Assembly (NCBI GenBank): GCA_947460345.1
Contig: CANHGM010000010.1
Location: 1 to 64,000 of the forward strand
Reading direction: 5' to 3'
Origin: Bacteroidota bacterium
Lineage (GTDB): Bacteria > Bacteroidota > Bacteroidia > UKL13-3
Length of the DNA stretch: 64,000 nt
Positions within the stretch are counted from its first letter, which is position 1. Every line of letters starts with the position of its first letter. Made by a program: the position numbers and the translations under genes. Under the pieces are notes generated by a model that made no database searches, was not told where the DNA came from, and saw only the letters and a program-made list of their open reading frames with translations. Shown piece by piece: positions 1 to 64,000 of the stretch.

Positions 1-2
1 CA

Positions 3-95
3 GGTATAGTAGAAGAACCATGTCACTATCAATATAGCAGTGCAAAAGATTACATAGGAGAACAAGGATTATTAAAGATTAAATTAATTGAATAA
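3..95 (+). CDS. C-terminal end of a REP-associated (IS200-like, Y1) transposase, cut by window edge
   Basis: The frame is open from the window edge to a TAA at 93-95. It encodes about 30 residues including EEPCHYQYSSAKDYIGE, which resembles the conserved tail of REP-associated tyrosine transposases (a proline, then YxYSSAxxYxG). These single-strand Y1 enzymes act on REP-type hairpins, and two hairpins lie directly downstream, which fits. The catalytic HUH and Tyr residues would lie upstream of the window and cannot be seen, so an intact enzyme cannot be told from a remnant. Confidence 0.6.
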   Translation, partial: GIVEEPCHYQYSSAKDYIGEQGLLKIKLIE

Positions 96-113
96 TATGA
101 ACGTATATAATCC

Positions 114-174
114 GGGTCGAAAGACCCTACTATTCATTGAGAAACCGAAAGTCTCCCTAAGGGAAGACTTTCGG
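114..174. repeat. REP-like pair of hairpins next to the RAYT gene
   Basis: Two inverted repeats follow the transposase stop. The first is GGGTC/GACCC (114-118 and 123-127) around a GAAA tetraloop. The second has a perfect 10-bp outer stem (145-154 with 165-174, CCGAAAGTCT/AGACTTTCGG), three more inner G-C pairs and a one-base bulge. Small paired stem-loops beside a REP-associated transposase are the usual arrangement of a REP substrate. They may also terminate transcription. No second copy was found in the window. Confidence 0.55.
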
Positions 175-270
175 CAGCGGGGGGGCTTAATAACACCGAT
201 GTGAATAACTTTTTTTATTTTTACATAAAAACACGCATAGAAGGTACTTATTAAAAGATAGTTCATACTT

Positions 271-396
271 ATTAACTCATAGTTGGTGTCTATAACCTCT
301 TAGAAGGCACCTATAACATCTTAGAGATCGTCTATAGTATCTTAGATGTTACTTATGAAGTCTTATATGTTACTTATGAAGTCTTAGTTTATAAAT
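271..396. repeat. 21-bp imperfect tandem repeat, about six units
   Basis: Units start at 271, 292, 313, 334, 355 and 376. Most follow the pattern ATnnnnTCTTAGannttacTT, with the CTTAG core clearest in units 2 to 4 and 6. Unit 5 and the first half of unit 6 are the best match to each other, and the outer units are more diverged. The period is constant at 21 bp, about two helical turns, so equivalent bases face the same side of the helix. The array ends about 120 bp before the helicase gene. No long open frame crosses it and there are no spacers, so it is not a CRISPR. It could be a protein-binding array or a neutral minisatellite. Confidence 0.8.
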
Positions 397-517
397 AGGA
401 AGAGGTAGAACTGGGGTACGGAAGATTAGTAGGGGTGGGGATGTGTATAAAAAGTGAATATGGTATGGATAAGATATGGGTAGAAAATAAATAAAGAATA
501 CGTAATTGCAGTTTATT

Positions 518-3500
518 ATGAACCAAGGAATTTATGAAGAGTTAGTAACACAATTAGTATCAAGAAAATTAAATGCACTTGATAAAAATAAATTTTTAAT
601 TAAAGAAACAATCATAGATAAAGAAGAAGCTGCAAGTATTTTATCTCAACATTTATCAAATAGTTTTAAACATGCATTTACTTTAATAACAGGTGAACAA
701 CAAATTGAACAACAAATAGAAATTGCAAATAAAATCATTCGTTTTTTAAAAGAAGAATTAAAAAAGGAAGAATTTGAAGATGATTTAATCAATGTAGAAG
801 GAAAAGTATTAAAAGCGGTTTTTTCTAGAGTTGATGCTCATTTTTCAAATTTAGATTTACACTTAAAAGAAATAACTCCATATACCAGATTAACGCACAG
901 TGAATTATTTACAGGAGGTAATTTAGGATTATCTTTAGAAAGTGAGTTAAAAAAAGAAATTTTATCTGCAGATCGAATAGACTTACTTGTTTCTTTTATT
1001 AAATTTAAAGGAATAATTATATTAGAAAAGGAATTAAGAGAGTTTACAAAAAGAGGAGGGAAACTTAGGGTAATAACAACGACTTACATGGGGGCTTCTG
1101 ATTTTAAAGCAATACAATTATTATCTCAATTAGAAAACACAGAAGTAAAAATATCATATAACTCAGGTAATGAGAGATTACATGCTAAAGCATATTTGTT
1201 TTTTAGAAATAGTGGTTTTCATACAGGCTATATTGGTTCTTCAAATTTTTCTAGGTCAGCATTAACAGATGGACTAGAATGGAATTTAAAAATAACAACA
1301 AAAGAAGTAAGTCATATTATTGATAAGTTTCAAAAGACATTTGATGCTTATTGGTTAAATGATGAATTTGAAACATTTAATGAATTAATTCATAAAGAGA
1401 AATTAACAGATGCTCTAAAACAAGGAAAATTTTCAAAAGAATATGTAAGTAACGTATCTTATTTTGACATAAAACCATTTCCATATCAAAATGAAATTTT
1501 AGAAAAATTAGAAGTAGAAAGAACAGTACACAAACGGTATAGGAATTTATTAGTAGCTGCAACAGGAACCGGTAAAACGGTTATTTCTGCATTTGATTAC
1601 AAAAGATTTAAACAAGAAAACAAATCCGTTAAATTATTATTTCTTGCTCATAGAAAGGAGATTTTGGAGCAGTCCAGATATACATTTCAAGGTGTTTTAA
1701 AAGACAATAATTTTGGAGAATTATGGGTGGATGGTTTGGTGCCCAGTAATTTCGAATTTGTTTTTGCTTCAGTTCAAACATTGAATAATCAAATAAGTAA
1801 TTTGCAATTAACTCCAGAATATTACGATTTTATTATTATTGATGAATGTCATCATCAAACAGCAAATAGTTATAGAGAAGTTATAAATTATTTTAAACCT
1901 AAAATATTACTGGGCTTAACGGCCACTCCTGAGCGAATGGATGGTGGAGATATATTAGAAGATTTTTGCAGTAAAATAGCTGCCGAAATTAGATTGCCTG
2001 AAGCATTGAATAGAAAATTACTTTGTCCTTTCCAATATTTTGGAATTACTGACAGTATAGATTTATCAAATGTTGGTTGGGAAAGAGGCAGATATGTTGC
2101 TAGTGAATTGACAAACTTATATACTGCTAATGATAGAAGAATTGGAGAAATAATTCACAATTTAGAAAAGTATACGAAAGATGCAAAAGATTTAAGAGCA
2201 ATTGGGTTTTGTGTTTCAATGGAGCATGCAAAATTTATGGCAGAAAAATTTTTGCTAGCAGGTTTTAAGGCAGATTATTTAACAAGTGTAAATACTCAAA
2301 ATAGAGATTTGGTTAGAAAAAAATTAATCTCAAAAGAGATCAATTATTTGTTTGTTGTAGATATTTTTAATGAAGGAGTTGATATACCTGAAATAGATAC
2401 TGTCTTGTTTTTAAGACCAACTGAAAGTCTTACTGTTTTTCTACAACAGTTGGGAAGAGGGTTGCGATTGGCAGAGGGAAAAGACAGTCTAGCTGTTTTA
2501 GATTTTGTAGGCAACTCAAGACCAGAATATAATTTTGAAAATAAATATAGAGCCTTAATTGGAAAAACAACCACAACTGTAAGAAGTGAAATAGAAGATA
2601 ATTTTCCACACTTACCACTGGGTTGTTCAATTGTTTTAGAACAAAGAGCAAAAGAAAATATTTTGAACAATATAATCAATGCAACTTCTTTAAATAGAAA
2701 TCAAATAATATTAAAAATTAAGAATTTCAAACATCAAACAGCTTTACCATTAACACTTAAAAATTTTACAGAGTTTAATAATATTCCAATTCAAACGATA
2801 TATAAAAAAGATAGTTGGAAAAGATTATGTCAATTGGCTGGGGTTGTTAAAGATTTTGAAAATAAAAATGAAAAAAATATAGTTTCTGCTATAAAGAATA
2901 AATGGCTATCATCTAATTCACTAAGTTATTTTAGTTTTATTTTAAGCATTGCGAAAAAGGGATTTAGAATTGAAATTTCCGAGTTTAATGAAGTTGAACA
3001 AAGTATGCTTTTAATGCTTCATTATGATGTTTGGCAAAAAGCAGAAGGATTTAATTCTTTAAAAGAAAGCATTGCTGAAATTGGGAAAAATGAAAACCTA
3101 GTAGAGGAAATTATAGAAGTATTAGAAATACTAATAGACAAAATTGATTTTAAAGAAATAGATATTCAGCTACCTTATTCACAACCTTTAAAACTTCATG
3201 CTAGATATACAAGAGACCAAATATTAGCTGCTTTTAAACTTAGTTCCTTTAATTGGAAATCGCCCAGTAGAGAGGGGGTTGCTGAAAACCAAGATTTAAA
3301 TACTGAATTACTTTTTATCAATTTAATAAAATCAGAAGAGAAATTTTCACCCACAACAATGTATGATGACTATGCAGTGAATGAAACTTTATTTCATTGG
3401 CAAAGTCAAAATTCAGCAAGACCAGATTCAGGAAAAGGACTATCTTATATAAAACATCAAATGAATAATAAAATTATTTTATTGTTTATAAGAGAAAAAG

Positions 3501-3658
3501 CAGTTGATGAAAATAATAACACAATGGGTTATGTTTTTATAGGCGAAGCTAAGTTTAAAGATTATTATGGTTCTAAACCAATGAGTATTAATTGGGAACT
3601 TAATGAACCAATGCCTAATTATTTATATAAAGATTCATTTAAGTTAGCTATAGGGTAA
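518..3658 (+). CDS. PLD-nuclease / DEAH-box helicase / DUF3427 protein (defence-type)
   Basis: A 1046-residue multidomain protein. An HKD-type phospholipase-D nuclease motif (LHAKAYLF then GSSNFSRSAL) lies near residues 221-245. A superfamily 2 helicase core follows: Walker A ATGTGKT near 350, DECHH near 442, TATPERMDG near 468 and motif VI QLGRGLRL near 645. The C-terminal ~170 residues resemble DUF3427 (GEAKFKDYYGSKPMSINWEL). Proteins with this order are common in bacterial defence islands and probably unwind and cut foreign nucleic acid. The ATG at 518 is preferred over a TTG 12 bases upstream; no Shine-Dalgarno is visible. A strong terminator follows. Its nearest neighbours are a mobile element and an McrB-like operon, which supports a defence role, but the function is inferred. 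Confidence 0.88.
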   Translation: MNQGIYEELVTQLVSRKLNALDKNKFLIKETIIDKEEAASILSQHLSNSFKHAFTLITGEQQIEQQIEIANKIIRFLKEELKKEEFEDDLINVEGKVLKAVFSRVDAHFSNLDLHLKEITPYTRLTHSELFTGGNLGLSLESELKKEILSADRIDLLVSFIKFKGIIILEKELREFTKRGGKLRVITTTYMGASDFKAIQLLSQLENTEVKISYNSGNERLHAKAYLFFRNSGFHTGYIGSSNFSRSALTDGLEWNLKITTKEVSHIIDKFQKTFDAYWLNDEFETFNELIHKEKLTDALKQGKFSKEYVSNVSYFDIKPFPYQNEILEKLEVERTVHKRYRNLLVAATGTGKTVISAFDYKRFKQENKSVKLLFLAHRKEILEQSRYTFQGVLKDNNFGELWVDGLVPSNFEFVFASVQTLNNQISNLQLTPEYYDFIIIDECHHQTANSYREVINYFKPKILLGLTATPERMDGGDILEDFCSKIAAEIRLPEALNRKLLCPFQYFGITDSIDLSNVGWERGRYVASELTNLYTANDRRIGEIIHNLEKYTKDAKDLRAIGFCVSMEHAKFMAEKFLLAGFKADYLTSVNTQNRDLVRKKLISKEINYLFVVDIFNEGVDIPEIDTVLFLRPTESLTVFLQQLGRGLRLAEGKDSLAVLDFVGNSRPEYNFENKYRALIGKTTTTVRSEIEDNFPHLPLGCSIVLEQRAKENILNNIINATSLNRNQIILKIKNFKHQTALPLTLKNFTEFNNIPIQTIYKKDSWKRLCQLAGVVKDFENKNEKNIVSAIKNKWLSSNSLSYFSFILSIAKKGFRIEISEFNEVEQSMLLMLHYDVWQKAEGFNSLKESIAEIGKNENLVEEIIEVLEILIDKIDFKEIDIQLPYSQPLKLHARYTRDQILAAFKLSSFNWKSPSREGVAENQDLNTELLFINLIKSEEKFSPTTMYDDYAVNETLFHWQSQNSARPDSGKGLSYIKHQMNNKIILLFIREKAVDENNNTMGYVFIGEAKFKDYYGSKPMSINWELNEPMPNYLYKDSFKLAIG

Positions 3659-3660
3659 TT

Positions 3661-3742
3661 CCCCCATCAAACAAAAAACCCCAAGTTCTCACTCGGGTTT
3701 TTTTGTTATACCAATTCTGTAAATAAATTAGTTCAAAGATGC
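3661..3742. repeat. Left 155-bp direct repeat, first part (split by the insertion sequence)
   Basis: These 82 bases align at a constant offset with 10041-10122. There are three mismatches, all within the first 40 bases (terminator and its leader). From the TIR start at 3708 onward the copies are identical. The repeat resumes at 4979 after the insertion sequence. It therefore contains a terminator and the first 35 bases of the MITE-like element found complete at 10088-10248. Confidence 0.9.
3673..3704 (+). terminator. Intrinsic terminator of the helicase gene
   Basis: A6-CCCC on the left pairs with GGG-T7 on the right around a short loop that can itself pair AGT with ACT. The T tract follows directly. 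It starts 15 bases after the helicase stop, so transcription of the helicase probably ends here. A near-identical copy closes the McrB-like operon. Confidence 0.8.
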
Positions 3743-3934
3743 GGAGTAATGGACAAAAAAGTCCCTGTTTTGTAGATGTTTTGTTCAAGTGGACAAAATA
3801 GTCCCTGTTTTTAATAACTATTTCTTACAGTTCTTGTTCGATATATAAATTTGCTAAATCAATCCAAACGGACACAAGCTCTACTGGAGAGTAACTTGTT
3901 AGGGATAGTTTGATGGCTGACGAAAAAGTCAAGT

Positions 3935-3966
3935 TCAAATGGCAATCTATAATGGTTGCCATTTGA
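3935..3966 (-). terminator. Hairpin terminator of the IS transposase
   Basis: A perfect 11-bp inverted repeat (TCAAATGGCAA / TTGCCATTTGA) with a 10-base loop begins 16 bases after the transposase stop. On the minus strand a T-rich run follows after a short gap. It would insulate flanking DNA from transposase transcription. Confidence 0.6.
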
Positions 3967-3981
3967 CATTTTCAGAAGCCT

Positions 3982-4895
3982 CTATGCCTTAAAAAACTCA
4001 TCAATAAACTTCATCTTTCTCTTTATGGATAAACCATTGTGATTGCGAAGTTTATTTTTCAAATCGGCAAAATGACCATCAATTTCATTGGTGGTTTTGG
4101 GTATTTTTAATGGCATATTTTCATACCATGTAAACAGCCATTGTACGTTCACTTGTAAACTTCTGTAAGCACTTCTTAGTTTTTTATGGACATATCTTTT
4201 CCTGCCTTTTTCGTCTATTTTTCTTTCGTTTAAAAAGTCCATCCATTTGATATACCAAGCATTTAGACCACCTTCAAAACTCTCTTTATCTGTATGTGCC
4301 AACAGTAGGGTGTGCTCCCAAAGTTCTTTACTGGCTTGCATTTTCGGCTTCTTTGTTAAGTATCGTCTTACAATTGCTACTTGATGGAAATTACACATTT
4401 GCACAGGAATATCATTGCCAAATAATTGAAATAATCCTTTGCGCCCGTCACAAATAATACTTTGTATTTTAATACCTCGTTTTGAAATTTCTTCAATCCC
4501 TTTTAGGTACAATTGGTTGGTTTCTTGTTTAACATATTGCTTATACAAGATTGTACCTGTAAGGCTATCTTTAAAAACCATCACACCGAATGATCTACCA
4601 AAATAAGTTGTATCCATAAGAACATTAGCAATGCTTGGAAATGTTGTTTGGCAGCTTGTCTTAACTAAATCTATTTTACGCTGGATTGTTTTTATTGAAC
4701 ATCCAAATTTGTCTGCAAGTTGAGAATATGTTTGCTTACCTTTTGTATATTCTTGCCAAATAATATTCGAATCTAATCGAATTCCACCTTGAAACTTTTT
4801 ACCACAAGCAGTACATTTATATCGCTGTTTGCCATTTTGAATGCCCTTTTTGGTAACAATTTTGGATCCACAGAAAAAGCAGTTTTTTTATTCAT
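3982..4895 (-). CDS. IS256-like transposase with N-terminal zinc ribbon; start needs a -1 shift
   Basis: The main frame is open well upstream of the ATG at 4617. The upstream part encodes a zinc ribbon (CFFCGSK and YKCTACGKKF, two CxxC pairs) and a helix-turn-helix (TYSQLADKFGCSIKTIQRKI). The DDE core follows: MDTTYFG, IICDGRKG and a late glutamate in TTNEIDGHFADLK, matching IS256-like mutator transposases of the variant Zn-binding type. The only good start, ATG at 4895, lies one frame off. The frames join at an A7 tract (4883-4889) two codons in, giving about 304 residues after a -1 shift. This is either programmed or transcriptional slippage, or a one-base deletion that killed the gene. Starting at 4617 would lose the DNA-binding domain. 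Confidence 0.75.
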
Positions 4896-4978
4896 GACAT
4901 TTCATTTGCTTCAAAGGTATGCTAGGCAATACTTCTAAGAGATTTTAGGGACTTTTTTGTCCATTAACCCAAAGATGC

Positions 4979-5051
4979 ACAGTTATTTTTTGTCATACCG
5001 ATGAAAAAAATCTTTGCATAGCCATATCTATGGAAATTTTTTTTGAAGATG
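4979..5051. repeat. Left 155-bp direct repeat, second part, running into the McrB-like gene
   Basis: These 73 bases are identical to 10123-10195. The identity includes the start codon and first seven codons of the McrB-like gene, and stops exactly where the protein-specific sequence begins. Together with 3661-3742 it makes a 155-bp direct repeat. Confidence 0.92.
4990..5016 (+). promoter_or_regulatory. Candidate promoter of the McrB-like operon inside the repeat
   Basis: TTG at 4990-4992, 16 bases, then AATCTTTG at 5009-5016. This is one mismatch from the Bacteroidota -7 consensus TAnnTTTG with a short but tolerable spacer. The ATG at 5030 follows 13 bases later. The identical sequence exists in the right repeat. 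It is the only promoter-like sequence between the insertion sequence and the operon, so it probably drives it. Confidence 0.45.
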
Positions 5052-6736
5052 ATGGTAAATATGTTTTAAGTAAAATGTCTCAGTCGTTTTTGGATGGTAA
5101 ACTTTCCTATCCAGACTACTTAAAATACTACTGCTTAAACATAGAATTTCTTATAAATAATGAAGTAGTTCATCCTTTTTCAGAAATATTAGAAGTATTA
5201 AACGGCAATGAATTTGATAAAAATGAGATTGCTCAAAGGTGCGTAAAATTAGTGCCTATTGGTTCACCTATCAGTGTTATTGACTGTTTGCGACTATTTC
5301 TAAATAGATGTGTAGAGGCTGAATTGTTAATATTAAACGGTGGCAAATATAAATTAGCATATTCTTACAATTTATTAATTGGCTCATTAAACAAAAGTTC
5401 TTTTAGTCCGTTGGAATTTGAGCAAAAATTTATTTCAGGTGATCAAAAAATTGCTCAAAAGAATATTGTAACAGTTTTAATTGAAAGAGAAATTGCTCAG
5501 CTTTTTAAAAACTCATTTAATTTAATTACGAATAATTCTATTCCTTTAAAAACGAACAAAGGAAACTTTTCAACTCTAAGAGAAGGAAATTTTAAATTGG
5601 ATTTATTTCAGTCAAAAGCAGAAGAAGCCGGCTTTATATTTTCCCCTAAACTTATCCAACGCTTTGTTGCCTCTTTGTGCACCAAACCATTTGTTATTTG
5701 CAGTGGTCTTTCAGGTTCTGGCAAAACAAAATTGGCTCAAGCATTTGTGCAATGGATTTGTGAAGATGATACCCAATATAAAATAGTTCCTGTGGATGCA
5801 GATTGGACCAACCGTGAGCCATTGTTAGGCTATCCAAATGCATTAAATAAAGAAGAATATGTAAGCCCAGAAAATGGTGTATTAGATTTAATGATTCGTG
5901 CCAAACATAATATTGAGAATACAGAAGAACCAACAAAACCTTATTTCTTGATATTAGATGAGATGAATTTGAGTCACGTTGAACGATATTTTGCTGATTT
6001 TTTAAGTACCATGGAATCAGGTGATGTTATTCCATTGCATAAGATAGAAACGAAAGTCGGGAATGACCCTTATTATATACCCCAAACAATTAAATTGCCT
6101 AAGAACCTTTTTATCATTGGTACTGTAAATATTGATGAAACCACCTATATGTTTAGTCCAAAGGTTTTGGATAGAGCAAATACCATAGAATTTAGATTGA
6201 CTGAAGAAGATTTAGAAAAATATATTGCAAGTGATGTAAAACTAGACATGGAGTTGTTAAAAACTCAAGGAGCAAATATGTCTGACAGCTTTATGAAAAT
6301 GGCATTGCAAGAAACTAATAAGAATTTGAAACCATCAGAAATAGATTTAAAACTATTCTTTACTGAATTGAAAAAATCAGGGGCTGAATTTGGATATAGA
6401 ACAGCAAGCGAAATTGGAAGGTTAATGTATATGCTAAAAGAACTTGGCCAAGAAGGTGACAACTTACTTGATATTGCCATCATGCAGAAATTACTACCAA
6501 AATTGCACGGTTCAAGAAACAAGCTTACAAAAGTACTTCCCATTTTAGGTGGTTTTTGTTTGACAGACAATTCTAAAATTAAAGAAGATTACTTGGATAA
6601 ATTCGTTAGCAATCATTTATTAGAAGCTGATATTAAAGATGACAAAAACGTAAAATTCAAAATATCATTCGAAAAAATTTGCAGAATGTATAAAAATGCA
6701 GTTGAAAACGGTTTTGCAAGCTACGCTGAAGCATAA
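5030..6736 (+). CDS. McrB-like AAA+ GTPase/ATPase (COG1401 type)
   Basis: A 568-residue protein. The first ~190 residues are a recognition-type domain I cannot place. The AAA+ motor of the McrB family follows: Walker A GLSGSGKT near 226-233, Walker B FLILDEMNLSHVERYF near 308-323, and the sensor segment GTVNIDETTYMF with LDRANTIEF near 363-386. McrB proteins form rings that couple nucleotide hydrolysis to DNA translocation and activate a partner McrC nuclease. The first gene of a three-gene operon; the next starts 11 bases downstream. The first seven residues (MEIFFED) are encoded by the flanking repeat, so the native start may have been lost; the next in-frame ATG is at 5075. The substrate (modified DNA or other) cannot be read from the sequence. 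Confidence 0.87.
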   Translation: MEIFFEDDGKYVLSKMSQSFLDGKLSYPDYLKYYCLNIEFLINNEVVHPFSEILEVLNGNEFDKNEIAQRCVKLVPIGSPISVIDCLRLFLNRCVEAELLILNGGKYKLAYSYNLLIGSLNKSSFSPLEFEQKFISGDQKIAQKNIVTVLIEREIAQLFKNSFNLITNNSIPLKTNKGNFSTLREGNFKLDLFQSKAEEAGFIFSPKLIQRFVASLCTKPFVICSGLSGSGKTKLAQAFVQWICEDDTQYKIVPVDADWTNREPLLGYPNALNKEEYVSPENGVLDLMIRAKHNIENTEEPTKPYFLILDEMNLSHVERYFADFLSTMESGDVIPLHKIETKVGNDPYYIPQTIKLPKNLFIIGTVNIDETTYMFSPKVLDRANTIEFRLTEEDLEKYIASDVKLDMELLKTQGANMSDSFMKMALQETNKNLKPSEIDLKLFFTELKKSGAEFGYRTASEIGRLMYMLKELGQEGDNLLDIAIMQKLLPKLHGSRNKLTKVLPILGGFCLTDNSKIKEDYLDKFVSNHLLEADIKDDKNVKFKISFEKICRMYKNAVENGFASYAEA

Positions 6737-6747
6737 AATTTAATAAT

Positions 6748-7749
6748 ATGAAGGATATTCAGCCATTTACAAGTAGTTTTATAGAGCAAATTAAGCAGCT
6801 TTTACGCGAAGCTCAATATGGTGTTATTCGTTCTGTGAATTCAATTATGGTTCAAACATACTTTGAACTTGGTAAACGTATTGTTGAGCATGAACAAAAA
6901 GGTAAAGATTATTCGGATTATGGTGTATATCTTTTAGATAGATTATCCTCTGAATTGTCTAGTGAGTTTGGTAAAGGATTTTCAAAAAGAAAGCTAGAGC
7001 TTATTCGAAAATTCTATCTCACATATAAGATTGCGAAAACACCGTTTTCGCAATCTATTGGTTGGTCTCACTATTTACATCTGATTAGAATTGAAAAGGA
7101 TGAAGAGCGTAGGTTTTATGAATTAGAATCAGAAACAAACGGATGGAGTGTAAGAGAACTTGAACGTCAAATAAACACATCTTTATATGAACGTTTAAGT
7201 CTAAGTAAAGATAAATCTAGTGTAATGAATTTAGCAGCAAAGGGCCAAATTATAGAAAATGCAATTGATATTATTAAAGATCCGTATGTGTTAGAATTTC
7301 TGAATTTACCAGAATCAAAAACTTTCAATGAATCTGATTTGGAAAATGCAATTATCAATAAATTAGAGCACTTTTTACTAGAACTAGGCAAAGGATTTAC
7401 ATTTGTAGGACGTCAAGTAAGATTTACATTTGATGAAGAACATTTTCGAGTTGACTTGGTGTTTTATAATCGTTTGCTCAAATGCTTTGTATTAGTTGAT
7501 CTTAAGATAGGAAAACTAAAGCACCAAGACCTAGGTCAAATGCAGATGTATGTTAACTATTACGATAGATATATTAAGCTTGAAGAGGAAAATAAAACGA
7601 TAGGAATAATTTTATGTAAAGATAAAAAAGATACTATGGTAGAAATAACTTTGCCTGAAAATAACAATCAAATATTTGCAAGCAAGTATGAATTAATACT
7701 TCCAAGTAAGAAAGAATTGCAAGATCTAATTGACAATAAAACCAATTAG
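6748..7749 (+). CDS. YhcG/DUF1016 family PD-(D/E)XK nuclease
   Basis: A 333-residue protein. The N-terminal ~150 residues match the DUF1016 N-domain (ending in a region such as GWSVRELERQI), and the C-terminal half is the YhcG nuclease domain. The PD-(D/E)XK core is visible: FRVDLVFY near residue 235 and the DxK strand VLVDLKIGKL near 250, followed by QMQMYVNYYD. Family members are predicted DNA nucleases often found beside restriction genes. Here the gene sits between the McrB-like motor and the McrC-like nuclease with gaps of only 11 and 6 bases, so it is very likely co-translated and works with them. A second nuclease inside an McrBC-type operon is unusual. Confidence 0.87.
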   Translation: MKDIQPFTSSFIEQIKQLLREAQYGVIRSVNSIMVQTYFELGKRIVEHEQKGKDYSDYGVYLLDRLSSELSSEFGKGFSKRKLELIRKFYLTYKIAKTPFSQSIGWSHYLHLIRIEKDEERRFYELESETNGWSVRELERQINTSLYERLSLSKDKSSVMNLAAKGQIIENAIDIIKDPYVLEFLNLPESKTFNESDLENAIINKLEHFLLELGKGFTFVGRQVRFTFDEEHFRVDLVFYNRLLKCFVLVDLKIGKLKHQDLGQMQMYVNYYDRYIKLEEENKTIGIILCKDKKDTMVEITLPENNNQIFASKYELILPSKKELQDLIDNKTN

Positions 7750-7755
7750 AAATAG

Positions 7756-10020
7756 ATGATTTCATTAACTTCCATAACTATACCATTAGATCATATAGAA
7801 AAGGACTTATCTCTAACTATAGATGCTAAAAAAACGGATACTTTATTTGATGTTACAACTTCTGATGAAGAAGGCGAATGCAGATACCAACTTAAAGAAG
7901 GCTGTTTTTATGATTATGAATTTTCAATAGAAAAATACTCATTAAAAAAAACAGATTATATTCAACCGCATAGCAGAAAACAAAATTTAGGTGTTATCTC
8001 GCCTAATATTTATGTAGGATCCTTAACTTTTGAAATCTTCCATGCGGATAAACTAGATCAAATTTATAACATTAAATTAGAAGTTCAATCAGTCAAATCA
8101 GATTATAGAACAGACTATCGTTTTATGCTTGAAAGTATTACTGAAAAATGCACTGACCTAATAATGCAGATTGATTCTCCAATTACTCAACATTTTGAAA
8201 CAAACTTCGATACTGATAGTCAAACTTTATATCAACGATTTTCTTTTGTAAAATCATTGATTGATTCACTAGAATTTGAGGAAGCAATACAAAAAATTGT
8301 TTCCAACCCAACTACGAAATGGGAAGAGGAACATGAAGAAAAAGACATAAGAAGGATACGTAGATTCAATCAAAAGAACATAAACCAATTGGTTAATAAA
8401 AGCAACCGGATAGAAATAAGTAGTGATCATTTTTTGAACAAGTCTTATGGGTTAACCTCTATTCCTACAAAAATCGATAGCACACGAAAATCTGAATCTA
8501 TTGATACAGCTGAAAACCGTTTTATTAAACATGCCTTAGAAGAATTTTTATTTTTCTGCGAAAATTGCGAATTGAAATTTGAAAAATATTCAACTGCAAA
8601 ATTTGAATCTGGATTACTAGCAGCTAAAATTTCTTCTTTATTAAATCAATCATTTTTTAAACAAATATCAAGACCAAGTTCATTAAAGCTAAATAGTCCT
8701 GTACTTCAAAGAAAAAGCGGGTATAGAGAAGTGTTGAATGCTTGGTTGAAATTTGACTTAGCAGCCAAGTTAATTTGGAAAGGAGGAGACAATGTATATG
8801 AAGCAGGTAAAAAGGATATTGCAACACTTTACGAGTATTGGTTGTTTTTTATCTTGTTAGAATTATTAAAAGATGTATTTGATATAGAACCAAAAAGTAT
8901 TGCAGAATTGATTCAATATGATAAAGGGCAATTATCATTAAATTTAAAACAAGGAACAGCAATAGCTTTGAAAGGAGTGTATAAAACTCCAACAAGAAAA
9001 TTAAATATACAGTTTTCTTATAACCGCTCATTTGGTGGTGGAAAAACTTTTCCTCATTCTGGCAGTTATACAACAACATTGAGGCCTGATTATAGTTTGT
9101 CAATTTGGCCTTCTGAAATAAAGGATGCAGAGGAAGCAGAAATAAAGGAACTAATTTCTCACATACATTTTGATGCAAAGTATAAAGTAAACAATTTTTA
9201 TGATTTAGTAAATGAAACTCAAGATGAACTGAGTATGGACAAGGAAAATGAGCGAAAGGGGACATTTAAAAATGTAGATTTGCTGAAAATGCATGCCTAC
9301 AAAGATGCTATTAGAAGAACTGGCGGTGCTTATGTTTTATATCCGGGAGAAGGGAAGAATGAGCCTTTTAGAGGCTTTCATGAGTTGATTCCTGGGCTAG
9401 GTGCTTTTGTAATTAAACCTAATAAAAACGATAAGGATAAAAAACATTTAAAATCATTTATTAAAAAAGTAATAGCAAACTTTATTGACAGAGCATCTCA
9501 ACGAGAACATACTGCTATTAAAATATATGACATTCATAAAAACAACAAACACGATAATGACGTATTGAATGAACAATTGCCAGAATATATTAGCAATAAA
9601 AAACTAATACCTAGTGAAACATTTGTATTGGTTGGATACTATAAAAACGAAACCCATTTAAATTGGATAAAAGAGAATGGTCTTTATAATGTTCGATATG
9701 GTGAAAAATATAATTTAAGTTCAACAGAAATCGGGGCTCAATATATACTTCTATATACTAAAGGTCAAACAGAGTCATCTTTGTTTTTTAAGCTCAAAAA
9801 CAATAGTGCAAAAGTTTATACAAAATCTGAATTAGAGAAAGACTTAAAATATAAGACTACTCCAAGCCAAGAAATGTATTTAGTATACCAACTTGAAAAA
9901 GAATGTGAGAAGGAATTTGAAAGCATAAGTGTTGATTTATCAAAGCTAGAAAGACTTGGAGAAAATAAAAGACCATTAGCAATTAGTTTAGAAAAACTTT
10001 TAAAATCTAAAGTTAAATAA
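7756..10020 (+). CDS. DUF2357 (McrC-like, COG1700) nuclease partner
   Basis: A 754-residue protein of the DUF2357 family. The N-terminal ~200 residues look beta-rich, then comes a helical linker. The C-terminal half is a PD-(D/E)XK nuclease: RPDYSLSIWP near residue 443, HFDAKYKV near 473, and the typical segment HAYKDAIRRTGGAYVLYPGE. DUF2357 proteins are the usual companions of COG1401 McrB-like motors and are considered McrC equivalents. It is the last gene of the operon, six bases after the YhcG gene, and is followed by a terminator. The protein is full length for the family and both active-site motifs are intact. A role in DNA restriction or abortive defence is inferred. Confidence 0.86.
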   Translation: MISLTSITIPLDHIEKDLSLTIDAKKTDTLFDVTTSDEEGECRYQLKEGCFYDYEFSIEKYSLKKTDYIQPHSRKQNLGVISPNIYVGSLTFEIFHADKLDQIYNIKLEVQSVKSDYRTDYRFMLESITEKCTDLIMQIDSPITQHFETNFDTDSQTLYQRFSFVKSLIDSLEFEEAIQKIVSNPTTKWEEEHEEKDIRRIRRFNQKNINQLVNKSNRIEISSDHFLNKSYGLTSIPTKIDSTRKSESIDTAENRFIKHALEEFLFFCENCELKFEKYSTAKFESGLLAAKISSLLNQSFFKQISRPSSLKLNSPVLQRKSGYREVLNAWLKFDLAAKLIWKGGDNVYEAGKKDIATLYEYWLFFILLELLKDVFDIEPKSIAELIQYDKGQLSLNLKQGTAIALKGVYKTPTRKLNIQFSYNRSFGGGKTFPHSGSYTTTLRPDYSLSIWPSEIKDAEEAEIKELISHIHFDAKYKVNNFYDLVNETQDELSMDKENERKGTFKNVDLLKMHAYKDAIRRTGGAYVLYPGEGKNEPFRGFHELIPGLGAFVIKPNKNDKDKKHLKSFIKKVIANFIDRASQREHTAIKIYDIHKNNKHDNDVLNEQLPEYISNKKLIPSETFVLVGYYKNETHLNWIKENGLYNVRYGEKYNLSSTEIGAQYILLYTKGQTESSLFFKLKNNSAKVYTKSELEKDLKYKTTPSQEMYLVYQLEKECEKEFESISVDLSKLERLGENKRPLAISLEKLLKSKVK

Positions 10021-10040
10021 AGACTCTTTTTATTTAATAT

Positions 10041-10195
10041 TCCCCAACAAACAAAAAACCCCAAGTTCTCACTCGGGGTTTTTTGTTATACCAATTCTGT
10101 AAATAAATTAGTTCAAAGATGCACAGTTATTTTTTGTCATACCGATGAAAAAAATCTTTGCATAGCCATATCTATGGAAATTTTTTTTGAAGATG
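10041..10195. repeat. Right 155-bp direct repeat (uninterrupted copy)
   Basis: This is the intact copy of the repeat split by the insertion sequence at 3661-5051. It differs at three positions near its start and is identical over the last 108 bases. It contains a terminator, the left TIR of the MITE-like element, a promoter-like stretch and a 14-codon open frame (10174-10218, beginning MEIFFED) that shares its start with the McrB-like protein. Confidence 0.92.
10053..10084 (+). terminator. Intrinsic terminator of the McrB-like operon
   Basis: A6-CCCC pairs with GGGG-T6 around a 12-base loop, 33 bases after the DUF2357 stop. It is the same terminator as at 3673-3704 with one base more perfect pairing. 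Confidence 0.82.
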
Positions 10196-10248
10196 GAGTG
10201 GCAAAAAAGAACAAGTAGATTGGGCTAATTTATTTACAGTATTGGTAT
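10088..10248. mobile_element. 161-bp MITE-like element with 24-bp terminal inverted repeats
   Basis: The 24-bp ends at 10088-10111 and 10225-10248 are inverted copies with one mismatch; the tips read ATACCAAT and ATTGGTAT and the inner ends TAAATAAATTAG and CTAATTTATTTA. The interior codes for no transposase. A target duplication is not obvious (flanks are T-rich). The first 108 bases also occur, identical, upstream of and into the McrB-like gene, where the right end is missing. Which transposase mobilises it is unknown; its ends do not resemble those of the IS at 3743-4970. Confidence 0.75.
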
Positions 10249-10265
10249 TTAAAGTGTGTGTTCTG

Positions 10266-13200
10266 TTAGTTCTTGTTTTTGGTAGCTTTTAGGGTATAAA
10301 CCTGTCCGTCTATGGTTAGTTTTACTAAATACAAACCATTGCTTACACCTGCTAAGTCTACTGTTTGGGTAATATTGCCTTGCATTTGCTTGCGGTCAAT
10401 GGCAGTATATAATTGTTTGCCGGTGATGTCATATACCATCATAGAAACGGTAGATGGTTTTAATAAAGTATAGCTTACAGTTAACTCCTCAGCAAATGGG
10501 TTAGGGTAAGCACTCAATTGTAGGTGAGCCGCCTCAACACTGCTTATGCTATTGTATATCAATGCAGAAGTTTTGCTGTCTACACATCCATTGGTACTGG
10601 TTACTTTTAAAGAAACAGTAAAGTTGCCAAATGCTTGGTAAGTATATGTTGGTTTTTTCTTAGTGCTTAATGAGCCATCGCCAAAGTCCCAAAGGTAGTT
10701 AGCTCCATTAGTATCAGTAGGGGTAAAGGTATATGGGTTGTTAGCTCCTGCAACCGTAAAGGCAGCACTAGTTACTGGCAATACGGTTAATACTGCGGTG
10801 TCTACTGCTGTGCAACCTAAGGCATTGGTTACTTTTACCCAATAGTTACCACCCACTTGTGGAATAATAAACCATGTGGTGGCTCCATTGCTCCATTGGT
10901 AACTAGCAATTCCGTTTGTAGTAGCAAATAAAGTATCAACCAATCCTTCGCAATGAGATTTGTCTGGTCCTGCACTCACGGTAGCAGTAGAAGTAGTCAC
11001 TTTTACGCTGTCGTAAGCTATACAACCTTTAGCGTTAGCTGTCATAATAGTAACCAATCCGGCAGTGCCCACAGTAATGCTTTGGGTAGTATCGCCATTG
11101 CTCCAATTCCATTGGTTTCCGTTACCGCCGTTCAATACAAGGTTATTTCCGTTACATAAAGTAGTATCGTTGCCTAAGTTCAACACGGGTAAAGCATCTA
11201 TAGATAGTTGGATGGTATCAGAAGTAGCACATCCATAGATATCTTTCACATTGGCAATATAATTACCTGCGGTGCTTACTTGGTTGGTTTGGGTATTTAC
11301 GCCATTGTTCCAGCTATAGGTAGCCCAATTGCCTGCATCTATGGTTAAGGTTTTGCCACTGCATATGCTGGTATCGTTGCCTAAGTTTAATGATGGGTTA
11401 GAGATATATACATTGATAGAATCGGCACCAGAACAACCTCCTGCATCCATTACGATTACTTTGTAATTTCCAGCCTGTTTTACCAAGATAGACTGAGTAG
11501 TGTCGCCGGTATTCCAAGCATAAGTGGTGTGCAAACCTGAGTTTAAGGTGATAGAGGCACCTACACATATTGAGGTATCGTTTCCTAAACTTACACTGGC
11601 ATAGTTGTATGTCAATTGTATGGTATCAGTAGCAGTACATCCATCTACGTTTTTAACGGTCACTGTATAGTTTCCGGCATTAGAAAGGGTAGAAGATTGG
11701 GTAGTGTCGCCATTACTCCATTTGTAGCTAGAATAGCCTGTTCCGGCATTTATCACCACCGAACCACCATTACAAACGCTGGTATCGTTACCTAAGTTTA
11801 CAGACACATTTGAACCAATAATATTGATAGTGTCAGTGCCTGTGCAACCTCCAAGTGTTTTAGCAGTTAAGTAGTAAGTACCCGGGGTATTAACAGTGAT
11901 GCTGGTAGTAGTATCACCAGTGCTCCACAAATAAGAAACAAAGTTAAATGTAGAATTGATTAAGACATTTGAATTGTTACACATGATTTTGTCTTTGCCT
12001 AACCAACCAGTATTTGGGTTGTCTTGAATGTTGATGGTGTAATCTTCAGTTTCACCACTTCCAAATACGGTACATGGATCAGCAGAAGTTAATTGACCAC
12101 CTATTTGTCTAGACCTTACTCTGATTCTGGTTTGACCTTTTTGAGCAGTACATGGTATTTGAATTAAAACCGAATCACTTTTATTGATAGCTAAATTGGT
12201 ACTGATAGAATAGAATTCAGTAGTTTCGAACGTGCCATTTTGGTTTAAATCAATCCAGCAAGCAAATGCTTGAGCCATGCTGTTGGTATCGTTATGAATA
12301 ACTAAGTAATATGATGTTCCTTTGTTAACAGTAGTAGTGAACGAAGAAGTTGGATATACATTGAATTTATTGGTTGTGATACTGGTACATCCACTTTTTT
12401 GGTTATTAAGGGTATTGAACTTCACACCATGAATATAACTAGGGCTTGCAGCACAAGTGTTTTGATGCACAGGGTTACAATATGTTTTAGAAACCAATCT
12501 AAATCCAGCCGGAGCCCCAACACTAGGAGTACCTGAAATGCCATTGATTACAAAACTATCCAATTCAGCATCAATAGTATCGTTAGCAATAGAAGTACTT
12601 TTAATATCGTAAGTCAACCAAAAATAATTATCGCCAGGGTTAAGAGCAAAATTGCCTGTCATAGCAAAAGCACCGTTAGGAGCAGTAACTGTAGTTCCAA
12701 ACTGCGTAGGACTGGTAAAGGTATTATTAGCACCTGTAGTCCAAACAATAGCATTGGCAATATTGGTTGTAGGAGCATTGGTACCTTTGGTATTTAAATA
12801 TAAATTGGTTAGAGCTGCTGATGCACCTGTAGTCATATTAAATTTAATTCTTAAAATAGCTTGAGAAGTACTACCTGAAACTACCGATGTCACAATTGGA
12901 TGATCAACGGTGGTTGAGTTTAGGGTCATATAACCGCTTATTTGTCTGCTACCTGCAGGTGCAGTTGTGATAGGAGTGTAGCTATTGCCACCAATGGTTA
13001 AATTTTTAAGTTCAGCATCAACATAATTACCTAAAGTAGCGTTGGTGTCGATATCATACACCAACCAAATCCAGTTGGTATCAGTTACTAAGGTTTGGTT
13101 ACAAGTAATAGCGAAATTAGCACCAGGTTTAGTAACAGAACCTAAAAGGGTAGTGGTAGCAAACGTTTTACTAGCACCTGTGTAATACACTTTAGCAGCT

Positions 13201-15257
13201 TTTATATCAGCAGTATCAGTAGTTCCGTTGGTGTTAAAATTTAGATTGGTTAATGCTACATTTCCGCCACAAGAGTTAGCAACTACAGCCATTTTCAATA
13301 TTTGTTGGTTGGTCCAACCTTTTAATACATTGGCAGTGCTTGCTTGAGTTGCTTCAATATAACTGATGGTTTGGTTGGTGATGAAGATGTAATACTCTTC
13401 TGTTTCACCTGAATTAAATTGGGTACAAGCATCGTTAGCACCATTAGCACCACCTTGACCTCTACTTCTGATACGCATTTTGGTCCAACCGTTTTTAGCA
13501 GCACATGGAATAGCGATGGTAGCAGAGGCTGTATCGTTAGCTGCTATATTGGCACTTGCATTTTTAGTTAATGAAGTATATTCAGTATTGTCAAAAGTAC
13601 CACTGTGGTTATAATCTATCCAAACGCTCATGGTTTGATTTGCGTTAGAATTGTAAGCTACCATTTTATAATTGTTACCTTTGTTTACGGCCGTAGTATA
13701 AAAACTAGCAGGGTATTTATAAAAAGCATTACCTGAAATATTGGTACAACCAGAAGAGGTATTGTTAATACCCGCAAACGACATGGCTTGTATAAAAGAA
13801 GCACCACAAGCTGCATGCACTGGGTAGCAATAGTCGTTAGATATTGTTCTTAAACCTTGGGTAGCTGCGTTGTGGCTATGGCTTATAGCATTGATATCAA
13901 TATTGGTTAATTGAATATCAACGGTATCGTCAGTAGTAGCAGTAGCTTTGGCATCATAGGTTACCCAGAAATAATTACTTCCTGGAGATAATGAAGCTAA
14001 ACCACTTACTGTAAAGGCACCATTCGGATTGGCTTTGCTTCCAAATAAGACTGTGGTATCAAAATAATTATTAGCACCTGAGTAATACACTTTAGCCAAT
14101 GTAATATCATTGGTAGCATTGGTGCTACCGGTAGTATTAAAATCGAAAGAAGTTACAGGAACAGATCCCCCAGCATTGCTCATCACCACTTCTATCATCA
14201 TCATTTCGTTGGTTTGCGAACCTTTAACTACAGGTGTGGTATCGTTTTGAGCTAAATTTAAGCTTTGGAAAGTCATAGCCGTATCAATCATTCTACTGCC
14301 ATTAGGGTTGTTATTACTAGGTATAAAAGTTTGGTTATTCACAATAACAGAATCAATAATACCATCAACCACATTTCCTTGTGAGGCTCCGCTATTGATA
14401 TCATAGGTTAGCCAGAAATAATTGTCTCCGTAAACTAATTGTTGTGTGCCACTAAGTGTAATTTGGTTGGTAAGCGACGAAGAATTGAAAGAATTAGTAA
14501 CACCAAAAACACTGCTGTTACCAGTATAATACAATTGCACACCTGAGATATCATTGGTATCAGAAGAACCGTTGGTATTAAGCATCACATCTGAAAGAGG
14601 CAAAATAGAAGAACAACCATCTGTTGTGATTTTCAATTTTAACAATTCTTGGTTGGTGCTGCCTTTAACTACGTTTAACGTATTGTTTTGAACAACATCC
14701 ACAGCAGTTACATGCAATGGGTTATCTAAAATTTGTACTCTATAGTCTTGGCATTCGCCCCAACCATAGTTATTACAAGGGTCCATATTAGCAATATTGC
14801 CATTGGCAGCAGCCATTCTCACTCTAATACGGGTATTACCTAACACGGCATTACAAGGAACAGTAAAAGTAATTGAATAAGCAGTAGGGCCAGCACCAAT
14901 TGGGGAGATTTGACCTAGTTTTTCACCAGCATCAGCATAGTCTTGGTCTCCATTATAGTCAATAAACACGGCTGCATTATTGGCATTCCCATTATAATTA
15001 CCAGCGGTAATATTGATGGTATAAGTTTGAAGTCTTTTTAAAGAAGTGCGTTTGGTTGAATCATAAGAGTAATATGGGCTAGCCATAGCACCGGTAGAAT
15101 CAGAAATAGAATCCAATTGCACCTTCATGATATAGATACCAAAAACGGCACCATTGGTGTAGGTTGGAGTACAATACTGCGATGTCGCATTCTTTGCAAA
15201 ACCTATTGAAAACAATAAGAGTGCTGCAATAAATAATTTGTTGATTTGTTTAATCAT
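10266..15257 (-). CDS. Giant T9SS-secreted surface protein with GEVED, BNR-associated, Ig-like and PKD modules
   Basis: A 1663-residue protein with an N-terminal signal peptide (hydrophobic run ending near residue 26). Three GEVED-type segments (FIDYNGDQD, WIDYNHSG, WIDLNQNG) alternate with four copies of a domain like the N-terminal domain of BNR-repeat neuraminidases (for example NTLNVVKGSTNQELLKLKI, then YFWLTYDI). Residues ~1086-1495 hold six Ig-like repeats of about 68 residues (LGNDTSVC, then a YxWSNGDTTQS strand). A PKD domain (YLWDFGDGS) lies near 1525 and a T9SS type A sorting domain (YPNPF) starts near 1585. No catalytic domain is apparent; it is probably an adhesin or surface-layer protein. 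Conserved cysteine pairs suggest disulphides. Ends 18 bases from the MITE. Confidence 0.85.
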   Translation of the reverse strand: MIKQINKLFIAALLLFSIGFAKNATSQYCTPTYTNGAVFGIYIMKVQLDSISDSTGAMASPYYSYDSTKRTSLKRLQTYTINITAGNYNGNANNAAVFIDYNGDQDYADAGEKLGQISPIGAGPTAYSITFTVPCNAVLGNTRIRVRMAAANGNIANMDPCNNYGWGECQDYRVQILDNPLHVTAVDVVQNNTLNVVKGSTNQELLKLKITTDGCSSILPLSDVMLNTNGSSDTNDISGVQLYYTGNSSVFGVTNSFNSSSLTNQITLSGTQQLVYGDNYFWLTYDINSGASQGNVVDGIIDSVIVNNQTFIPSNNNPNGSRMIDTAMTFQSLNLAQNDTTPVVKGSQTNEMMMIEVVMSNAGGSVPVTSFDFNTTGSTNATNDITLAKVYYSGANNYFDTTVLFGSKANPNGAFTVSGLASLSPGSNYFWVTYDAKATATTDDTVDIQLTNIDINAISHSHNAATQGLRTISNDYCYPVHAACGASFIQAMSFAGINNTSSGCTNISGNAFYKYPASFYTTAVNKGNNYKMVAYNSNANQTMSVWIDYNHSGTFDNTEYTSLTKNASANIAANDTASATIAIPCAAKNGWTKMRIRSRGQGGANGANDACTQFNSGETEEYYIFITNQTISYIEATQASTANVLKGWTNQQILKMAVVANSCGGNVALTNLNFNTNGTTDTADIKAAKVYYTGASKTFATTTLLGSVTKPGANFAITCNQTLVTDTNWIWLVYDIDTNATLGNYVDAELKNLTIGGNSYTPITTAPAGSRQISGYMTLNSTTVDHPIVTSVVSGSTSQAILRIKFNMTTGASAALTNLYLNTKGTNAPTTNIANAIVWTTGANNTFTSPTQFGTTVTAPNGAFAMTGNFALNPGDNYFWLTYDIKSTSIANDTIDAELDSFVINGISGTPSVGAPAGFRLVSKTYCNPVHQNTCAASPSYIHGVKFNTLNNQKSGCTSITTNKFNVYPTSSFTTTVNKGTSYYLVIHNDTNSMAQAFACWIDLNQNGTFETTEFYSISTNLAINKSDSVLIQIPCTAQKGQTRIRVRSRQIGGQLTSADPCTVFGSGETEDYTINIQDNPNTGWLGKDKIMCNNSNVLINSTFNFVSYLWSTGDTTTSITVNTPGTYYLTAKTLGGCTGTDTINIIGSNVSVNLGNDTSVCNGGSVVINAGTGYSSYKWSNGDTTQSSTLSNAGNYTVTVKNVDGCTATDTIQLTYNYASVSLGNDTSICVGASITLNSGLHTTYAWNTGDTTQSILVKQAGNYKVIVMDAGGCSGADSINVYISNPSLNLGNDTSICSGKTLTIDAGNWATYSWNNGVNTQTNQVSTAGNYIANVKDIYGCATSDTIQLSIDALPVLNLGNDTTLCNGNNLVLNGGNGNQWNWSNGDTTQSITVGTAGLVTIMTANAKGCIAYDSVKVTTSTATVSAGPDKSHCEGLVDTLFATTNGIASYQWSNGATTWFIIPQVGGNYWVKVTNALGCTAVDTAVLTVLPVTSAAFTVAGANNPYTFTPTDTNGANYLWDFGDGSLSTKKKPTYTYQAFGNFTVSLKVTSTNGCVDSKTSALIYNSISSVEAAHLQLSAYPNPFAEELTVSYTLLKPSTVSMMVYDITGKQLYTAIDRKQMQGNITQTVDLAGVSNGLYLVKLTIDGQVYTLKATKNKN

Positions 15258-15290
15258 GCTCAGTTAATTTTAATTGAGCAAAATTATATA

Positions 15291-16124
15291 TTACAGTTTT
15301 CTCTTATGTAAAAACTTTATCACAATTACAGTAGATAATATTAACAATATGAAACCAATGATTAAGTACAACCAATTTTTGCTTAAAAAAGAAGAAGCGA
15401 TGAGGGTTGGTTTTGCATTGGGTATTAATTGATTTAAACCAAATGAAGCAACAGGGTCAGATTCAACAAAATCTATATAAGAATTGCTTTCGTTAAATGC
15501 GATAGAATTTATGACTGCAGGAATATTGGCAAGAACCATAGTTTCATCATAGTTCATACAATAGGTTACAAGTTTCACAATAGAATTTCTACCCAAGAAC
15601 ACAAAATTCAATTCAAACCTTTCGAATGAATCAGCTTTGATGCGGTAGTTTCTGGCAAAATACAATACATGTAGATTGGGTTCGTATGTGGGTTTTATTT
15701 TATAGCTCAACCAATTGGTGTCAGAAGATTGAGAAGGGTGAAACATGGTATCCAACGAATTAGACTCATCATCAAACACATGCCCAGTATTCTGAAAACT
15801 AATGATATATCTTTCGTTTCTGGTGTCATAAGGGTTTCCATTTTCAGGATACATAGTACCTTGAAGATTAGCTGGAACGGCACTTTTGATTATTCTTTCA
15901 AGAGCCATTTTACTTTGAGCAACACCAAGCATTTTAAAACCTGGCGGAACAAATAATTTGGCTAGCTGACAAGGAAGAATTTGTGCCCCTTTTTTATATT
16001 CAAACGATTGTTCTAAAGAATCGCGTAGTTTGATTATTTGAATCAGCTCTTGATTTTGGGCTAAGCAATCAGTAAACTTGGACACAAGAAATAAAGACAG
16101 GAATAGGAATTTAAGTAATTTCAT
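15291..16124 (-). CDS. DUF2167-type membrane-anchored protein
   Basis: A 277-residue exported protein. The start at 16124 (MKLLKFLFLSLFLV) gives a clean signal peptide; the frame is open further upstream but overlaps yidD. The pattern resembles DUF2167: LFVPPGFKML, GTMYPE, then GHVFDDESNSLD, LYFARNY, LNFVFLGRNSIVKL, YIDF and FGLNQLI. A single C-terminal transmembrane helix (LYLIIGFILLILSTVIVI) is followed by a basic tail, so the body faces the periplasm. The biochemical role of the family is not known. Located just downstream of yidD on the same strand. Confidence 0.6.
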   Translation of the reverse strand: MKLLKFLFLSLFLVSKFTDCLAQNQELIQIIKLRDSLEQSFEYKKGAQILPCQLAKLFVPPGFKMLGVAQSKMALERIIKSAVPANLQGTMYPENGNPYDTRNERYIISFQNTGHVFDDESNSLDTMFHPSQSSDTNWLSYKIKPTYEPNLHVLYFARNYRIKADSFERFELNFVFLGRNSIVKLVTYCMNYDETMVLANIPAVINSIAFNESNSYIDFVESDPVASFGLNQLIPNAKPTLIASSFLSKNWLYLIIGFILLILSTVIVIKFLHKRKL

Positions 16125-16141
16125 GAGAGGTAAAAATATAA

Positions 16142-16375
16142 TTAAGGAACAGGGTCGTGGCCATGCGAGCCCCACCAAGGGTTGCAACTGACAATTCTTT
16201 TAAGTGTAAGCCAACCACCTTTAAAAGCACCATGTTTTTTGATGGCTTCTAACCCATATTGAGAGCAATTAGGGGTGTAGCGGCAACTACTAGGGAATAG
16301 GGGAGATAAGACCAATTGATATACTTTAATAAGTCCAGAAAAAATGGAAGCAAAAAAGAAATTAATTAAATTCAA
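16142..16375 (-). CDS. yidD: Membrane protein insertion efficiency factor YidD
   Basis: A 77-residue protein with the family signature [19 protein letters not shown] and the tail [14 protein letters not shown]. YidD is an amphipathic inner-membrane-associated protein that assists YidC-dependent insertion. Its start overlaps the end of rnpA by 14 bases, the usual rpmH-rnpA-yidD arrangement. The yidC gene does not follow, as is common in Bacteroidota. Confidence 0.93.
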
Positions 16376-16760
16376 TTTTGGAGAATATTTTTTGAATAGA
16401 CTGTTGAATTTGAGTAAAAGGAGCTATATCTTTTTGGGTATAAATAAACATCAAAACGAGGTTGTTTGGAATAGCAGGATTGAGTTTAGAAAGCAGAATA
16501 TGTTTGTTTAATCTATAGGCTTCACGAATTCTACGTTTAACATAATTCCTATTTACAGATTTATTTACATTACGTTTTGAAACCAAAACAAGAACTTTAG
16601 GAAGCATGGGAAGGTTTGTATGGGTATCAAAAAAATAAACCATCTTTATTGGGAATGCCATTAAAGATGGGTGATTTGCAGAAAAAAGTTCCTCAATTAA
16701 AAGATGTTGAGTCAGTTTTTCTATTTTAGGAAAATAAAACTTCGGAGATTCCTTTGTCAT
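16362..16760 (-). CDS. rnpA: Ribonuclease P protein component
   Basis: A 132-residue basic protein. The diagnostic RNR motif is present as [18 protein letters not shown], preceded by [14 protein letters not shown]. The protein binds RNase P RNA and helps it mature tRNA 5' ends. It lies between rpmH (20 bases upstream) and yidD (overlapping), a conserved operon. The length is normal. Confidence 0.93.
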
Positions 16761-16780
16761 AAAGGATTCTATCGAATTAA

Positions 16781-16939
16781 TTAAACTTTATGTCTAGGTT
16801 CGTCAGAAACAGTAAGTTTGTGACGACCTTTAGCACGACGAGCTGCTAAAATTCTACGACCATTTTTAGTAGCCATACGCTCACGGAAACCGTGTTTATT
16901 TTTTCTTTTGCGATTTGATGGTTGAAAAGTACGAAACAT
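16781..16939 (-). CDS. rpmH: 50S ribosomal protein L34
   Basis: A 52-codon reading frame starting [20 protein letters not shown] and containing [19 protein letters not shown], the classical L34 sequence. The C-terminal tail ([13 protein letters not shown]) is a lineage-specific extension. First gene of the rpmH-rnpA-yidD operon; the gene is short, so automated ORF calling may miss it. Confidence 0.95.
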
Positions 16940-17280
16940 ATTATTATTGTTAAAAAAGTTTGCAAAAATAGGGGATTAACTTTATTCTATCAATTTTCTT
17001 TTAAATTTATTAAGATACAAACCAATTGCTCTAAACTATATTTAACATAATATAAATTATGGAGCAATGGAATATGTAGAATTATTTGTAACGCATTCAT
17101 ATTTTGTCACATACAGATACTCTATGAAATTGATATATTTCGAAAAATGAATTGGAGTGTTTAAATATCAACATTTCGTACACATTTTATTTTCATCGTG
17201 TGGAAAAGTGTAAATCAACAAAAACCTTGAGCAAGCCTACATTTGCATTCTATTTCTAGAAATAAATATCAAAATAATTC
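16940..17280. other. Divergent intergenic region between rpmH and parA
   Basis: 341 AT-rich bases between two divergent housekeeping operons; no gene is seen. It must hold both promoters. One sequence (TGTGGAAAA near 17199) is one mismatch from a DnaA box, which alone does not support an origin. A TAnnTTTG box lies at 17238-17245 before parA. Confidence 0.6.
17238..17245 (+). promoter_or_regulatory. Candidate -7 box of the parA operon
   Basis: TACATTTG matches the Bacteroidota -7 consensus TAnnTTTG, 35 bases before the parA start. No TTG is seen at the expected -33 spacing, so support is partial. Confidence 0.4.
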
Positions 17281-18087
17281 ATGGGTAAAATAATTGCCAT
17301 TGCAAATCAAAAAGGTGGTGTCGGAAAAACAACGACTGCTATAAACTTAGCAGCTAGTTTGGCAGCTTTAGAATTTAAAGTTCTTTTAGTTGATGCTGAT
17401 CCACAAGCAAACTCAACCTCAGGTGTTGGCTTTGACCCCAAAAATGTAAAAGTTGGTTTGTATGAATGCATGGTTCAAGACCTAGAAGCTCAACAAGTGA
17501 TTCTAAAAACTGAAATTGAGTATATGGATTTGTTGCCTTGTAATATTGACTTGGTGGGTGCCGAACTAGAAATGGTTCAGTTGCCATCTAGAGAAAAAAA
17601 GATGAAAGGTGTTTTAGAAAAAATTAAATCTAAATATGATTTTATTTTAATTGACTGCTCCCCTTCTCTTGGGTTAATTACTTTAAACTCTCTTACCGCA
17701 GCCGATACGGTGATTATTCCTATTCAATGTGAATATTTTGCACTTGACGGATTAGGTAAATTATTAAATACCGTTAAAATAGTGCAACGCACCACTAACG
17801 CTCATCTCCAAATTGAAGGCATGCTTTTAACTATGTTTGATATGAGACTTAGATTATCTAACCAAGTAGTAGAAGAAGTAAAAACCCATTTTCAACAATT
17901 GGTGTTCGAAACTATTATACATAGAAATACCCGATTGAGCGAGGCTCCTAGCTTTGGCGTTCCTGTTATTTCTCATGATATTGACAGCAAGGGAGCCATC
18001 AATTACCTTAATTTAGCTCGTGAACTGGTTCAACGAAACGGGCTTACAAAAATGAAAAACGAAGACAAAAAAGTGATCATCAACTGA
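17281..18087 (+). CDS. parA: ParA family chromosome-partitioning ATPase
   Basis: A 268-residue deviant Walker ATPase: KGGVGKTTTAINLA near residue 11, DADPQANSTSGVG near 40 and DCSPSLGLITLNSL near 123. ParA forms a nucleoid-bound gradient that moves ParB-parS complexes during segregation. It is followed 13 bases later by parB, the conserved chromosomal pair. The length and motifs are complete. Soj-type chromosomal ParA is most likely, since the neighbours are housekeeping genes rather than plasmid functions. Confidence 0.93.
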   Translation: MGKIIAIANQKGGVGKTTTAINLAASLAALEFKVLLVDADPQANSTSGVGFDPKNVKVGLYECMVQDLEAQQVILKTEIEYMDLLPCNIDLVGAELEMVQLPSREKKMKGVLEKIKSKYDFILIDCSPSLGLITLNSLTAADTVIIPIQCEYFALDGLGKLLNTVKIVQRTTNAHLQIEGMLLTMFDMRLRLSNQVVEEVKTHFQQLVFETIIHRNTRLSEAPSFGVPVISHDIDSKGAINYLNLARELVQRNGLTKMKNEDKKVIIN

Positions 18088-18100
18088 TAAAACTGAACAC

Positions 18101-18988
18101 ATGAGTAGCATTAAAAGAACAGGGCTTGGCAAAGGGCTAAGTGCATTATTGCAAGGAAATGATACAGATGCAAATACTTTAACCGGTGAAGGCATCTTAG
18201 GAAGTGTGGCCATGATTAGGATAAGTGATATTGAAGCCAATCCTTTTCAACCACGTGAATTGTTTGACCCAAACTTAATTAAAGAACTTTCTGAAAGTAT
18301 TAAGGTTCACGGCGTCATTCAACCTATTACTGTTAGAAAATTAGGGTATGGAAAATACCAAATAATTTCAGGCGAACGCAGAACCAGAGCCTCAATAGAA
18401 GCTGGAATGACAGAAATTCCTGCTTATATCAGGTTGGCCAATGATCAAGAAATGCTAGAAATGGCTTTGATTGAAAATATTCAAAGAAAAGATTTAAATG
18501 CAATTGAAATAGCCGTTTCATATCAAAGGTTGTTAAATGAGTGCAACTTAAAGCAAGAAGAATTAGGCGATAGAGTTGGGAAAGAACGTTCTACTGTAAA
18601 CAACTATTTAAGACTGTTAAAACTTCCTGAACAAATACAAGCAGCACTTCGTGATGAAAAAATTTCAATGGGGCATGCCCGTGCCATCATCAATATTGAA
18701 GATTTAGAACAGCAAATGCAGATTTTTAAACAGATGGTTCAAGACAATTTATCTGTTAGAAAAGTAGAAGAACTGGTTAGAGAAAAATCAAATGGTAAAT
18801 CAAAACCTCAATCAACAGCCAATAGCCAAGCTTTTATTGAAGAATATGAAACCTATCAACACACCTTAGGGCAACGTTATAAATCTCCTGTTCAATTTAG
18901 AGTTAAATCTAATGGGAAAGGTGAGATTGTGATATCTTTTACAGGCAAGGATGAATTGCAAAGATTGATTGAACTGCTTGAAGACTAA
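18101..18988 (+). CDS. parB: ParB family partition protein
   Basis: A 295-residue protein opening with RTGLGKGLSALL. It carries the CTP-binding ParB core (NPFQPRELFD, SGERRTRAS, ENIQRKDLNAIE), an HTH that binds parS (RVGKERSTVNNYLRLLKLP, GHARAI) and a C-terminal dimerisation segment (KGEIVISFTGKDELQRLIELL). It forms the centromere complex acted on by ParA. No convincing parS site was found in the window. The next gene's frame overlaps its 3' end. Confidence 0.93.
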   Translation: MSSIKRTGLGKGLSALLQGNDTDANTLTGEGILGSVAMIRISDIEANPFQPRELFDPNLIKELSESIKVHGVIQPITVRKLGYGKYQIISGERRTRASIEAGMTEIPAYIRLANDQEMLEMALIENIQRKDLNAIEIAVSYQRLLNECNLKQEELGDRVGKERSTVNNYLRLLKLPEQIQAALRDEKISMGHARAIINIEDLEQQMQIFKQMVQDNLSVRKVEELVREKSNGKSKPQSTANSQAFIEEYETYQHTLGQRYKSPVQFRVKSNGKGEIVISFTGKDELQRLIELLED

Positions 18989-18998
18989 AAGCATTTCA

Positions 18999-19006
18999 TA
19001 TATTTG
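18999..19006 (+). promoter_or_regulatory. TAnnTTTG box directly before the DUF5683 gene
   Basis: TATATTTG lies four bases before the GTG start at 19011. If used, the transcript would be leaderless or nearly so. It may be chance in AT-rich DNA. Confidence 0.3.
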
Positions 19007-19010
19007 CCAT

Positions 19011-19568
19011 GTGAAACCAACTATTTTTTTAATATTTATTTTTAGTTTGTCTTTTGCTAATATTGTCAAAGCCCAAACTAAAAACCCAAAAGATACTGTT
19101 TCTACTGCCTATCATAGTCCTAAAAAAGCTGTAGTTTTATCAGCCATTATTCCAGGTGCTGGACAAGTATATAATAAAAAATATTGGAAATTACCTGTCA
19201 TATATGCATTAGGTGGATATTTTATATATAATGTTTCTATAAACAATTCAAAGTTTTTATCTTTTAGAGATGGATTTAGATTGCTTTCTGACTCCAGTAA
19301 AGGAATTACATCTCTATATATTAATAACCAAGAATATTCAGCTTTGCAATGTAAAAGCAATCGAGATTTATTCAAAAGACAAAGAGATTTAAATATATTT
19401 GCTACCGTTTTAGTATATGCTTTAAATTTGATTGATGCCAATGTTGATGGACATTTCTATAAATTTGAAATGAATAATGATATTTCATTAATGATGAAAC
19501 CATCGATATTTCAATTTAATCAAAATAATTATATTGGTTTAATTATAAATTGCCATTTAATAAAATGA
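19011..19568 (+). CDS. DUF5683 domain membrane protein
   Basis: From the GTG at 19011 the protein has about 185 residues: a signal peptide (TIFLIFIFSLSFANIVKAQ) and the typical DUF5683 stretch KAVVLSAIIPGAGQVYNKKYWK followed by a hydrophobic segment (YALGGYFIYNV). An earlier in-frame TTG (18969) would place the start inside parB and bury the signal peptide, so GTG is preferred. The gene commonly follows parAB in Bacteroidota. The function is unknown; probably envelope-associated. Its stop overlaps the start of bshB1 as ATGA. Confidence 0.72.
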   Translation: MKPTIFLIFIFSLSFANIVKAQTKNPKDTVSTAYHSPKKAVVLSAIIPGAGQVYNKKYWKLPVIYALGGYFIYNVSINNSKFLSFRDGFRLLSDSSKGITSLYINNQEYSALQCKSNRDLFKRQRDLNIFATVLVYALNLIDANVDGHFYKFEMNNDISLMMKPSIFQFNQNNYIGLIINCHLIK

Positions 19569-20278
19569 AAGAAAACCAAACAATAGATTTATTAGCATTT
19601 GCAGCCCATCCTGACGATGTAGAAATAGCATGTTCAGGCACTATGATTAAACATAAGAAAAAGGGCTATAGCATCGGTATAATAGATTTAACCAGAGGTG
19701 AATTAGGAACAAGAGGAACCCCAGAAATAAGGCAACAAGAGAGTAATGCTTCATCAAAAGTGATGGAGTTAGATATTAGAGAAAATCTTGATTTAGGCGA
19801 TGGTTTTTTTGAATACAACCAAGAGAATTTAATCAAAATTATCACTATCATTAGAAAATATAAACCTCAAATTATATTGTCAAATGCCCCTCACGACAGG
19901 CATCCTGATCATGGCAGAGCATCTAAATTAGTGGCAGATGCTTGTTTTTATTCAGGATTAACAAAAATAGATACAAACCAACCAGCTCATAGACCCAAAG
20001 TAGTATATCAATATATACAAGACTATCATATTAAACCTGATTTAGTGGTAAATATAACAGATGTTTGGGAACAAAAATTGGAAGCATTGATGTGTTATAA
20101 AAGTCAGTTTTACAGCCCAGATTCTAATGAACTAACAACCCCTATTTCAACTAAAGATTTTTTAGAATTCTTAAAAGGCCGTTTTTCTGAATTCGGCAGA
20201 CCTATTGATGTTAGTTACGCAGAAGGATTTGTAAGTTTAAGACTTATAGGCACTAACAATTTATTTGATTTAGTTTAA
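19565..20278 (+). CDS. bshB1: Bacillithiol biosynthesis deacetylase BshB1
   Basis: A 237-residue LmbE/PIG-L family zinc deacetylase. Metal ligands are visible in AAHPDDVE near residue 12 and in HPDHGRAS; DRHPDH also contributes. The run TRGELGTRGTPEIRQQES is characteristic of BshB1. It removes acetyl from GlcNAc-malate in the bacillithiol pathway, giving the substrate for cysteine ligation by BshC (not in this window). The ATG at 19565 overlaps the DUF5683 stop, so the two are probably translationally coupled. Confidence 0.9.
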   Translation: MKENQTIDLLAFAAHPDDVEIACSGTMIKHKKKGYSIGIIDLTRGELGTRGTPEIRQQESNASSKVMELDIRENLDLGDGFFEYNQENLIKIITIIRKYKPQIILSNAPHDRHPDHGRASKLVADACFYSGLTKIDTNQPAHRPKVVYQYIQDYHIKPDLVVNITDVWEQKLEALMCYKSQFYSPDSNELTTPISTKDFLEFLKGRFSEFGRPIDVSYAEGFVSLRLIGTNNLFDLV

Positions 20279-20302
20279 GTCATAATTTCTTACACATGTT
20301 AA

Positions 20303-20329
20303 TTGGTATCTAACTTATTTATATATTTG
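20303..20329 (+). promoter_or_regulatory. Candidate promoter of the PAS histidine kinase gene
   Basis: TTG at 20303-20305 and TATATTTG at 20322-20329, 16 bases apart, fit the Bacteroidota -33/-7 pattern with a short spacer. Transcription would begin near 20336, leaving a ~45-base leader to the ATG at 20383 and arguing against the TTG at 20341. Confidence 0.45.
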
Positions 20330-20382
20330 CTACTCACTTTTTGGTTGTGAAATTGAAAGTAGCTAAAGAACAAAATATTAAG

Positions 20383-22638
20383 ATGCAAAATAAAAAGGCA
20401 ATTCTTGAGTCTTTTCATTCAAAAGATTTCTTTACTAATATTATTTTAGATAAAAATTTTAATGTTGTAGCATTTAACCAAAGAGCTAATAATAAATTTT
20501 CCTATCAATTAGATTTAAAATTATCCGTTGGTTCCTATTTTATTGATTACTTACCACAAGCTTTAAAAAATGAAACTATAAACGACTTAGAAAAAGCATT
20601 TTCAGGTGTTGAAGTAACAAAAATAACTTATTTAGAAAATGTATTTGAACCTTGTTGGATTAAGTATATATACTCTCCTATTCAAAATACAGATTCTGAA
20701 AACACTGACTATGTAGATATTCATATATTTAGTTATAACACATCACCTAATGATAACAACTTTCAAGACATTAGTCATATATTACTAACTAGAAAAATAT
20801 TTGAGTTTTCGAGCGATGCCACTTTAATAGTGAAATCTATAGATTTAAACAATATTACATTTGTGGATTGCAATCCAAGGGCATTAGAATTGCTAGGCTT
20901 TAAAAACATGTTTCATTTACAAGACAATTGGAATACATTTAAATTATTGCCATTAGATAGTTCTCAAATTGAAAAAGTAAATAGTATATTACAATCTGAA
21001 GGAATTTATCAAGAAGAAATAGTATATACACCTTTTCAAGGCAAACCATTTCATTGCATTATTTGTATAAGTTCATTTAATTTTGAAAATAAAGATTATC
21101 AAATTATCAAATTTACTGACTTAACTATACTTAAAGAAAAAGAAGAAAAACTTAGAGAACAAGAAGAACTTTTTAGATATATAACCAAAGCGACTCAAGA
21201 TGGTATATATAGGTACGATTTAGTCAATAATTCAACTTGGGTTAGTGCCGAATATCTAAAAATGATAGGATATGAAGATGAAGCAAAGTTTCACCATATA
21301 GAATGGTTTATTAATAAAGTACACCCAGAAGATAAAGAATATGTAAAAGAGAATCTTGAGAAATTAAGAATTGGAAATGTTACCAATATGAAACTTGAGT
21401 ATCGTTTTTTACATAAAAATGGTCAATATCTATATATTATAGATAGAGGGTTCATCATCAGAGATGCTAAAGGGAAAGTATCGCAAATAATTGGTGCGAT
21501 GACAGACGTAACCATTCTTAGAGAAAAGGAAGAATTTATTGCTGAATCAGAAAAAAAACTGTTGAATATTTTAAACACAGTTCAAGAAACTGTGTTTAGT
21601 TTTAGTTATATATCTAAAGAAAAACCAAAGTTTAACTTCTTTTCAAAACCAGATAAAACAACTTGGGGATATTCGAAAGAAGAGTTGATTGGAGAGAAAT
21701 CTTATTGGTATAATAAAATTGTAAAAGAAGATAAAATAAACATTGTTAATCCTGCTTTAAAACGATTAAAAAAGCTCGAATCTGTTGAGATAGAATATCA
21801 TTTTGTACTGTCAAATGGGAACATCAGATGTATATATTCTAGGCTTTCTCCTAAAAAAATTAATGACCAAGAATATTTAATCATAGGAACAGCCATAGAC
21901 ATTACCGAGAAAAAAAATATTGAAGAGCAATTAAAAACTCAAAATGAAGAATTGAAGAAAACCAATATGGAACTCGATAGATTTGTATATTCCACTTCAC
22001 ATGATCTTAGAGCTCCGCTTACTTCGGTTTTAGGTTTGATAAATTTGTTTTCAACTGAAACAGAAGACCCTGTTCATCAACAGTACTTATCGATGATTAA
22101 GACTAGTATTACACGATTAGATAAGTTTATAACTAATATAGTAGATTATTCTAGAAACTCAAGAACAAAAGTGGTAAAAGAAGTAGTGGATTTTACTGAG
22201 ATGATTGATGAATCATTTGACCAGCTTAAGTTTATGGATGGATATGAGAATATTAAAAGAACATTAAAAATTGATTCACAAATACATTTAGTAACTGATA
22301 AAACTAGGCTACAGATGATTTTGAACAATTTGATTTCAAATTCAATAAAATATAGAAAAAGAAACGAAAAAGAATGCATTATATCTGTTGAAGTTATCAA
22401 AGATATGGACCAAATGGTAAACCTTAAAATAAGTGATAATGGAATGGGCATAGCGAAAGACAATCTAGATAAAATTTTCGAAATGTTTTTTACAGGTAAT
22501 ACCGAAAATCATGGATCAGGTATAGGATTATATATTGTAAAAGAATCTATTGAAAAATTGCAAGGAAAAATTGACGTAGCATCTGAACTAAATAAAGGAA
22601 CAACATTTACCATTAAATTGCCAGAGAATAGTATTTAA
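20383..22638 (+). CDS. Multi-PAS sensor histidine kinase, cytoplasmic
   Basis: About 751 residues with no transmembrane segment. Roughly four PAS/PAC units precede the kinase; the third is clearest (YDLVNNSTWVS, later MTDVTILREKEE). A coiled linker (NIEEQLKTQNEELKKTN) leads to HisKA with the phospho-acceptor histidine in STSHDLRAPLTSVLG near residue 540. HATPase motifs follow: LISNSIKYR, ISDNGMGIAKDN and GSGIGLYIVKE. It should autophosphorylate in response to a cytosolic cue. No response regulator is encoded nearby, so it is an orphan kinase. The ATG at 20383 is chosen over TTG 20341. The LUD gene follows after three bases and may be co-transcribed. Confidence 0.85.
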   Translation: MQNKKAILESFHSKDFFTNIILDKNFNVVAFNQRANNKFSYQLDLKLSVGSYFIDYLPQALKNETINDLEKAFSGVEVTKITYLENVFEPCWIKYIYSPIQNTDSENTDYVDIHIFSYNTSPNDNNFQDISHILLTRKIFEFSSDATLIVKSIDLNNITFVDCNPRALELLGFKNMFHLQDNWNTFKLLPLDSSQIEKVNSILQSEGIYQEEIVYTPFQGKPFHCIICISSFNFENKDYQIIKFTDLTILKEKEEKLREQEELFRYITKATQDGIYRYDLVNNSTWVSAEYLKMIGYEDEAKFHHIEWFINKVHPEDKEYVKENLEKLRIGNVTNMKLEYRFLHKNGQYLYIIDRGFIIRDAKGKVSQIIGAMTDVTILREKEEFIAESEKKLLNILNTVQETVFSFSYISKEKPKFNFFSKPDKTTWGYSKEELIGEKSYWYNKIVKEDKINIVNPALKRLKKLESVEIEYHFVLSNGNIRCIYSRLSPKKINDQEYLIIGTAIDITEKKNIEEQLKTQNEELKKTNMELDRFVYSTSHDLRAPLTSVLGLINLFSTETEDPVHQQYLSMIKTSITRLDKFITNIVDYSRNSRTKVVKEVVDFTEMIDESFDQLKFMDGYENIKRTLKIDSQIHLVTDKTRLQMILNNLISNSIKYRKRNEKECIISVEVIKDMDQMVNLKISDNGMGIAKDNLDKIFEMFFTGNTENHGSGIGLYIVKESIEKLQGKIDVASELNKGTTFTIKLPENSI

Positions 22639-22641
22639 ACG

Positions 22642-23310
22642 ATGGAAACAACTCCAAGAGAACAGATTTTAAAAAAGGTAAGGCAAGCGGTTATGGAAAA
22701 AACTAAAAACCCATACCCTAGTATTGATTTAGAAACTTCTGTTTTTAAAAATACAGGAGAAGACCCTGTAATAGATTTTGCCAGTGAGTTTACAAAAGCA
22801 GGTGGGCAATTTTTCTATTGTTCAAATAAATTTGATTTCGTGAATTTGCTATTACAATTATCAGAGGATAAAATGTGGGATAAGTTTTTTTGTAAAGAAG
22901 CTTCATTACTTAAAATGTTAGAAGACACAAACTTTAAATTTATCCAAATAGCTGAAGAAATTTCTCATACAGATGCAATAATTACCCAATGCGAAGGCGT
23001 TTTATACAGGAGTGGCAGCTTATTGGTTTCTAATTTGAATCAACCTAGGAAAGCAATAGTAAATTCAAATATACATATCATCGTAGCTTTTACTTCCCAA
23101 CTTCAAAAAGATTTAAAAGATTGTTTCAGTGTTTTAAAGAGCAAAAATCAGCAAAAGCTACCAAAGTGGATTTCATTTATTACTGGCCCAAGCAAAAGCA
23201 ATGAAATAGAGAATATAGTTGTGAATGGTATTCTAGGCTCGAGAGAGGTATTATGCTTTTTAATTGAAGACAGAAAAGCTTATTATTTAGCTAAATTATT
23301 TGAAGAATAA
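22642..23310 (+). CDS. LUD-domain (LutC-like) protein
   Basis: A 222-residue protein with the LUD domain shared by LutC/YkgG: REQILKKVRQAV at the start, ITQCEGVLYRSGSLLVSN in the middle and ITGPSKSNEIENIVVNGILG near the end, where LutC proteins have TGPSxTADIE and a GxHGP-like loop. The final motif is degenerate here (VNGILGSREV). LutC works with the iron-sulfur proteins LutA and LutB in L-lactate use, but neither is nearby. An Ldh-family dehydrogenase lies 400 bases away. Starts three bases after the kinase gene. Confidence 0.78.
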   Translation: METTPREQILKKVRQAVMEKTKNPYPSIDLETSVFKNTGEDPVIDFASEFTKAGGQFFYCSNKFDFVNLLLQLSEDKMWDKFFCKEASLLKMLEDTNFKFIQIAEEISHTDAIITQCEGVLYRSGSLLVSNLNQPRKAIVNSNIHIIVAFTSQLQKDLKDCFSVLKSKNQQKLPKWISFITGPSKSNEIENIVVNGILGSREVLCFLIEDRKAYYLAKLFEE

Positions 23311-23320
23311 TTGGGTTTAG

Positions 23321-23683
23321 TTAATAAACCCCAATATTCAACATCACAAGAGAACACGCATGCATTACTTCAATTCCATTGTCTTTGGCAAGCTTTTCAA
23401 AAACATCATTTTCAGTACCTGGATTAAAAATAATACGTTTAGGTTTTAAAGCTATTATTTTATCGTAATATTGTTCTTGTAATTTTGGATTTATATATAG
23501 AGTAACAGTTTTAACTTTAGAAATATCATCTAAAAATTCAGTAAATATAAGTGTTTGATTAATAAATCCAGACTTATTTCCGATAGCAATTATATGCTCG
23601 TTTAACTCATGTAATTTTAAAATTACTTTATGAGAATAACGAGTTGGATTAAGAGAAGCACCAATAACAATAGTTGTATTCAT
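23321..23683 (-). CDS. CoA-binding (YccU-like) Rossmann protein
   Basis: A 120-residue single-domain protein with the nucleotide-binding start TTIVIGASLNPTRYSHKVI and the conserved IFNPGTEND loop. It belongs to the small CoA_binding family related to the N-terminal domain of succinyl-CoA synthetase alpha. The physiological role is not established. It faces the LUD gene tail-to-tail with 10 bases between. Confidence 0.83.
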   Translation of the reverse strand: MNTTIVIGASLNPTRYSHKVILKLHELNEHIIAIGNKSGFINQTLIFTEFLDDISKVKTVTLYINPKLQEQYYDKIIALKPKRIIFNPGTENDVFEKLAKDNGIEVMHACSLVMLNIGVY

Positions 23684-23706
23684 TTTTAACCTAAAATTGC
23701 AGTATA

Positions 23707-24783
23707 ATGGACCAGCAATTTACATCAGAATATTTAAAAGACTTTATACAAAAAGTTTTTGAAGCAAAAGGAATGAACACCTATCAGTCGTCAGAATGTG
23801 CAGAAGGACTCATCACAGCAGATTTAAGAGGTATAGACTCACATGGAGTAGCAAGACTTTCTGGATATGTGAGGTTAATGGATGCAGGAAGATTAAATCC
23901 AAATCCAAATATTAGGGTAGTATATGAAACACCTTCCACTGCAACAATTAATGCAGATTCAGGTTCGGGTTTGTATGCAGGGCAAGTAGCAATGAAAATA
24001 GCTATAGAGAAAGCAAAAATGGCTGGGACGGGATGGGTAGCTGTTTCAAATAGCAATCATTTTGGAATTGCAGCACATCATGCTATGCTAGCTATACCTC
24101 ATGACATGATTGGAATTGCTATGACCAATGCGAGTCCTTTGGTAAGTCCTCCGCAATCATCATCAAGAATGTTAGGAACCAATCCCATATGTATAGCCGT
24201 GCCATCAAGAAAACATGCTCATTTGGTTTTAGATATGGCTACATCTACAGCAGCTAATGGTAAATTAGAAATTGCTCAAAGAAAAGGCAAGGAAATACCG
24301 AAAGGATGGTTAGTAGATAAAAACAGTAATGAAAGCACCAATGCAAACGAACTAAAAGCTGGGGGTGCATTATTGCCATTAGGCAGTGATATAGACCATG
24401 GAATACACAAAGGATTTGGGTTAGCAAGTATGGTTGATATATTATCAGCTGTATTGTCAGGTGCTAATTATGGACCATGGGTTCCCCCTTTTGTGAGTTT
24501 CTTACCTTTAATAGAAAACTCACCAGGTAAAGGAATAGGCCACTTTTTTGGTGCTATGCGAGTTGATGCCTTTAGACCTATTGACAGCTATTATGAAAAT
24601 ATTGACAATTGGATTGAAAAATTTAAATCTACACCAGCAAATAACATAAAAGGTAGGGTGATACTTCCTGGTGAATTTGAAGATGAATTTTATGAAAAAA
24701 GATTTAAGGAAGGAATACCATTACATGATGCCGTAGTTGATGATTTGAAAAAATTAGCTACTGAACTTGGATTAACATTTTAG
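23707..24783 (+). CDS. Ldh-family (malate/L-lactate/ureidoglycolate) NAD(P) oxidoreductase
   Basis: A 358-residue member of the MDH2/Ldh family, unrelated to classical LDH. Signatures: DLRGIDSHGVARLSGYV near residue 38 with the catalytic histidine, SNSNHFGIAAHHAM near 113, and LGTNPICIAVPS plus LDMATSTAANGK. The family oxidises 2-hydroxyacids (malate, lactate, ureidoglycolate) with NAD(P); the substrate cannot be assigned. The gene stands alone; TAAAATTG just upstream is a weak -7 box, which would give a very short leader. Confidence 0.87.
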   Translation: MDQQFTSEYLKDFIQKVFEAKGMNTYQSSECAEGLITADLRGIDSHGVARLSGYVRLMDAGRLNPNPNIRVVYETPSTATINADSGSGLYAGQVAMKIAIEKAKMAGTGWVAVSNSNHFGIAAHHAMLAIPHDMIGIAMTNASPLVSPPQSSSRMLGTNPICIAVPSRKHAHLVLDMATSTAANGKLEIAQRKGKEIPKGWLVDKNSNESTNANELKAGGALLPLGSDIDHGIHKGFGLASMVDILSAVLSGANYGPWVPPFVSFLPLIENSPGKGIGHFFGAMRVDAFRPIDSYYENIDNWIEKFKSTPANNIKGRVILPGEFEDEFYEKRFKEGIPLHDAVVDDLKKLATELGLTF

Positions 24784-24831
24784 GCTATTAATTACATAAG
24801 TTTGGATGAAACAAATGTGGTGTTTTTTGCT

Positions 24832-24839
24832 TAATTTTG
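24832..24839 (+). promoter_or_regulatory. TAnnTTTG box before dut
   Basis: TAATTTTG sits 12 bases before the dut ATG at 24852. It fits the -7 consensus; no TTG at proper spacing was found. Confidence 0.35.
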
Positions 24840-24851
24840 CACGTTTTAAAA

Positions 24852-25286
24852 ATGAAGGTATCTATCATAAATTTATCAAATAATCCAACCCCCAAACATC
24901 AGACAGATGAATCAGCAGGAATGGATTTAATTTCAAATTTAGATACCCCTATTACAATAAAACCACTAGAAAGAATCTTAGTACCTACAGGAAATTATAT
25001 TTCATTGCCTAGAGGAACAGAAGCTCAAATTAGACCAAGAAGTGGACTTGCATTTAAACATGGAATTACTGTATTAAATAGCCCGGGGACAATAGATTCT
25101 GATTACAGAGGAGAAATCAAAGTATTATTAATAAATTTATCAAATCAAGAATTTACTATAAATAACGGCGAACGTATTGCACAAATGGTTGTTTCATCAT
25201 ACCATTCTGTAGAATGGGAAATAGTTTCTGAATTGAATGAAACAGAAAGAGGTGAAAGTGGCTATGGAAGTACAGGAATAAAATAA
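24852..25286 (+). CDS. dut: dUTP diphosphatase
   Basis: A 144-residue trimeric dUTPase with all five motifs: ESAGMDL, RPRSGLA, GTIDSDYRGEI, ERIAQMVV and the C-terminal RGESGYGSTG. It hydrolyses dUTP to dUMP and keeps uracil out of DNA. The ATG at 24852 is chosen over an in-frame TTG at 24837, which adds five unconserved residues. Followed 19 bases later by the nucleotidyltransferase, probably one transcript. Confidence 0.95.
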   Translation: MKVSIINLSNNPTPKHQTDESAGMDLISNLDTPITIKPLERILVPTGNYISLPRGTEAQIRPRSGLAFKHGITVLNSPGTIDSDYRGEIKVLLINLSNQEFTINNGERIAQMVVSSYHSVEWEIVSELNETERGESGYGSTGIK

Positions 25287-25305
25287 AAAATTAAAAAATT
25301 AAGAC

Positions 25306-26310
25306 ATGAATATAATAATACCAATGGCAGGAATGGGTAAAAGAATGAGACCTCATACACTTACCATTCCAAAACCTTTAATACCTGTGGCAGGCAAACC
25401 CATTGTTCACCATTTGTGCGAAGACTTAGCATCAAGTACACAAGATAAAATTAACGAAATTGCATTTATCATAGGTCCAAATTTTGGTAAAGAAATAGAA
25501 GAAAGTTTAATTAAAATTGCTACTGATTTAGGAGCATTAGGAAAAATATGTTACCAACATGAACCATTAGGTACAGCACATGCAATATTAGCAGCAGCCG
25601 AAAGTTTAACAGGCCATTGTATCGTAGCATTTGCTGATACTTTGTTTGTTGCTGATTTTAAACTTGACGAGTCAAAAGATGGAATAATTTGGGTAAACCA
25701 TGTAAGTAACCCTGAACAATTTGGTGTTATTAAACTTGATTCAGCTGGCCAAATTACTGACTTTATTGAGAAACCAAAAGAATTTGTAACAGACTTGGCT
25801 ATAATTGGTATTTACTATTTTAAAGATGGAGAAAATCTAAGAAAAGAGTTACAATATTTATTAGATAATGATATTAAAGACAAAGGCGAATATCAACTGA
25901 CCAATGCTTTAGAAAATATGAAAAACAAGGGTTTAGTATTTGCTCCAGCTGAGGTTAAAGAATGGTTAGATTGCGGCAATTATCAGTCTACGGTATATAC
26001 CAATCAACGAGTTTTAGAAAACAAAAAAGATTCAATTAAAATACCTTCATCCGTAACTATTTCTAATTCTATCATTATTCAGCCTTGCTTTATTGGTGAA
26101 AATGCCATCATTGAGAATTCTATTATTGGACCTCATGTTTCAATAGGCAAAAACACAAGCGTAAATAACAGTATGATTAAGAATTCTATCATACAAGATT
26201 CATCAAAAATACTTGATTCTCATTTTCAACAATCATTAGTTGGAAGTCATGTTATATATGCAAGTCAATTTGAAGAATTAAGTTTAGGAGACTATTCTGT
26301 AAAATGTTAA
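25306..26310 (+). CDS. Sugar-phosphate nucleotidyltransferase with left-handed beta-helix
   Basis: A 334-residue protein. The N-terminal ~235 residues form an NTP_transferase domain (PMAGMGKRMRPHTLTIPKPLIPVAGKPI, metal Asp in FADTLF, then FGVIKLD and DFIEKPKEF). The C-terminal ~90 residues hold hexapeptide repeats (FIGENAIIENSIIGPHVSIG) of the left-handed beta-helix. It should make an NDP-sugar from a sugar-1-phosphate (glucose-1-P thymidylyl- or mannose-1-P-guanylyl-type); the exact sugar is unclear. The 3' end overlaps the next gene by seven bases. Confidence 0.88.
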   Translation: MNIIIPMAGMGKRMRPHTLTIPKPLIPVAGKPIVHHLCEDLASSTQDKINEIAFIIGPNFGKEIEESLIKIATDLGALGKICYQHEPLGTAHAILAAAESLTGHCIVAFADTLFVADFKLDESKDGIIWVNHVSNPEQFGVIKLDSAGQITDFIEKPKEFVTDLAIIGIYYFKDGENLRKELQYLLDNDIKDKGEYQLTNALENMKNKGLVFAPAEVKEWLDCGNYQSTVYTNQRVLENKKDSIKIPSSVTISNSIIIQPCFIGENAIIENSIIGPHVSIGKNTSVNNSMIKNSIIQDSSKILDSHFQQSLVGSHVIYASQFEELSLGDYSVKC

Positions 26311-28022
26311 AAAAACAAAAGCAATTATTGTTTTTTATATTTCTAAATCTAACTATTTCGGTTGGTTTTGGTCAAAAAAATGAATCATTACCTATTGAAG
26401 AAAATAAGAGATTAGATTTAGATCAACATTTTTTTGATGGGACCAAAAACAAAATGCTTGGTAATAATGATTTAGCTGAGTTAGAATTTAGTAAATGTGT
26501 TGAAATTTATGCAAAGCATCATGCAAGTTTATACATGCTTGGATGTATCTGTTTTGATAAAAAAGAAATATCAAGGTCTCTAGAATATTTAAATCTTGCT
26601 GTTTTATATGACCCCAATAATAGTTGGTATTGGGATAAGTTAATAGATATATACAAAATCATTAATAAGTTTGACCAAGTAGCAATATGTTATGATAAGC
26701 TAACAGTTATGCATCCTAATGATAAATTGATGTATAAAAATGCAGCAACCTTTTGGTATGTTTCAGGGAACACTAATAAAGCCATAAAAACATATTTAAA
26801 ATGCGAAAAAAATCTTGGAATATCAGAAGAAGTTTCTTTAGAATTAGAGAGAATATATTTAAATAAAAAACAGCCAGAGAAAGCAATTAAGCAATTAAAA
26901 AAATTAGAAAAAAGCGATCCTACAAATATAAAATATTTAGGATTACTAGCTGATTTATATTTAGACTTAGGTTTTGAAATGGAAGCATTAACTATCTATC
27001 AAAACATATTAACTAAAGATCCAAATAATGGCTTGGCACATTTTGCTTTAGCAGATTATTTTTACAGCAAAAAAGATATAGTAAATAGCCACAATCACAC
27101 CTCAAGTGGTTTAAAAGATCAAAGGGTAAATGTTTCTCAAAAGATTTCAATGCTACAAGAAAAAACTAATGAAGTATTGAACAACAAGTATTCAAAAAAC
27201 TACTTACTTGAATATTTCGATATACTAGAAACTTTGTATCCTGAAGAGCAAGAAATTTATCTAAGTCATGCCAATTTTATGATTAAAACAGGAAAGGCAG
27301 TTGAATCAATTCCTTTACTTGAAAAATGTTTAGACCTTGGTAATAGTTCAGAAGAGTTATTGTCGCAATTGGTTCAATACGATTATAAATCTAAGAACTA
27401 CGAAAAACTAGCATTACATTCAGCCATAGGAAATGAACTATATCCTCAGCTACCATTTTTTTATTATTACCATTCGACAGCGTTAACTAGGTTAGGTGAA
27501 TACAACCAGGCATTGGAAATAGCTAGACAAGGATTAGAGGTTTCAATATTTGAACCATTGATTACATCTCAATTATTAAAGTCGTTAGGCAATGCTGCAT
27601 TTCAGTTAAAAAAGAACAGTTTGACAGACAGTTCATATCAATCGGCTTATAGTATTGATTCGTTTGACATAACCTTGTGTAATAATTATGCATATTATTT
27701 AGCAACCGTAAACAAAGATTTAGAAAAAGCTGAATTTATGTCAAACAGAGCATTAAATAGAAACCCTGACAATGCAAACTATGCGGATACCTATGGTTGG
27801 GTTTTGTTCAAAATGGGCAAATATGAAGCTGCAGAGCAATATTTAAATTCAGCTGTAAATAAAGACCCAGACAATGCTTCGTTTTTAGAACATTTAGGTG
27901 ATAATCATTGGAAGCTTGGCAAAACAGCAGAAGCAATAAAACTTTGGAAAGAAGCATCAACCAAGCAGGGAGGATCAAATTTATTAGAAAGAAAAATTAA
28001 AGAACAAAAATTGGTAGAATAA
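26304..28022 (+). CDS. Secreted or periplasmic tetratricopeptide-repeat protein
   Basis: A 572-residue protein with an N-terminal signal (LLFFIFLNLTISVGFG) and about ten TPR units across the length; the clearest are AELEFSKCVEIYAKHHASLYMLG, a central FEMEALTIYQNILTKDPNNG and the C-terminal KYEAAEQYLNSAVNKDPDNA. TPR arrays act as protein-binding scaffolds. In Bacteroidota a gene like this beside dut and a sugar nucleotidyltransferase is often seen, but its partner is unknown. It overlaps the nucleotidyltransferase stop, suggesting coupled translation. Confidence 0.82.
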   Translation: MLKKQKQLLFFIFLNLTISVGFGQKNESLPIEENKRLDLDQHFFDGTKNKMLGNNDLAELEFSKCVEIYAKHHASLYMLGCICFDKKEISRSLEYLNLAVLYDPNNSWYWDKLIDIYKIINKFDQVAICYDKLTVMHPNDKLMYKNAATFWYVSGNTNKAIKTYLKCEKNLGISEEVSLELERIYLNKKQPEKAIKQLKKLEKSDPTNIKYLGLLADLYLDLGFEMEALTIYQNILTKDPNNGLAHFALADYFYSKKDIVNSHNHTSSGLKDQRVNVSQKISMLQEKTNEVLNNKYSKNYLLEYFDILETLYPEEQEIYLSHANFMIKTGKAVESIPLLEKCLDLGNSSEELLSQLVQYDYKSKNYEKLALHSAIGNELYPQLPFFYYYHSTALTRLGEYNQALEIARQGLEVSIFEPLITSQLLKSLGNAAFQLKKNSLTDSSYQSAYSIDSFDITLCNNYAYYLATVNKDLEKAEFMSNRALNRNPDNANYADTYGWVLFKMGKYEAAEQYLNSAVNKDPDNASFLEHLGDNHWKLGKTAEAIKLWKEASTKQGGSNLLERKIKEQKLVE

Positions 28023-28060
28023 TGTTATTAAAATTATGAGCAAGTTTTTACCTTAAATAG

Positions 28061-28068
28061 TAGCTTTG
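28061..28068 (+). promoter_or_regulatory. TAnnTTTG box before korA
   Basis: TAGCTTTG lies 34 bases before the korA start and fits the -7 consensus. No clear -33 TTG. Confidence 0.35.
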
Positions 28069-28102
28069 CTTCTTATTTTACCTATTATAAAATAGCTATT
28101 CA

Positions 28103-29947
28103 ATGAGTAACGAAAATATAACAAAAGAATCTGTAGTTATTAGATTTGCAGGTGATTCAGGAGATGGAATGCAATTGACTGGAACCCAGTTCACCAATAC
28201 AGCAGCATTATTTGGAAATGATTTATCAACTTTTCCTGATTTTCCAGCTGAGATACGTGCTCCATTGGGAACCACTGCAGGAGTTTCAGGATTTCAAATT
28301 CATTTCGGATCGAACAAGATAAACACCCCAGGTGATGAATGTGATGTGTTAGTAGTGATGAATGCAGCAGCCTTAAAGGTTAATATAAAACAACTAAAAA
28401 AAGGTGGAACTATTATCGTAAACACTGATGGTTTTGATAATAAAAATTTAAGATTAGCAAATATTGCTGATGAAGATAATCCATTAGAAAATGGAAGTTT
28501 AGATTGGTATGATGTAAAAAAAATAGATGTTACAAAAATTACTAGGGCAACTTTGTCAGAAAGTGGTTTAAGTACGAAAGAAATAGACCGTTCTAAAAAC
28601 ATGTTTGTTCTAGGTTTGATTTATTGGATGTACAATAGAGATATGGGGTTGACTGAGGAATTTATCAAATCTAAATTTAAAAAGAAAGAAACCATTGCAG
28701 ATGCCAATATTAAACTTTTAAGAGCAGGATACAACTATGGTGAGACTACTGAAACATTTAACAGTAGATATTCAGTAGAAAAAGCTCAAATGGCTCCTGG
28801 AGTATACAGAGGCATTATGGGCAATCAAGCATTGGCATATGGTTTAATTGCAGCATCACATCAAGCCGAACTGCCAATTTTTTTAGGCACATACCCTATT
28901 ACACCCGCAAGTGATATTTTACATGAACTTTCAAAATACAAAAATTTTGGCGTAAGAACATTTCAGGCTGAAGATGAGATAGCAGGAATATGTGCCGCTA
29001 TAGGTGCCGCTTATGGTGGAAGCATTGGTATTACTACATCATCAGGGCCAGGAATAGCTTTAAAAACAGAAGCTATTGGTTTGGCAACCATGCTTGAACT
29101 TCCTTTAGTAATTGTGAATGTTCAACGTGGAGGTCCATCTACAGGATTGCCTACAAAAACAGAACAAGCAGATTTACTTCAAGCACTTTATGGAAGAAAT
29201 GGTGAATGCCCTGTGGTTGTTATAGCTGCCTCTACGCCAAGCGATTGTTTTTATCAAGCATTTGAAGCAGTTAGAATATCATTACAACATATGATTCCTG
29301 TTATTTTGTTAAGTGATGGATATATAGCAAATGGAGCTGAACCTTGGAAATTTCCTCAAACATCAGATCTACCAAAAATAAATATTGAATTTGCTAAAAG
29401 CATAACAGATGGATCTAAATATATGCCTTATTCACGAGATGAAAAATTAACAAGACCATGGGCTGTACCGGGTACTGCGGGTTTAGAGCATAGAATTGGT
29501 GGTTTAGAAAAACAAAACATCACTGGAAATATTAGTTATGATCCAGAAAATCATGAATTTATGACTAATCTAAGAGCTGAGAAAGTAGCTAAAGTGGCTG
29601 ATTATATAGGAAATCAAACTATAGATCAAGGTGCAGAATCAGGTGAATTATTGATTTTAGGTTGGGGTTCAACTTATGGTGCAATTAAAACTGCAGTTAA
29701 TCAATTATTAGAAGAAGGTTATAGTGTTTCTCATTCACATCTGAAATATATAAATCCGATGCCTCACAACTTAGGAGATTTATTGAAGAACTATAAAAAA
29801 GTTTTAATTCCAGAAATGAATAGTGGGCAACTGATTAAAATAATTAGAGATAAATATTTAATAGATGCTCAAGGTTTAAATAAAGTTCAAGGTATGCCAT
29901 TTAACACTATTGAGATTATTTCAAAGGTTAAAGAACTTTTAAAATAG
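28103..29947 (+). CDS. korA: 2-oxoacid:acceptor (ferredoxin) oxidoreductase subunit alpha
   Basis: A 614-residue fused alpha subunit. The gamma domain comes first ([17 protein letters not shown], then [16 protein letters not shown]). The pyrimidine-binding domain follows ([65 protein letters not shown]). With the beta subunit it forms 2-oxoglutarate:ferredoxin-type oxidoreductase, converting 2-oxoacids to acyl-CoA. The gene is complete, but the usual downstream korB is absent: 64 bases on lies the convergent kup gene. Either korB is elsewhere or the pair has been broken. Confidence 0.92.
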
Positions 29948-30011
29948 AACGATCAGCAATAGGATAATTAACTAATTATTTATTTAATATATAATCTAAA
30001 TAAATTTTTAT

Positions 30012-31955
30012 TTAGGTTACCCTAATCATTTTAACATTTTTAGGCTGTGAAATGATAAGTGGGACATTCTCAACTTGAACTACACTATTGTCTAATCCGA
30101 AAGCTCTGACTGTAGGTAAGCTTAATTTTTTCAGTAAGAAATATATATCTAATATATAATCATCAAAGAAAGGAAGATCATTATCATAACTTAAAAAACG
30201 TTCGAATATGATAAATTGAAAATCGCCAGCCATTTGATATTTTCTTAATGACTCATGTCTGCTGGTAATATCCACTTCACCATTTTTTACTAATTCATCT
30301 ATAACTTTTCTGAAGTATATATTGATTTTTTGTTCAACTCTAAAACCAAGGTTAAAGTCTATTCGAATAAATTTACCTTTAATTAAATGGGTAACTTTGT
30401 ATTCGATTGTATGAGGTTCATCAGATACATTTACATGCAGTAACCAATAAGTATCAGCTCTTTTAGGTCGTTTTTTGAAAATACTGTTAATGATTTTAGC
30501 TTCTAAAAGATTACTGTAATTTGCGTTGGTAAGAAAGACTAAATTACCAGCATATTTAGGAATGGTTTCATCTTTCATCAATTCTTCAATCATAGGTAAG
30601 TATTTATTTACATCATTAAAATGTATATATCTACGTTGAATTTGTTTGGCTTTATTCCATATATACATAACCAAAAACAATGCTGCAGCAATAACTAAAG
30701 TTACATATCCGCCATGTTTAAATTTGCTTAGGTTAGCTATTAAAAAAGTAATCTCAAGTGATAAAAATGTAAAGAGTAAAACGCCAATCAATAACTTATT
30801 TACATTTTTCATGATAAGCCAAGATGTGAGCAAAACTGTAGTCATGAGCATAGTAAGCGTTATGGCTAGTCCATATGCAGCTTCCATTTTACTGGATTCT
30901 TTAAAATAAAAAACCACGGCTATACAACCCACCCAAAGTAGCATATTGATACTAGGAACATATAATTGACCACGATGAACAGTTGGATATTTAATGCCTA
31001 CTTTAGGCCAAAAGTTAAGTCTGGTAGCCTCACTTATTAATGTAAACGAACCACTTATAAGAGCCTGACTGGCAATAATGGCAGCTAAAGTTGCTATAAT
31101 AATACCAGAAAACAAAAACCATTGAGGCATAATTGAGAAGAATGGGTTATCGCTATATGGTTGATTGTTGTGTTCCATTAACCAAGCAGCCTGTCCAAAA
31201 TAGTTTAATACTAAACTTGTTTTAACATAAACCCAAGTAATACGGATGTTGATTTTTCCGCAATGACCTAAGTCACTATATAAAGCTTCAGCACCAGTGG
31301 TACATAAAAAAACAGCTCCTAACAGCCAAAAACCTTGAGGATAATTTGCTAATAAATCATAAGCATAATAAGGATTTAATGCTTTTAATATTTCGATATG
31401 TTTTAAAATTTGAACACCACCTAAAACAGCTAGCATAGAAAACCAAACCAACATTAAAGGACCGAAAGCCTTTCCTACCAAAGTAGTTCCCCACCTCTGC
31501 ATCATAAAAACTAAAGAAATAATAACAACAATTATTGGAATAGTATCAATATTAGGATATTTAATTTGAAGTCCTTCGATAGCTGAGGCAACAGAAATAG
31601 GAGGTGTTATAAAACCATCAGCCAATAATGTGCAACCACCAATAATAGCAGGCAAATACAACCATTTCTTATTTCTTCTGACTAAAGCAAAAAGTGAAAA
31701 AATTCCACCTTCACCATTGTTGTCAGCTCTTAAAGTTAAGATTATATATTTTAAAGTTGTTTGTAAGGTTAATGTCCAAAAGATACATGAAACACCACCC
31801 AATACAAGTTGTTCATTAATAACACCACCACCTTCATGAATGATCGCTTTTAATACATATAAAGGCGATGTACCAATATCTCCATATATTATTCCTAAAG
31901 TGATTAATAAAGTTCCAAATGAAAACTTATTGATATGCCCGTGTTTTTGATCCAT
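30012..31955 (-). CDS. kup: KUP/HAK/KT family potassium uptake protein
   Basis: A 647-residue inner-membrane protein with about twelve transmembrane helices and a long cytosolic tail from residue ~450. Family signatures: LGIIYGDIGTSPLYVLKA near residue 17, ADNNGEGGIFSLFAL near 78 and LADGFITPPISVASAIEGL near 112. It imports potassium with protons. The stop lies inside a short palindrome shared with the convergent korA region. Confidence 0.95.
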   Translation of the reverse strand: MDQKHGHINKFSFGTLLITLGIIYGDIGTSPLYVLKAIIHEGGGVINEQLVLGGVSCIFWTLTLQTTLKYIILTLRADNNGEGGIFSLFALVRRNKKWLYLPAIIGGCTLLADGFITPPISVASAIEGLQIKYPNIDTIPIIVVIISLVFMMQRWGTTLVGKAFGPLMLVWFSMLAVLGGVQILKHIEILKALNPYYAYDLLANYPQGFWLLGAVFLCTTGAEALYSDLGHCGKINIRITWVYVKTSLVLNYFGQAAWLMEHNNQPYSDNPFFSIMPQWFLFSGIIIATLAAIIASQALISGSFTLISEATRLNFWPKVGIKYPTVHRGQLYVPSINMLLWVGCIAVVFYFKESSKMEAAYGLAITLTMLMTTVLLTSWLIMKNVNKLLIGVLLFTFLSLEITFLIANLSKFKHGGYVTLVIAAALFLVMYIWNKAKQIQRRYIHFNDVNKYLPMIEELMKDETIPKYAGNLVFLTNANYSNLLEAKIINSIFKKRPKRADTYWLLHVNVSDEPHTIEYKVTHLIKGKFIRIDFNLGFRVEQKINIYFRKVIDELVKNGEVDITSRHESLRKYQMAGDFQFIIFERFLSYDNDLPFFDDYILDIYFLLKKLSLPTVRAFGLDNSVVQVENVPLIISQPKNVKMIRVT

Positions 31956-32087
31956 TATTTTTAAAGTAGTAGAGCCTTAAATATTAGGGGTTATTTGAGA
32001 AAATTAAATTATAATACATTGCTAAAAACGATGGCAAATGTAGTATTTTTTCACACAAAAAGAATTAATTTTATATATTTTGTTTAG

Positions 32088-32837
32088 TTACAATTTTACT
32101 ATTGGATAATCTATAGGGTAAGAGGTTAAATCTTCAACAATAGTTTTTAAAATTGCGTAATTTTTATACCATTTTTTATCCGCTGGGATTATTTTCCAAG
32201 GAACAGCATTAGAACAATTTTCGAAAATATTTTCATATACTTTTTTATACTCATGATGCTGAGCTATAGCAGCTATGTCTTCTTTTTGATACTTCCAACG
32301 TTTATGTAAATCAGTTTTTCTGTCTTCTAACCTTTTGAGTTGTTCTTCATGAGAAACGTGTAAATAGTATTTTAAAATAATGGTATTGTCATCAGTTAAG
32401 CCTTTTTCAAATGCATTAATTTCTTCACATCTAGCTAATATTTTTTTTTCAGTTAAATTTCCTAATACAGCCGGTACTAAAATATCTTCATAATGTGATC
32501 GATTAAAAATTTGAATCATGCCTTTTTCAGGACAATTTTTATTAATACGCCATAAAAAATGATGACCTAATTCTTCTTCGTTAGGCGATTTAAATGATTT
32601 AACCATACATCCTGCTGGATTTACTCCAGAAAACACATTTTTAACTGCTCCGTCTTTGCCTGAAGCGTCCATACCTTGAAGGACGATTAATACAGCAAAT
32701 TTTCTTTGTGCATATAACTTATTTTGAATATCAGAAAGTTTTTTTATTAAAACTTCATTTTCTTTTTCAATATTTTCTTTATTAAATCCATCTGAAGGAA
32801 CAGTAGATATCGAATCTAAGTTGATTTTTTCTGACAT
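32088..32837 (-). CDS. PPK2-family polyphosphate kinase
   Basis: A 249-residue kinase: Walker A LQGMDASGKDGAVKNVFSG near residue 55, Walker B region IQIFNRSHYEDILVP and lid module DRKTDLHKRWKYQ. PPK2 enzymes transfer phosphate between polyphosphate and AMP, ADP or NDPs. The class (I, II or III) was not resolved; a single domain with this length fits class I or III. It lies 43 bases downstream of cysS on the same strand. Confidence 0.92.
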   Translation of the reverse strand: MSEKINLDSISTVPSDGFNKENIEKENEVLIKKLSDIQNKLYAQRKFAVLIVLQGMDASGKDGAVKNVFSGVNPAGCMVKSFKSPNEEELGHHFLWRINKNCPEKGMIQIFNRSHYEDILVPAVLGNLTEKKILARCEEINAFEKGLTDDNTIILKYYLHVSHEEQLKRLEDRKTDLHKRWKYQKEDIAAIAQHHEYKKVYENIFENCSNAVPWKIIPADKKWYKNYAILKTIVEDLTSYPIDYPIVKL

Positions 32838-32880
32838 ATATAAGTTTAAATATGACTATGCTTTATAGTTTTATTAATGG

Positions 32881-34383
32881 TTATTTTAAATCCCAAGAAC
32901 TGCTCTCTTTAGCATCTTTAATCACTATACCTAAAGCATCCATTTTATCTCTAATTAAATCACTTGTTGAAAAATCTTTATTTGATTTAGCTTGGTTTCT
33001 TATTTCTAATAAAACATCCATAACTCCGCTTAATTTATCATTGCTTGCGTTGTTTTCAGTTTTTAGTCCAAAAATTTCTTCAATATATATTTGAAATTGG
33101 GTTTGCATCAATTGTATGGTCATTCTATCAATTGCATGTTGAGATATTTGACCACCTTTTAAAGAATTAATAATTGGAACCAATTCAAACATATATGAAA
33201 GCACTTTGGCTGTATTCAAATCTTCGTTTATGGCTTCTTCAAAGTTTTGTAACAACTTGTTTACCTGAGTTTTTAATTCTAAATCATTAGCTGTTTCAGA
33301 CCATTGGTTGGTATTAAAAGATTGTAAAGTGGCAAATGCTGACATTAATCTTTTTAACCCTTTATCAGCTGCTTGTAACGCTTCATTTCCAAAATCTAAA
33401 GTACTTCTATAATGTGTTTGTAAAATAAAGAACCTGATAGTCATTGGGCTATAGGCTTGGTCTAACAATGAATGGTTGCCTGAAAACATTTCAGTTAGTT
33501 TTATCACATTGTTATATGATTTACCCATCTTTCTACCATTGATGGTTATCATATTGTTATGCATCCAATATTTAACGGGCATATGTCCATTGCATACGGT
33601 ACTTTGAGCAATTTCACATTCGTGATGAGGAAACTGTAAATCCATTCCACCACCATGAATGTCAAATGTTTTACCTAAATATTTGTTACTCATAGCCGAA
33701 CATTCTATATGCCAACCAGGGAAACCTTCACCCCAGGGACAAGGCCAACGCATAATATGTTCAGGAGGTGCTGATTTCCATAAGGCAAAATCTGCTTTAT
33801 TTTTTTTCTCTTCTTGGTTGTCAAGTTCTCTAGTAGAATCTAATTGGTCATCTAAATTTCTGCCACTTAATATTCCATAAGGAAAACCTTTAACACTGAA
33901 ATCAACATTATATTTTTCTACATCAAAATAGACAGAACCATTTTTTTCATATGCATACCCATCGGCAATTATTTTTTTAATCATCTCAATTTGCTCTATT
34001 ATATGTCCGGTAGCAGTTGGTTCTATAGAAGGTTCTAAGCAATTAAATTCTTTCATAGCCCAATGAAACAAATTGGTATATTTCTGAACCAATTCCATTG
34101 GCTCTAATCTTTCGAGCAAAGCTTTTGAAGCAATTTTATCTTCAGCTTCTCTTCCCTCCTCTTCAAAATGACCAGCATCAGTTATATTTCTAACATACCT
34201 TACTTTGAATCCTAAAAAAGTAAGATATCTATTTAATATATCAAAAGTTATATATGGTCTTGCATGCCCCAAATGACTTTCACCGCTTACTGTTGGTCCG
34301 CATACATATAATCCTACATATGGAGCATTAATAGCTGTAAAAACTTCGAGTTTTCGAGTTAACGAGTTATATATTTTTAACAC
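32881..34383 (-). CDS. cysS: Cysteinyl-tRNA synthetase
   Basis: A 500-residue class I synthetase: [20 protein letters not shown] (first zinc cysteine and the HIGH-type motif as HLGH), [14 protein letters not shown] and [11 protein letters not shown] (remaining zinc ligands), and the KMSKS-type loop [12 protein letters not shown]. It charges tRNA-Cys. The C-terminal helical domain is present. The length is normal. Transcribed with a downstream PPK2 gene and preceded by a small secreted-protein gene. Confidence 0.96.
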
Positions 34384-34401
34384 AATCTTATTTGTTAGTA
34401 T

Positions 34402-35130
34402 TTATATTTTATCTAATTCCTTTTTTTGTTCCTCAGTTAATGATTCACCTGATTTTTGTTTCAAATCATTCAACGCTTTATGCAAAGCATTTTTTTGTTC
34501 TTCATTTATTTTAAGTCCTTTGCAAGCAACTGTATATTCTTTGCATGTTTGAAAGGCATCGCTGAACAGCTCTATATTTACATTAGACTGAATTATATTT
34601 ATATATAAATCAACTTTATTTTGATCGCCTTTTGTAATATAGTTTTTCAATAAGTTACCATATTTTATTGTATATATATCTTTGTGGCATTCAATGGTGT
34701 TATAATATAGAAGCCATAAAGTCTTGGTAAATGTAGTGTCGTATTGAGTTTTATTGATATCTTTTTGATTGTAAGTATCAAATTTATTTGCAGGAACAAA
34801 TAAATCGAAAGTGTTTACATATATATCACAAATTTCTCTACTTTTATTTAAAGCTTCTAAAAGTTCAGATTCAAGCAACCAACTGTGCAAAGTAAAATAA
34901 GAGTTTTTTAATTTGTTATGCTCTTGCGTGTTAAGTAGGTTATAAAAAATTTGACCCGCTTCATGATAACTAGTCACTGTTTTAGAAAAGATTTCTTGAG
35001 TATAAGTTGGATACAACCTTTGTTCGGTTTCTTTAGCTATTTCTAATTTTCTCAAACCATCATCAAAGCTTTGTGCTTGAATAGATTGAAAAATAAACAG
35101 TATAAAAAGAAATGATAAAACTTTAGGCAT
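34402..35130 (-). CDS. Secreted protein of unknown function
   Basis: A 242-residue protein with a signal peptide (LSFLFILFIFQSIQAQ). The rest is mainly helical with spaced tyrosines and leucines, possibly TPR-like, but I recognise no family. The C-terminus is charged (SLTEEQKKELDKI). It lies 18 bases upstream of cysS on the same strand, which may only reflect shared transcription. Confidence 0.6.
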   Translation of the reverse strand: MPKVLSFLFILFIFQSIQAQSFDDGLRKLEIAKETEQRLYPTYTQEIFSKTVTSYHEAGQIFYNLLNTQEHNKLKNSYFTLHSWLLESELLEALNKSREICDIYVNTFDLFVPANKFDTYNQKDINKTQYDTTFTKTLWLLYYNTIECHKDIYTIKYGNLLKNYITKGDQNKVDLYINIIQSNVNIELFSDAFQTCKEYTVACKGLKINEEQKNALHKALNDLKQKSGESLTEEQKKELDKI

Positions 35131-35215
35131 TGTATAGGTTCAAAAGAAATGAAAGGCAAAAATAGCAAAAAACTATTATAGCTACTATAATTTAAAGAAT
35201 ATATATTGTATTTTT

Positions 35216-36130
35216 CTAGATTCTTTCCATTACCATTAGCACATATTTTTTATTCTGTGCAAAAATAATGGGGTCAACTGTTTGAATGTTTTTATTGATT
35301 TTCGAATCTATAATAGGCAGGGCTTTAGATACTGCATAATATATACCTGGAGCTTTTGTTTTTATTTTATTAATGGCAAATTCTTTTACTGGCAAACCTA
35401 TTTGTGTAGCCCAGTGATGGACATATGCAATTGTAGGTAGTATATGTGGTGTAATGTCCTCTTGAAAAGAAATTTTGAATCCATACTTGGTTAACATTTC
35501 ATTAAAATACAACCAATTGTGGCCACTCTTCTCCCCTGCTTTGTCTATTTTAAAATAATCGCAAGCCACCCATTTGCCTCCTTGTTTCAATATTTTATCT
35601 ATCAAAGGAATTGATTTTTCTATATCAAGGTACTGTAGCGATTCAGAAGTTATAACTGTTCCAAAATTATTTAAAAATTTTTCTGAGTCTATGTCTTCAA
35701 ACTTTGATTGTAGTAATTGGTTTTTATATTTTTCTGTTATATGTTTGGCTTGATTTATATCTGGTGTTAAGCCAATGGCATTAAAATTATTTTTATTTAA
35801 AATAGCAAGCAAACCTCCCATACCACAACCAATATCTAATACTTGGTTTTCTTTATCAGTTATCAGTTCAACTAGTTTTTCACCATATCTATATTGGGCT
35901 TTATAGATCATGTTAATTGAAATATCAAGGGGATGAATGTCTTTGTTGTCAAAATAACCATAGTGTAAAAAGTCGCCTGGTAAAATTTGATGGTATAGTT
36001 TTAATTGAGTATCATCAAACACTCTAGCTACTCTTTTCCTATTTCTTTGGAGTTTTATTACTTGAAATAAATGATGAGGATATATAAATCTCTTTAAAAT
36101 AGTCGATACAATATTTTTTTTTGAACCCAT
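35216..36130 (-). CDS. SAM-dependent methyltransferase, cyclopropane-fatty-acid-synthase-like
   Basis: A 304-residue protein with a class I Rossmann methyltransferase core: motif I VLDIGCGMGGLLAIL near residue 97, then IGLTPDINQAKHI and FGTVITSESLQYL. The N-terminal part (RVARVFDDTQLKLYH, FLHYGYFD) resembles cyclopropane-fatty-acyl-phospholipid synthase and gamma-tocopherol-methyltransferase relatives. The substrate (lipid or small molecule) is not determinable. Divergent from the CPBP gene. Confidence 0.75.
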   Translation of the reverse strand: MGSKKNIVSTILKRFIYPHHLFQVIKLQRNRKRVARVFDDTQLKLYHQILPGDFLHYGYFDNKDIHPLDISINMIYKAQYRYGEKLVELITDKENQVLDIGCGMGGLLAILNKNNFNAIGLTPDINQAKHITEKYKNQLLQSKFEDIDSEKFLNNFGTVITSESLQYLDIEKSIPLIDKILKQGGKWVACDYFKIDKAGEKSGHNWLYFNEMLTKYGFKISFQEDITPHILPTIAYVHHWATQIGLPVKEFAINKIKTKAPGIYYAVSKALPIIDSKINKNIQTVDPIIFAQNKKYVLMVMERI

Positions 36131-36172
36131 AATGCAGCAAAGCTATTCAAAAATTACTTTATTTTGCAGTAA

Positions 36173-37084
36173 TTGAAAAAGATAATAGAACTTCTTAAAG
36201 ATTATTTTAATAAAACCTATCATTGGAGCTATTTAATATTATGTTTTACTTTTTGCATGTTAATGGTTTTAATGCAATACCATTATCATTTTCCTTATCG
36301 TTTTTTTAACACATATAGCAACACATATCAAGAATTTATTGGATATATTTTATTATATGGAACTTCATTTATTTTCCCTTTGCTTATACAACAATTGTTT
36401 TATCCTGTAATTGGTTCAAAACTAAATATTAAAGCTATTTTTTATATCATTACTATCATTATACTTTTTTCATTTAGGTCATACTTTTATGAATACCGAG
36501 ATTGGTTAAGTATTGAATTCTTTGAAAACACAAGTTATAGAAATGCCTTTGCTGACAATCTGTTCCAAGGTTTAGTCCTTTTCATACCCATATTATTCAT
36601 ATACTATATAACAAAGTCAAAAACTTCACATTATGGTTTATTTAAAAAACCCATTTCATTAAAGCCTTATTGGGTTATGTTGGTTATTATGGCTCCTGTT
36701 GTATATATAGCTTCTACACAAACAGATTTTCAAGCACAATATCCCAAATATTATAGTACTGCTAAACTTGGAAGTAAAGAGTATCAAGAGATTTTTTTAT
36801 TCGAACTCATTTATTTATTTGACTTTATTGTCATAGAATTATTTTTTAGAGGATTTGTCATATTATCATTAAAACCCATTTTAGGCAAACAAGCTATAAT
36901 GCCTATGGTGTGCATGTATGTTTCTATTCACCTTTGGAAACCAGCAGGCGAAACCATCAGTTCTTTTTTTGGTGGATTGTTATTGGGAATATTAGTTTAT
37001 AAAACAGAAAGTATTTGGGGAGGCATTATTGCCCATTGTGGAATTGCATTGCTCATGGAACTTTTTGGTAGCATTTATATATAA
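36173..37084 (+). CDS. CPBP-family intramembrane protease
   Basis: A 303-residue membrane protein with about eight predicted helices. The CPBP/Abi motifs are partly visible: a single-glutamate version of the first motif (VIELFFRGFVIL, instead of EExxxR), a histidine helix (MYVSIHLWKP) and the terminal GGIIAHCGIALLMEL. Such proteins are Rce1-like glutamic proteases or relatives. The start is TTG at 36173 (MKKIIELL); no ATG is available upstream. The flippase gene starts 27 bases later. Confidence 0.7.
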   Translation: MKKIIELLKDYFNKTYHWSYLILCFTFCMLMVLMQYHYHFPYRFFNTYSNTYQEFIGYILLYGTSFIFPLLIQQLFYPVIGSKLNIKAIFYIITIIILFSFRSYFYEYRDWLSIEFFENTSYRNAFADNLFQGLVLFIPILFIYYITKSKTSHYGLFKKPISLKPYWVMLVIMAPVVYIASTQTDFQAQYPKYYSTAKLGSKEYQEIFLFELIYLFDFIVIELFFRGFVILSLKPILGKQAIMPMVCMYVSIHLWKPAGETISSFFGGLLLGILVYKTESIWGGIIAHCGIALLMELFGSIYI

Positions 37085-37093
37085 AGCTTTGGT

Positions 37094-37101
37094 TATATTT
37101 G
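37094..37101 (+). promoter_or_regulatory. TAnnTTTG box before the flippase gene
   Basis: TATATTTG ends nine bases before the ATG at 37111; no -33 TTG at good spacing. A possible near-leaderless start. Confidence 0.33.
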
Positions 37102-37110
37102 CTTTGTAAA

Positions 37111-38589
37111 ATGAGTTTAGAAAAAGCATCAAAGGCAGGGTTTTCATTACTGTTCAGAAAAATTTGGGACAGTATATTAAACTTATTTGTCATGGCAATT
37201 TTAGCTCGCCAACTTCCTTTATCTGATTTTGGAATTTTAGCGGCCTCAATGGTGGTGATAAATTGGATAAATACATTAACATCAGCTGGGCTTGATGATT
37301 TTGTGATATTATATAAAGGGAAAGAAAAAGAGAAGATGTGGCAAGCTTCATTTAGTATAAGTTTTTGGGTTTCTTTAAGTATGCTATGCATACTTTTTTT
37401 GATAGCTCCATTTTGGTCAAGCTTTTTTAGCAGTAAAGAGGTGTTGAATATTCTGTATTTACTAGGGATAATATTTTTCTTTAATGCCCTTACAGTTGTC
37501 CCAAAAGCCATCCTAAGAAAGCAACTTGCTTATACCAAAATTATAAAAATTCAAATTATCATTGGAAGTATTGCTACAATAGCTAAAGTTTTTGCTGTAT
37601 ATATGGGTTGGGGAGTATATAGCTTAGTGTTACCAATTACCATTGCTGCTCCTGTCCAAGCATTTTTCTTTTTTAAGTCAGTAGACAGAAAAGTTTTTTC
37701 ATCTATTTTTAGCATTGATTTCAAGCTTTGGAAAGAAGCTTATACTTTTACATCCTATATCATAGGTAGTAGACTCATCAATAGGTTGATGAACGAAGGA
37801 GATAATTTAATTGTGGGTAAAACACTGGGATTAGAATCTTTAGGATTATATAATATAGCTTATCAGTCAGCTAATTTTATAGTAGCCATTATAACAGGAA
37901 TTGTGGGCGATGTAAGCACTCCCATATTCTCAAAAGTTTCTCATGACATGAATCGATTAAAAGAAACTGTTTTAAGGATGTTGCATTTGATTGGTTTTAT
38001 ATCAATTCCTATTATAGCTATTATAATTGTTTTTTCTGATCAGATGATTTGGTTGTTGTATGGAAAGTCATTTATGGCTTCAGTAATTCCATTAAAACTT
38101 CTGGCCATTTTTGCCTTATTCAGAATGTTTAACAGCCCTTCTTCTAATATTTTCAATTCTTTACAAATGCCCAAAAAACCTTTTTACTTTCAACTAATTA
38201 TATTGCCTTTTTTCTTGGTTTGCATATATCTAGCTTCATTCAATGGGTTAATTGCTTTCACAGCATCAGTTGTATTAATTAGATGCATTTTTAGTTTTAT
38301 ACTTATATACCAATCATTATTAATAATTAACATTAAAATATACGAAGCTTGGCAAGCCATAAAACCATATATATTGTCATTCACACCTATTTTTATCCTT
38401 TTGCTATTATTAAAACTATATAGTAATGGATTTACTTGGCAGTTATATATAGGCTATAGTGTTTGTGTGTTATTTTCTGTATATATGTATTTATTTATTC
38501 TAAAACAAACAACACCTATGATTTGGCAAAGAACCAAAGATGAACTGAAGAGAATTCACCCGTCTTTGAAATTGTTAGATAATATCTAA
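37111..38589 (+). CDS. Polysaccharide flippase (MOP superfamily, Wzx-like)
   Basis: A 492-residue inner-membrane protein with about 12-14 helices. The opening SLEKASKAGFSLLFRKIWDSILNLFVMAILARQLPLSDFGIL and the central GDNLIVGKTLGLESLGLYNIAYQ (quoted here only in part as GDNLIVGKTLG) are typical of lipopolysaccharide or exopolysaccharide flippases. It would move lipid-linked sugars across the membrane. No glycosyltransferases are nearby, so it is isolated from a biosynthesis cluster. The ATG at 37111 is preferred to the TTG at 37099. Confidence 0.85.
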   Translation: MSLEKASKAGFSLLFRKIWDSILNLFVMAILARQLPLSDFGILAASMVVINWINTLTSAGLDDFVILYKGKEKEKMWQASFSISFWVSLSMLCILFLIAPFWSSFFSSKEVLNILYLLGIIFFFNALTVVPKAILRKQLAYTKIIKIQIIIGSIATIAKVFAVYMGWGVYSLVLPITIAAPVQAFFFFKSVDRKVFSSIFSIDFKLWKEAYTFTSYIIGSRLINRLMNEGDNLIVGKTLGLESLGLYNIAYQSANFIVAIITGIVGDVSTPIFSKVSHDMNRLKETVLRMLHLIGFISIPIIAIIIVFSDQMIWLLYGKSFMASVIPLKLLAIFALFRMFNSPSSNIFNSLQMPKKPFYFQLIILPFFLVCIYLASFNGLIAFTASVVLIRCIFSFILIYQSLLIINIKIYEAWQAIKPYILSFTPIFILLLLLKLYSNGFTWQLYIGYSVCVLFSVYMYLFILKQTTPMIWQRTKDELKRIHPSLKLLDNI

Positions 38590-38592
38590 TAT

Positions 38593-39312
38593 TTACAGTG
38601 TTTTAATCAATTTGACTAACCCGTCTTTGTTTATCACTCCGATATGTTGCATTACTAGTTTATGATTTATATAAAACAACAAAGCTGGTATTGATTCAAC
38701 ATTGAGTTTACGGTAAACTTCTAAGTCTATATCTGCATTAAGCTTTATTAATTTTAATGTGCTTTTATATTCATTTGAAACTTCTTCAATCAATGGAGAC
38801 ATTGTTTTACAAGGCAAACACCAAGGAGCATATACATCTACCATTACAAGAGTATCTGTGCTAAGTAATTTTTCGAAAATGTCTAGCGTTATTTCAGGAA
38901 CAATTTGCGATTCTTTTTCAGTTTTAACAGCATATTGATAATTCTCCCAATTCATCAATCCACCTTGTAGTTCATATATTTTTTTGAATCCAGCTTCTTT
39001 AAATACTGATGACGAAATAGAACTTCTGGCTCCTGACAAACAATAAATATATATAGGTTTATTAATATCTAAAGTTTTTAAAACAGCCAAGAAATCAGTT
39101 TGGTACATATCAATGTTTTGAGCCCCAATTATATGTTTGGTATTATACTCTGCTTGGGTTCGCACATCTATCACATATTTTGAAGTGTTACTTTCTATTT
39201 GCTGTTTAAATTCAGGTGCAGATATAACCGTATATAAAGCTTGTGCACTCATCGAGTGTGGCATAAAAGCTACATATAATAAGAAGAATAAATATGTAAA
39301 ATATTTAAGCAT
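38593..39312 (-). CDS. Exported rhodanese-thioredoxin fusion protein
   Basis: About 239 residues from the ATG at 39312 (MLKYFTYLFFLLYVAF, signal peptide). The rhodanese domain comes first, with the active-site cysteine in IYIYCLSGARS near residue 91, then a thioredoxin domain with WCLPCKTM. Both catalytic sites are intact. A periplasmic fusion of a sulfur-transferase and a disulfide exchanger suggests envelope redox or sulfur handling. It overlaps the upstream cytosolic thioredoxin gene by eight bases, so the two are co-translated. Confidence 0.85.
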   Translation of the reverse strand: MLKYFTYLFFLLYVAFMPHSMSAQALYTVISAPEFKQQIESNTSKYVIDVRTQAEYNTKHIIGAQNIDMYQTDFLAVLKTLDINKPIYIYCLSGARSSISSSVFKEAGFKKIYELQGGLMNWENYQYAVKTEKESQIVPEITLDIFEKLLSTDTLVMVDVYAPWCLPCKTMSPLIEEVSNEYKSTLKLIKLNADIDLEVYRKLNVESIPALLFYINHKLVMQHIGVINKDGLVKLIKTL

Positions 39313-39604
39313 AAGATGTGATGATTTTTTCGAGTTGAGCTGCTGATTGAACACCAGATTCTCTCCATTTTATTTCTCCTTTTTTAAATAGTATTAATGT
39401 GGGTACCCCTTGAATGCGATATATACTTGAAACATTAAGATTTTTATCTACATCTATTTTGATGATGGTTACTTTTTCGCCCATTTTAGATTTTAAATCT
39501 TCTAATATCGGCTTCATCATTTTACAAGGCCCACACCACTCAGCTGAAAAATCAACTAGAGTCGGGGTTTCATTGTTTATTAATTCTGAAAATTTATTTG
39601 ACAT
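39305..39604 (-). CDS. trxA: Thioredoxin
   Basis: A 99-residue cytosolic thioredoxin with WCGPCKMMKP near residue 22 and the cis-proline loop VPTLILFKKG. No signal peptide. It overlaps the downstream rhodanese-thioredoxin gene by eight bases and lies just upstream of it on the minus strand; a cytochrome c peroxidase gene lies upstream of it. Together they look like a small oxidative or redox unit. Confidence 0.93.
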   Translation of the reverse strand: MSNKFSELINNETPTLVDFSAEWCGPCKMMKPILEDLKSKMGEKVTIIKIDVDKNLNVSSIYRIQGVPTLILFKKGEIKWRESGVQSAAQLEKIITSYA

Positions 39605-39663
39605 GTGCTTGTTATATTTAATACAAAATTAGGTCACTTATCATTAGCCAAATATAACAAAGG

Positions 39664-40620
39664 TTACTTAGACTTAGATTTAGTAAATCTATCGTCAGTC
39701 AAAGCAATTAAAAAGTTTTCTAAATCTATTTTCTCTGCCTCAGTAAAGTTTATTGCATTGGTTAAAGAACTATCTATATTAATAGCATTGTTAACAACCA
39801 ATGCTGGATTTGAGTAAAAGTCAATCACCTCTCTTAACGTTCTCATTTTACCATTATGCATATAGGGTGCTGTAACTGCTATATTTCTTAGTCCTGGCAC
39901 TTTAAATTTCCCCAGATCATTGCTGTCTTTTGTTACTTGAAACCTACCTGCATCATTCCAATCTTTGCCATTATATAATCCTATATTTTTAAATTCATCT
40001 CCAGTAAAATCAGGACTAAAATGACAATCAAAACATTTAGCTTTATCACTCATAAAAATTTCTCTTCCTCTGATAGCTGATTCATTCATACCATTTTTTT
40101 GTTCATTCATATACCTATCAAAAGGTGTATTAGAAGTTTCTAACGATCTTTCATAAGAGGCAATAGCTTTGGCGACATTTAATCTATTGGGTTTTTGTTT
40201 ATATACTTTATTAAACCAAAAAATATATGTTGAATTTTTTGATAACCTAGAAATAACTTCATCATATGATATATTCATTTCATTTGGGTCTTCTATTGGA
40301 AAATGAACTTGATCTTCTAAATCTTTACCTCGACCATCGTAAAAATACAACCCACCATTAGATATATTCATCACAGTTGGGGCATTTCTTTTTCCTCGCT
40401 TCCCTCCTACACCAATGCTAAAGTCTAGTGAATCAGCAAAAGCAAATTGAGGCTTATGACATGAGGCACAACTAATGCTTCTATCAAATGATAAATCAGT
40501 ATCAAAAAAGAGTTTTTTACCTAATTCAACTTCAGTTATAGGTGTCTTATCAAATTTATAATAGACTGAAGTGAAAGAAAAAGAAAAGGCAACAAATACT
40601 ATGACAAATAAACGTTTCAT
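39664..40620 (-). CDS. Di-haem cytochrome c peroxidase (CcpA/MauG family)
   Basis: A 318-residue exported protein (signal: MKRLFVIVFVAFSFSFTSVYY). Two CxxCH haem sites: CASCHKPQFAF near residue 51 and CFDCHFSPDF near 202. Other marks: GKKLFFDTDLSFDRSISC, RNAPTVMN, and the late PYMHNGKMRTLREVIDFY with the second haem methionine. It reduces hydrogen peroxide in the periplasm or acts as a MauG-like oxidase. Confidence 0.92.
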   Translation of the reverse strand: MKRLFVIVFVAFSFSFTSVYYKFDKTPITEVELGKKLFFDTDLSFDRSISCASCHKPQFAFADSLDFSIGVGGKRGKRNAPTVMNISNGGLYFYDGRGKDLEDQVHFPIEDPNEMNISYDEVISRLSKNSTYIFWFNKVYKQKPNRLNVAKAIASYERSLETSNTPFDRYMNEQKNGMNESAIRGREIFMSDKAKCFDCHFSPDFTGDEFKNIGLYNGKDWNDAGRFQVTKDSNDLGKFKVPGLRNIAVTAPYMHNGKMRTLREVIDFYSNPALVVNNAINIDSSLTNAINFTEAEKIDLENFLIALTDDRFTKSKSK

Positions 40621-40686
40621 AAGGCAAAAATAAACATATTGAAAAGTAGAAAGATTCTGAATTATACTAAAAATTAATCTTTTGTT

Positions 40687-40788
40687 TTATTGGACAATTA
40701 TTTTCTCTACAGTATCGCCCATTCTTAATATATAAACCCCTTTATTACAATCCAATGGTTGAAATAATTTTTTGGTTTTCAAATTCTT
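40687..40788 (-). pseudogene. Remnant of a T9SS type A sorting domain
   Basis: A 33-codon open stretch ends in a stop and reads KLFQPLDCNKGVYILRM, then GDTVEKIIVQ. The GVYILR strand and basic tail are the hallmark end of T9SS type A sorting domains. There is no upstream body: the frame closes at a stop after 40788. So a larger secreted-protein gene has been lost here. Confidence 0.6.
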
Positions 40789-40834
40789 TCAAAATACTGG
40801 CAATTTGATCTTTAGTAAATTTACTTTGTTTCAT
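40745..40834 (-). pseudogene. Remnant of an IS3-family OrfA (transposase N-terminus)
   Basis: ATG at 40834 opens MKQSKFTKDQIASILKEFEN, the N-terminal helix of IS3-type OrfA proteins, then diverges and stops after 29 codons. It overlaps the T9SS remnant in another frame, and the junction lies near 40775-40795. The rest of the 320-base gap (40621-40940) shows no gene. Confidence 0.6.
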
Positions 40835-40940
40835 TTTTTTTGCAATTTAATAAGATTTTAAAAAAAATTGTACTAATTTCAGAGATGGTTACAACAACAT
40901 CTAATCATATTTTTTGTTTTTATAATATATTGCAACCATT

Positions 40941-42083
40941 ATGAGTGAACCATTACCAAGAAGAAATTTTTTAACCAGAGTTTCTTTAGCATTTGCCTCT
41001 GCATTGGCATCTCCTATTATAAGTTTTTCAAATTCAATTCAATCTTCTAAATCATCAGCTAAAAAAATGAATCCAATTATCAAAATACGTGCGTTAGGTT
41101 TTCAATGGGAAACCTTAGATCCCTTTTTGTTTTGCGTTCATCATGAAGATAAGTTTCCAAAAGGCAATGAAGTAATGGGCCCTGTTACCTCACTACAAGG
41201 CAGACATTTAGGAGATGATTTTATCATTAAAGATGGATTTAGAATGTATCATGGCAAATCAGTACCTGGTTTTCCGGGCCATCCTCACCGTGGGTTTGAA
41301 ACCATCACGGTTGTTCGTCAAGGAATAGTTGACCATGCCGACTCTATGGGGGCAGCCGGAAGATACGGAGATGGCGATGTGCAGTGGATGACAGCAGGCA
41401 AAGGAGTTCAACACTCTGAGATGTTTCCATTGATAAGTACTGAAAAAGAAAACCCTATGGAGCTTTTTCAAATTTGGTTGAATCTACCAAAAAAAAATAA
41501 AATGGTTGAACCACATTTTAAAATGTTGTGGAGAGATTTAATTCCTAATTTTATTCATACAGATGGCCATAATAAAAAGACTACTGTTGAAGTAATTGCT
41601 GGAAAAATAGATAAAACGATAGCTCCTACTCCTCCGCCTAATTCGTGGGCTGCTGATGAGAAAAATGAAGTTGCTGTTTGGAATATTAAAATGGAGGCCG
41701 GTGCACAATGGACACTTCCTATAGCATCAGAAGGAATTAATAGAACCATCTATTTTTATGAAGGTGAATCGTTGTTATTAAATGAAACTTCTATACCTAA
41801 ATACAATGCTGTTGAGTTGATGCCAAATGCTGAAGTTGTATTACATTCAGGCGATAAAGAAACCAGTATTTTATTGCTTCAAGGCAGGCCTATAGACGAG
41901 CCTGTAATACAATATGGTCCTTTTGTGATGAATACGAAAGAAGAGATAAATCAAGCATTTGAAGATTATCATCAAACACAATTTGGCGGCTGGCCTTGGC
42001 CTAAATACGACCAAGTACATGAAAGAAATAAAAGCAGATTTGCCAAACATGCTGATGGCAAAATAGAAACAAAAGAAAGCTAG
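40941..42083 (+). CDS. Pirin-family cupin protein with Tat-like leader
   Basis: A 380-residue bicupin. The N-terminus carries a twin-arginine-like leader (PRRNFLTRVSLAFASALASP). The pirin core follows with metal-binding residues in GHPHRGFETIT and GVQHSEM. Other features: GDVQWMTAGKG and LLLQGRPIDEPV. The C-terminal stretch FGGWPWPKYDQVHERNKSRF is typical of pirins. Some pirins have quercetinase activity; the substrate here is unknown. An exported pirin is less common than a cytosolic one. Confidence 0.88.
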   Translation: MSEPLPRRNFLTRVSLAFASALASPIISFSNSIQSSKSSAKKMNPIIKIRALGFQWETLDPFLFCVHHEDKFPKGNEVMGPVTSLQGRHLGDDFIIKDGFRMYHGKSVPGFPGHPHRGFETITVVRQGIVDHADSMGAAGRYGDGDVQWMTAGKGVQHSEMFPLISTEKENPMELFQIWLNLPKKNKMVEPHFKMLWRDLIPNFIHTDGHNKKTTVEVIAGKIDKTIAPTPPPNSWAADEKNEVAVWNIKMEAGAQWTLPIASEGINRTIYFYEGESLLLNETSIPKYNAVELMPNAEVVLHSGDKETSILLLQGRPIDEPVIQYGPFVMNTKEEINQAFEDYHQTQFGGWPWPKYDQVHERNKSRFAKHADGKIETKES

Positions 42084-42089
42084 TTTTAT

Positions 42090-42623
42090 TTAGTTTTCGT
42101 TAGTAAAAATGAGATGAACTTCTTTGTTTAAAAAGTCTAATGCTTTTTGGGTTGGATTTTCATCACGCTCAATTAAAATTGAAAAAATAGCTTTAGATAA
42201 ATCTATTCCTTTTGCATCATCAGGCAAACTCATAAAAGCGACATTAATCATTTGAATGATTTGCTCTTTAACAGCACGTGAAAGAGACCATACATGATGA
42301 GATACATATATCTGTTGGCTTAGGTTGTGGTTAAACTCAGCTTGTATATCTACAATCAGATTATGTTTTAGTTCTGAGGCACTCATCCCTGGTTTACTCA
42401 CTCTTTGAATTACGTTGATAGGTGTAATTCTTTCGAGCAATAAAGCCATACGTTCATATGCTTGTAAACGTAATGGTGTAAAAAGATTTTGGTTTTTTAA
42501 ACGAAGTTCTAACAAACGTTTTTCTTCTTCGTTTTTCATCATTCTATCAAATAGTAACCAAGATATAAGACCTACTATTAATGAAGGAATTGTGTACTTT
42601 AAAATTTCTAGTATAACTTCCAT
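42090..42623 (-). CDS. Membrane-anchored conserved protein of unknown function
   Basis: A 177-residue protein with one N-terminal transmembrane helix (ILKYTIPSLIVGLISWLLF) followed by a charged coiled stretch (NEEEKRLLELRLKNQN) and a globular region (PLRLQAYERMALLLERI, DIQAEFNHNLSQQIYV). I take it for one of the small Bacteroidota-wide families (resembling DUF7935) but this is only a likeness. Directly downstream of nusB on the same strand, 46 bases away. Confidence 0.6.
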   Translation of the reverse strand: MEVILEILKYTIPSLIVGLISWLLFDRMMKNEEEKRLLELRLKNQNLFTPLRLQAYERMALLLERITPINVIQRVSKPGMSASELKHNLIVDIQAEFNHNLSQQIYVSHHVWSLSRAVKEQIIQMINVAFMSLPDDAKGIDLSKAIFSILIERDENPTQKALDFLNKEVHLIFTNEN

Positions 42624-42669
42624 AATGTGATTTAATATTTGATGTTAAAACGTTAAAAGCAATTATTTA

Positions 42670-43611
42670 TTATTCAACTAAACCCCTACCCTTTTTTATA
42701 AGTTTACCTTCTTGTTTGATATCTTTTGAAATGCTATCTAAAACGCCATTCACAAACTTACCACTTTGTGGGGTGCTGTATACTTTGGCTAATTCTATAT
42801 ATTCATTCATAGAAACTTTTACAGGTATTGATTCAAAATACAAAAACTCTACTGTGCCTAATTTTAAAATGATTTGGTCTGTTAAAGCTATTCTATCTGA
42901 TTCCCAATTTTTACAATGTTTTTCGATATAACCCGAAAGAATTTCATTATTTGAAACAAATTTTTCTATCAAATTATCTCCAAAACCCATGACTTCATTC
43001 CAATCTTTTTCTTTACTTAACTCTTTAATATCGGTATTTTCAGTTAATGAGTCGGTAAACTTTAGAGTATATGAAAGTACAACAGGCTTGTCATCTATCC
43101 AATTAAAATAAGCATCTTCATATAACCCATTAAATAACTCAGAAGTATTAAAAAAATACTTTACAATATCTGTTACAAATTTTTTATCATCATCAAAAGT
43201 TGGATTTTCGATTGATAAATATTTAGACGTTGGTTTACTTTCAAGAAATTCAACATATAAATGTGGAATCTTATCTAAGTCTTTATCCCAACCCGCTGTT
43301 GCGTTATTAATTTGTTTATCTAAAACCTCACTGTTATATAGTTTAATTAAAACTTTATTGCAAAGCAATTTATTGAATTTAAAAATTTCTTGATCCAATA
43401 AAATATATTTACTCTTTTCTGTATCTAATGAGTTTTCTATCTGTTGATAGAATTTTGATACTAATGAAAGTGTATGTAAATATGATAACCAAAGTTTATC
43501 AATACTATTTTTATAAAATGAATGAACAGCTTTCATATCTATATTTTCATGTTGAGAATATAAATAAAGCGATTGAAAAGCTTTAATTCGAACGTATCTT
43601 CTGTTGAGCAT
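42670..43611 (-). CDS. nusB: Transcription antitermination factor NusB (long form)
   Basis: A 313-residue protein beginning MLNRRYVRIKAFQSLYLYSQ and ending in the NusB fold (DRIALTDQIILKLGTVEFL, ESIPVKVSMNEYIELAKVY, SGKFVNGVLDSI). Ordinary NusB is about 140 residues; the Bacteroidota form has a ~150-residue insertion in the middle, seen here. It binds boxA RNA with NusE for rRNA antitermination. Confidence 0.9.
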   Translation of the reverse strand: MLNRRYVRIKAFQSLYLYSQHENIDMKAVHSFYKNSIDKLWLSYLHTLSLVSKFYQQIENSLDTEKSKYILLDQEIFKFNKLLCNKVLIKLYNSEVLDKQINNATAGWDKDLDKIPHLYVEFLESKPTSKYLSIENPTFDDDKKFVTDIVKYFFNTSELFNGLYEDAYFNWIDDKPVVLSYTLKFTDSLTENTDIKELSKEKDWNEVMGFGDNLIEKFVSNNEILSGYIEKHCKNWESDRIALTDQIILKLGTVEFLYFESIPVKVSMNEYIELAKVYSTPQSGKFVNGVLDSISKDIKQEGKLIKKGRGLVE

Positions 43612-43681
43612 ATTTTTATATAAAGAACTATTTTAGGATTATAAATTTAATGCCTAATCCAAAGACATTTTAAATTTGATA

Positions 43682-44782
43682 TTAGTATGTTGAACCAACT
43701 AACATCATATCATGAATACGCTTTTCTGCTAATTCGTTAGCGGCTTTCTGAGTATAAGTATTGTCAGCTGCTGCTTTTTTGTATATAGCCATTAGGGTGT
43801 CATAAATTTTTTCAGCACTTCCATATGCTATTTCTCTATTATATCCAATATGTTCGCTATAAACATTAATAAGACCACCTGCATTTACTAAATAGTCAGG
43901 AGCATAAGCAATTCCTTTTTGCATAAGCATAGGGCCATGAATTGTTTCATCAGCTAATTGGTTATTAGCAGCACCACAAACTATTGAAGCTTTTAATTTT
44001 TCTATATTTTCAGTATTTAAAACTGCACCTAATGCACATGGAGCAAAAATGTCCACATCTAAACCTATAATATCTTCTTTGGGCACAACGATACAACCAA
44101 AATCTTTTGCATATTTTGAAAGTACTTCATCGTTTATATCAGATATATATATTTTTGCACCTTCTTTGTGTAAATACTCAATTAAATGTCCACCTACTTT
44201 ACCAATTCCTTGAACTGAAACAGATTTTCCAGCTAAAGAATCATTACCAAAAACATGTTTAGCTGAAGCTTTTATTCCCATATATACGCCAAAAGAAGTT
44301 ACTGGAGATGGGTCTCCACCACCACCCATACTTTCAGGTAAGCCTACTACATGGTCAGTTTCCATTTTAATGTACTCCATGTCTTTAGTAGTAGTTCCAA
44401 CATCTTCAGCAGTTATATATTTACCGTGTAAATTTTCAACAAACCTACCAAACTTTCTCATCAAAGCTTCTGTCTTATGTATTTTATTATCGCCAATAAT
44501 TACTGCTTTTGCTCCACCTAAATTCAAACCCGCTAAAGAAGCTTTGTATGTCATACCTCTAGATAAACGCATCACATCATTAATGGCACTTTCTTCATTG
44601 TCATACATCCAAAGGCGTGTTCCACCTAAACCTGGACCTAAAACTGTATTATGAATTGCTATTAATGCTTTTAAACCAGTAGCTTCGTCTTGACAAAACA
44701 CTATTTGTTCATGATTAAATGTTCCTAATCTATTAAACATATTCAATTGTGTTTGAGTTTGTTGTTCAGTGATTGTAGTCAT
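43682..44782 (-). CDS. Glu/Leu/Phe/Val dehydrogenase, leucine-dehydrogenase-like
   Basis: A 366-residue enzyme of the ELFV family. The substrate-binding region is GPGLGGTRLWMY and RLSRGMTYKASLAGLNLGGAK (contains the catalytic lysines), and the NAD domain has SVSVQGIGKVGGHLIEYL. Length and the GGTR motif favour leucine dehydrogenase (branched-chain amino acid deamination) over GDH. Stands alone; divergent from a PAP2-like gene. Confidence 0.87.
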   Translation of the reverse strand: MTTITEQQTQTQLNMFNRLGTFNHEQIVFCQDEATGLKALIAIHNTVLGPGLGGTRLWMYDNEESAINDVMRLSRGMTYKASLAGLNLGGAKAVIIGDNKIHKTEALMRKFGRFVENLHGKYITAEDVGTTTKDMEYIKMETDHVVGLPESMGGGGDPSPVTSFGVYMGIKASAKHVFGNDSLAGKSVSVQGIGKVGGHLIEYLHKEGAKIYISDINDEVLSKYAKDFGCIVVPKEDIIGLDVDIFAPCALGAVLNTENIEKLKASIVCGAANNQLADETIHGPMLMQKGIAYAPDYLVNAGGLINVYSEHIGYNREIAYGSAEKIYDTLMAIYKKAAADNTYTQKAANELAEKRIHDMMLVGSTY

Positions 44783-44889
44783 TATTATTAATTTATTGAA
44801 TTCCTAATTCGGCGGCAAAAGTACAATTTATTTATCAATAATTGTATGTAGTTTATTAAAAATGATAACTATTTGTTGCCTTACTTCGT

Positions 44890-45528
44890 ATGCTCAATCT
44901 TATGAAGAAATTTATTGCACATTTTATTTCGGTTGTATTTCATCCATCCATTTTGCAATTGCTTGGTTATTTGATTATTTGGTTTTTTTTAGGTGATTTA
45001 AAACGCTTCACGCCCAAAGGCATTCAATATTTAGCCACTTCTATTTTGCTTTTTACTTGGGGTATTCCATTACTCACTTTCATGATTTTAAAATTAGTTG
45101 GGCAGATAAAATCATTCACCTTAGAAAACCAACAAGAAAGATTTATCCCTTATATGGTCACTGCTCTTTGCTATTTTGCTTGCTGGAGATTGTTTGTAAA
45201 TAGCCATATTCAAGGGGTTATTGCTCCATACACATTAGCTGCTGCTGTAGTAATTGTATTTTGTGGGGTTACTAATTTTTTCACAAAAATTTCAGCTCAT
45301 GCTGCAGGATGTGGCGGTATCACAGCATTTGTTCTTTTCTGTTTTATGTATGGTGGATTAGCAGAAATCAGATGGATTTTAGTGGCTATTTTATGTATCA
45401 CAGGCATGGTTTTTAGTGCTCGTAAATACCTGAATGCACATACTGACCAACAGTTATTAATTGGCTATTTCGGAGGTATGTTTGTTTCTGCCATCACGCT
45501 TTATTTGTCTTTTGTTTTTTCGTTATAA
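44890..45528 (+). CDS. PAP2-like integral membrane protein
   Basis: A 212-residue protein with about six transmembrane helices. The PAP2-type phosphatase motifs are partly visible: KISAHAAGCGGITAF (SxHxxG) and HTDQQLLIGYFGGM (HxxxQxxxGxxxG). The first motif (KxxxxxxRP) is not obvious; RFIPYMV near residue 90 may be a relic. It may be a lipid-phosphatase relative without activity. Precedes gldA by about 40 bases. Confidence 0.6.
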   Translation: MLNLMKKFIAHFISVVFHPSILQLLGYLIIWFFLGDLKRFTPKGIQYLATSILLFTWGIPLLTFMILKLVGQIKSFTLENQQERFIPYMVTALCYFACWRLFVNSHIQGVIAPYTLAAAVVIVFCGVTNFFTKISAHAAGCGGITAFVLFCFMYGGLAEIRWILVAILCITGMVFSARKYLNAHTDQQLLIGYFGGMFVSAITLYLSFVFSL

Positions 45529-45570
45529 TTTGATTAAGTATTTTTGCCTCTTTAAATAAAACCCTTTGCC

Positions 45571-46479
45571 TTGTCAGTTATAGTAAATAATTTAAGTAAA
45601 ATATATGGCGAACAAAAAGCTGTAAATAATATCAGTTTTGAAGTAAAACCTGGTGAAATTTTAGGTTTTCTTGGGCCTAACGGTGCAGGTAAATCTACTA
45701 CCATGAAAATTCTTACTTGTTACCTACCTCCTACTTCAGGTTCAGCTAGCGTGTGTGGCTTTGATGTGGTTAAAGATACTCATGAAGTTAAAAAAAGAGT
45801 GGGCTATTTGCCTGAACTTAATCCGCTATATACTGATATGTTTGTGAAAGAATATTTGCATTTTATGGCTGATATTCATCAAATGGGAAGTAACGCCAGT
45901 AAAGCTGTTAGCGACATGATTGAAAAAGTAGGTCTCACTTTAGAACAATCAAAAAAAATTGGTCAGTTAAGTAAAGGTTACAAGCAAAGAGTAGGCTTAG
46001 CTCAAGCGATGATTCACAATCCAGAAGTTTTAATTTTAGATGAACCTACTTCAGGTTTAGACCCAAATCAAATTGTTGATATTCGTAATTTGATAAAAGA
46101 ATTCGGAAAAGATAAAACAGTTATTCTTTCTACTCATATCATGCAAGAAGTTCAAGCTATGTGCAGCAAAGTAATCATCATCAATAAAGGTAGTTTGGTT
46201 GCCAATAGTGAAGTTCAAAGCCTAAATCAGTTTACAGAAAAAGACAATATATTTAAGATTGAATTTAGCAAAGTTATTGACCCATCGGTGTTTAAATCTA
46301 TACATAGTATAATTGATATCTCATTAATTGATACCAATACTTATAGAATAATAGCTAGTGATGATTGTCGTGAAAAGTTATTTAAAATAGCTGTAGACAA
46401 CAATCTAGGTCTGTTAAGTCTGGTTAAAGAAGAGCAAAATCTAGAAGAAATTTTCAGAACACTCACTAAAAATGTTTAG
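45571..46479 (+). CDS. gldA: Gliding-motility ABC transporter ATPase GldA-like
   Basis: A 302-residue ATPase: Walker A GFLGPNGAGKSTTMKIL near residue 33, signature LSKGYKQRVGLAQAM and Walker B VLILDEPTSGLDPNQ. The family is that of GldA, which with GldF and GldG forms an ABC transporter needed for gliding in Flavobacterium-type bacteria. GldF and GldG are not adjacent. The start is TTG at 45571; a TATTTTTG box ends 24 bases earlier. A general ABC-2 ATPase is an alternative. Confidence 0.75.
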   Translation: MSVIVNNLSKIYGEQKAVNNISFEVKPGEILGFLGPNGAGKSTTMKILTCYLPPTSGSASVCGFDVVKDTHEVKKRVGYLPELNPLYTDMFVKEYLHFMADIHQMGSNASKAVSDMIEKVGLTLEQSKKIGQLSKGYKQRVGLAQAMIHNPEVLILDEPTSGLDPNQIVDIRNLIKEFGKDKTVILSTHIMQEVQAMCSKVIIINKGSLVANSEVQSLNQFTEKDNIFKIEFSKVIDPSVFKSIHSIIDISLIDTNTYRIIASDDCREKLFKIAVDNNLGLLSLVKEEQNLEEIFRTLTKNV

Positions 46480-48299
46480 TGTGCAACTATAACTTTTAGC
46501 GACTTTTGATTTGTTCCTTCTAAAAAATACACCCCATTAGGCCAATTCTCAGTGTTGATATAAATGAATGGTTTGGCATTTTCTTGATATATCAATTTCC
46601 CTTGAACATTATATATATTCACAACATCGGTTTTTAAACTCTGTCCACATTGAATAGAAAAGCAAGTATTGGATGGATTGGGATACACATGTAACTGAGT
46701 TAATTTATTTTCAATGGTAGCGATACCGTTTTCAGCAGCTAAATTCAAAAATTCATACTCGGCTCTTTCTGGATAAAATTTTCCTACTTTATTATTTTCT
46801 GAATATATATAATATTGCATATTGTCGTCTTGCATATATACTTGATTTCCATATACCCCATCACCTGCTGTTCCATCTTGATGAAGACCATCATCATATA
46901 ACATCATTCTTGAGAATTTAAGTGTTTGATTAAACCTAAAACCAATATATACCACATCTGCATTTGATACTTGAACATTAATGGTAGACACACTGCCTTT
47001 GAATCCTGCAATGGCATTTACGTTTGATATGGTTGGTGCTGTATATAAAAACTCTGTTGAGGCGTTTAAAAAACTTATTCTATTTGACATTAAAGTTTTA
47101 ATACCAGGCACTTGATAGCTCCCCACCGTCACTTGATCTGTCATTCCATTTTGAAATTGAGTATAGCTATAAAATTTATTGCTATCTGCTTTCACTGCTG
47201 AGTCTACGATATTATGTATTTGACTGGCGTATGTTTCATAGTTTGTGTTTTCAAACATTTCTTTTGAAATGGTTTTAACATGTGCTATATACATTTTCTT
47301 ATACGTAGTATTGTTCCATACTGCTTGTATTAAAGGCCAATATGAGTCGCTTGAATGAATATTTAAAGGCAATTGTTGCATATTAGCTATAGTCAAACTT
47401 CCCATACTGCTATTGCTAGAACCAAGAAAAGGAAATCCACCTAAGCTCATATTCAGATCCCATATAATCGGACAAAATCTACCGTTAATATCTTTATATA
47501 AATAATAATTTTGGCAAAAAACACCACTATAACTATCTAAATTTACAAGCACATGATTAAAAGCAAGCATCCATATAACCCTATCCATATCTAGTATACT
47601 TGCAATATTTGAAGCATGGTTTGTAACTGAATCAGACAAAGCAACAAGCTCGTTCCATCCATATTTAGATTTGATCTCGTAATTATTAAAATACTTTGAA
47701 CTATCTGCTGATACATACTTTAAATTACATTTATTATTTGGACCCGGATTCACTATTGGGTTACATTTAATAAATATATTTTTCGAAACGTTAAAATGGT
47801 CTGTACAAAAAGTTTTAGTGATACTTTCTACATTTGAATATATACCCAGATTTTTCCCATTAACAATTACATGTGTAAAATTGGCTTGCGGACAAACCAT
47901 GTAATTGGCTAGTATTTTATAAGACAATACTTCTCTAATCATAGATGGGTCAGCATATCCGTTGCCTAGTTTTATGTCTTTATACCCTTGGTATGATTGC
48001 GACTTATAGGTATCTAACTCGATATGAATAGGGTTCTTGGTATAAGAAGAATCATATGAACTATTTCCTTTATATTTTACTCCTACCGAATCAAATTTTT
48101 GAGCATTTATTTTAACCCAATCTGCCATTACATAACCATCACTCCCTAGCCTACTGGTGTCTAATTGATAATCCCAATTTGATTGTGAAAAATAAATTTC
48201 GATATGCTGAATCGTATCAATATTATAAAATGATTGAGCTGATGAAAATTGATAAGATAGTATGCTGATAGCAAAAATAACAAGTGATTTAAACCTCAT
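46476..48299 (-). CDS. CotH-like protein with T9SS sorting domain
   Basis: About 607 residues. A signal peptide (MRFKSLVIFAISILSYQF) leads to a CotH kinase-like domain: VKYKGNSSYDSS, KDIKLGNGYADPSMIREVLSY, NFTHVIVNGKNLGIYSNVE, LAFNHVLVNLDSY and PIIWDLNMSLGG. CotH proteins are atypical kinases linked to spore-coat or secreted proteins. The C-terminus is a T9SS type A domain (VYPNPSNTCFSIQC). Third gene of a same-strand run; its start lies two bases past the stop of the gene before it. Confidence 0.85.
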   Translation of the reverse strand: MRFKSLVIFAISILSYQFSSAQSFYNIDTIQHIEIYFSQSNWDYQLDTSRLGSDGYVMADWVKINAQKFDSVGVKYKGNSSYDSSYTKNPIHIELDTYKSQSYQGYKDIKLGNGYADPSMIREVLSYKILANYMVCPQANFTHVIVNGKNLGIYSNVESITKTFCTDHFNVSKNIFIKCNPIVNPGPNNKCNLKYVSADSSKYFNNYEIKSKYGWNELVALSDSVTNHASNIASILDMDRVIWMLAFNHVLVNLDSYSGVFCQNYYLYKDINGRFCPIIWDLNMSLGGFPFLGSSNSSMGSLTIANMQQLPLNIHSSDSYWPLIQAVWNNTTYKKMYIAHVKTISKEMFENTNYETYASQIHNIVDSAVKADSNKFYSYTQFQNGMTDQVTVGSYQVPGIKTLMSNRISFLNASTEFLYTAPTISNVNAIAGFKGSVSTINVQVSNADVVYIGFRFNQTLKFSRMMLYDDGLHQDGTAGDGVYGNQVYMQDDNMQYYIYSENNKVGKFYPERAEYEFLNLAAENGIATIENKLTQLHVYPNPSNTCFSIQCGQSLKTDVVNIYNVQGKLIYQENAKPFIYINTENWPNGVYFLEGTNQKSLKVIVAH

Positions 48300-48300
48300 T

Positions 48301-49311
48301 TTATTGAATGACAAGTTTTACAGATTTAATTTCATTAGTTTGGTTCGAGATATTTAATATATATATACCTGCCGAAATGCCTTGTAAGTCAATATTATTA
48401 CTAACTAATACTGTTTCTTGTTTCACCAATTTACCTGCCAAGTCAATAATAGAGATGCTTTTAGGTTCTTTAATATTACTTATATATATAGCTGAATTTA
48501 ATTGAGCAGGATTAGGATATATATATACATTATTTTTAGTTGAGCTTATTTGATTTATTCCATTAGGCACACAAGCTTCACAACTTGAAAAACAAACCAA
48601 TGGCAATACCGTATCTTTAGTAACACTTATATACCTACTCCCATTATTTGCACAAGGACTTGGCACTGTTTCAGCCGTTGCCAATGTTTTTCCATTAAAG
48701 TATTTAAATGTATGTAAGCCAGTGTCAACATATGATATTACTTCATATACATTACTTCCAAAGCTATATAAGATATCCGTTAATAGATTATTGTTTTGAA
48801 ATGAACCCGCTACATGCACGCCATTCACTTTATCAGCACCAACATATTTTACATCAACTAAAAATCTAAGTAAATTTAAACCTTTGGGTGCATTTCCTGA
48901 AAACAAGATAGCACCTATATAAGTTGTATCATCGCTTAACGAATCAATATATAACCAACGATTGTCGTTAAAGTTGTAGCCCACTCTAGACTCAACCGGG
49001 ACAAATTCTGATTCATAAAACTGATCACCATTGACAAACTTATATTCATACTTGGTAAATGCAGGTAAATCTACCACAATACTATATATATTGGTATCTA
49101 AAGTAGATTGTGAAAGTTTGGTTGTATTTGGTTGCCAATCACCTCCAGGGAAACCAGCAATCGTCTGAAAATCGCCTGAAACATGTACACCGTTTATACT
49201 TACTGTTTGGCCCGTCATATCTACAGCAAATTTTACTTTTTTTGCATATATGTTGTTAGTAAAAAACAGTAAACTAAAAATGATTAATGAAAAGCTATAT
49301 AAATATTTCAT
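48301..49311 (-). CDS. T9SS surface protein with two glycogen-binding-like domains
   Basis: A 336-residue protein with a signal peptide (SLIIFSLLFFTNNIYA). Two domains resemble AMPK/CBM48-type glycogen-binding modules: VSINGVHVSGDFQTIAGF with YEYKFVNGD, and VNGVHVAGSFQNNNL with HTFKYFNGK. A pair of cysteines (CFSSCEAC) precedes a T9SS type A sorting domain (IYPNPAQLNSAIYI). The role is unknown; lying between an arylsulfotransferase-like gene and a CotH gene suggests a shared surface function. Same order as the neighbours with a 3-base gap upstream. Confidence 0.75.
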   Translation of the reverse strand: MKYLYSFSLIIFSLLFFTNNIYAKKVKFAVDMTGQTVSINGVHVSGDFQTIAGFPGGDWQPNTTKLSQSTLDTNIYSIVVDLPAFTKYEYKFVNGDQFYESEFVPVESRVGYNFNDNRWLYIDSLSDDTTYIGAILFSGNAPKGLNLLRFLVDVKYVGADKVNGVHVAGSFQNNNLLTDILYSFGSNVYEVISYVDTGLHTFKYFNGKTLATAETVPSPCANNGSRYISVTKDTVLPLVCFSSCEACVPNGINQISSTKNNVYIYPNPAQLNSAIYISNIKEPKSISIIDLAGKLVKQETVLVSNNIDLQGISAGIYILNISNQTNEIKSVKLVIQ

Positions 49312-49314
49312 AAA

Positions 49315-51006
49315 CTATTTGATAATGGTAATTTTTTTAGAAATTGTTTGTCCGTTGTTTGCTACAATGTTTATAATATATATACCTGCATCAATCCCAA
49401 TCACATCAATAGATTGAGCAAATCTACCTGAATACACATTTACTCCTTTGGTATCATATATGTTTATCCAATTAAATTGATTAGCTATATTTGATTCTAT
49501 TTGGAAATTACCATTTGAAGGATTTGGATAAATACTTAATTGATTTGATTGAATCCATGAATTAATACCATTGTTAGTAGAAGCAATTGTATATTTATAT
49601 CCTTTAGAATATTGTTTCACACAACCATTGACATCAGTTATTCTTACTACATATATACCGCTATCAGTTGGTGTGTAGGTTTGATTGGTTTCGCCTGATA
49701 GTTTTAACCCGTTTTTATACCATTGGTAAGTAGTAGCTTGTGATGCAGATAAAACTTTATTGTTTTCTGTTATCACAGGAATTGCTGGTGGTAGGTTATC
49801 AGTATAACATTTTTCATAACGATGCATTTGTTGTGGTGCACCTTGTATTGTTTTTGTCCAAAGAGTTGACCCATTGGCATCTACTTCATAAACAGCACCA
49901 GTAAGTGCAACACAAACCAACATATTTCCGTTGGGTAATTGTTCAGAGTTTCCTGCATTGCTTGTGTAACCATTGCATGCATATCTACTATCATATATAG
50001 TGGGTCCAAAAGCTGCACCTCCTGTTCTATCATATATATATCCTTTTTTAGGTGTGATAATTTGATCAACACTAGATTGAGAATTTGAAACACCTTTGTT
50101 ATTAAAAGCTACCAATCTACCTTCATTTGGTGAGCCTTCAGGAATCCAATGAGCATCATGGCATACATTAAATATTGCTGTTCCGCTAGCACCATATGCT
50201 GCAGGGTTTCCCCATCTATAAATTATGTCACCACCTTTGCCTGAATTGCCTCCTGAGTGAGAAGCAGCTTCGGCTGTAGTGGTGCTATGGTCTATTACAT
50301 ATATTTCATTTAAATTGTGTGATGAAACAGTTATTTGGTCAAGAATAGGGTTATAATCAACTCCATTCATATGTATCCAATCTTTTTGTATTTTGTAATT
50401 TACATTTAGTAATTCTGGATGATCTATTAAAGATGATTGATAATTAGCTTTTGCTGAATTTACATTTTGAACTATATGGTCCCAAAGTTTCCACTCCCAA
50501 ACTACATTTCCTGTTGTGGCACCTGTAGGTTGTATTTCAACTACTTTATCACACCAAACTTCTCCATTAAACGTACAACCAGCATTGGCTACATCTGTTG
50601 CAGATTTTCTGTCATATGCAATTACCAATACATTTCCATTGGCTAATGGGCATATATCATGATGTGTACAATATTCTGTTGTTGAATATACATAATCCCA
50701 AAGTACTGTTCCATTCCAATCTAATTTTTGAATTTCACCTGCTATTGGTCCGCCTTGAAATGAATTTCCTGATTTACTTACACTTCTCCATAAATAACCT
50801 CCAGGCATTAGATAACATGAGTATGATGATTTTGCTGAAGTAGGATGTGTCCAAGTTTTAAAGGTGTTGCCATTGGTGTCTAACAAAGTGGTACTGGTAC
50901 TATTCATCAAACTATATAAGGTGTAATCACCCCATTGTTGTGCATGAATATTGGTAAACTTTAAAAGGCATATAGCCAAAAACAGAATTTGATAATATTT
51001 TTTCAT
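49315..51006 (-). CDS. Aryl-sulfate sulfotransferase-like beta-propeller protein with T9SS domain
   Basis: A 563-residue secreted protein (signal: ILFLAICLLKFTNIHA). The propeller resembles arylsulfate sulfotransferase: THHDICPLANGNVLVIAY, DWIHMNGVDYNPILDQITVS, HNLNEIYVIDHS, FNVCHDAHW. Catalytic-type histidines are retained, so it may transfer sulfate groups. A T9SS type A domain ends the protein (IYPNPSNGNFQI). First gene of the three-gene T9SS set. Confidence 0.85.
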   Translation of the reverse strand: MKKYYQILFLAICLLKFTNIHAQQWGDYTLYSLMNSTSTTLLDTNGNTFKTWTHPTSAKSSYSCYLMPGGYLWRSVSKSGNSFQGGPIAGEIQKLDWNGTVLWDYVYSTTEYCTHHDICPLANGNVLVIAYDRKSATDVANAGCTFNGEVWCDKVVEIQPTGATTGNVVWEWKLWDHIVQNVNSAKANYQSSLIDHPELLNVNYKIQKDWIHMNGVDYNPILDQITVSSHNLNEIYVIDHSTTTAEAASHSGGNSGKGGDIIYRWGNPAAYGASGTAIFNVCHDAHWIPEGSPNEGRLVAFNNKGVSNSQSSVDQIITPKKGYIYDRTGGAAFGPTIYDSRYACNGYTSNAGNSEQLPNGNMLVCVALTGAVYEVDANGSTLWTKTIQGAPQQMHRYEKCYTDNLPPAIPVITENNKVLSASQATTYQWYKNGLKLSGETNQTYTPTDSGIYVVRITDVNGCVKQYSKGYKYTIASTNNGINSWIQSNQLSIYPNPSNGNFQIESNIANQFNWINIYDTKGVNVYSGRFAQSIDVIGIDAGIYIINIVANNGQTISKKITIIK

Positions 51007-51089
51007 AAAATTATTTTAATGTTACGAAATAAAGTTTTTATTTTAACACTTTTGTAAGTGTTAAGTAAATATTACCAAATCAACAAATA

Positions 51090-52349
51090 TTATCTTAGTA
51101 TCGTTTTCTCTCTTTGCGGGCCAGTAGATATTAAACTTACAGGAAGCTTAATGCTATTTTCTATTTCTGATATATATTGCTTAAAATTAGTAGGTAATGT
51201 TTCAAAACTGGTTGAATCATGTATTTCTTCACCCCAACCTGCATATCCTATATATTGAGGTTCTAACTCGTTATTGTTTATATGAAAAGGCATTTCATCA
51301 ATAAGTTGATTGTTGGTTTTATACTGATGTGCCACTTTTACTTCGTCAAATCCACTTAGAACATCTGCCTTGGTCATCATCAAATCTGTAACGCCATTAA
51401 GCATGATGGCATATCTTAAAGCAACTAAATCTAACCAACCTGTTCTTCTTGGCCTGCCTGTTGTAGCTCCAAATTCATTACCTTGTATTCTGATTTGTTC
51501 TCCGATTTCATCATTCAACTCTGAAGGGAAAGGACCACTTCCTACTCTGGTACAATATGCTTTAAACACCCCAAATACTTTTCTTATTTTTAAAGGAGAA
51601 ACACCAAGTCCAGTACAAGCTCCGGCACTTAATGTGTTAGATGAGGTCACATATGGATACGTTCCAAAATCAATATCAAGCATAGATCCTTGAGCTCCTT
51701 CGGCTAATACATTTTTACCATCGTTTATGAGATGATTGATGAAATATTCACCATTTACAATATTCAATTTATTTAATTGTTCAACCGCTGCAAACCATGA
51801 ATCAACAGCAGCAGCATCAGGTGCATCACCCCCTAAAAATTCAATTTGTTTTAGGTGTTTATCATATGCTTCTTGATACTTTTGTTTAAATTCGGGTGTA
51901 TAAATATCTCCAACTCTTAAACCTGCTCTCCCTGTTTTGTCAATATATGTAGGTGTAATTCCTCTTAAAGTGGAACCTATTTTTGCTTCGCCTTTAGCTT
52001 TTTCACTTGCTGCATCTAAGCTGATATGGCTAGGCATAATTAAATGTGCTTTGTGCGACACATATAAATTATCAGTACTTCCTCCATATTGCTTCACCTT
52101 CTCTATTTCAATCATTAATTTCACTGGATCTATGACCACCCCATTCCCAATTAAGTTTTTACATGCTGGTCTAAAAATACCAGAAGGAATTGTATTTAAT
52201 ACTATACCTTTTCCATTGATATTTAGAGAATGTCCGGCATTGGGCCCACCTTGAAACCTAGCTACTAAAGCATATTTATCGCTTAAAAAATCGACAATTT
52301 TACCTTTGCCTTCATCACCCCATTGCAATCCTAATAATACGTCAACCAT
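51090..52349 (-). CDS. purA: Adenylosuccinate synthase
   Basis: A 419-residue enzyme: GLQWGDEGKGKIVDFL at the start, FQGGPNAGHSLNINGK, and later EGAQGSMLDIDFGTYPYVT, GVFKAYCTRVGSGPFPSEL and TGRPRRTGWLDL. It converts IMP and aspartate to adenylosuccinate using GTP. Fur-type regulator gene lies 13 bases upstream on the same strand. Confidence 0.97.
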   Translation of the reverse strand: MVDVLLGLQWGDEGKGKIVDFLSDKYALVARFQGGPNAGHSLNINGKGIVLNTIPSGIFRPACKNLIGNGVVIDPVKLMIEIEKVKQYGGSTDNLYVSHKAHLIMPSHISLDAASEKAKGEAKIGSTLRGITPTYIDKTGRAGLRVGDIYTPEFKQKYQEAYDKHLKQIEFLGGDAPDAAAVDSWFAAVEQLNKLNIVNGEYFINHLINDGKNVLAEGAQGSMLDIDFGTYPYVTSSNTLSAGACTGLGVSPLKIRKVFGVFKAYCTRVGSGPFPSELNDEIGEQIRIQGNEFGATTGRPRRTGWLDLVALRYAIMLNGVTDLMMTKADVLSGFDEVKVAHQYKTNNQLIDEMPFHINNNELEPQYIGYAGWGEEIHDSTSFETLPTNFKQYISEIENSIKLPVSLISTGPQREKTILR

Positions 52350-52362
52350 TATATATATTTTC

Positions 52363-52860
52363 TTATTTTACTTTTTTACCACAAGTTTTACAGCTACCTT
52401 CTTTGTTACATTCAGGATCTCCATATAAATACAATGAATGACTATTAATATTAAACTTTAATAAATCTCCCATCATATTTTGTATTTGTTGAATCCTAGG
52501 GTCACAAAACTCTAAAATATTATTGCATTTGTTACAAATCAAATGATCATGCTGCTTAAAACCGTGTGCCTTTTCAAACACAGCTTGTGATGCGCCAAAT
52601 TGATGTTTAATGACTAAGTTACAAGCCAATAATAAATCAAGTGTATTATATACTGTAGCTCTGCTAACAGTATATTTCCTTTCTTTCATTTTTTCATACA
52701 ATTGCTCTACATCAAAATGGCCTTTGCCCGTATATATTTCATCAAGTATAGCAAATCTTTCAGGTGTTTTTCTTAATTCATTTTGCTCAAGATATTCCAT
52801 AAATATCTTCAATACTTGTGATTTAAGTTCTATTTGTTGCTTGTTTTGAGGCATTCGCAT
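52363..52860 (-). CDS. Fur-family transcriptional repressor
   Basis: A 165-residue metalloregulator: HTH region LRKTPERFAILDEIY and VSRATVYNTLDLLLACNLV, metal site HGFKQHDHLICNKCNNI with a C-terminal CKTCGKK. Two CxxC pairs form the structural zinc site. Whether it senses iron, zinc or peroxide cannot be told. It is read toward purA and divergent from the efflux operon; the 150-base gap between could hold its box. Confidence 0.88.
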   Translation of the reverse strand: MRMPQNKQQIELKSQVLKIFMEYLEQNELRKTPERFAILDEIYTGKGHFDVEQLYEKMKERKYTVSRATVYNTLDLLLACNLVIKHQFGASQAVFEKAHGFKQHDHLICNKCNNILEFCDPRIQQIQNMMGDLLKFNINSHSLYLYGDPECNKEGSCKTCGKKVK

Positions 52861-52994
52861 CTAATATTTGGGCAAATATCGGTTAGGATGAGAATACAAC
52901 ATCAACATCTTTTCATCATTTTTCTTCATACTTAAAACTTAATATTTGATAATTTTATATGACATAAATCAAGTTTTTAGTAAATATATATAGC

Positions 52995-53002
52995 TATCTT
53001 TG
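52995..53002 (+). promoter_or_regulatory. TAnnTTTG box before the HlyD-type adaptor gene
   Basis: TATCTTTG ends six bases before the ATG at 53009, so the start point would fall on or next to the initiation codon (leaderless transcript). Confidence 0.42.
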
Positions 53003-53008
53003 CCTACC

Positions 53009-54088
53009 ATGAAAATAAAATTATATATGCTATCATTGGTTTTGCTTATTTCATGCAAATCGAAGGTGGAATCAATTAAACCTACGATTGATGATATTTC
53101 TGAATCTATATATGCCTCTGGAATTGTTAAAAGCAAAAATCAATATCAAGCTTTTGCTTCTGTCAACGGAATAGTAGAAAAAGTTTTTGTTTCTGAAGGT
53201 GATTTTGTAAAAAAAGGAACTCCTATTTTGTCTATTTCTAATGAAACGCAAAAACTCAATAGAGACAACGCAAAACTTGCTGCTGATTTTACTGATTTCA
53301 ATTCAAACAAAGAAAAACTTAATGAAGCTTCTTTATTTATTGAATTTGCCAGAAATAAAATGTTGAACGACTCCTCACTTTTTTTCAGACAAAAAAATTT
53401 ATGGCAACAACAAATTGGTTCTAAAGTAGAATTTGAACAACGCGAATTGGCTTATCAAAATTCGCGCCTCGCATACTACTCAGCAAAAGTTAAATATGAT
53501 GATTTGAAACGTCAATTATCATTTTCTTCTTCTCAATCAAAAAAGAACTTGCTTATTTCTTCGAAATTAGAAAGCGATTATACCCTCAAAAGCGAAATTG
53601 ACGGAATGGTTTACAGTCTTTCAAAATTAAAAGGAGAGATTGTTGGACTACAGTCTGCAATAGCTATTATAGGCGATCCCAAACATTTTATATTAGAGAT
53701 GCAAGTAGATGAATATGATATTATAAAAATAAAAAAAGACCAATTAGTCTATATAACCCTTGATAGCTATAAAGGCAAAGTGTTTGAAGCAAAAGTTTCA
53801 AAAATTAACCCCATTATGAATGAACGAAGCAAAACATTTTTAGTGGAAGCTACATTTATAAACCAACCAGAAGTTTTATACCCTAACATTACTTTTGAAG
53901 CGAATATTTTACTCCAAACCAAATACAAAGCCATACTTATTCCTAGAAACTATATCTTAAACGATAGCATTGTTATGAAAAAGAATGGAGACAAAATAAC
54001 CGTTAAAACTGGTCTTAAAGATTTTCAAAAAATTGAAATTATATCTGGTATTACAGCAGATGACGAATTGATAAAACCGACTGAATGA
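53009..54088 (+). CDS. HlyD-family periplasmic adaptor, lipoprotein
   Basis: About 359 residues. The N-terminus has a lipobox (MLSLVLLISCKSK), anchoring it by the cysteine. Barrel-sandwich signatures: ASVNGIVEKVFVSEGDFVKKG and later SEIDGMVYSLSKLKGEIVG, separated by a coiled hairpin, then VDEYDIIKIKKDQLVYI. It should bridge a membrane transporter. The ATG at 53009 is chosen over a TTG at 53000. Its end overlaps the permease by four bases. Confidence 0.86.
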   Translation: MKIKLYMLSLVLLISCKSKVESIKPTIDDISESIYASGIVKSKNQYQAFASVNGIVEKVFVSEGDFVKKGTPILSISNETQKLNRDNAKLAADFTDFNSNKEKLNEASLFIEFARNKMLNDSSLFFRQKNLWQQQIGSKVEFEQRELAYQNSRLAYYSAKVKYDDLKRQLSFSSSQSKKNLLISSKLESDYTLKSEIDGMVYSLSKLKGEIVGLQSAIAIIGDPKHFILEMQVDEYDIIKIKKDQLVYITLDSYKGKVFEAKVSKINPIMNERSKTFLVEATFINQPEVLYPNITFEANILLQTKYKAILIPRNYILNDSIVMKKNGDKITVKTGLKDFQKIEIISGITADDELIKPTE

Positions 54089-55344
54089 ACTTAAAATTAT
54101 TGTTTAGTGTTTCTAAATCGTTACTGTTTGCCCGTTGGAAACAAACTTTGGTGGCCGCTATTGGTGTAACCTTTAGTATTACTATGTTTATTACGCTGTT
54201 AAGTTTTATGTCAGGCTTAAACGATTTACTTGACGGACTAATATTAAACAGAACGCCTCATGTTCGTTTGTATAACGAAATTCAACCCAGCAAAAAGCAA
54301 CCTATTGATTATGCTGAGAAACATAAAAACGATTATAACTTTGTGAATTCAGTAAAACCTAAAAACGAAAGATTAGAAATATATAATAATGGTGCTATCA
54401 TCAATGTATTAAAAAAAGACAAAAGAATACTTGGAATTGCTCCTAAAATTACGGCACAAGTATTTTATAATGTTGGAGCCATAGACTTAACTGGCGTCAT
54501 AAACGGTATTGATGTGGAAGAAGAAAACAGATTATTTATGTTTAAAGACTACGTAACGGCAGGCAACTATATAAATTTAAAAAACATTCCAAACAGTATT
54601 GTGCTTGGTAAAGGTGCTGCAGAAAAAATGATGACCAATATAGGAGATGTGATACAAGTAACTACCATAAAAGGCGAAAGAATGCAACTAAAAGTAGTGG
54701 GATATTTCCAATCAGGGTTACAAGACATAGATAAAGTTCAAAGTTATACTTCTTTAAGTACAGCTCAAAAATTATTAGGTGAATCAAATAGTTATATTAC
54801 TGATATACAAATAAAATTGAAAGACATAACACTTGCTCCATCCTTAACTATTGAATATCAAAAACTTTTTGATGTGGAGGCTATAGATATACAAACAGCA
54901 AACTCACAATTTGAAACAGGAAGTTCTATCAGAACACTTATATCTTATGCAGTTGGAATCACCCTTTTAATTGTAGCAGGTTTTGGAATATATAATATTC
55001 TAAATATGATGATATATGAAAAAATGGATTCTATTGCCATACTTAAAGCAACCGGTTTTTCAGGTAAAGATGTGAATTTAGTATTTATCATCATTGCACT
55101 TACTATTGGTATTTTTGGTGGTATGCTAGGCCTTCTATTTGGTTTTAGTTTATCGGCATTAATAGATCAAATTCCATTTAACACCGCAGCACTGCCTACT
55201 ATCAAAACTTATCCTATCAATTATAATCCAAAGTTTTATATCATTGGAAGTATATTCTCTATTGTAACAACTTATTTGGCCGGATATTTCCCTTCACGCA
55301 AAGCCAGTAAAATAGACCCAGTCATCATCATCAGAGGTAAATAA
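54085..55344 (+). CDS. FtsX-like ABC permease
   Basis: A 419-residue permease with an N-terminal helix (TLVAAIGVTFSITMFITLL), a large periplasmic domain and three C-terminal helices (YAVGITLLIVAGFGIYNILN, LVFIIIALTIGIFGGMLGLLF, FSIVTTYLAGYFPSRKASK). It has the MacB/LolC-type architecture with FtsX motif. Overlaps the adaptor stop by four bases (ATGA) and is followed one base later by its ATPase. Confidence 0.87.
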   Translation: MNLKLLFSVSKSLLFARWKQTLVAAIGVTFSITMFITLLSFMSGLNDLLDGLILNRTPHVRLYNEIQPSKKQPIDYAEKHKNDYNFVNSVKPKNERLEIYNNGAIINVLKKDKRILGIAPKITAQVFYNVGAIDLTGVINGIDVEEENRLFMFKDYVTAGNYINLKNIPNSIVLGKGAAEKMMTNIGDVIQVTTIKGERMQLKVVGYFQSGLQDIDKVQSYTSLSTAQKLLGESNSYITDIQIKLKDITLAPSLTIEYQKLFDVEAIDIQTANSQFETGSSIRTLISYAVGITLLIVAGFGIYNILNMMIYEKMDSIAILKATGFSGKDVNLVFIIIALTIGIFGGMLGLLFGFSLSALIDQIPFNTAALPTIKTYPINYNPKFYIIGSIFSIVTTYLAGYFPSRKASKIDPVIIIRGK

Positions 55345-55345
55345 A

Positions 55346-56026
55346 ATGTCAGAAATTATACTCGAAGCTAAAAATATTTCTAAGTACTTCCACGATCCGC
55401 TTACGATTCAAGTACTCAAAGACATTAATTTTTCTATTAATAAAAGTGATTTTGTGGCTGTTACTGGAAGGTCAGGTTGTGGTAAGTCTACCCTATTATA
55501 TATACTCTCTACTATGGACACAGATTACACTGGAGATTTATATATAGACGGTATAAAAATGGGAAACAAAAAAGAAGGTGAACTTGCCATCGTTAGAAAT
55601 GAAAAAATAGGTTTTGTGTTTCAGTTTCATTATTTGTTAAATGAGTTTTCAGTGCTCAGAAATGTAATGCTGCCTGGATTAAAATTAGGGAAATATGATG
55701 AAAAAGAAATTGAAGCAAGAGCTTATGAAAAACTAAAAATTTTAGAAATAGAAAATGAAGCTTTAAAAAGCCCAAACCAACTTTCAGGTGGGCAAAAACA
55801 AAGGGTGGCCATAGCTAGGGCTTTGATTAATGACCCACTTATTATTATGGGAGATGAACCAACCGGAAATCTAGATAAAAAGAACAGCGAAATTGTTTTT
55901 AATATATTTCAAGAATTGTCGCAAGTATATAATCAAACCCTGTTAATTGTAACCCACGACAATGACTTTGCAGACAGAACAGATAGAATAATTGAGATGG
56001 AAGATGGGAAGATTATAAGTATATAA
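55346..56026 (+). CDS. ABC transporter ATPase (MacB/LolD-type)
   Basis: A 226-residue ATPase: Walker [18 protein letters not shown] near residue 40, signature [15 protein letters not shown] and Walker [18 protein letters not shown]. The family powers MacB-type efflux or lipoprotein release. With the adaptor and permease it forms a complete tripartite unit; the outer-membrane TolC partner is not in the window. Confidence 0.93.
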
Positions 56027-56060
56027 TATTAATCCAACTTATATATTTCCATAATATCAT

Positions 56061-56561
56061 TTAAAATTTAGGGAAATCAATTTTTAAATCAATGAGTTTG
56101 CCTGTGTGTATATCAAATACCCAACCATGAACCAACAGACCAGTATCTTTATGAGCTGTTTGTATTGCTGGGGTTTTGATTAAATTAATACATTGTTCTT
56201 GATCATTTAATTCAACCAATCGATTATATCTTTTTTCCTCATCTGTTATTACATTCAACTCGTCTTTGTGCAATCTATATACATCACCTATATTTCTTAA
56301 CCAAGGATTCAACAAACCCATTGTGGTGTGTTTGTTAGTAATAAAATCTTTAATCATCATGCCCCAATTTCTACTAGCATTGGTTATAGCTCCATATGCT
56401 TTTCTAGCTTCCCACATTCTGTCGTAGGATGCATTATTTTTGAAACCAACAACAAAAGCTACTGCTGTTCCTAATATTGCAATAGACTGCCATGGAATAG
56501 AAAGCCAATGCCAACCAAATACTTCATATAAAATAGTTGGAATACTTGAAACAATGAGCAA
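56061..56561 (-). pseudogene. In-frame chimera: bestrophin N-half joined to carbonic anhydrase C-terminus
   Basis: A 166-residue frame from a TTG at 56561. Residues ~1-77 match the front of bestrophin-type anion channels (SIPWQSIAILGTAVAFVVGF, KNNASYDRMWEARKAYG, NASRNWG). From about residue 81 it switches to the end of a beta-carbonic anhydrase (GLLNPWLRNIGDVY, RLVELNDQEQCINL, LLVHGWVFDIHTGKL). The channel lacks its second half, and the enzyme lacks all zinc ligands, which lie before the retained part. The frame is open further upstream (to ~56650, with bestrophin-like VLKRFFWTRRY) but has no ATG. It looks like a deletion scar between two neighbouring genes, not a working fusion. Confidence 0.75.
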
Positions 56562-56692
56562 TCCATATATATATCTTCTTGTCCAAAAAAACCTCTTTAA
56601 AACTAAAATTTTTTCGGCTATGCATATAAATATATTTAAACTATAATTATAAAAATAATGTTAAAAAAATTAAACTAGTTTTTAAAACAAAA

Positions 56693-56716
56693 AAGGTTGA
56701 CTCTATAGCCAACCTT
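56693..56716 (-). terminator. Intrinsic terminator of the pnt genes
   Basis: Stem AAGGTTG/CAACCTT with a 10-base loop, followed on the minus strand by a run of T. It lies 20 bases beyond the pntB stop; a (TA) run of about 16 bases lies between. Confidence 0.75.
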
Positions 56717-56736
56717 ATATATATATATATTATTTC

Positions 56737-58155
56737 TTATAAACTCTTAATCTCACTTACCAATTCAGTAAGAGCTTTTTTAGCATCACCAAAGAACATA
56801 CTGGTTTTAGGTTTGTAGAACAATTCATTCTCTATACCAGCATATCCAGCTTTCATACTACGTTTGTTTACAATTACATTCACTGCATTTTCAACTTCTA
56901 AAATTGGCATTCCATATATAGGTGAAGTTGGGTCAGATTTTGCCGCTGGGTTCACTACATCATTTGCTCCTACAACTAAAACCACATCAGTAGTGGCAAA
57001 TTCAGGATTAATTTCTTCCATTTCAATTAACTTATCATAACTTACGTTTGATTCAGCTAACAACACATTCATATGACCAGGCATACGACCAGCCACAGGG
57101 TGTATAGCATATTTAACATCAACTCCTTCACTTTCTAAAAGAGTTTCTAACTCATGGCAAACGTGTTGTGCTTGAGCTACGGCTAATCCATATCCAGGAA
57201 CTATTACTACCTTTTTAGCATATTTCATTAAGATAGCTACATCACTTGCTTTAATTTCTTTGATAGTGCCTTGAACTGATGAAGAACCTGCTGCAGCTGA
57301 AGCAGCACCACCTCCAAAATTACCAATCAATACATTTATTAATGATCTGTTCATTGCTTTACACATTACCATGGTTAATAATGTTCCAGCAGAACCAACT
57401 AATATACCTCCAACAAGCATTACTTTGTTGTCATATAAAAAGCCACCACAAGCAGCTGCGACGCCAGTAAATGAATTTAATAAAGATATCACTACCGGCA
57501 TATCTGCACCACCAATTGGTAATACGAATAAAATACCATATAAAAGTGATAGTACTAATACACCATAAAACATTTGAGTGGTATACTCTCCACCAGAAAC
57601 TATAGCTAAAATAGCCAAACCAAAAATCACGATTAACAACCCAATATTTATCATTTGTTGTAATCCAAAAGATTTATCGTTGATTTTACCACTTAGTTTA
57701 CCCCAAGCGATGATACTTCCAGCAAATGAAACACTACCTATAATCATACCTATGATGATAATTAAAAATTCACCTTTAGGCATTGAGTTTATATCTATAC
57801 CATGTGAAGTAAAATGTTGAATTTCTATTAAAGAAATAAGCATAGCACACGCACCTCCCATTCCATTAAACAAACTTACCATCTCTGGCATTGCAGTCAT
57901 TTGTACCCTCTTTGCAGCTATATATCCGAGTAACGATCCAAGTATAAGTCCACCAAAAATTAAACCTAAGTTTTGAAGTCTAATTCCTTCACTATTTTCG
58001 TATAAAAATATGGTGCCAAGTATGGCTAAAGTCATACCTATGGCAGCTATGATGTTTCCTTTCCTAGCTGTCTTTGCATTTCCTAAATATTTTAGTCCGG
58101 CTATAAAAGTAATAGATCCTATAAGGTATATTACTTGTAAAAAATTTTGTTGCAT
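56737..58155 (-). CDS. pntB: NAD(P) transhydrogenase subunit beta
   Basis: A 472-residue protein: about nine membrane helices, then a NADP-binding domain (VVIVPGYGLAVAQAQHVCHEL, HPVAGRMPGHMNVLLAES, DVVLVVGANDVVNPA). It moves hydride between NADH and NADP coupled to proton flow. Preceded 24 bases upstream by the small membrane subunit. Confidence 0.95.
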   Translation of the reverse strand: MQQNFLQVIYLIGSITFIAGLKYLGNAKTARKGNIIAAIGMTLAILGTIFLYENSEGIRLQNLGLIFGGLILGSLLGYIAAKRVQMTAMPEMVSLFNGMGGACAMLISLIEIQHFTSHGIDINSMPKGEFLIIIIGMIIGSVSFAGSIIAWGKLSGKINDKSFGLQQMINIGLLIVIFGLAILAIVSGGEYTTQMFYGVLVLSLLYGILFVLPIGGADMPVVISLLNSFTGVAAACGGFLYDNKVMLVGGILVGSAGTLLTMVMCKAMNRSLINVLIGNFGGGAASAAAGSSSVQGTIKEIKASDVAILMKYAKKVVIVPGYGLAVAQAQHVCHELETLLESEGVDVKYAIHPVAGRMPGHMNVLLAESNVSYDKLIEMEEINPEFATTDVVLVVGANDVVNPAAKSDPTSPIYGMPILEVENAVNVIVNKRSMKAGYAGIENELFYKPKTSMFFGDAKKALTELVSEIKSL

Positions 58156-58179
58156 ATCTTGTATATAATTATTCTTTTA

Positions 58180-58482
58180 CTATTTTTTCTTTTTGAACAT
58201 TTCTAACATTCGATCTGTTACTACAAAACCACCAACCACATTAATGGTACCTAATACTACAGCTAAGAAACCTAAAATTAATGAAATATTATTTTCAGCT
58301 TGACCCATTACTATAATTGAACCTATAACCACAACTCCATGTATAGCATTTGCACCACTCATTAATGGTGTATGAAGAACTGAAGGAACATGAGAGATTA
58401 ATTCTATTCCCACAAAAATCATTAACACGATTAAATAAATCATGTCCATGTTGTCTTTAATAAATTGAAGTAAGTTTTCCAT
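58180..58482 (-). CDS. pntAB: NAD(P) transhydrogenase alpha subunit, membrane part
   Basis: A 100-residue protein with three membrane helices and the family run VGIELISHVPSVLHTPLMSGANAIHG. In split-alpha systems a separate gene makes the soluble NAD-binding half (PntAA). That gene is not here: the next gene upstream is an amino-acid permease. The set is therefore incomplete within this window. Confidence 0.9.
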   Translation of the reverse strand: MENLLQFIKDNMDMIYLIVLMIFVGIELISHVPSVLHTPLMSGANAIHGVVVIGSIIVMGQAENNISLILGFLAVVLGTINVVGGFVVTDRMLEMFKKKK

Positions 58483-58507
58483 TTTTTATATATCTATTTT
58501 TTTTATT

Positions 58508-60019
58508 TTATATTAAATCTTCATCTATTGCATTTCCTGCATTTACATCTTTTATGCTTATACCATTATGTCCTGGTTTATGAATATTACTTCTATGTCT
58601 ACTGTATCCAAAATAGATTAATAAACCAAAACACATCCAAGCCAATGCAGTTAATTGAGTTCTGCCATCTAAAGATATAATCATAGCTGCACATACTAAA
58701 ATACCTAATATTGGAACTAAGGGCACCAATGGTGTTTTAAAAGGACGTTTAATGTTTGGAGAAGTTTTTCTCATAATTAACACGCCAACACATACTAAAA
58801 CAAAAGCGAATAAAGTACCTATACTGGTTAAATCTCCAGCCAAACTACCAGGCAAAAACGCACCAAAAAAACCAACAAACAATAATAAAATGATATTTGA
58901 TTTAAAAGGAGTTCTGAATTTTGGATGTAAATCACTGAATGCTTTTGGAAGCAATCCATCTTTACTCATTGTGAAAAAAACTCTAGATTGACCCATTAAC
59001 ATCACTAATATAACAGATGAAAAACCAGCCAAAATTGCAATATTAATCCAGTTTCCTAACCAAGTATATTTAACCATATATGTTTTAATAGCAAATGAAA
59101 CCGAGGCTTCTTTTCCTGCTCCAACAAAATCAGTATAAGGAGCAACACCAGTTAAAACATGAGCAAATAGAATATATAAAATGGTACAAACAGCCAATGA
59201 TCCAAGTATACCAATTGGCATGTCGCGTTTTGGGTTCTTTGCTTCTTGAGCAGCGGTTGACACAGCATCAAATCCAATAAAGGCAAAAAACACCACAGCG
59301 GCTCCTCTTAAAATACCACCCCAACCATGTTTAAATGGATCTTCATAACCTGGCTTGTCTGCTGGTATAATATATGGTGTTAAATTATCTTGATTGATAA
59401 ATTGCCAACCCAATGCAATAAATACTAAAACGATTGCTACTTTAATAAATACAATGATGGCATTAACAACTGCAGACTCTTGAGTACCTCTAATTAATAA
59501 AAATGTAATTGCCAATAAAATAAACAAAGCAGGTGCATTTATAAAGCCAGATATGCCATCAGACGATTGTTCGAAAGGGGAATGACACCATTCATACGGG
59601 ATGGCCCCTCCGAGTAAATTGTTTAAATATTCACTCCAGGCAATGGAAACCGTTGCAGCGCCCAATGCGTATTCAAGTACCAAAGCCCATCCAATAATCC
59701 AAGCAACAATCTCACCCATAGTTGCGTATGCATAGGTGTATGCACTACCTGCAATGGGAATCATTGACGAAAACTCTGCGTAACAAAGTCCGGCAAAGGC
59801 ACAACCAATAGCTGCAATTAAGAATGAAATGGTTACAGCAGGACCAGCATGCTCGCCAGCGGCTGCTGCAGTTCTTACAAAAAGTCCAGCTCCAATAATA
59901 GCTCCAATTCCTAATGCAATTAGATTACCTGCACCCAAGGTTCTTTTTAACCCCCCATGAGCATCAGGATCTTGATTCATTAAATGTTCTAATGATTTTT
60001 TAGCAAATAATTTCGACAT
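58508..60019 (-). CDS. APC-superfamily amino-acid permease
   Basis: About 503 residues with 12 predicted helices; the ATG at 60019 (MSKLFAKKSLEHLM) is preferred to one 15 codons upstream. The opening GLKRTLGAGNLIALGIGAIIGAGLFV and VVFFAFIGFDAVSTAAQEAKNP are typical of cationic amino-acid transporters (CAT family). The C-terminus is hydrophilic. Substrate unknown. Divergent from the beta-helix protein gene. Confidence 0.9.
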   Translation of the reverse strand: MSKLFAKKSLEHLMNQDPDAHGGLKRTLGAGNLIALGIGAIIGAGLFVRTAAAAGEHAGPAVTISFLIAAIGCAFAGLCYAEFSSMIPIAGSAYTYAYATMGEIVAWIIGWALVLEYALGAATVSIAWSEYLNNLLGGAIPYEWCHSPFEQSSDGISGFINAPALFILLAITFLLIRGTQESAVVNAIIVFIKVAIVLVFIALGWQFINQDNLTPYIIPADKPGYEDPFKHGWGGILRGAAVVFFAFIGFDAVSTAAQEAKNPKRDMPIGILGSLAVCTILYILFAHVLTGVAPYTDFVGAGKEASVSFAIKTYMVKYTWLGNWINIAILAGFSSVILVMLMGQSRVFFTMSKDGLLPKAFSDLHPKFRTPFKSNIILLLFVGFFGAFLPGSLAGDLTSIGTLFAFVLVCVGVLIMRKTSPNIKRPFKTPLVPLVPILGILVCAAMIISLDGRTQLTALAWMCFGLLIYFGYSRHRSNIHKPGHNGISIKDVNAGNAIDEDLI

Positions 60020-60198
60020 ATAGTAGTTTTTTTTGCCGTAAAAGTAATGAAAAAAGTCATTCAAAAAATTAAATGTAGATAATCTATTTTAAAATAAATT
60101 GAATTCTCCATTTCCATTTTAATTTTTTATATTGAATTGTATTGAATTACATTTTGTCATTAAAAATCAAAAAAATTAAAAAAATTATCAACAGACAA

Positions 60199-60229
60199 TT
60201 GTGCATCTGTATTTAAATACATACATTTG
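60199..60229 (+). promoter_or_regulatory. Promoter of the beta-helix surface protein gene
   Basis: TTG at 60199-60201, exactly 20 bases, then TACATTTG at 60222-60229: a full match to the Bacteroidota -33/-7 pattern. The ATG lies 35 bases downstream. The rest of the 60065-60264 gap is very AT-rich and holds no gene. Confidence 0.7.
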
Positions 60230-60264
60230 CATTTAATCTATTAATTAAACAATCATAATAAAAA

Positions 60265-63200
60265 ATGAAAAAAGCTTTTCAAAATTTCATTAAGCTTACA
60301 GTATTGATTCTGCTGTTTCTGCTTAACGACCTGCATGTTCAAGCTCAGTGCTATTCTCAGCCAAATTATTGCACAGCTAAAACGACCAACATTGCGAACT
60401 ATGGTATCGGTATTCAAAACGTTACTTTAGGAACCGCAATTAACAACACGACTAGTGCCAATGGTACTGCTCCTAATTATTTTGACTTCACTGCCAAAAC
60501 TATTACTGCAGCTCCTGGTGCTACTATTCCTTTTTCAGTTAGAAACGGAAATAGTAACTCTACTAAGATTATTATTTTTATTGACTACAATCTAGATGGA
60601 ACTTTCAGTACTTCTGCTCCTGAATTGGTTTGGGCTTCGCCTACAACTACTGCTGGTGCAACTGTAAGTGACTCATTTGTAGTTCCTGCTAGTTTAGGAC
60701 TTGGGTTGTACAGAATTCGTGTTACAGGTGATTTTGGAGGTAGCCCTTCAAACAATCCTTGTACTTTAAATTATGGTGAAACTGAAGATTATTCTTTAGT
60801 AATTACTTCTTCTAACAAAGACGCTTTATCTATCAAAGGTACTTCTCCTGTTAATTTTGCTACTGGAAACAATAATATTAGTTTTTCAATAGCTAATCTT
60901 TGGGATTCTGCTATTAGTACTATTGATATTGGATACCAATTAGATAATAACTCTGCTGTTACTGAATCGTTATCAGGCTTATCTTTAGCTTCTGGTGCAA
61001 TTGATACATTAGATTTTACTACTCAATTAAACATTTCTTCAGCTGGTACTTATACTTTGAAAATGTGGATAAACAATGTTAACGGCGGAGGAACTGCATC
61101 TGCAAACAATGACACTATTTGCAGAACATTTACTGTTTGTTCTTCATCTTTAAGTGGAACATATACTATTGATTCTACTGGAAGTGGTGCGTCAAATTTC
61201 GCATCATTTAAAGAAGCAATTGACAAATTAGTACTTTGTGGTATTAGTGGTCCTGTTGTTTTCAATATAGCTAACGATACTTTTTATGAGCAATTAACAA
61301 TACCTGCTATTCTAGGTGCGTCATCTACTAACACTATTACTTTTGATGGTGGAGCAGGTAATGCAGCAAATGTGGTACTTTTCTATCCTGCTACTGCTTT
61401 GGCAGATAATTTTATTATTAAATTAGACGCAGCTAAATATATCAATTTCAAAAATATGACTTTGACTGCCGCTGGTACTAATTTCGCAACTTGTGCTACT
61501 TATGTAAACAATGCTTCAAACGATTCATTCCAAAATATTATATTCAATGGTCGTGTTACTACATCTACAAGCAATAACTTTGCTCTAGTATTTACACCTA
61601 CACAAGGTTTTACTAATTCAAATGATATGGCATTTGATACTTGTGTTTTCAACAATGGTGCTTATGGTATTTATAATTATTCTTCAAGTTCTAACTCTTT
61701 AGGTTCATCTTCACAAAGAATTAGAATAACTAGAAATACTTTCACCAACCAATACGCTGCTGCTATCATGAACCAATACGTTGATGGTATCACTATAATT
61801 AATAACACTATTACAACTAATTCTTCTTATACCAATTATTATGGTATGTATAACTATTGGATTATGGTTTTAGCTGATATTAATAAAACAGTTGTAACTG
61901 GCAATAAAATTAGTGGTGCAGTTGGAGGTGTTGGTATTTATGCTTACTTTAATGGTGTAAACTCAAATGTAACTGCTGCTAGAAGATTCTTATATGCAAA
62001 TAACTTTATTGAAATAGGCACTTCTTCAAATACTGCAGTTGGTTTAATAGACGACTATGGTAATAATGTTGACTATGCTCATAATTCAATCAATGTTGGT
62101 ACTTCTAAAACTGACAATGGTTCTGGTGCTGCTCATTTTAGAGGTGTAGCTTATGGAGGAAATACTATTAGAAATAATATATTTGCTACTAGCAACGGTG
62201 CTACTTGTATCAGAGTTGACAATTTAAACTTCTACCCTACTATTGATTTCAATCAATATTATACTTCTGGATCTTACTTCGGATATTTAGGAGGAACTGC
62301 TAATAACAATTTAAGTGCTTGGCAAACCAACACTACCAAAGATGCGAACTCAGTATTTTCTTCTCCAGGCTATGCTTCAAATTCTGATTTACATATCTCT
62401 GGTGTTTGTAATAAAGGAACTAATCTTCAATCACTAGTTGCTGTTGATATCGATGGTGACAGCAGATCAACTTCACCTAATATTGGTGCTGACGAAAATA
62501 GCAATGCACCAACTAACGATGTTGGAATTATAGCAATCACTTCTCCAACTGCACCTGTTTCTGCAGGTTCTCAAGTTTTATCTGCAGTAATTAAAAACTT
62601 TGGTAATGATTCAATCTCTTCAATTACTATTTATAACGATTTTAATAATACAATTGATAGCCAAACTTTTAATTTTAACCCTGCTTTACAAATTTGTGAT
62701 ACTGCAACTGTTACATTTACTAACAATATAACAATTGCTTCAGGTTTAAATCATATCAAAGTATATACTGCAAAATCAGGTGATTCAAACAATATGAATG
62801 ACACTACTCAAAATACTTTCTGTATTGCTATGAGTGGTAGCTACACTATCAATTCAGGTGCTGCTGCTTCATCTACCAATTTTGTATCTTTTGATGATGC
62901 TGTTGATCAATTACAATGTGGTGGTATCAGTGGTCCAGTAGATTTTACAGTTTCTGGTAATACTTATAACGAACAAGTAACAATACCTAATATCAATGGT
63001 TCATCTTCTACAAACACTATTTCGTTTGTAGGAACTTCCATTGGTTCAACAATTTTAACTTATGATGCTAACTCAGGTGCTCCTCATACTTTAAGATTAG
63101 CAGGTTGTCAATATGTTAGTTTTAGAAACATGACTATTCAAGGTACTAACCAATCATATGCTTGGGTTGTGAGTTTATTAAGTTCTAACCATAACAGTGT

Positions 63201-64000
63201 TAGTGCTTGTAAAATTGAATGTTCTGGTAATGCTGCTAGTTCTACTAGTGGAAACACTGTTGCTGTTATTATCAATAACAATTCTACTAATATTTATTCA
63301 AATGGTGCTAATGACGATAATTACATTGATAGCAATACCATCGTTGGTGGTTATTATGGTGTCGTATCTCAAACTAGTAACAGTAGTAATAAAAACTATA
63401 TTAGAAACAACAAATTAACTAATAGTTACTATATTGGTATATATATTTCAAATAGCCAATGTGTTAAAATCCTTAACAACTCAATTGAAAACAGAGGTAA
63501 CCAAGGTAACTCAATGGGTATCAATTTAATTAATGCTAACGCTGCTGGTAACAATGGTGCTTATCATGAAATTAAAAATAACTATATAAACAATGTAGGT
63601 TCTTATGGTTTATTCTTCCAAACTGCTCAAGGTGGTAACAATGCAAACAGAGGTGAATTATACAATAACATGATCGGTGGAACATTCACTGGTGGTGGTG
63701 CAGTTCATGGTATTAATTACTCATATCCTAACTATTGGAAAGTATACAATAATAGTATATCAATTGAATCAACTAACGCTTCTTCTAACAATGGTATAAC
63801 ACTTACAGGTGCTAATATCGTTGGTGCTGAATTTGTAAACAACTCAATTGCAATTAATTCTACAACTGCAAGCAATGCACTTTGTATGAACTTAAACGCT
63901 ACAAATGTTGCAAACGCAATTGATTACAATAACTATTACAATGCTTCAGGTACAAATATTATTAGAATTGCTGGAACTACATATGATGTAACAACATATG
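60265..64000 (+). CDS. Large secreted GEVED / right-handed beta-helix protein, 3' end beyond the window
   Basis: Open for over 1245 codons from ATG 60265, with no stop before the edge. A signal peptide (LTVLILLFLLNDLHVQAQ) is followed by a GEVED domain (IIIFIDYNLDGTFS, then LYRIRVTGDF and NYGETEDYSLVI). A CARDB-like stretch and a long right-handed beta-helix region rich in Asn come next. The unit then repeats: SGTYTIDSTGSGASNF near residue 296 and SGSYTINSGAAASSTNF near 857 start two similar beta-helix modules with shared CGISGPV-like and EQ(L/V)TIP sequences. A T9SS domain would be expected beyond the window. Asn/Ser/Thr-rich and probably cell-surface. Confidence 0.85.
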   Translation, partial: MKKAFQNFIKLTVLILLFLLNDLHVQAQCYSQPNYCTAKTTNIANYGIGIQNVTLGTAINNTTSANGTAPNYFDFTAKTITAAPGATIPFSVRNGNSNSTKIIIFIDYNLDGTFSTSAPELVWASPTTTAGATVSDSFVVPASLGLGLYRIRVTGDFGGSPSNNPCTLNYGETEDYSLVITSSNKDALSIKGTSPVNFATGNNNISFSIANLWDSAISTIDIGYQLDNNSAVTESLSGLSLASGAIDTLDFTTQLNISSAGTYTLKMWINNVNGGGTASANNDTICRTFTVCSSSLSGTYTIDSTGSGASNFASFKEAIDKLVLCGISGPVVFNIANDTFYEQLTIPAILGASSTNTITFDGGAGNAANVVLFYPATALADNFIIKLDAAKYINFKNMTLTAAGTNFATCATYVNNASNDSFQNIIFNGRVTTSTSNNFALVFTPTQGFTNSNDMAFDTCVFNNGAYGIYNYSSSSNSLGSSSQRIRITRNTFTNQYAAAIMNQYVDGITIINNTITTNSSYTNYYGMYNYWIMVLADINKTVVTGNKISGAVGGVGIYAYFNGVNSNVTAARRFLYANNFIEIGTSSNTAVGLIDDYGNNVDYAHNSINVGTSKTDNGSGAAHFRGVAYGGNTIRNNIFATSNGATCIRVDNLNFYPTIDFNQYYTSGSYFGYLGGTANNNLSAWQTNTTKDANSVFSSPGYASNSDLHISGVCNKGTNLQSLVAVDIDGDSRSTSPNIGADENSNAPTNDVGIIAITSPTAPVSAGSQVLSAVIKNFGNDSISSITIYNDFNNTIDSQTFNFNPALQICDTATVTFTNNITIASGLNHIKVYTAKSGDSNNMNDTTQNTFCIAMSGSYTINSGAAASSTNFVSFDDAVDQLQCGGISGPVDFTVSGNTYNEQVTIPNINGSSSTNTISFVGTSIGSTILTYDANSGAPHTLRLAGCQYVSFRNMTIQGTNQSYAWVVSLLSSNHNSVSACKIECSGNAASSTSGNTVAVIINNNSTNIYSNGANDDNYIDSNTIVGGYYGVVSQTSNSSNKNYIRNNKLTNSYYIGIYISNSQCVKILNNSIENRGNQGNSMGINLINANAAGNNGAYHEIKNNYINNVGSYGLFFQTAQGGNNANRGELYNNMIGGTFTGGGAVHGINYSYPNYWKVYNNSISIESTNASSNNGITLTGANIVGAEFVNNSIAINSTTASNALCMNLNATNVANAIDYNNYYNASGTNIIRIAGTTYDVTTY

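Follow-up and report, generated by a model that had tools for sequence, protein, structure and literature searches.

The McrB-like operon and the repeat at its borders

The window analysed here is a stretch of 64,000 nucleotides that opens at position 1 of its contig. Towards this end, a gene on the forward strand (506–3658, with a TTG start in the ORF list) encodes a type IV restriction-like protein with PLD, helicase and DUF3427 domains (PADLOC mREase_IV, E 3.4e-230; Pfam PLDc_2, ResIII and DUF3427). Downstream of it, and co-oriented with it, lies an operon of three forward-strand genes, all open at full length. The first encodes a McrB-like AAA+ protein of 568 aa (5030–6736) and appears, from comparison with a longer homologue, to be 5′-truncated by ~70 codons; the second encodes a YhcG/DUF1016-type PD-(D/E)XK protein (6748–7749; Pfam YhcG_C 1.9e-58, DUF1016_N 9.8e-41) and the third a McrC-like protein (7756–10020). 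In combining an AAA+ McrB-like ATPase with a McrC-like nuclease of the DUF2357 type, the operon resembles type IV McrBC systems, CoCoNuTs included, as these are described in PMC11090510: the McrC-like protein matches Pfam DUF2357 (1.6e-39) and PDDEXK_7 (1.4e-27), with the AAA match of its partner (AAA_22, E 2e-4) below the Pfam cut-off. This likeness is one of gene content, and it is incomplete in that the N domain in the window is of another type and truncated. The longer homologue, L029, scored 1.4e-6 against the PRK11331 McrB model, far below the cut-off of that model. An operon with the same gene order as the window occurs in another genome, G007 (identities of 74%, 81% and 71%). Here too (L040, 16940–17944) the YhcG/DUF1016-type gene is placed between the McrB-like and McrC-like genes, which are adjacent at L029.

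A repeat of 152 bases is found on both sides of the operon. Behind the operon it comprises a terminator-like hairpin (10044–10086) and the first 109 nt of a complete 165-nt palindromic element (10087–10251, forward strand). Ahead of the operon, once an insertion sequence is left out, 3664–3742 plus 4979–5051 matches 10044–10195 at 150 of 152 positions. This upstream copy consists of the terminator-like hairpin (3664–3706, equal to 10044–10086 except for two bases, and detected by the terminator scan in its minus-strand form only), the left end of the palindromic element ahead of the insertion sequence (3707–3742, forward strand) and the remainder (4979–5051, forward strand), in which the element is cut off after nucleotide 109 of 165. 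Both mismatches lie in the terminator part and, since one of them (3698, T versus G) falls in the stem, the downstream copy would be the better candidate for the original. In a genome search, all 82 bases of 4970–5051 were identical to 10114–10195 (E 6.9e-37, far above chance). As the first-pass annotation had claimed, the ATG at 5030 and codons 1–7 (MEIFFED; ATG GAA ATT TTT TTT GAA GAT) lie inside the repeat, the second copy of which opens with the same codons a 14-codon mini-ORF, MEIFFEDGVAKKNK (10174–10218, forward strand), and the sequence specific to the gene begins where repeat identity stops, at 5051. This is the first base of codon 8, so that the start codon, codons 2–7 and one further base (5030–5051, forward strand) are repeat-derived. 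The next in-frame ATG was likewise confirmed at 5075; ahead of the start at 5030, the frame contains no ATG, GTG or TTG as far back as the stop at 4946.

The insertion sequence that splits the upstream copy (3743–4969, minus strand) is a 1.2 kb element of the Mutator type, with inverted ends (TAATGGACAAAAAAGTCCCT) that match at 20 of 20 positions. It is flanked by a target duplication of 8–9 bp (CAAAGATGC; 3734–3742 on the left and 4970–4978 on the right, both forward strand), and a 9-bp duplication agrees with the uninterrupted repeat copy. The ends are supported by a relative in G005 (contig C23), since this matches nearly the whole of the 1,228-base query (3742–4969), with 76% identity over positions 4–1228. 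Because the copy is continuous once the insertion is left out, the insertion sequence would have arrived after the repeat was copied. The repeat identity recognized by the first-pass annotation stands for the upstream copy, but the greater length of the repeat had been missed and the insertion sequence, which could itself affect expression, had gone unmentioned. The transposase extends from 3982 to ~4895 on the minus strand (Transposase_mut E 8e-4, below the Pfam cut-off). Its start, ATGAATAAAAAAACTGC (window 4880–4895, minus strand), is offset by −1 from the main frame. The A7 run and the out-of-frame ATG recur in two of three relatives (L060, L061 and L062), the third being open in frame there; this makes slippage or programmed frameshifting more likely than a broken gene, and the designation as a pseudogene was dropped.

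The 165-nt element at 10087–10251 is an imperfect palindrome along its whole length, with a 71% match to its own reverse complement and an RNA fold of −58.4 kcal/mol (z −10.1); Rfam returned nothing near the gathering score. It has terminal inverted repeats, is short and carries no transposase gene, all of which are features of MITEs. Several dispersed copies, also expected of MITEs, were not found: the 3.0-Mb genome holds only two, both at the McrB-like operon locus. By eye, no clear duplication beyond TA or TTA surrounds the complete element. Because both copies carry the same terminator outside the palindrome, the second looks like the product of segmental duplication rather than of transposition, and for this reason the label ‘MITE-like’, given to the repeat in the first-pass annotation, is doubtful. 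Related sequences were detected in two other genomes of the family with no McrB-like gene nearby. In G016, 44 of 50 core bases of the palindrome lie between two genes, one of the aconitase type and one for a small lipoprotein-like protein, and in G003 the ends of the element are intergenic, adjoining an ssb-type gene (neighbours read from translations). Since core and ends occur there away from any McrB-like gene, the repeat is very probably not a piece of this gene. The palindromes at these loci (L006, 1419–1611, in G016; L007, 1350–1424, in G003) differ in length and have TATACCAAT-type ends; perhaps the element belongs to a family of hairpins in this order that is low in copy number and whose inner parts can be exchanged. 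A match in G053 (L008; 28/32) lies within an unrelated coding gene and was taken as chance.

We also asked whether the terminator-hairpin had been, from the outset, the tail of the type IV gene. A search with the type IV protein gave some match in 103 of 147 genomes, and eight loci were obtained, one of them the window's own. The terminator-hairpin was absent at 7/7 homologue loci examined in other genomes, and this origin was rejected; three short hits (E 0.010, 0.033 and 0.035) were taken as chance.

A longer homologue of the McrB-like protein

The McrB-like protein was sought in 196 genomes, 17 of which, own genome included, gave a match. Four of the five best non-self matches align only from residues 156–180 on. 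The relative in G186 aligns in two pieces (158–245 and 249–568), and those in G101 and G164 carry an MrcB_N domain instead of the window-type N domain. As the relatives in G007, G101, G147, G164 and G186 have other N domains, they were set aside as judges of the start. In G007, the open frame of the McrB-like gene begins after a stop ~100 bases from the contig end and its first residues do not align; by eye, a preceding frame resembles the tail of a domain of this kind and then meets a stop. No intact N domain is in view there (L040, 19100–19463; by eye).

When the genome_contigs collection was scanned with residues 1–190, one locus was confirmed among 60 candidate stretches. This locus, L029 (JAGFJA010000046.1, a Saprospiraceae MAG), holds an ORF of 621 aa at 3901–5766, which begins just after the preceding gene ends at 3895, an ordinary operon start. 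The identity to the window protein is 60% by tblastn (residues 3–568) and 62% in alignment A1. Across the junction, L029 reads IGIYYEEDGKYVLS / AREIGIYYEEDGKYVLS where the window reads MEIFFEDDGKYVLS. Because L029 has an N-terminal extension of ~70 residues relative to window residue 1 (the gapped alignment gives 69), about 70 native codons appear to be missing from the window; by this comparison, the McrB-like gene is 5′-truncated and fused in frame to the repeat. L029 is the only homologue found to share the adjoining N domain, and it does not begin at MEIFFED; no homologue was found to open with these seven residues, the similar stretch of L029 being internal. The proposal of the first-pass annotation that the native 5′ end had been replaced is borne out by this start elsewhere, but its placing of the native start near residue 16 is ruled out, as L029 runs ~70 residues further.

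Since only one homologue with the N domain was found, a gain of 70 codons in L029 instead of a loss in the window is a formal possibility. No displaced 5′ fragment was found elsewhere in the assembly, where a query with the missing codons finds one place only. The N domain was found in 1 of 395 genomes of the phylum and 1 of 64 of the order, in each case own genome only, in 0 of 394 genomes of the class in a draw that held no positive control, and in none of the viral contigs, plasmids or phages. A match in G159 (L024), to an unrelated surface-type protein, was discarded as chance. Comparison of the L029 N domain, of roughly 240 residues, with solved structures and Pfam gave nothing useful, and a structure model of L029 was set aside because at a pLDDT of 41 it cannot define the lost domain; that the lost part was a winged-helix-like unit is a guess.

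Origin of the join

The repeat identity, the junction, the insertion with its target duplication and the longer homologue are the observed footing of the following account, which as a whole we hold to be probable. The ancestor gene, like L029, would have had ~70 further 5′ codons. The terminator-plus-hairpin stretch now at 10044–10195 would have been copied and joined to this gene at about native codon 76, at a point of mutual resemblance between the repeat (ATTTTTTTTGAAGATG) and the gene as seen in L029 (ATTTATTATGAAGAAGATG), and in the frame of the mini-ORF present by chance in the repeat. This step would have removed the native promoter and start along with ~70 codons, and the insertion sequence would later have landed inside the new upstream repeat copy. 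Translated in the frame of the gene, five residues of the repeat resemble the native protein (IFFED versus IYYEE). The in-register peptide similarity across the junction has a score of 21, and 40 of 127,760 control positions in the window scored at least as high; past those five residues it falls to chance level (9%). Probably, this short chance similarity guided the join and also put the mini-ORF in frame. The direction of copying, the guidance of the join by similarity, the order of events and the functional consequence are what we infer from these observations. As to the route, a deletion, a template switch or recombination involving a 5.1-kb unit, either duplicated or circular, would each fit.

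A rival to this account on the route of joining holds that mcrB′-yhcG-duf2357, with terminator and hairpin, forms a composite unit that was brought in or reshuffled when copies of the terminator-hairpin recombined, for instance through integration of a 5.1-kb circle or through tandem duplication followed by deletion. Such a unit would be consistent with the direct repeats (3664–5051 without the insertion, and 10044–10195) that flank the operon and extend beyond the palindrome, and with the absence of the terminator-hairpin after the seven type IV homologues and, by eye, after the G007 operon; however, neither a circle, an empty site nor a second unit was seen, and plain copying would look alike, which leaves this route conceivable but doubtful. 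It has also to be asked whether the repeat carries a piece of the gene, so that the codons would be native and captured by the hairpin. The similarity to L029 does reach slightly into the repeat (IA....IFFED versus IA....IYYEE), and profile matches begin at 5018 and 5006, but the palindrome core in G016 lies away from any McrB-like gene, the similarity past five residues is near chance, and the complete copy runs past the junction into its own palindrome arm, so that such a capture seems quite improbable. An assembly artefact might be suspected in a draft of 76 contigs with a repeat common to two places 5.1 kb apart. Yet a misjoin within the repeat should swap whole flanks and create no new junction at the repeat end, and for that reason the repeat next to the gene is expected in reads either way; we consider an artefact very improbable.

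Expression, function and precedent

For the truncated gene joined to a copied repeat, the source of expression is a separate matter. A promoter-like box upstream of the start had been noted in the first-pass annotation. Upstream of the ATG, the best match to a Bacteroidota-type promoter has 8 of 10 consensus bases, a match reached or exceeded in 29% of 3,786 AT-matched window segments, and a sigma-70 scan listed no site in the repeat. The box is thus not above chance, and a promoter in the repeat was not supported. The operon is separated from the upstream gene by the terminator-like hairpin, with its one changed stem base, and by the antisense insertion sequence. Judging from this layout, expression of the operon, if any, must start in the 60 repeat bases ahead of the ATG, in the insertion-sequence end or upstream, by way of the terminator. 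A rival that concerns function, and to which the structural account is common, is that the truncation killed the McrB-like protein and that the operon is a remnant decaying behind terminator and insertion sequence. The loss of promoter and ~70 codons, the hairpin upstream with an insertion between it and the gene, the lack of a promoter signal above chance and the state of the same-family G007 operon, also without an intact N domain in view, make this a serious possibility, if not quite the favoured one, given that all three operon genes are open and that, with 2 of 152 bases differing between the repeat copies, the event may simply be recent.

According to PMC1459862, the specific DNA binding of McrB is located at its N-terminus, and the LlaJI subunit that binds the target is the McrB-like R1. 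The protein in the window, if made, would lack the first part of its N-terminal half, so that target recognition would most likely be altered or lost. LlaJI consists of R1, a PD-(D/E)XK subunit (R2) and a methyltransferase (PMC1459862); the window operon likewise has a McrB-like subunit with a variable N-terminal half, and an adjoining PD-(D/E)XK subunit. Whereas in LlaJI the methyltransferase is in the cassette, the window operon has none alongside, and a YhcG-type gene stands between the two subunits. No cognate cytosine methyltransferase was found among the operon genes or as the preceding gene, on a contig that begins at position 1. At L029 the order is a C5-type methyltransferase gene, one further gene, the McrB-like gene and the start of a DUF2357-type gene, and in G164 and G186 a cytosine methyltransferase is again upstream, as in L029 and LlaJI. 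In the window's own genome, the closest relative of the L029 methyltransferase (79%) lies on contig C45, next to another set of genes. At this place (L047, 221–7771), the methyltransferase and its neighbour are 79% and 76% identical to the pair upstream of the L029 McrB-like gene and precede a HATPase gene and two further large genes, a different effector set. It is improbable, in our judgement, that the truncation was adaptive, in the sense that a LlaJI-like subunit would have gained new or relaxed specificity and a hairpin start, in an operon that could be lost or amplified as one 5.1-kb unit. That reading would combine the loss of ~70 N-terminal residues with separation from the cognate methyltransferase, in a unit bounded by the 152-bp terminator-hairpin repeats.

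That a repeat may donate the first codons of a gene, and possibly a promoter, has already been published for MITEAba12 of Acinetobacter, as described in PMC6382973. A copy of this repeat with inverted ends supplies the first four codons (MQQS) of its neighbour and lies at a distance from which it could give a promoter; transcription from one end is reported (PMC6382973). MITEAba12 is mobile and present in multiple copies, 40% of which have target duplications (PMC6382973), whereas the window repeat has two copies, one of them truncated, with a common terminator outside the palindrome. In contrast to that case, the gene in the window is shortened by ~70 codons, and no promoter signal in its repeat stands above chance; what the present locus adds is the large truncation and the later insertion. 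Neither this locus nor this fusion was found in a word-based literature search, which is not proof of absence. As a genome accident, the event is neat but of an ordinary kind. Its value is that it shows clearly, and probably not long after the fact, how a gene obtained a new start codon from a repeat, with the copies, the longer homologue and the later insertion all visible. For annotation, it is a warning against taking the 568-aa McrB-like protein as full length. For defence biology, by the work on McrB and R1.LlaJI described in PMC1459862, it would represent a natural truncation of the target-binding half of such a protein.
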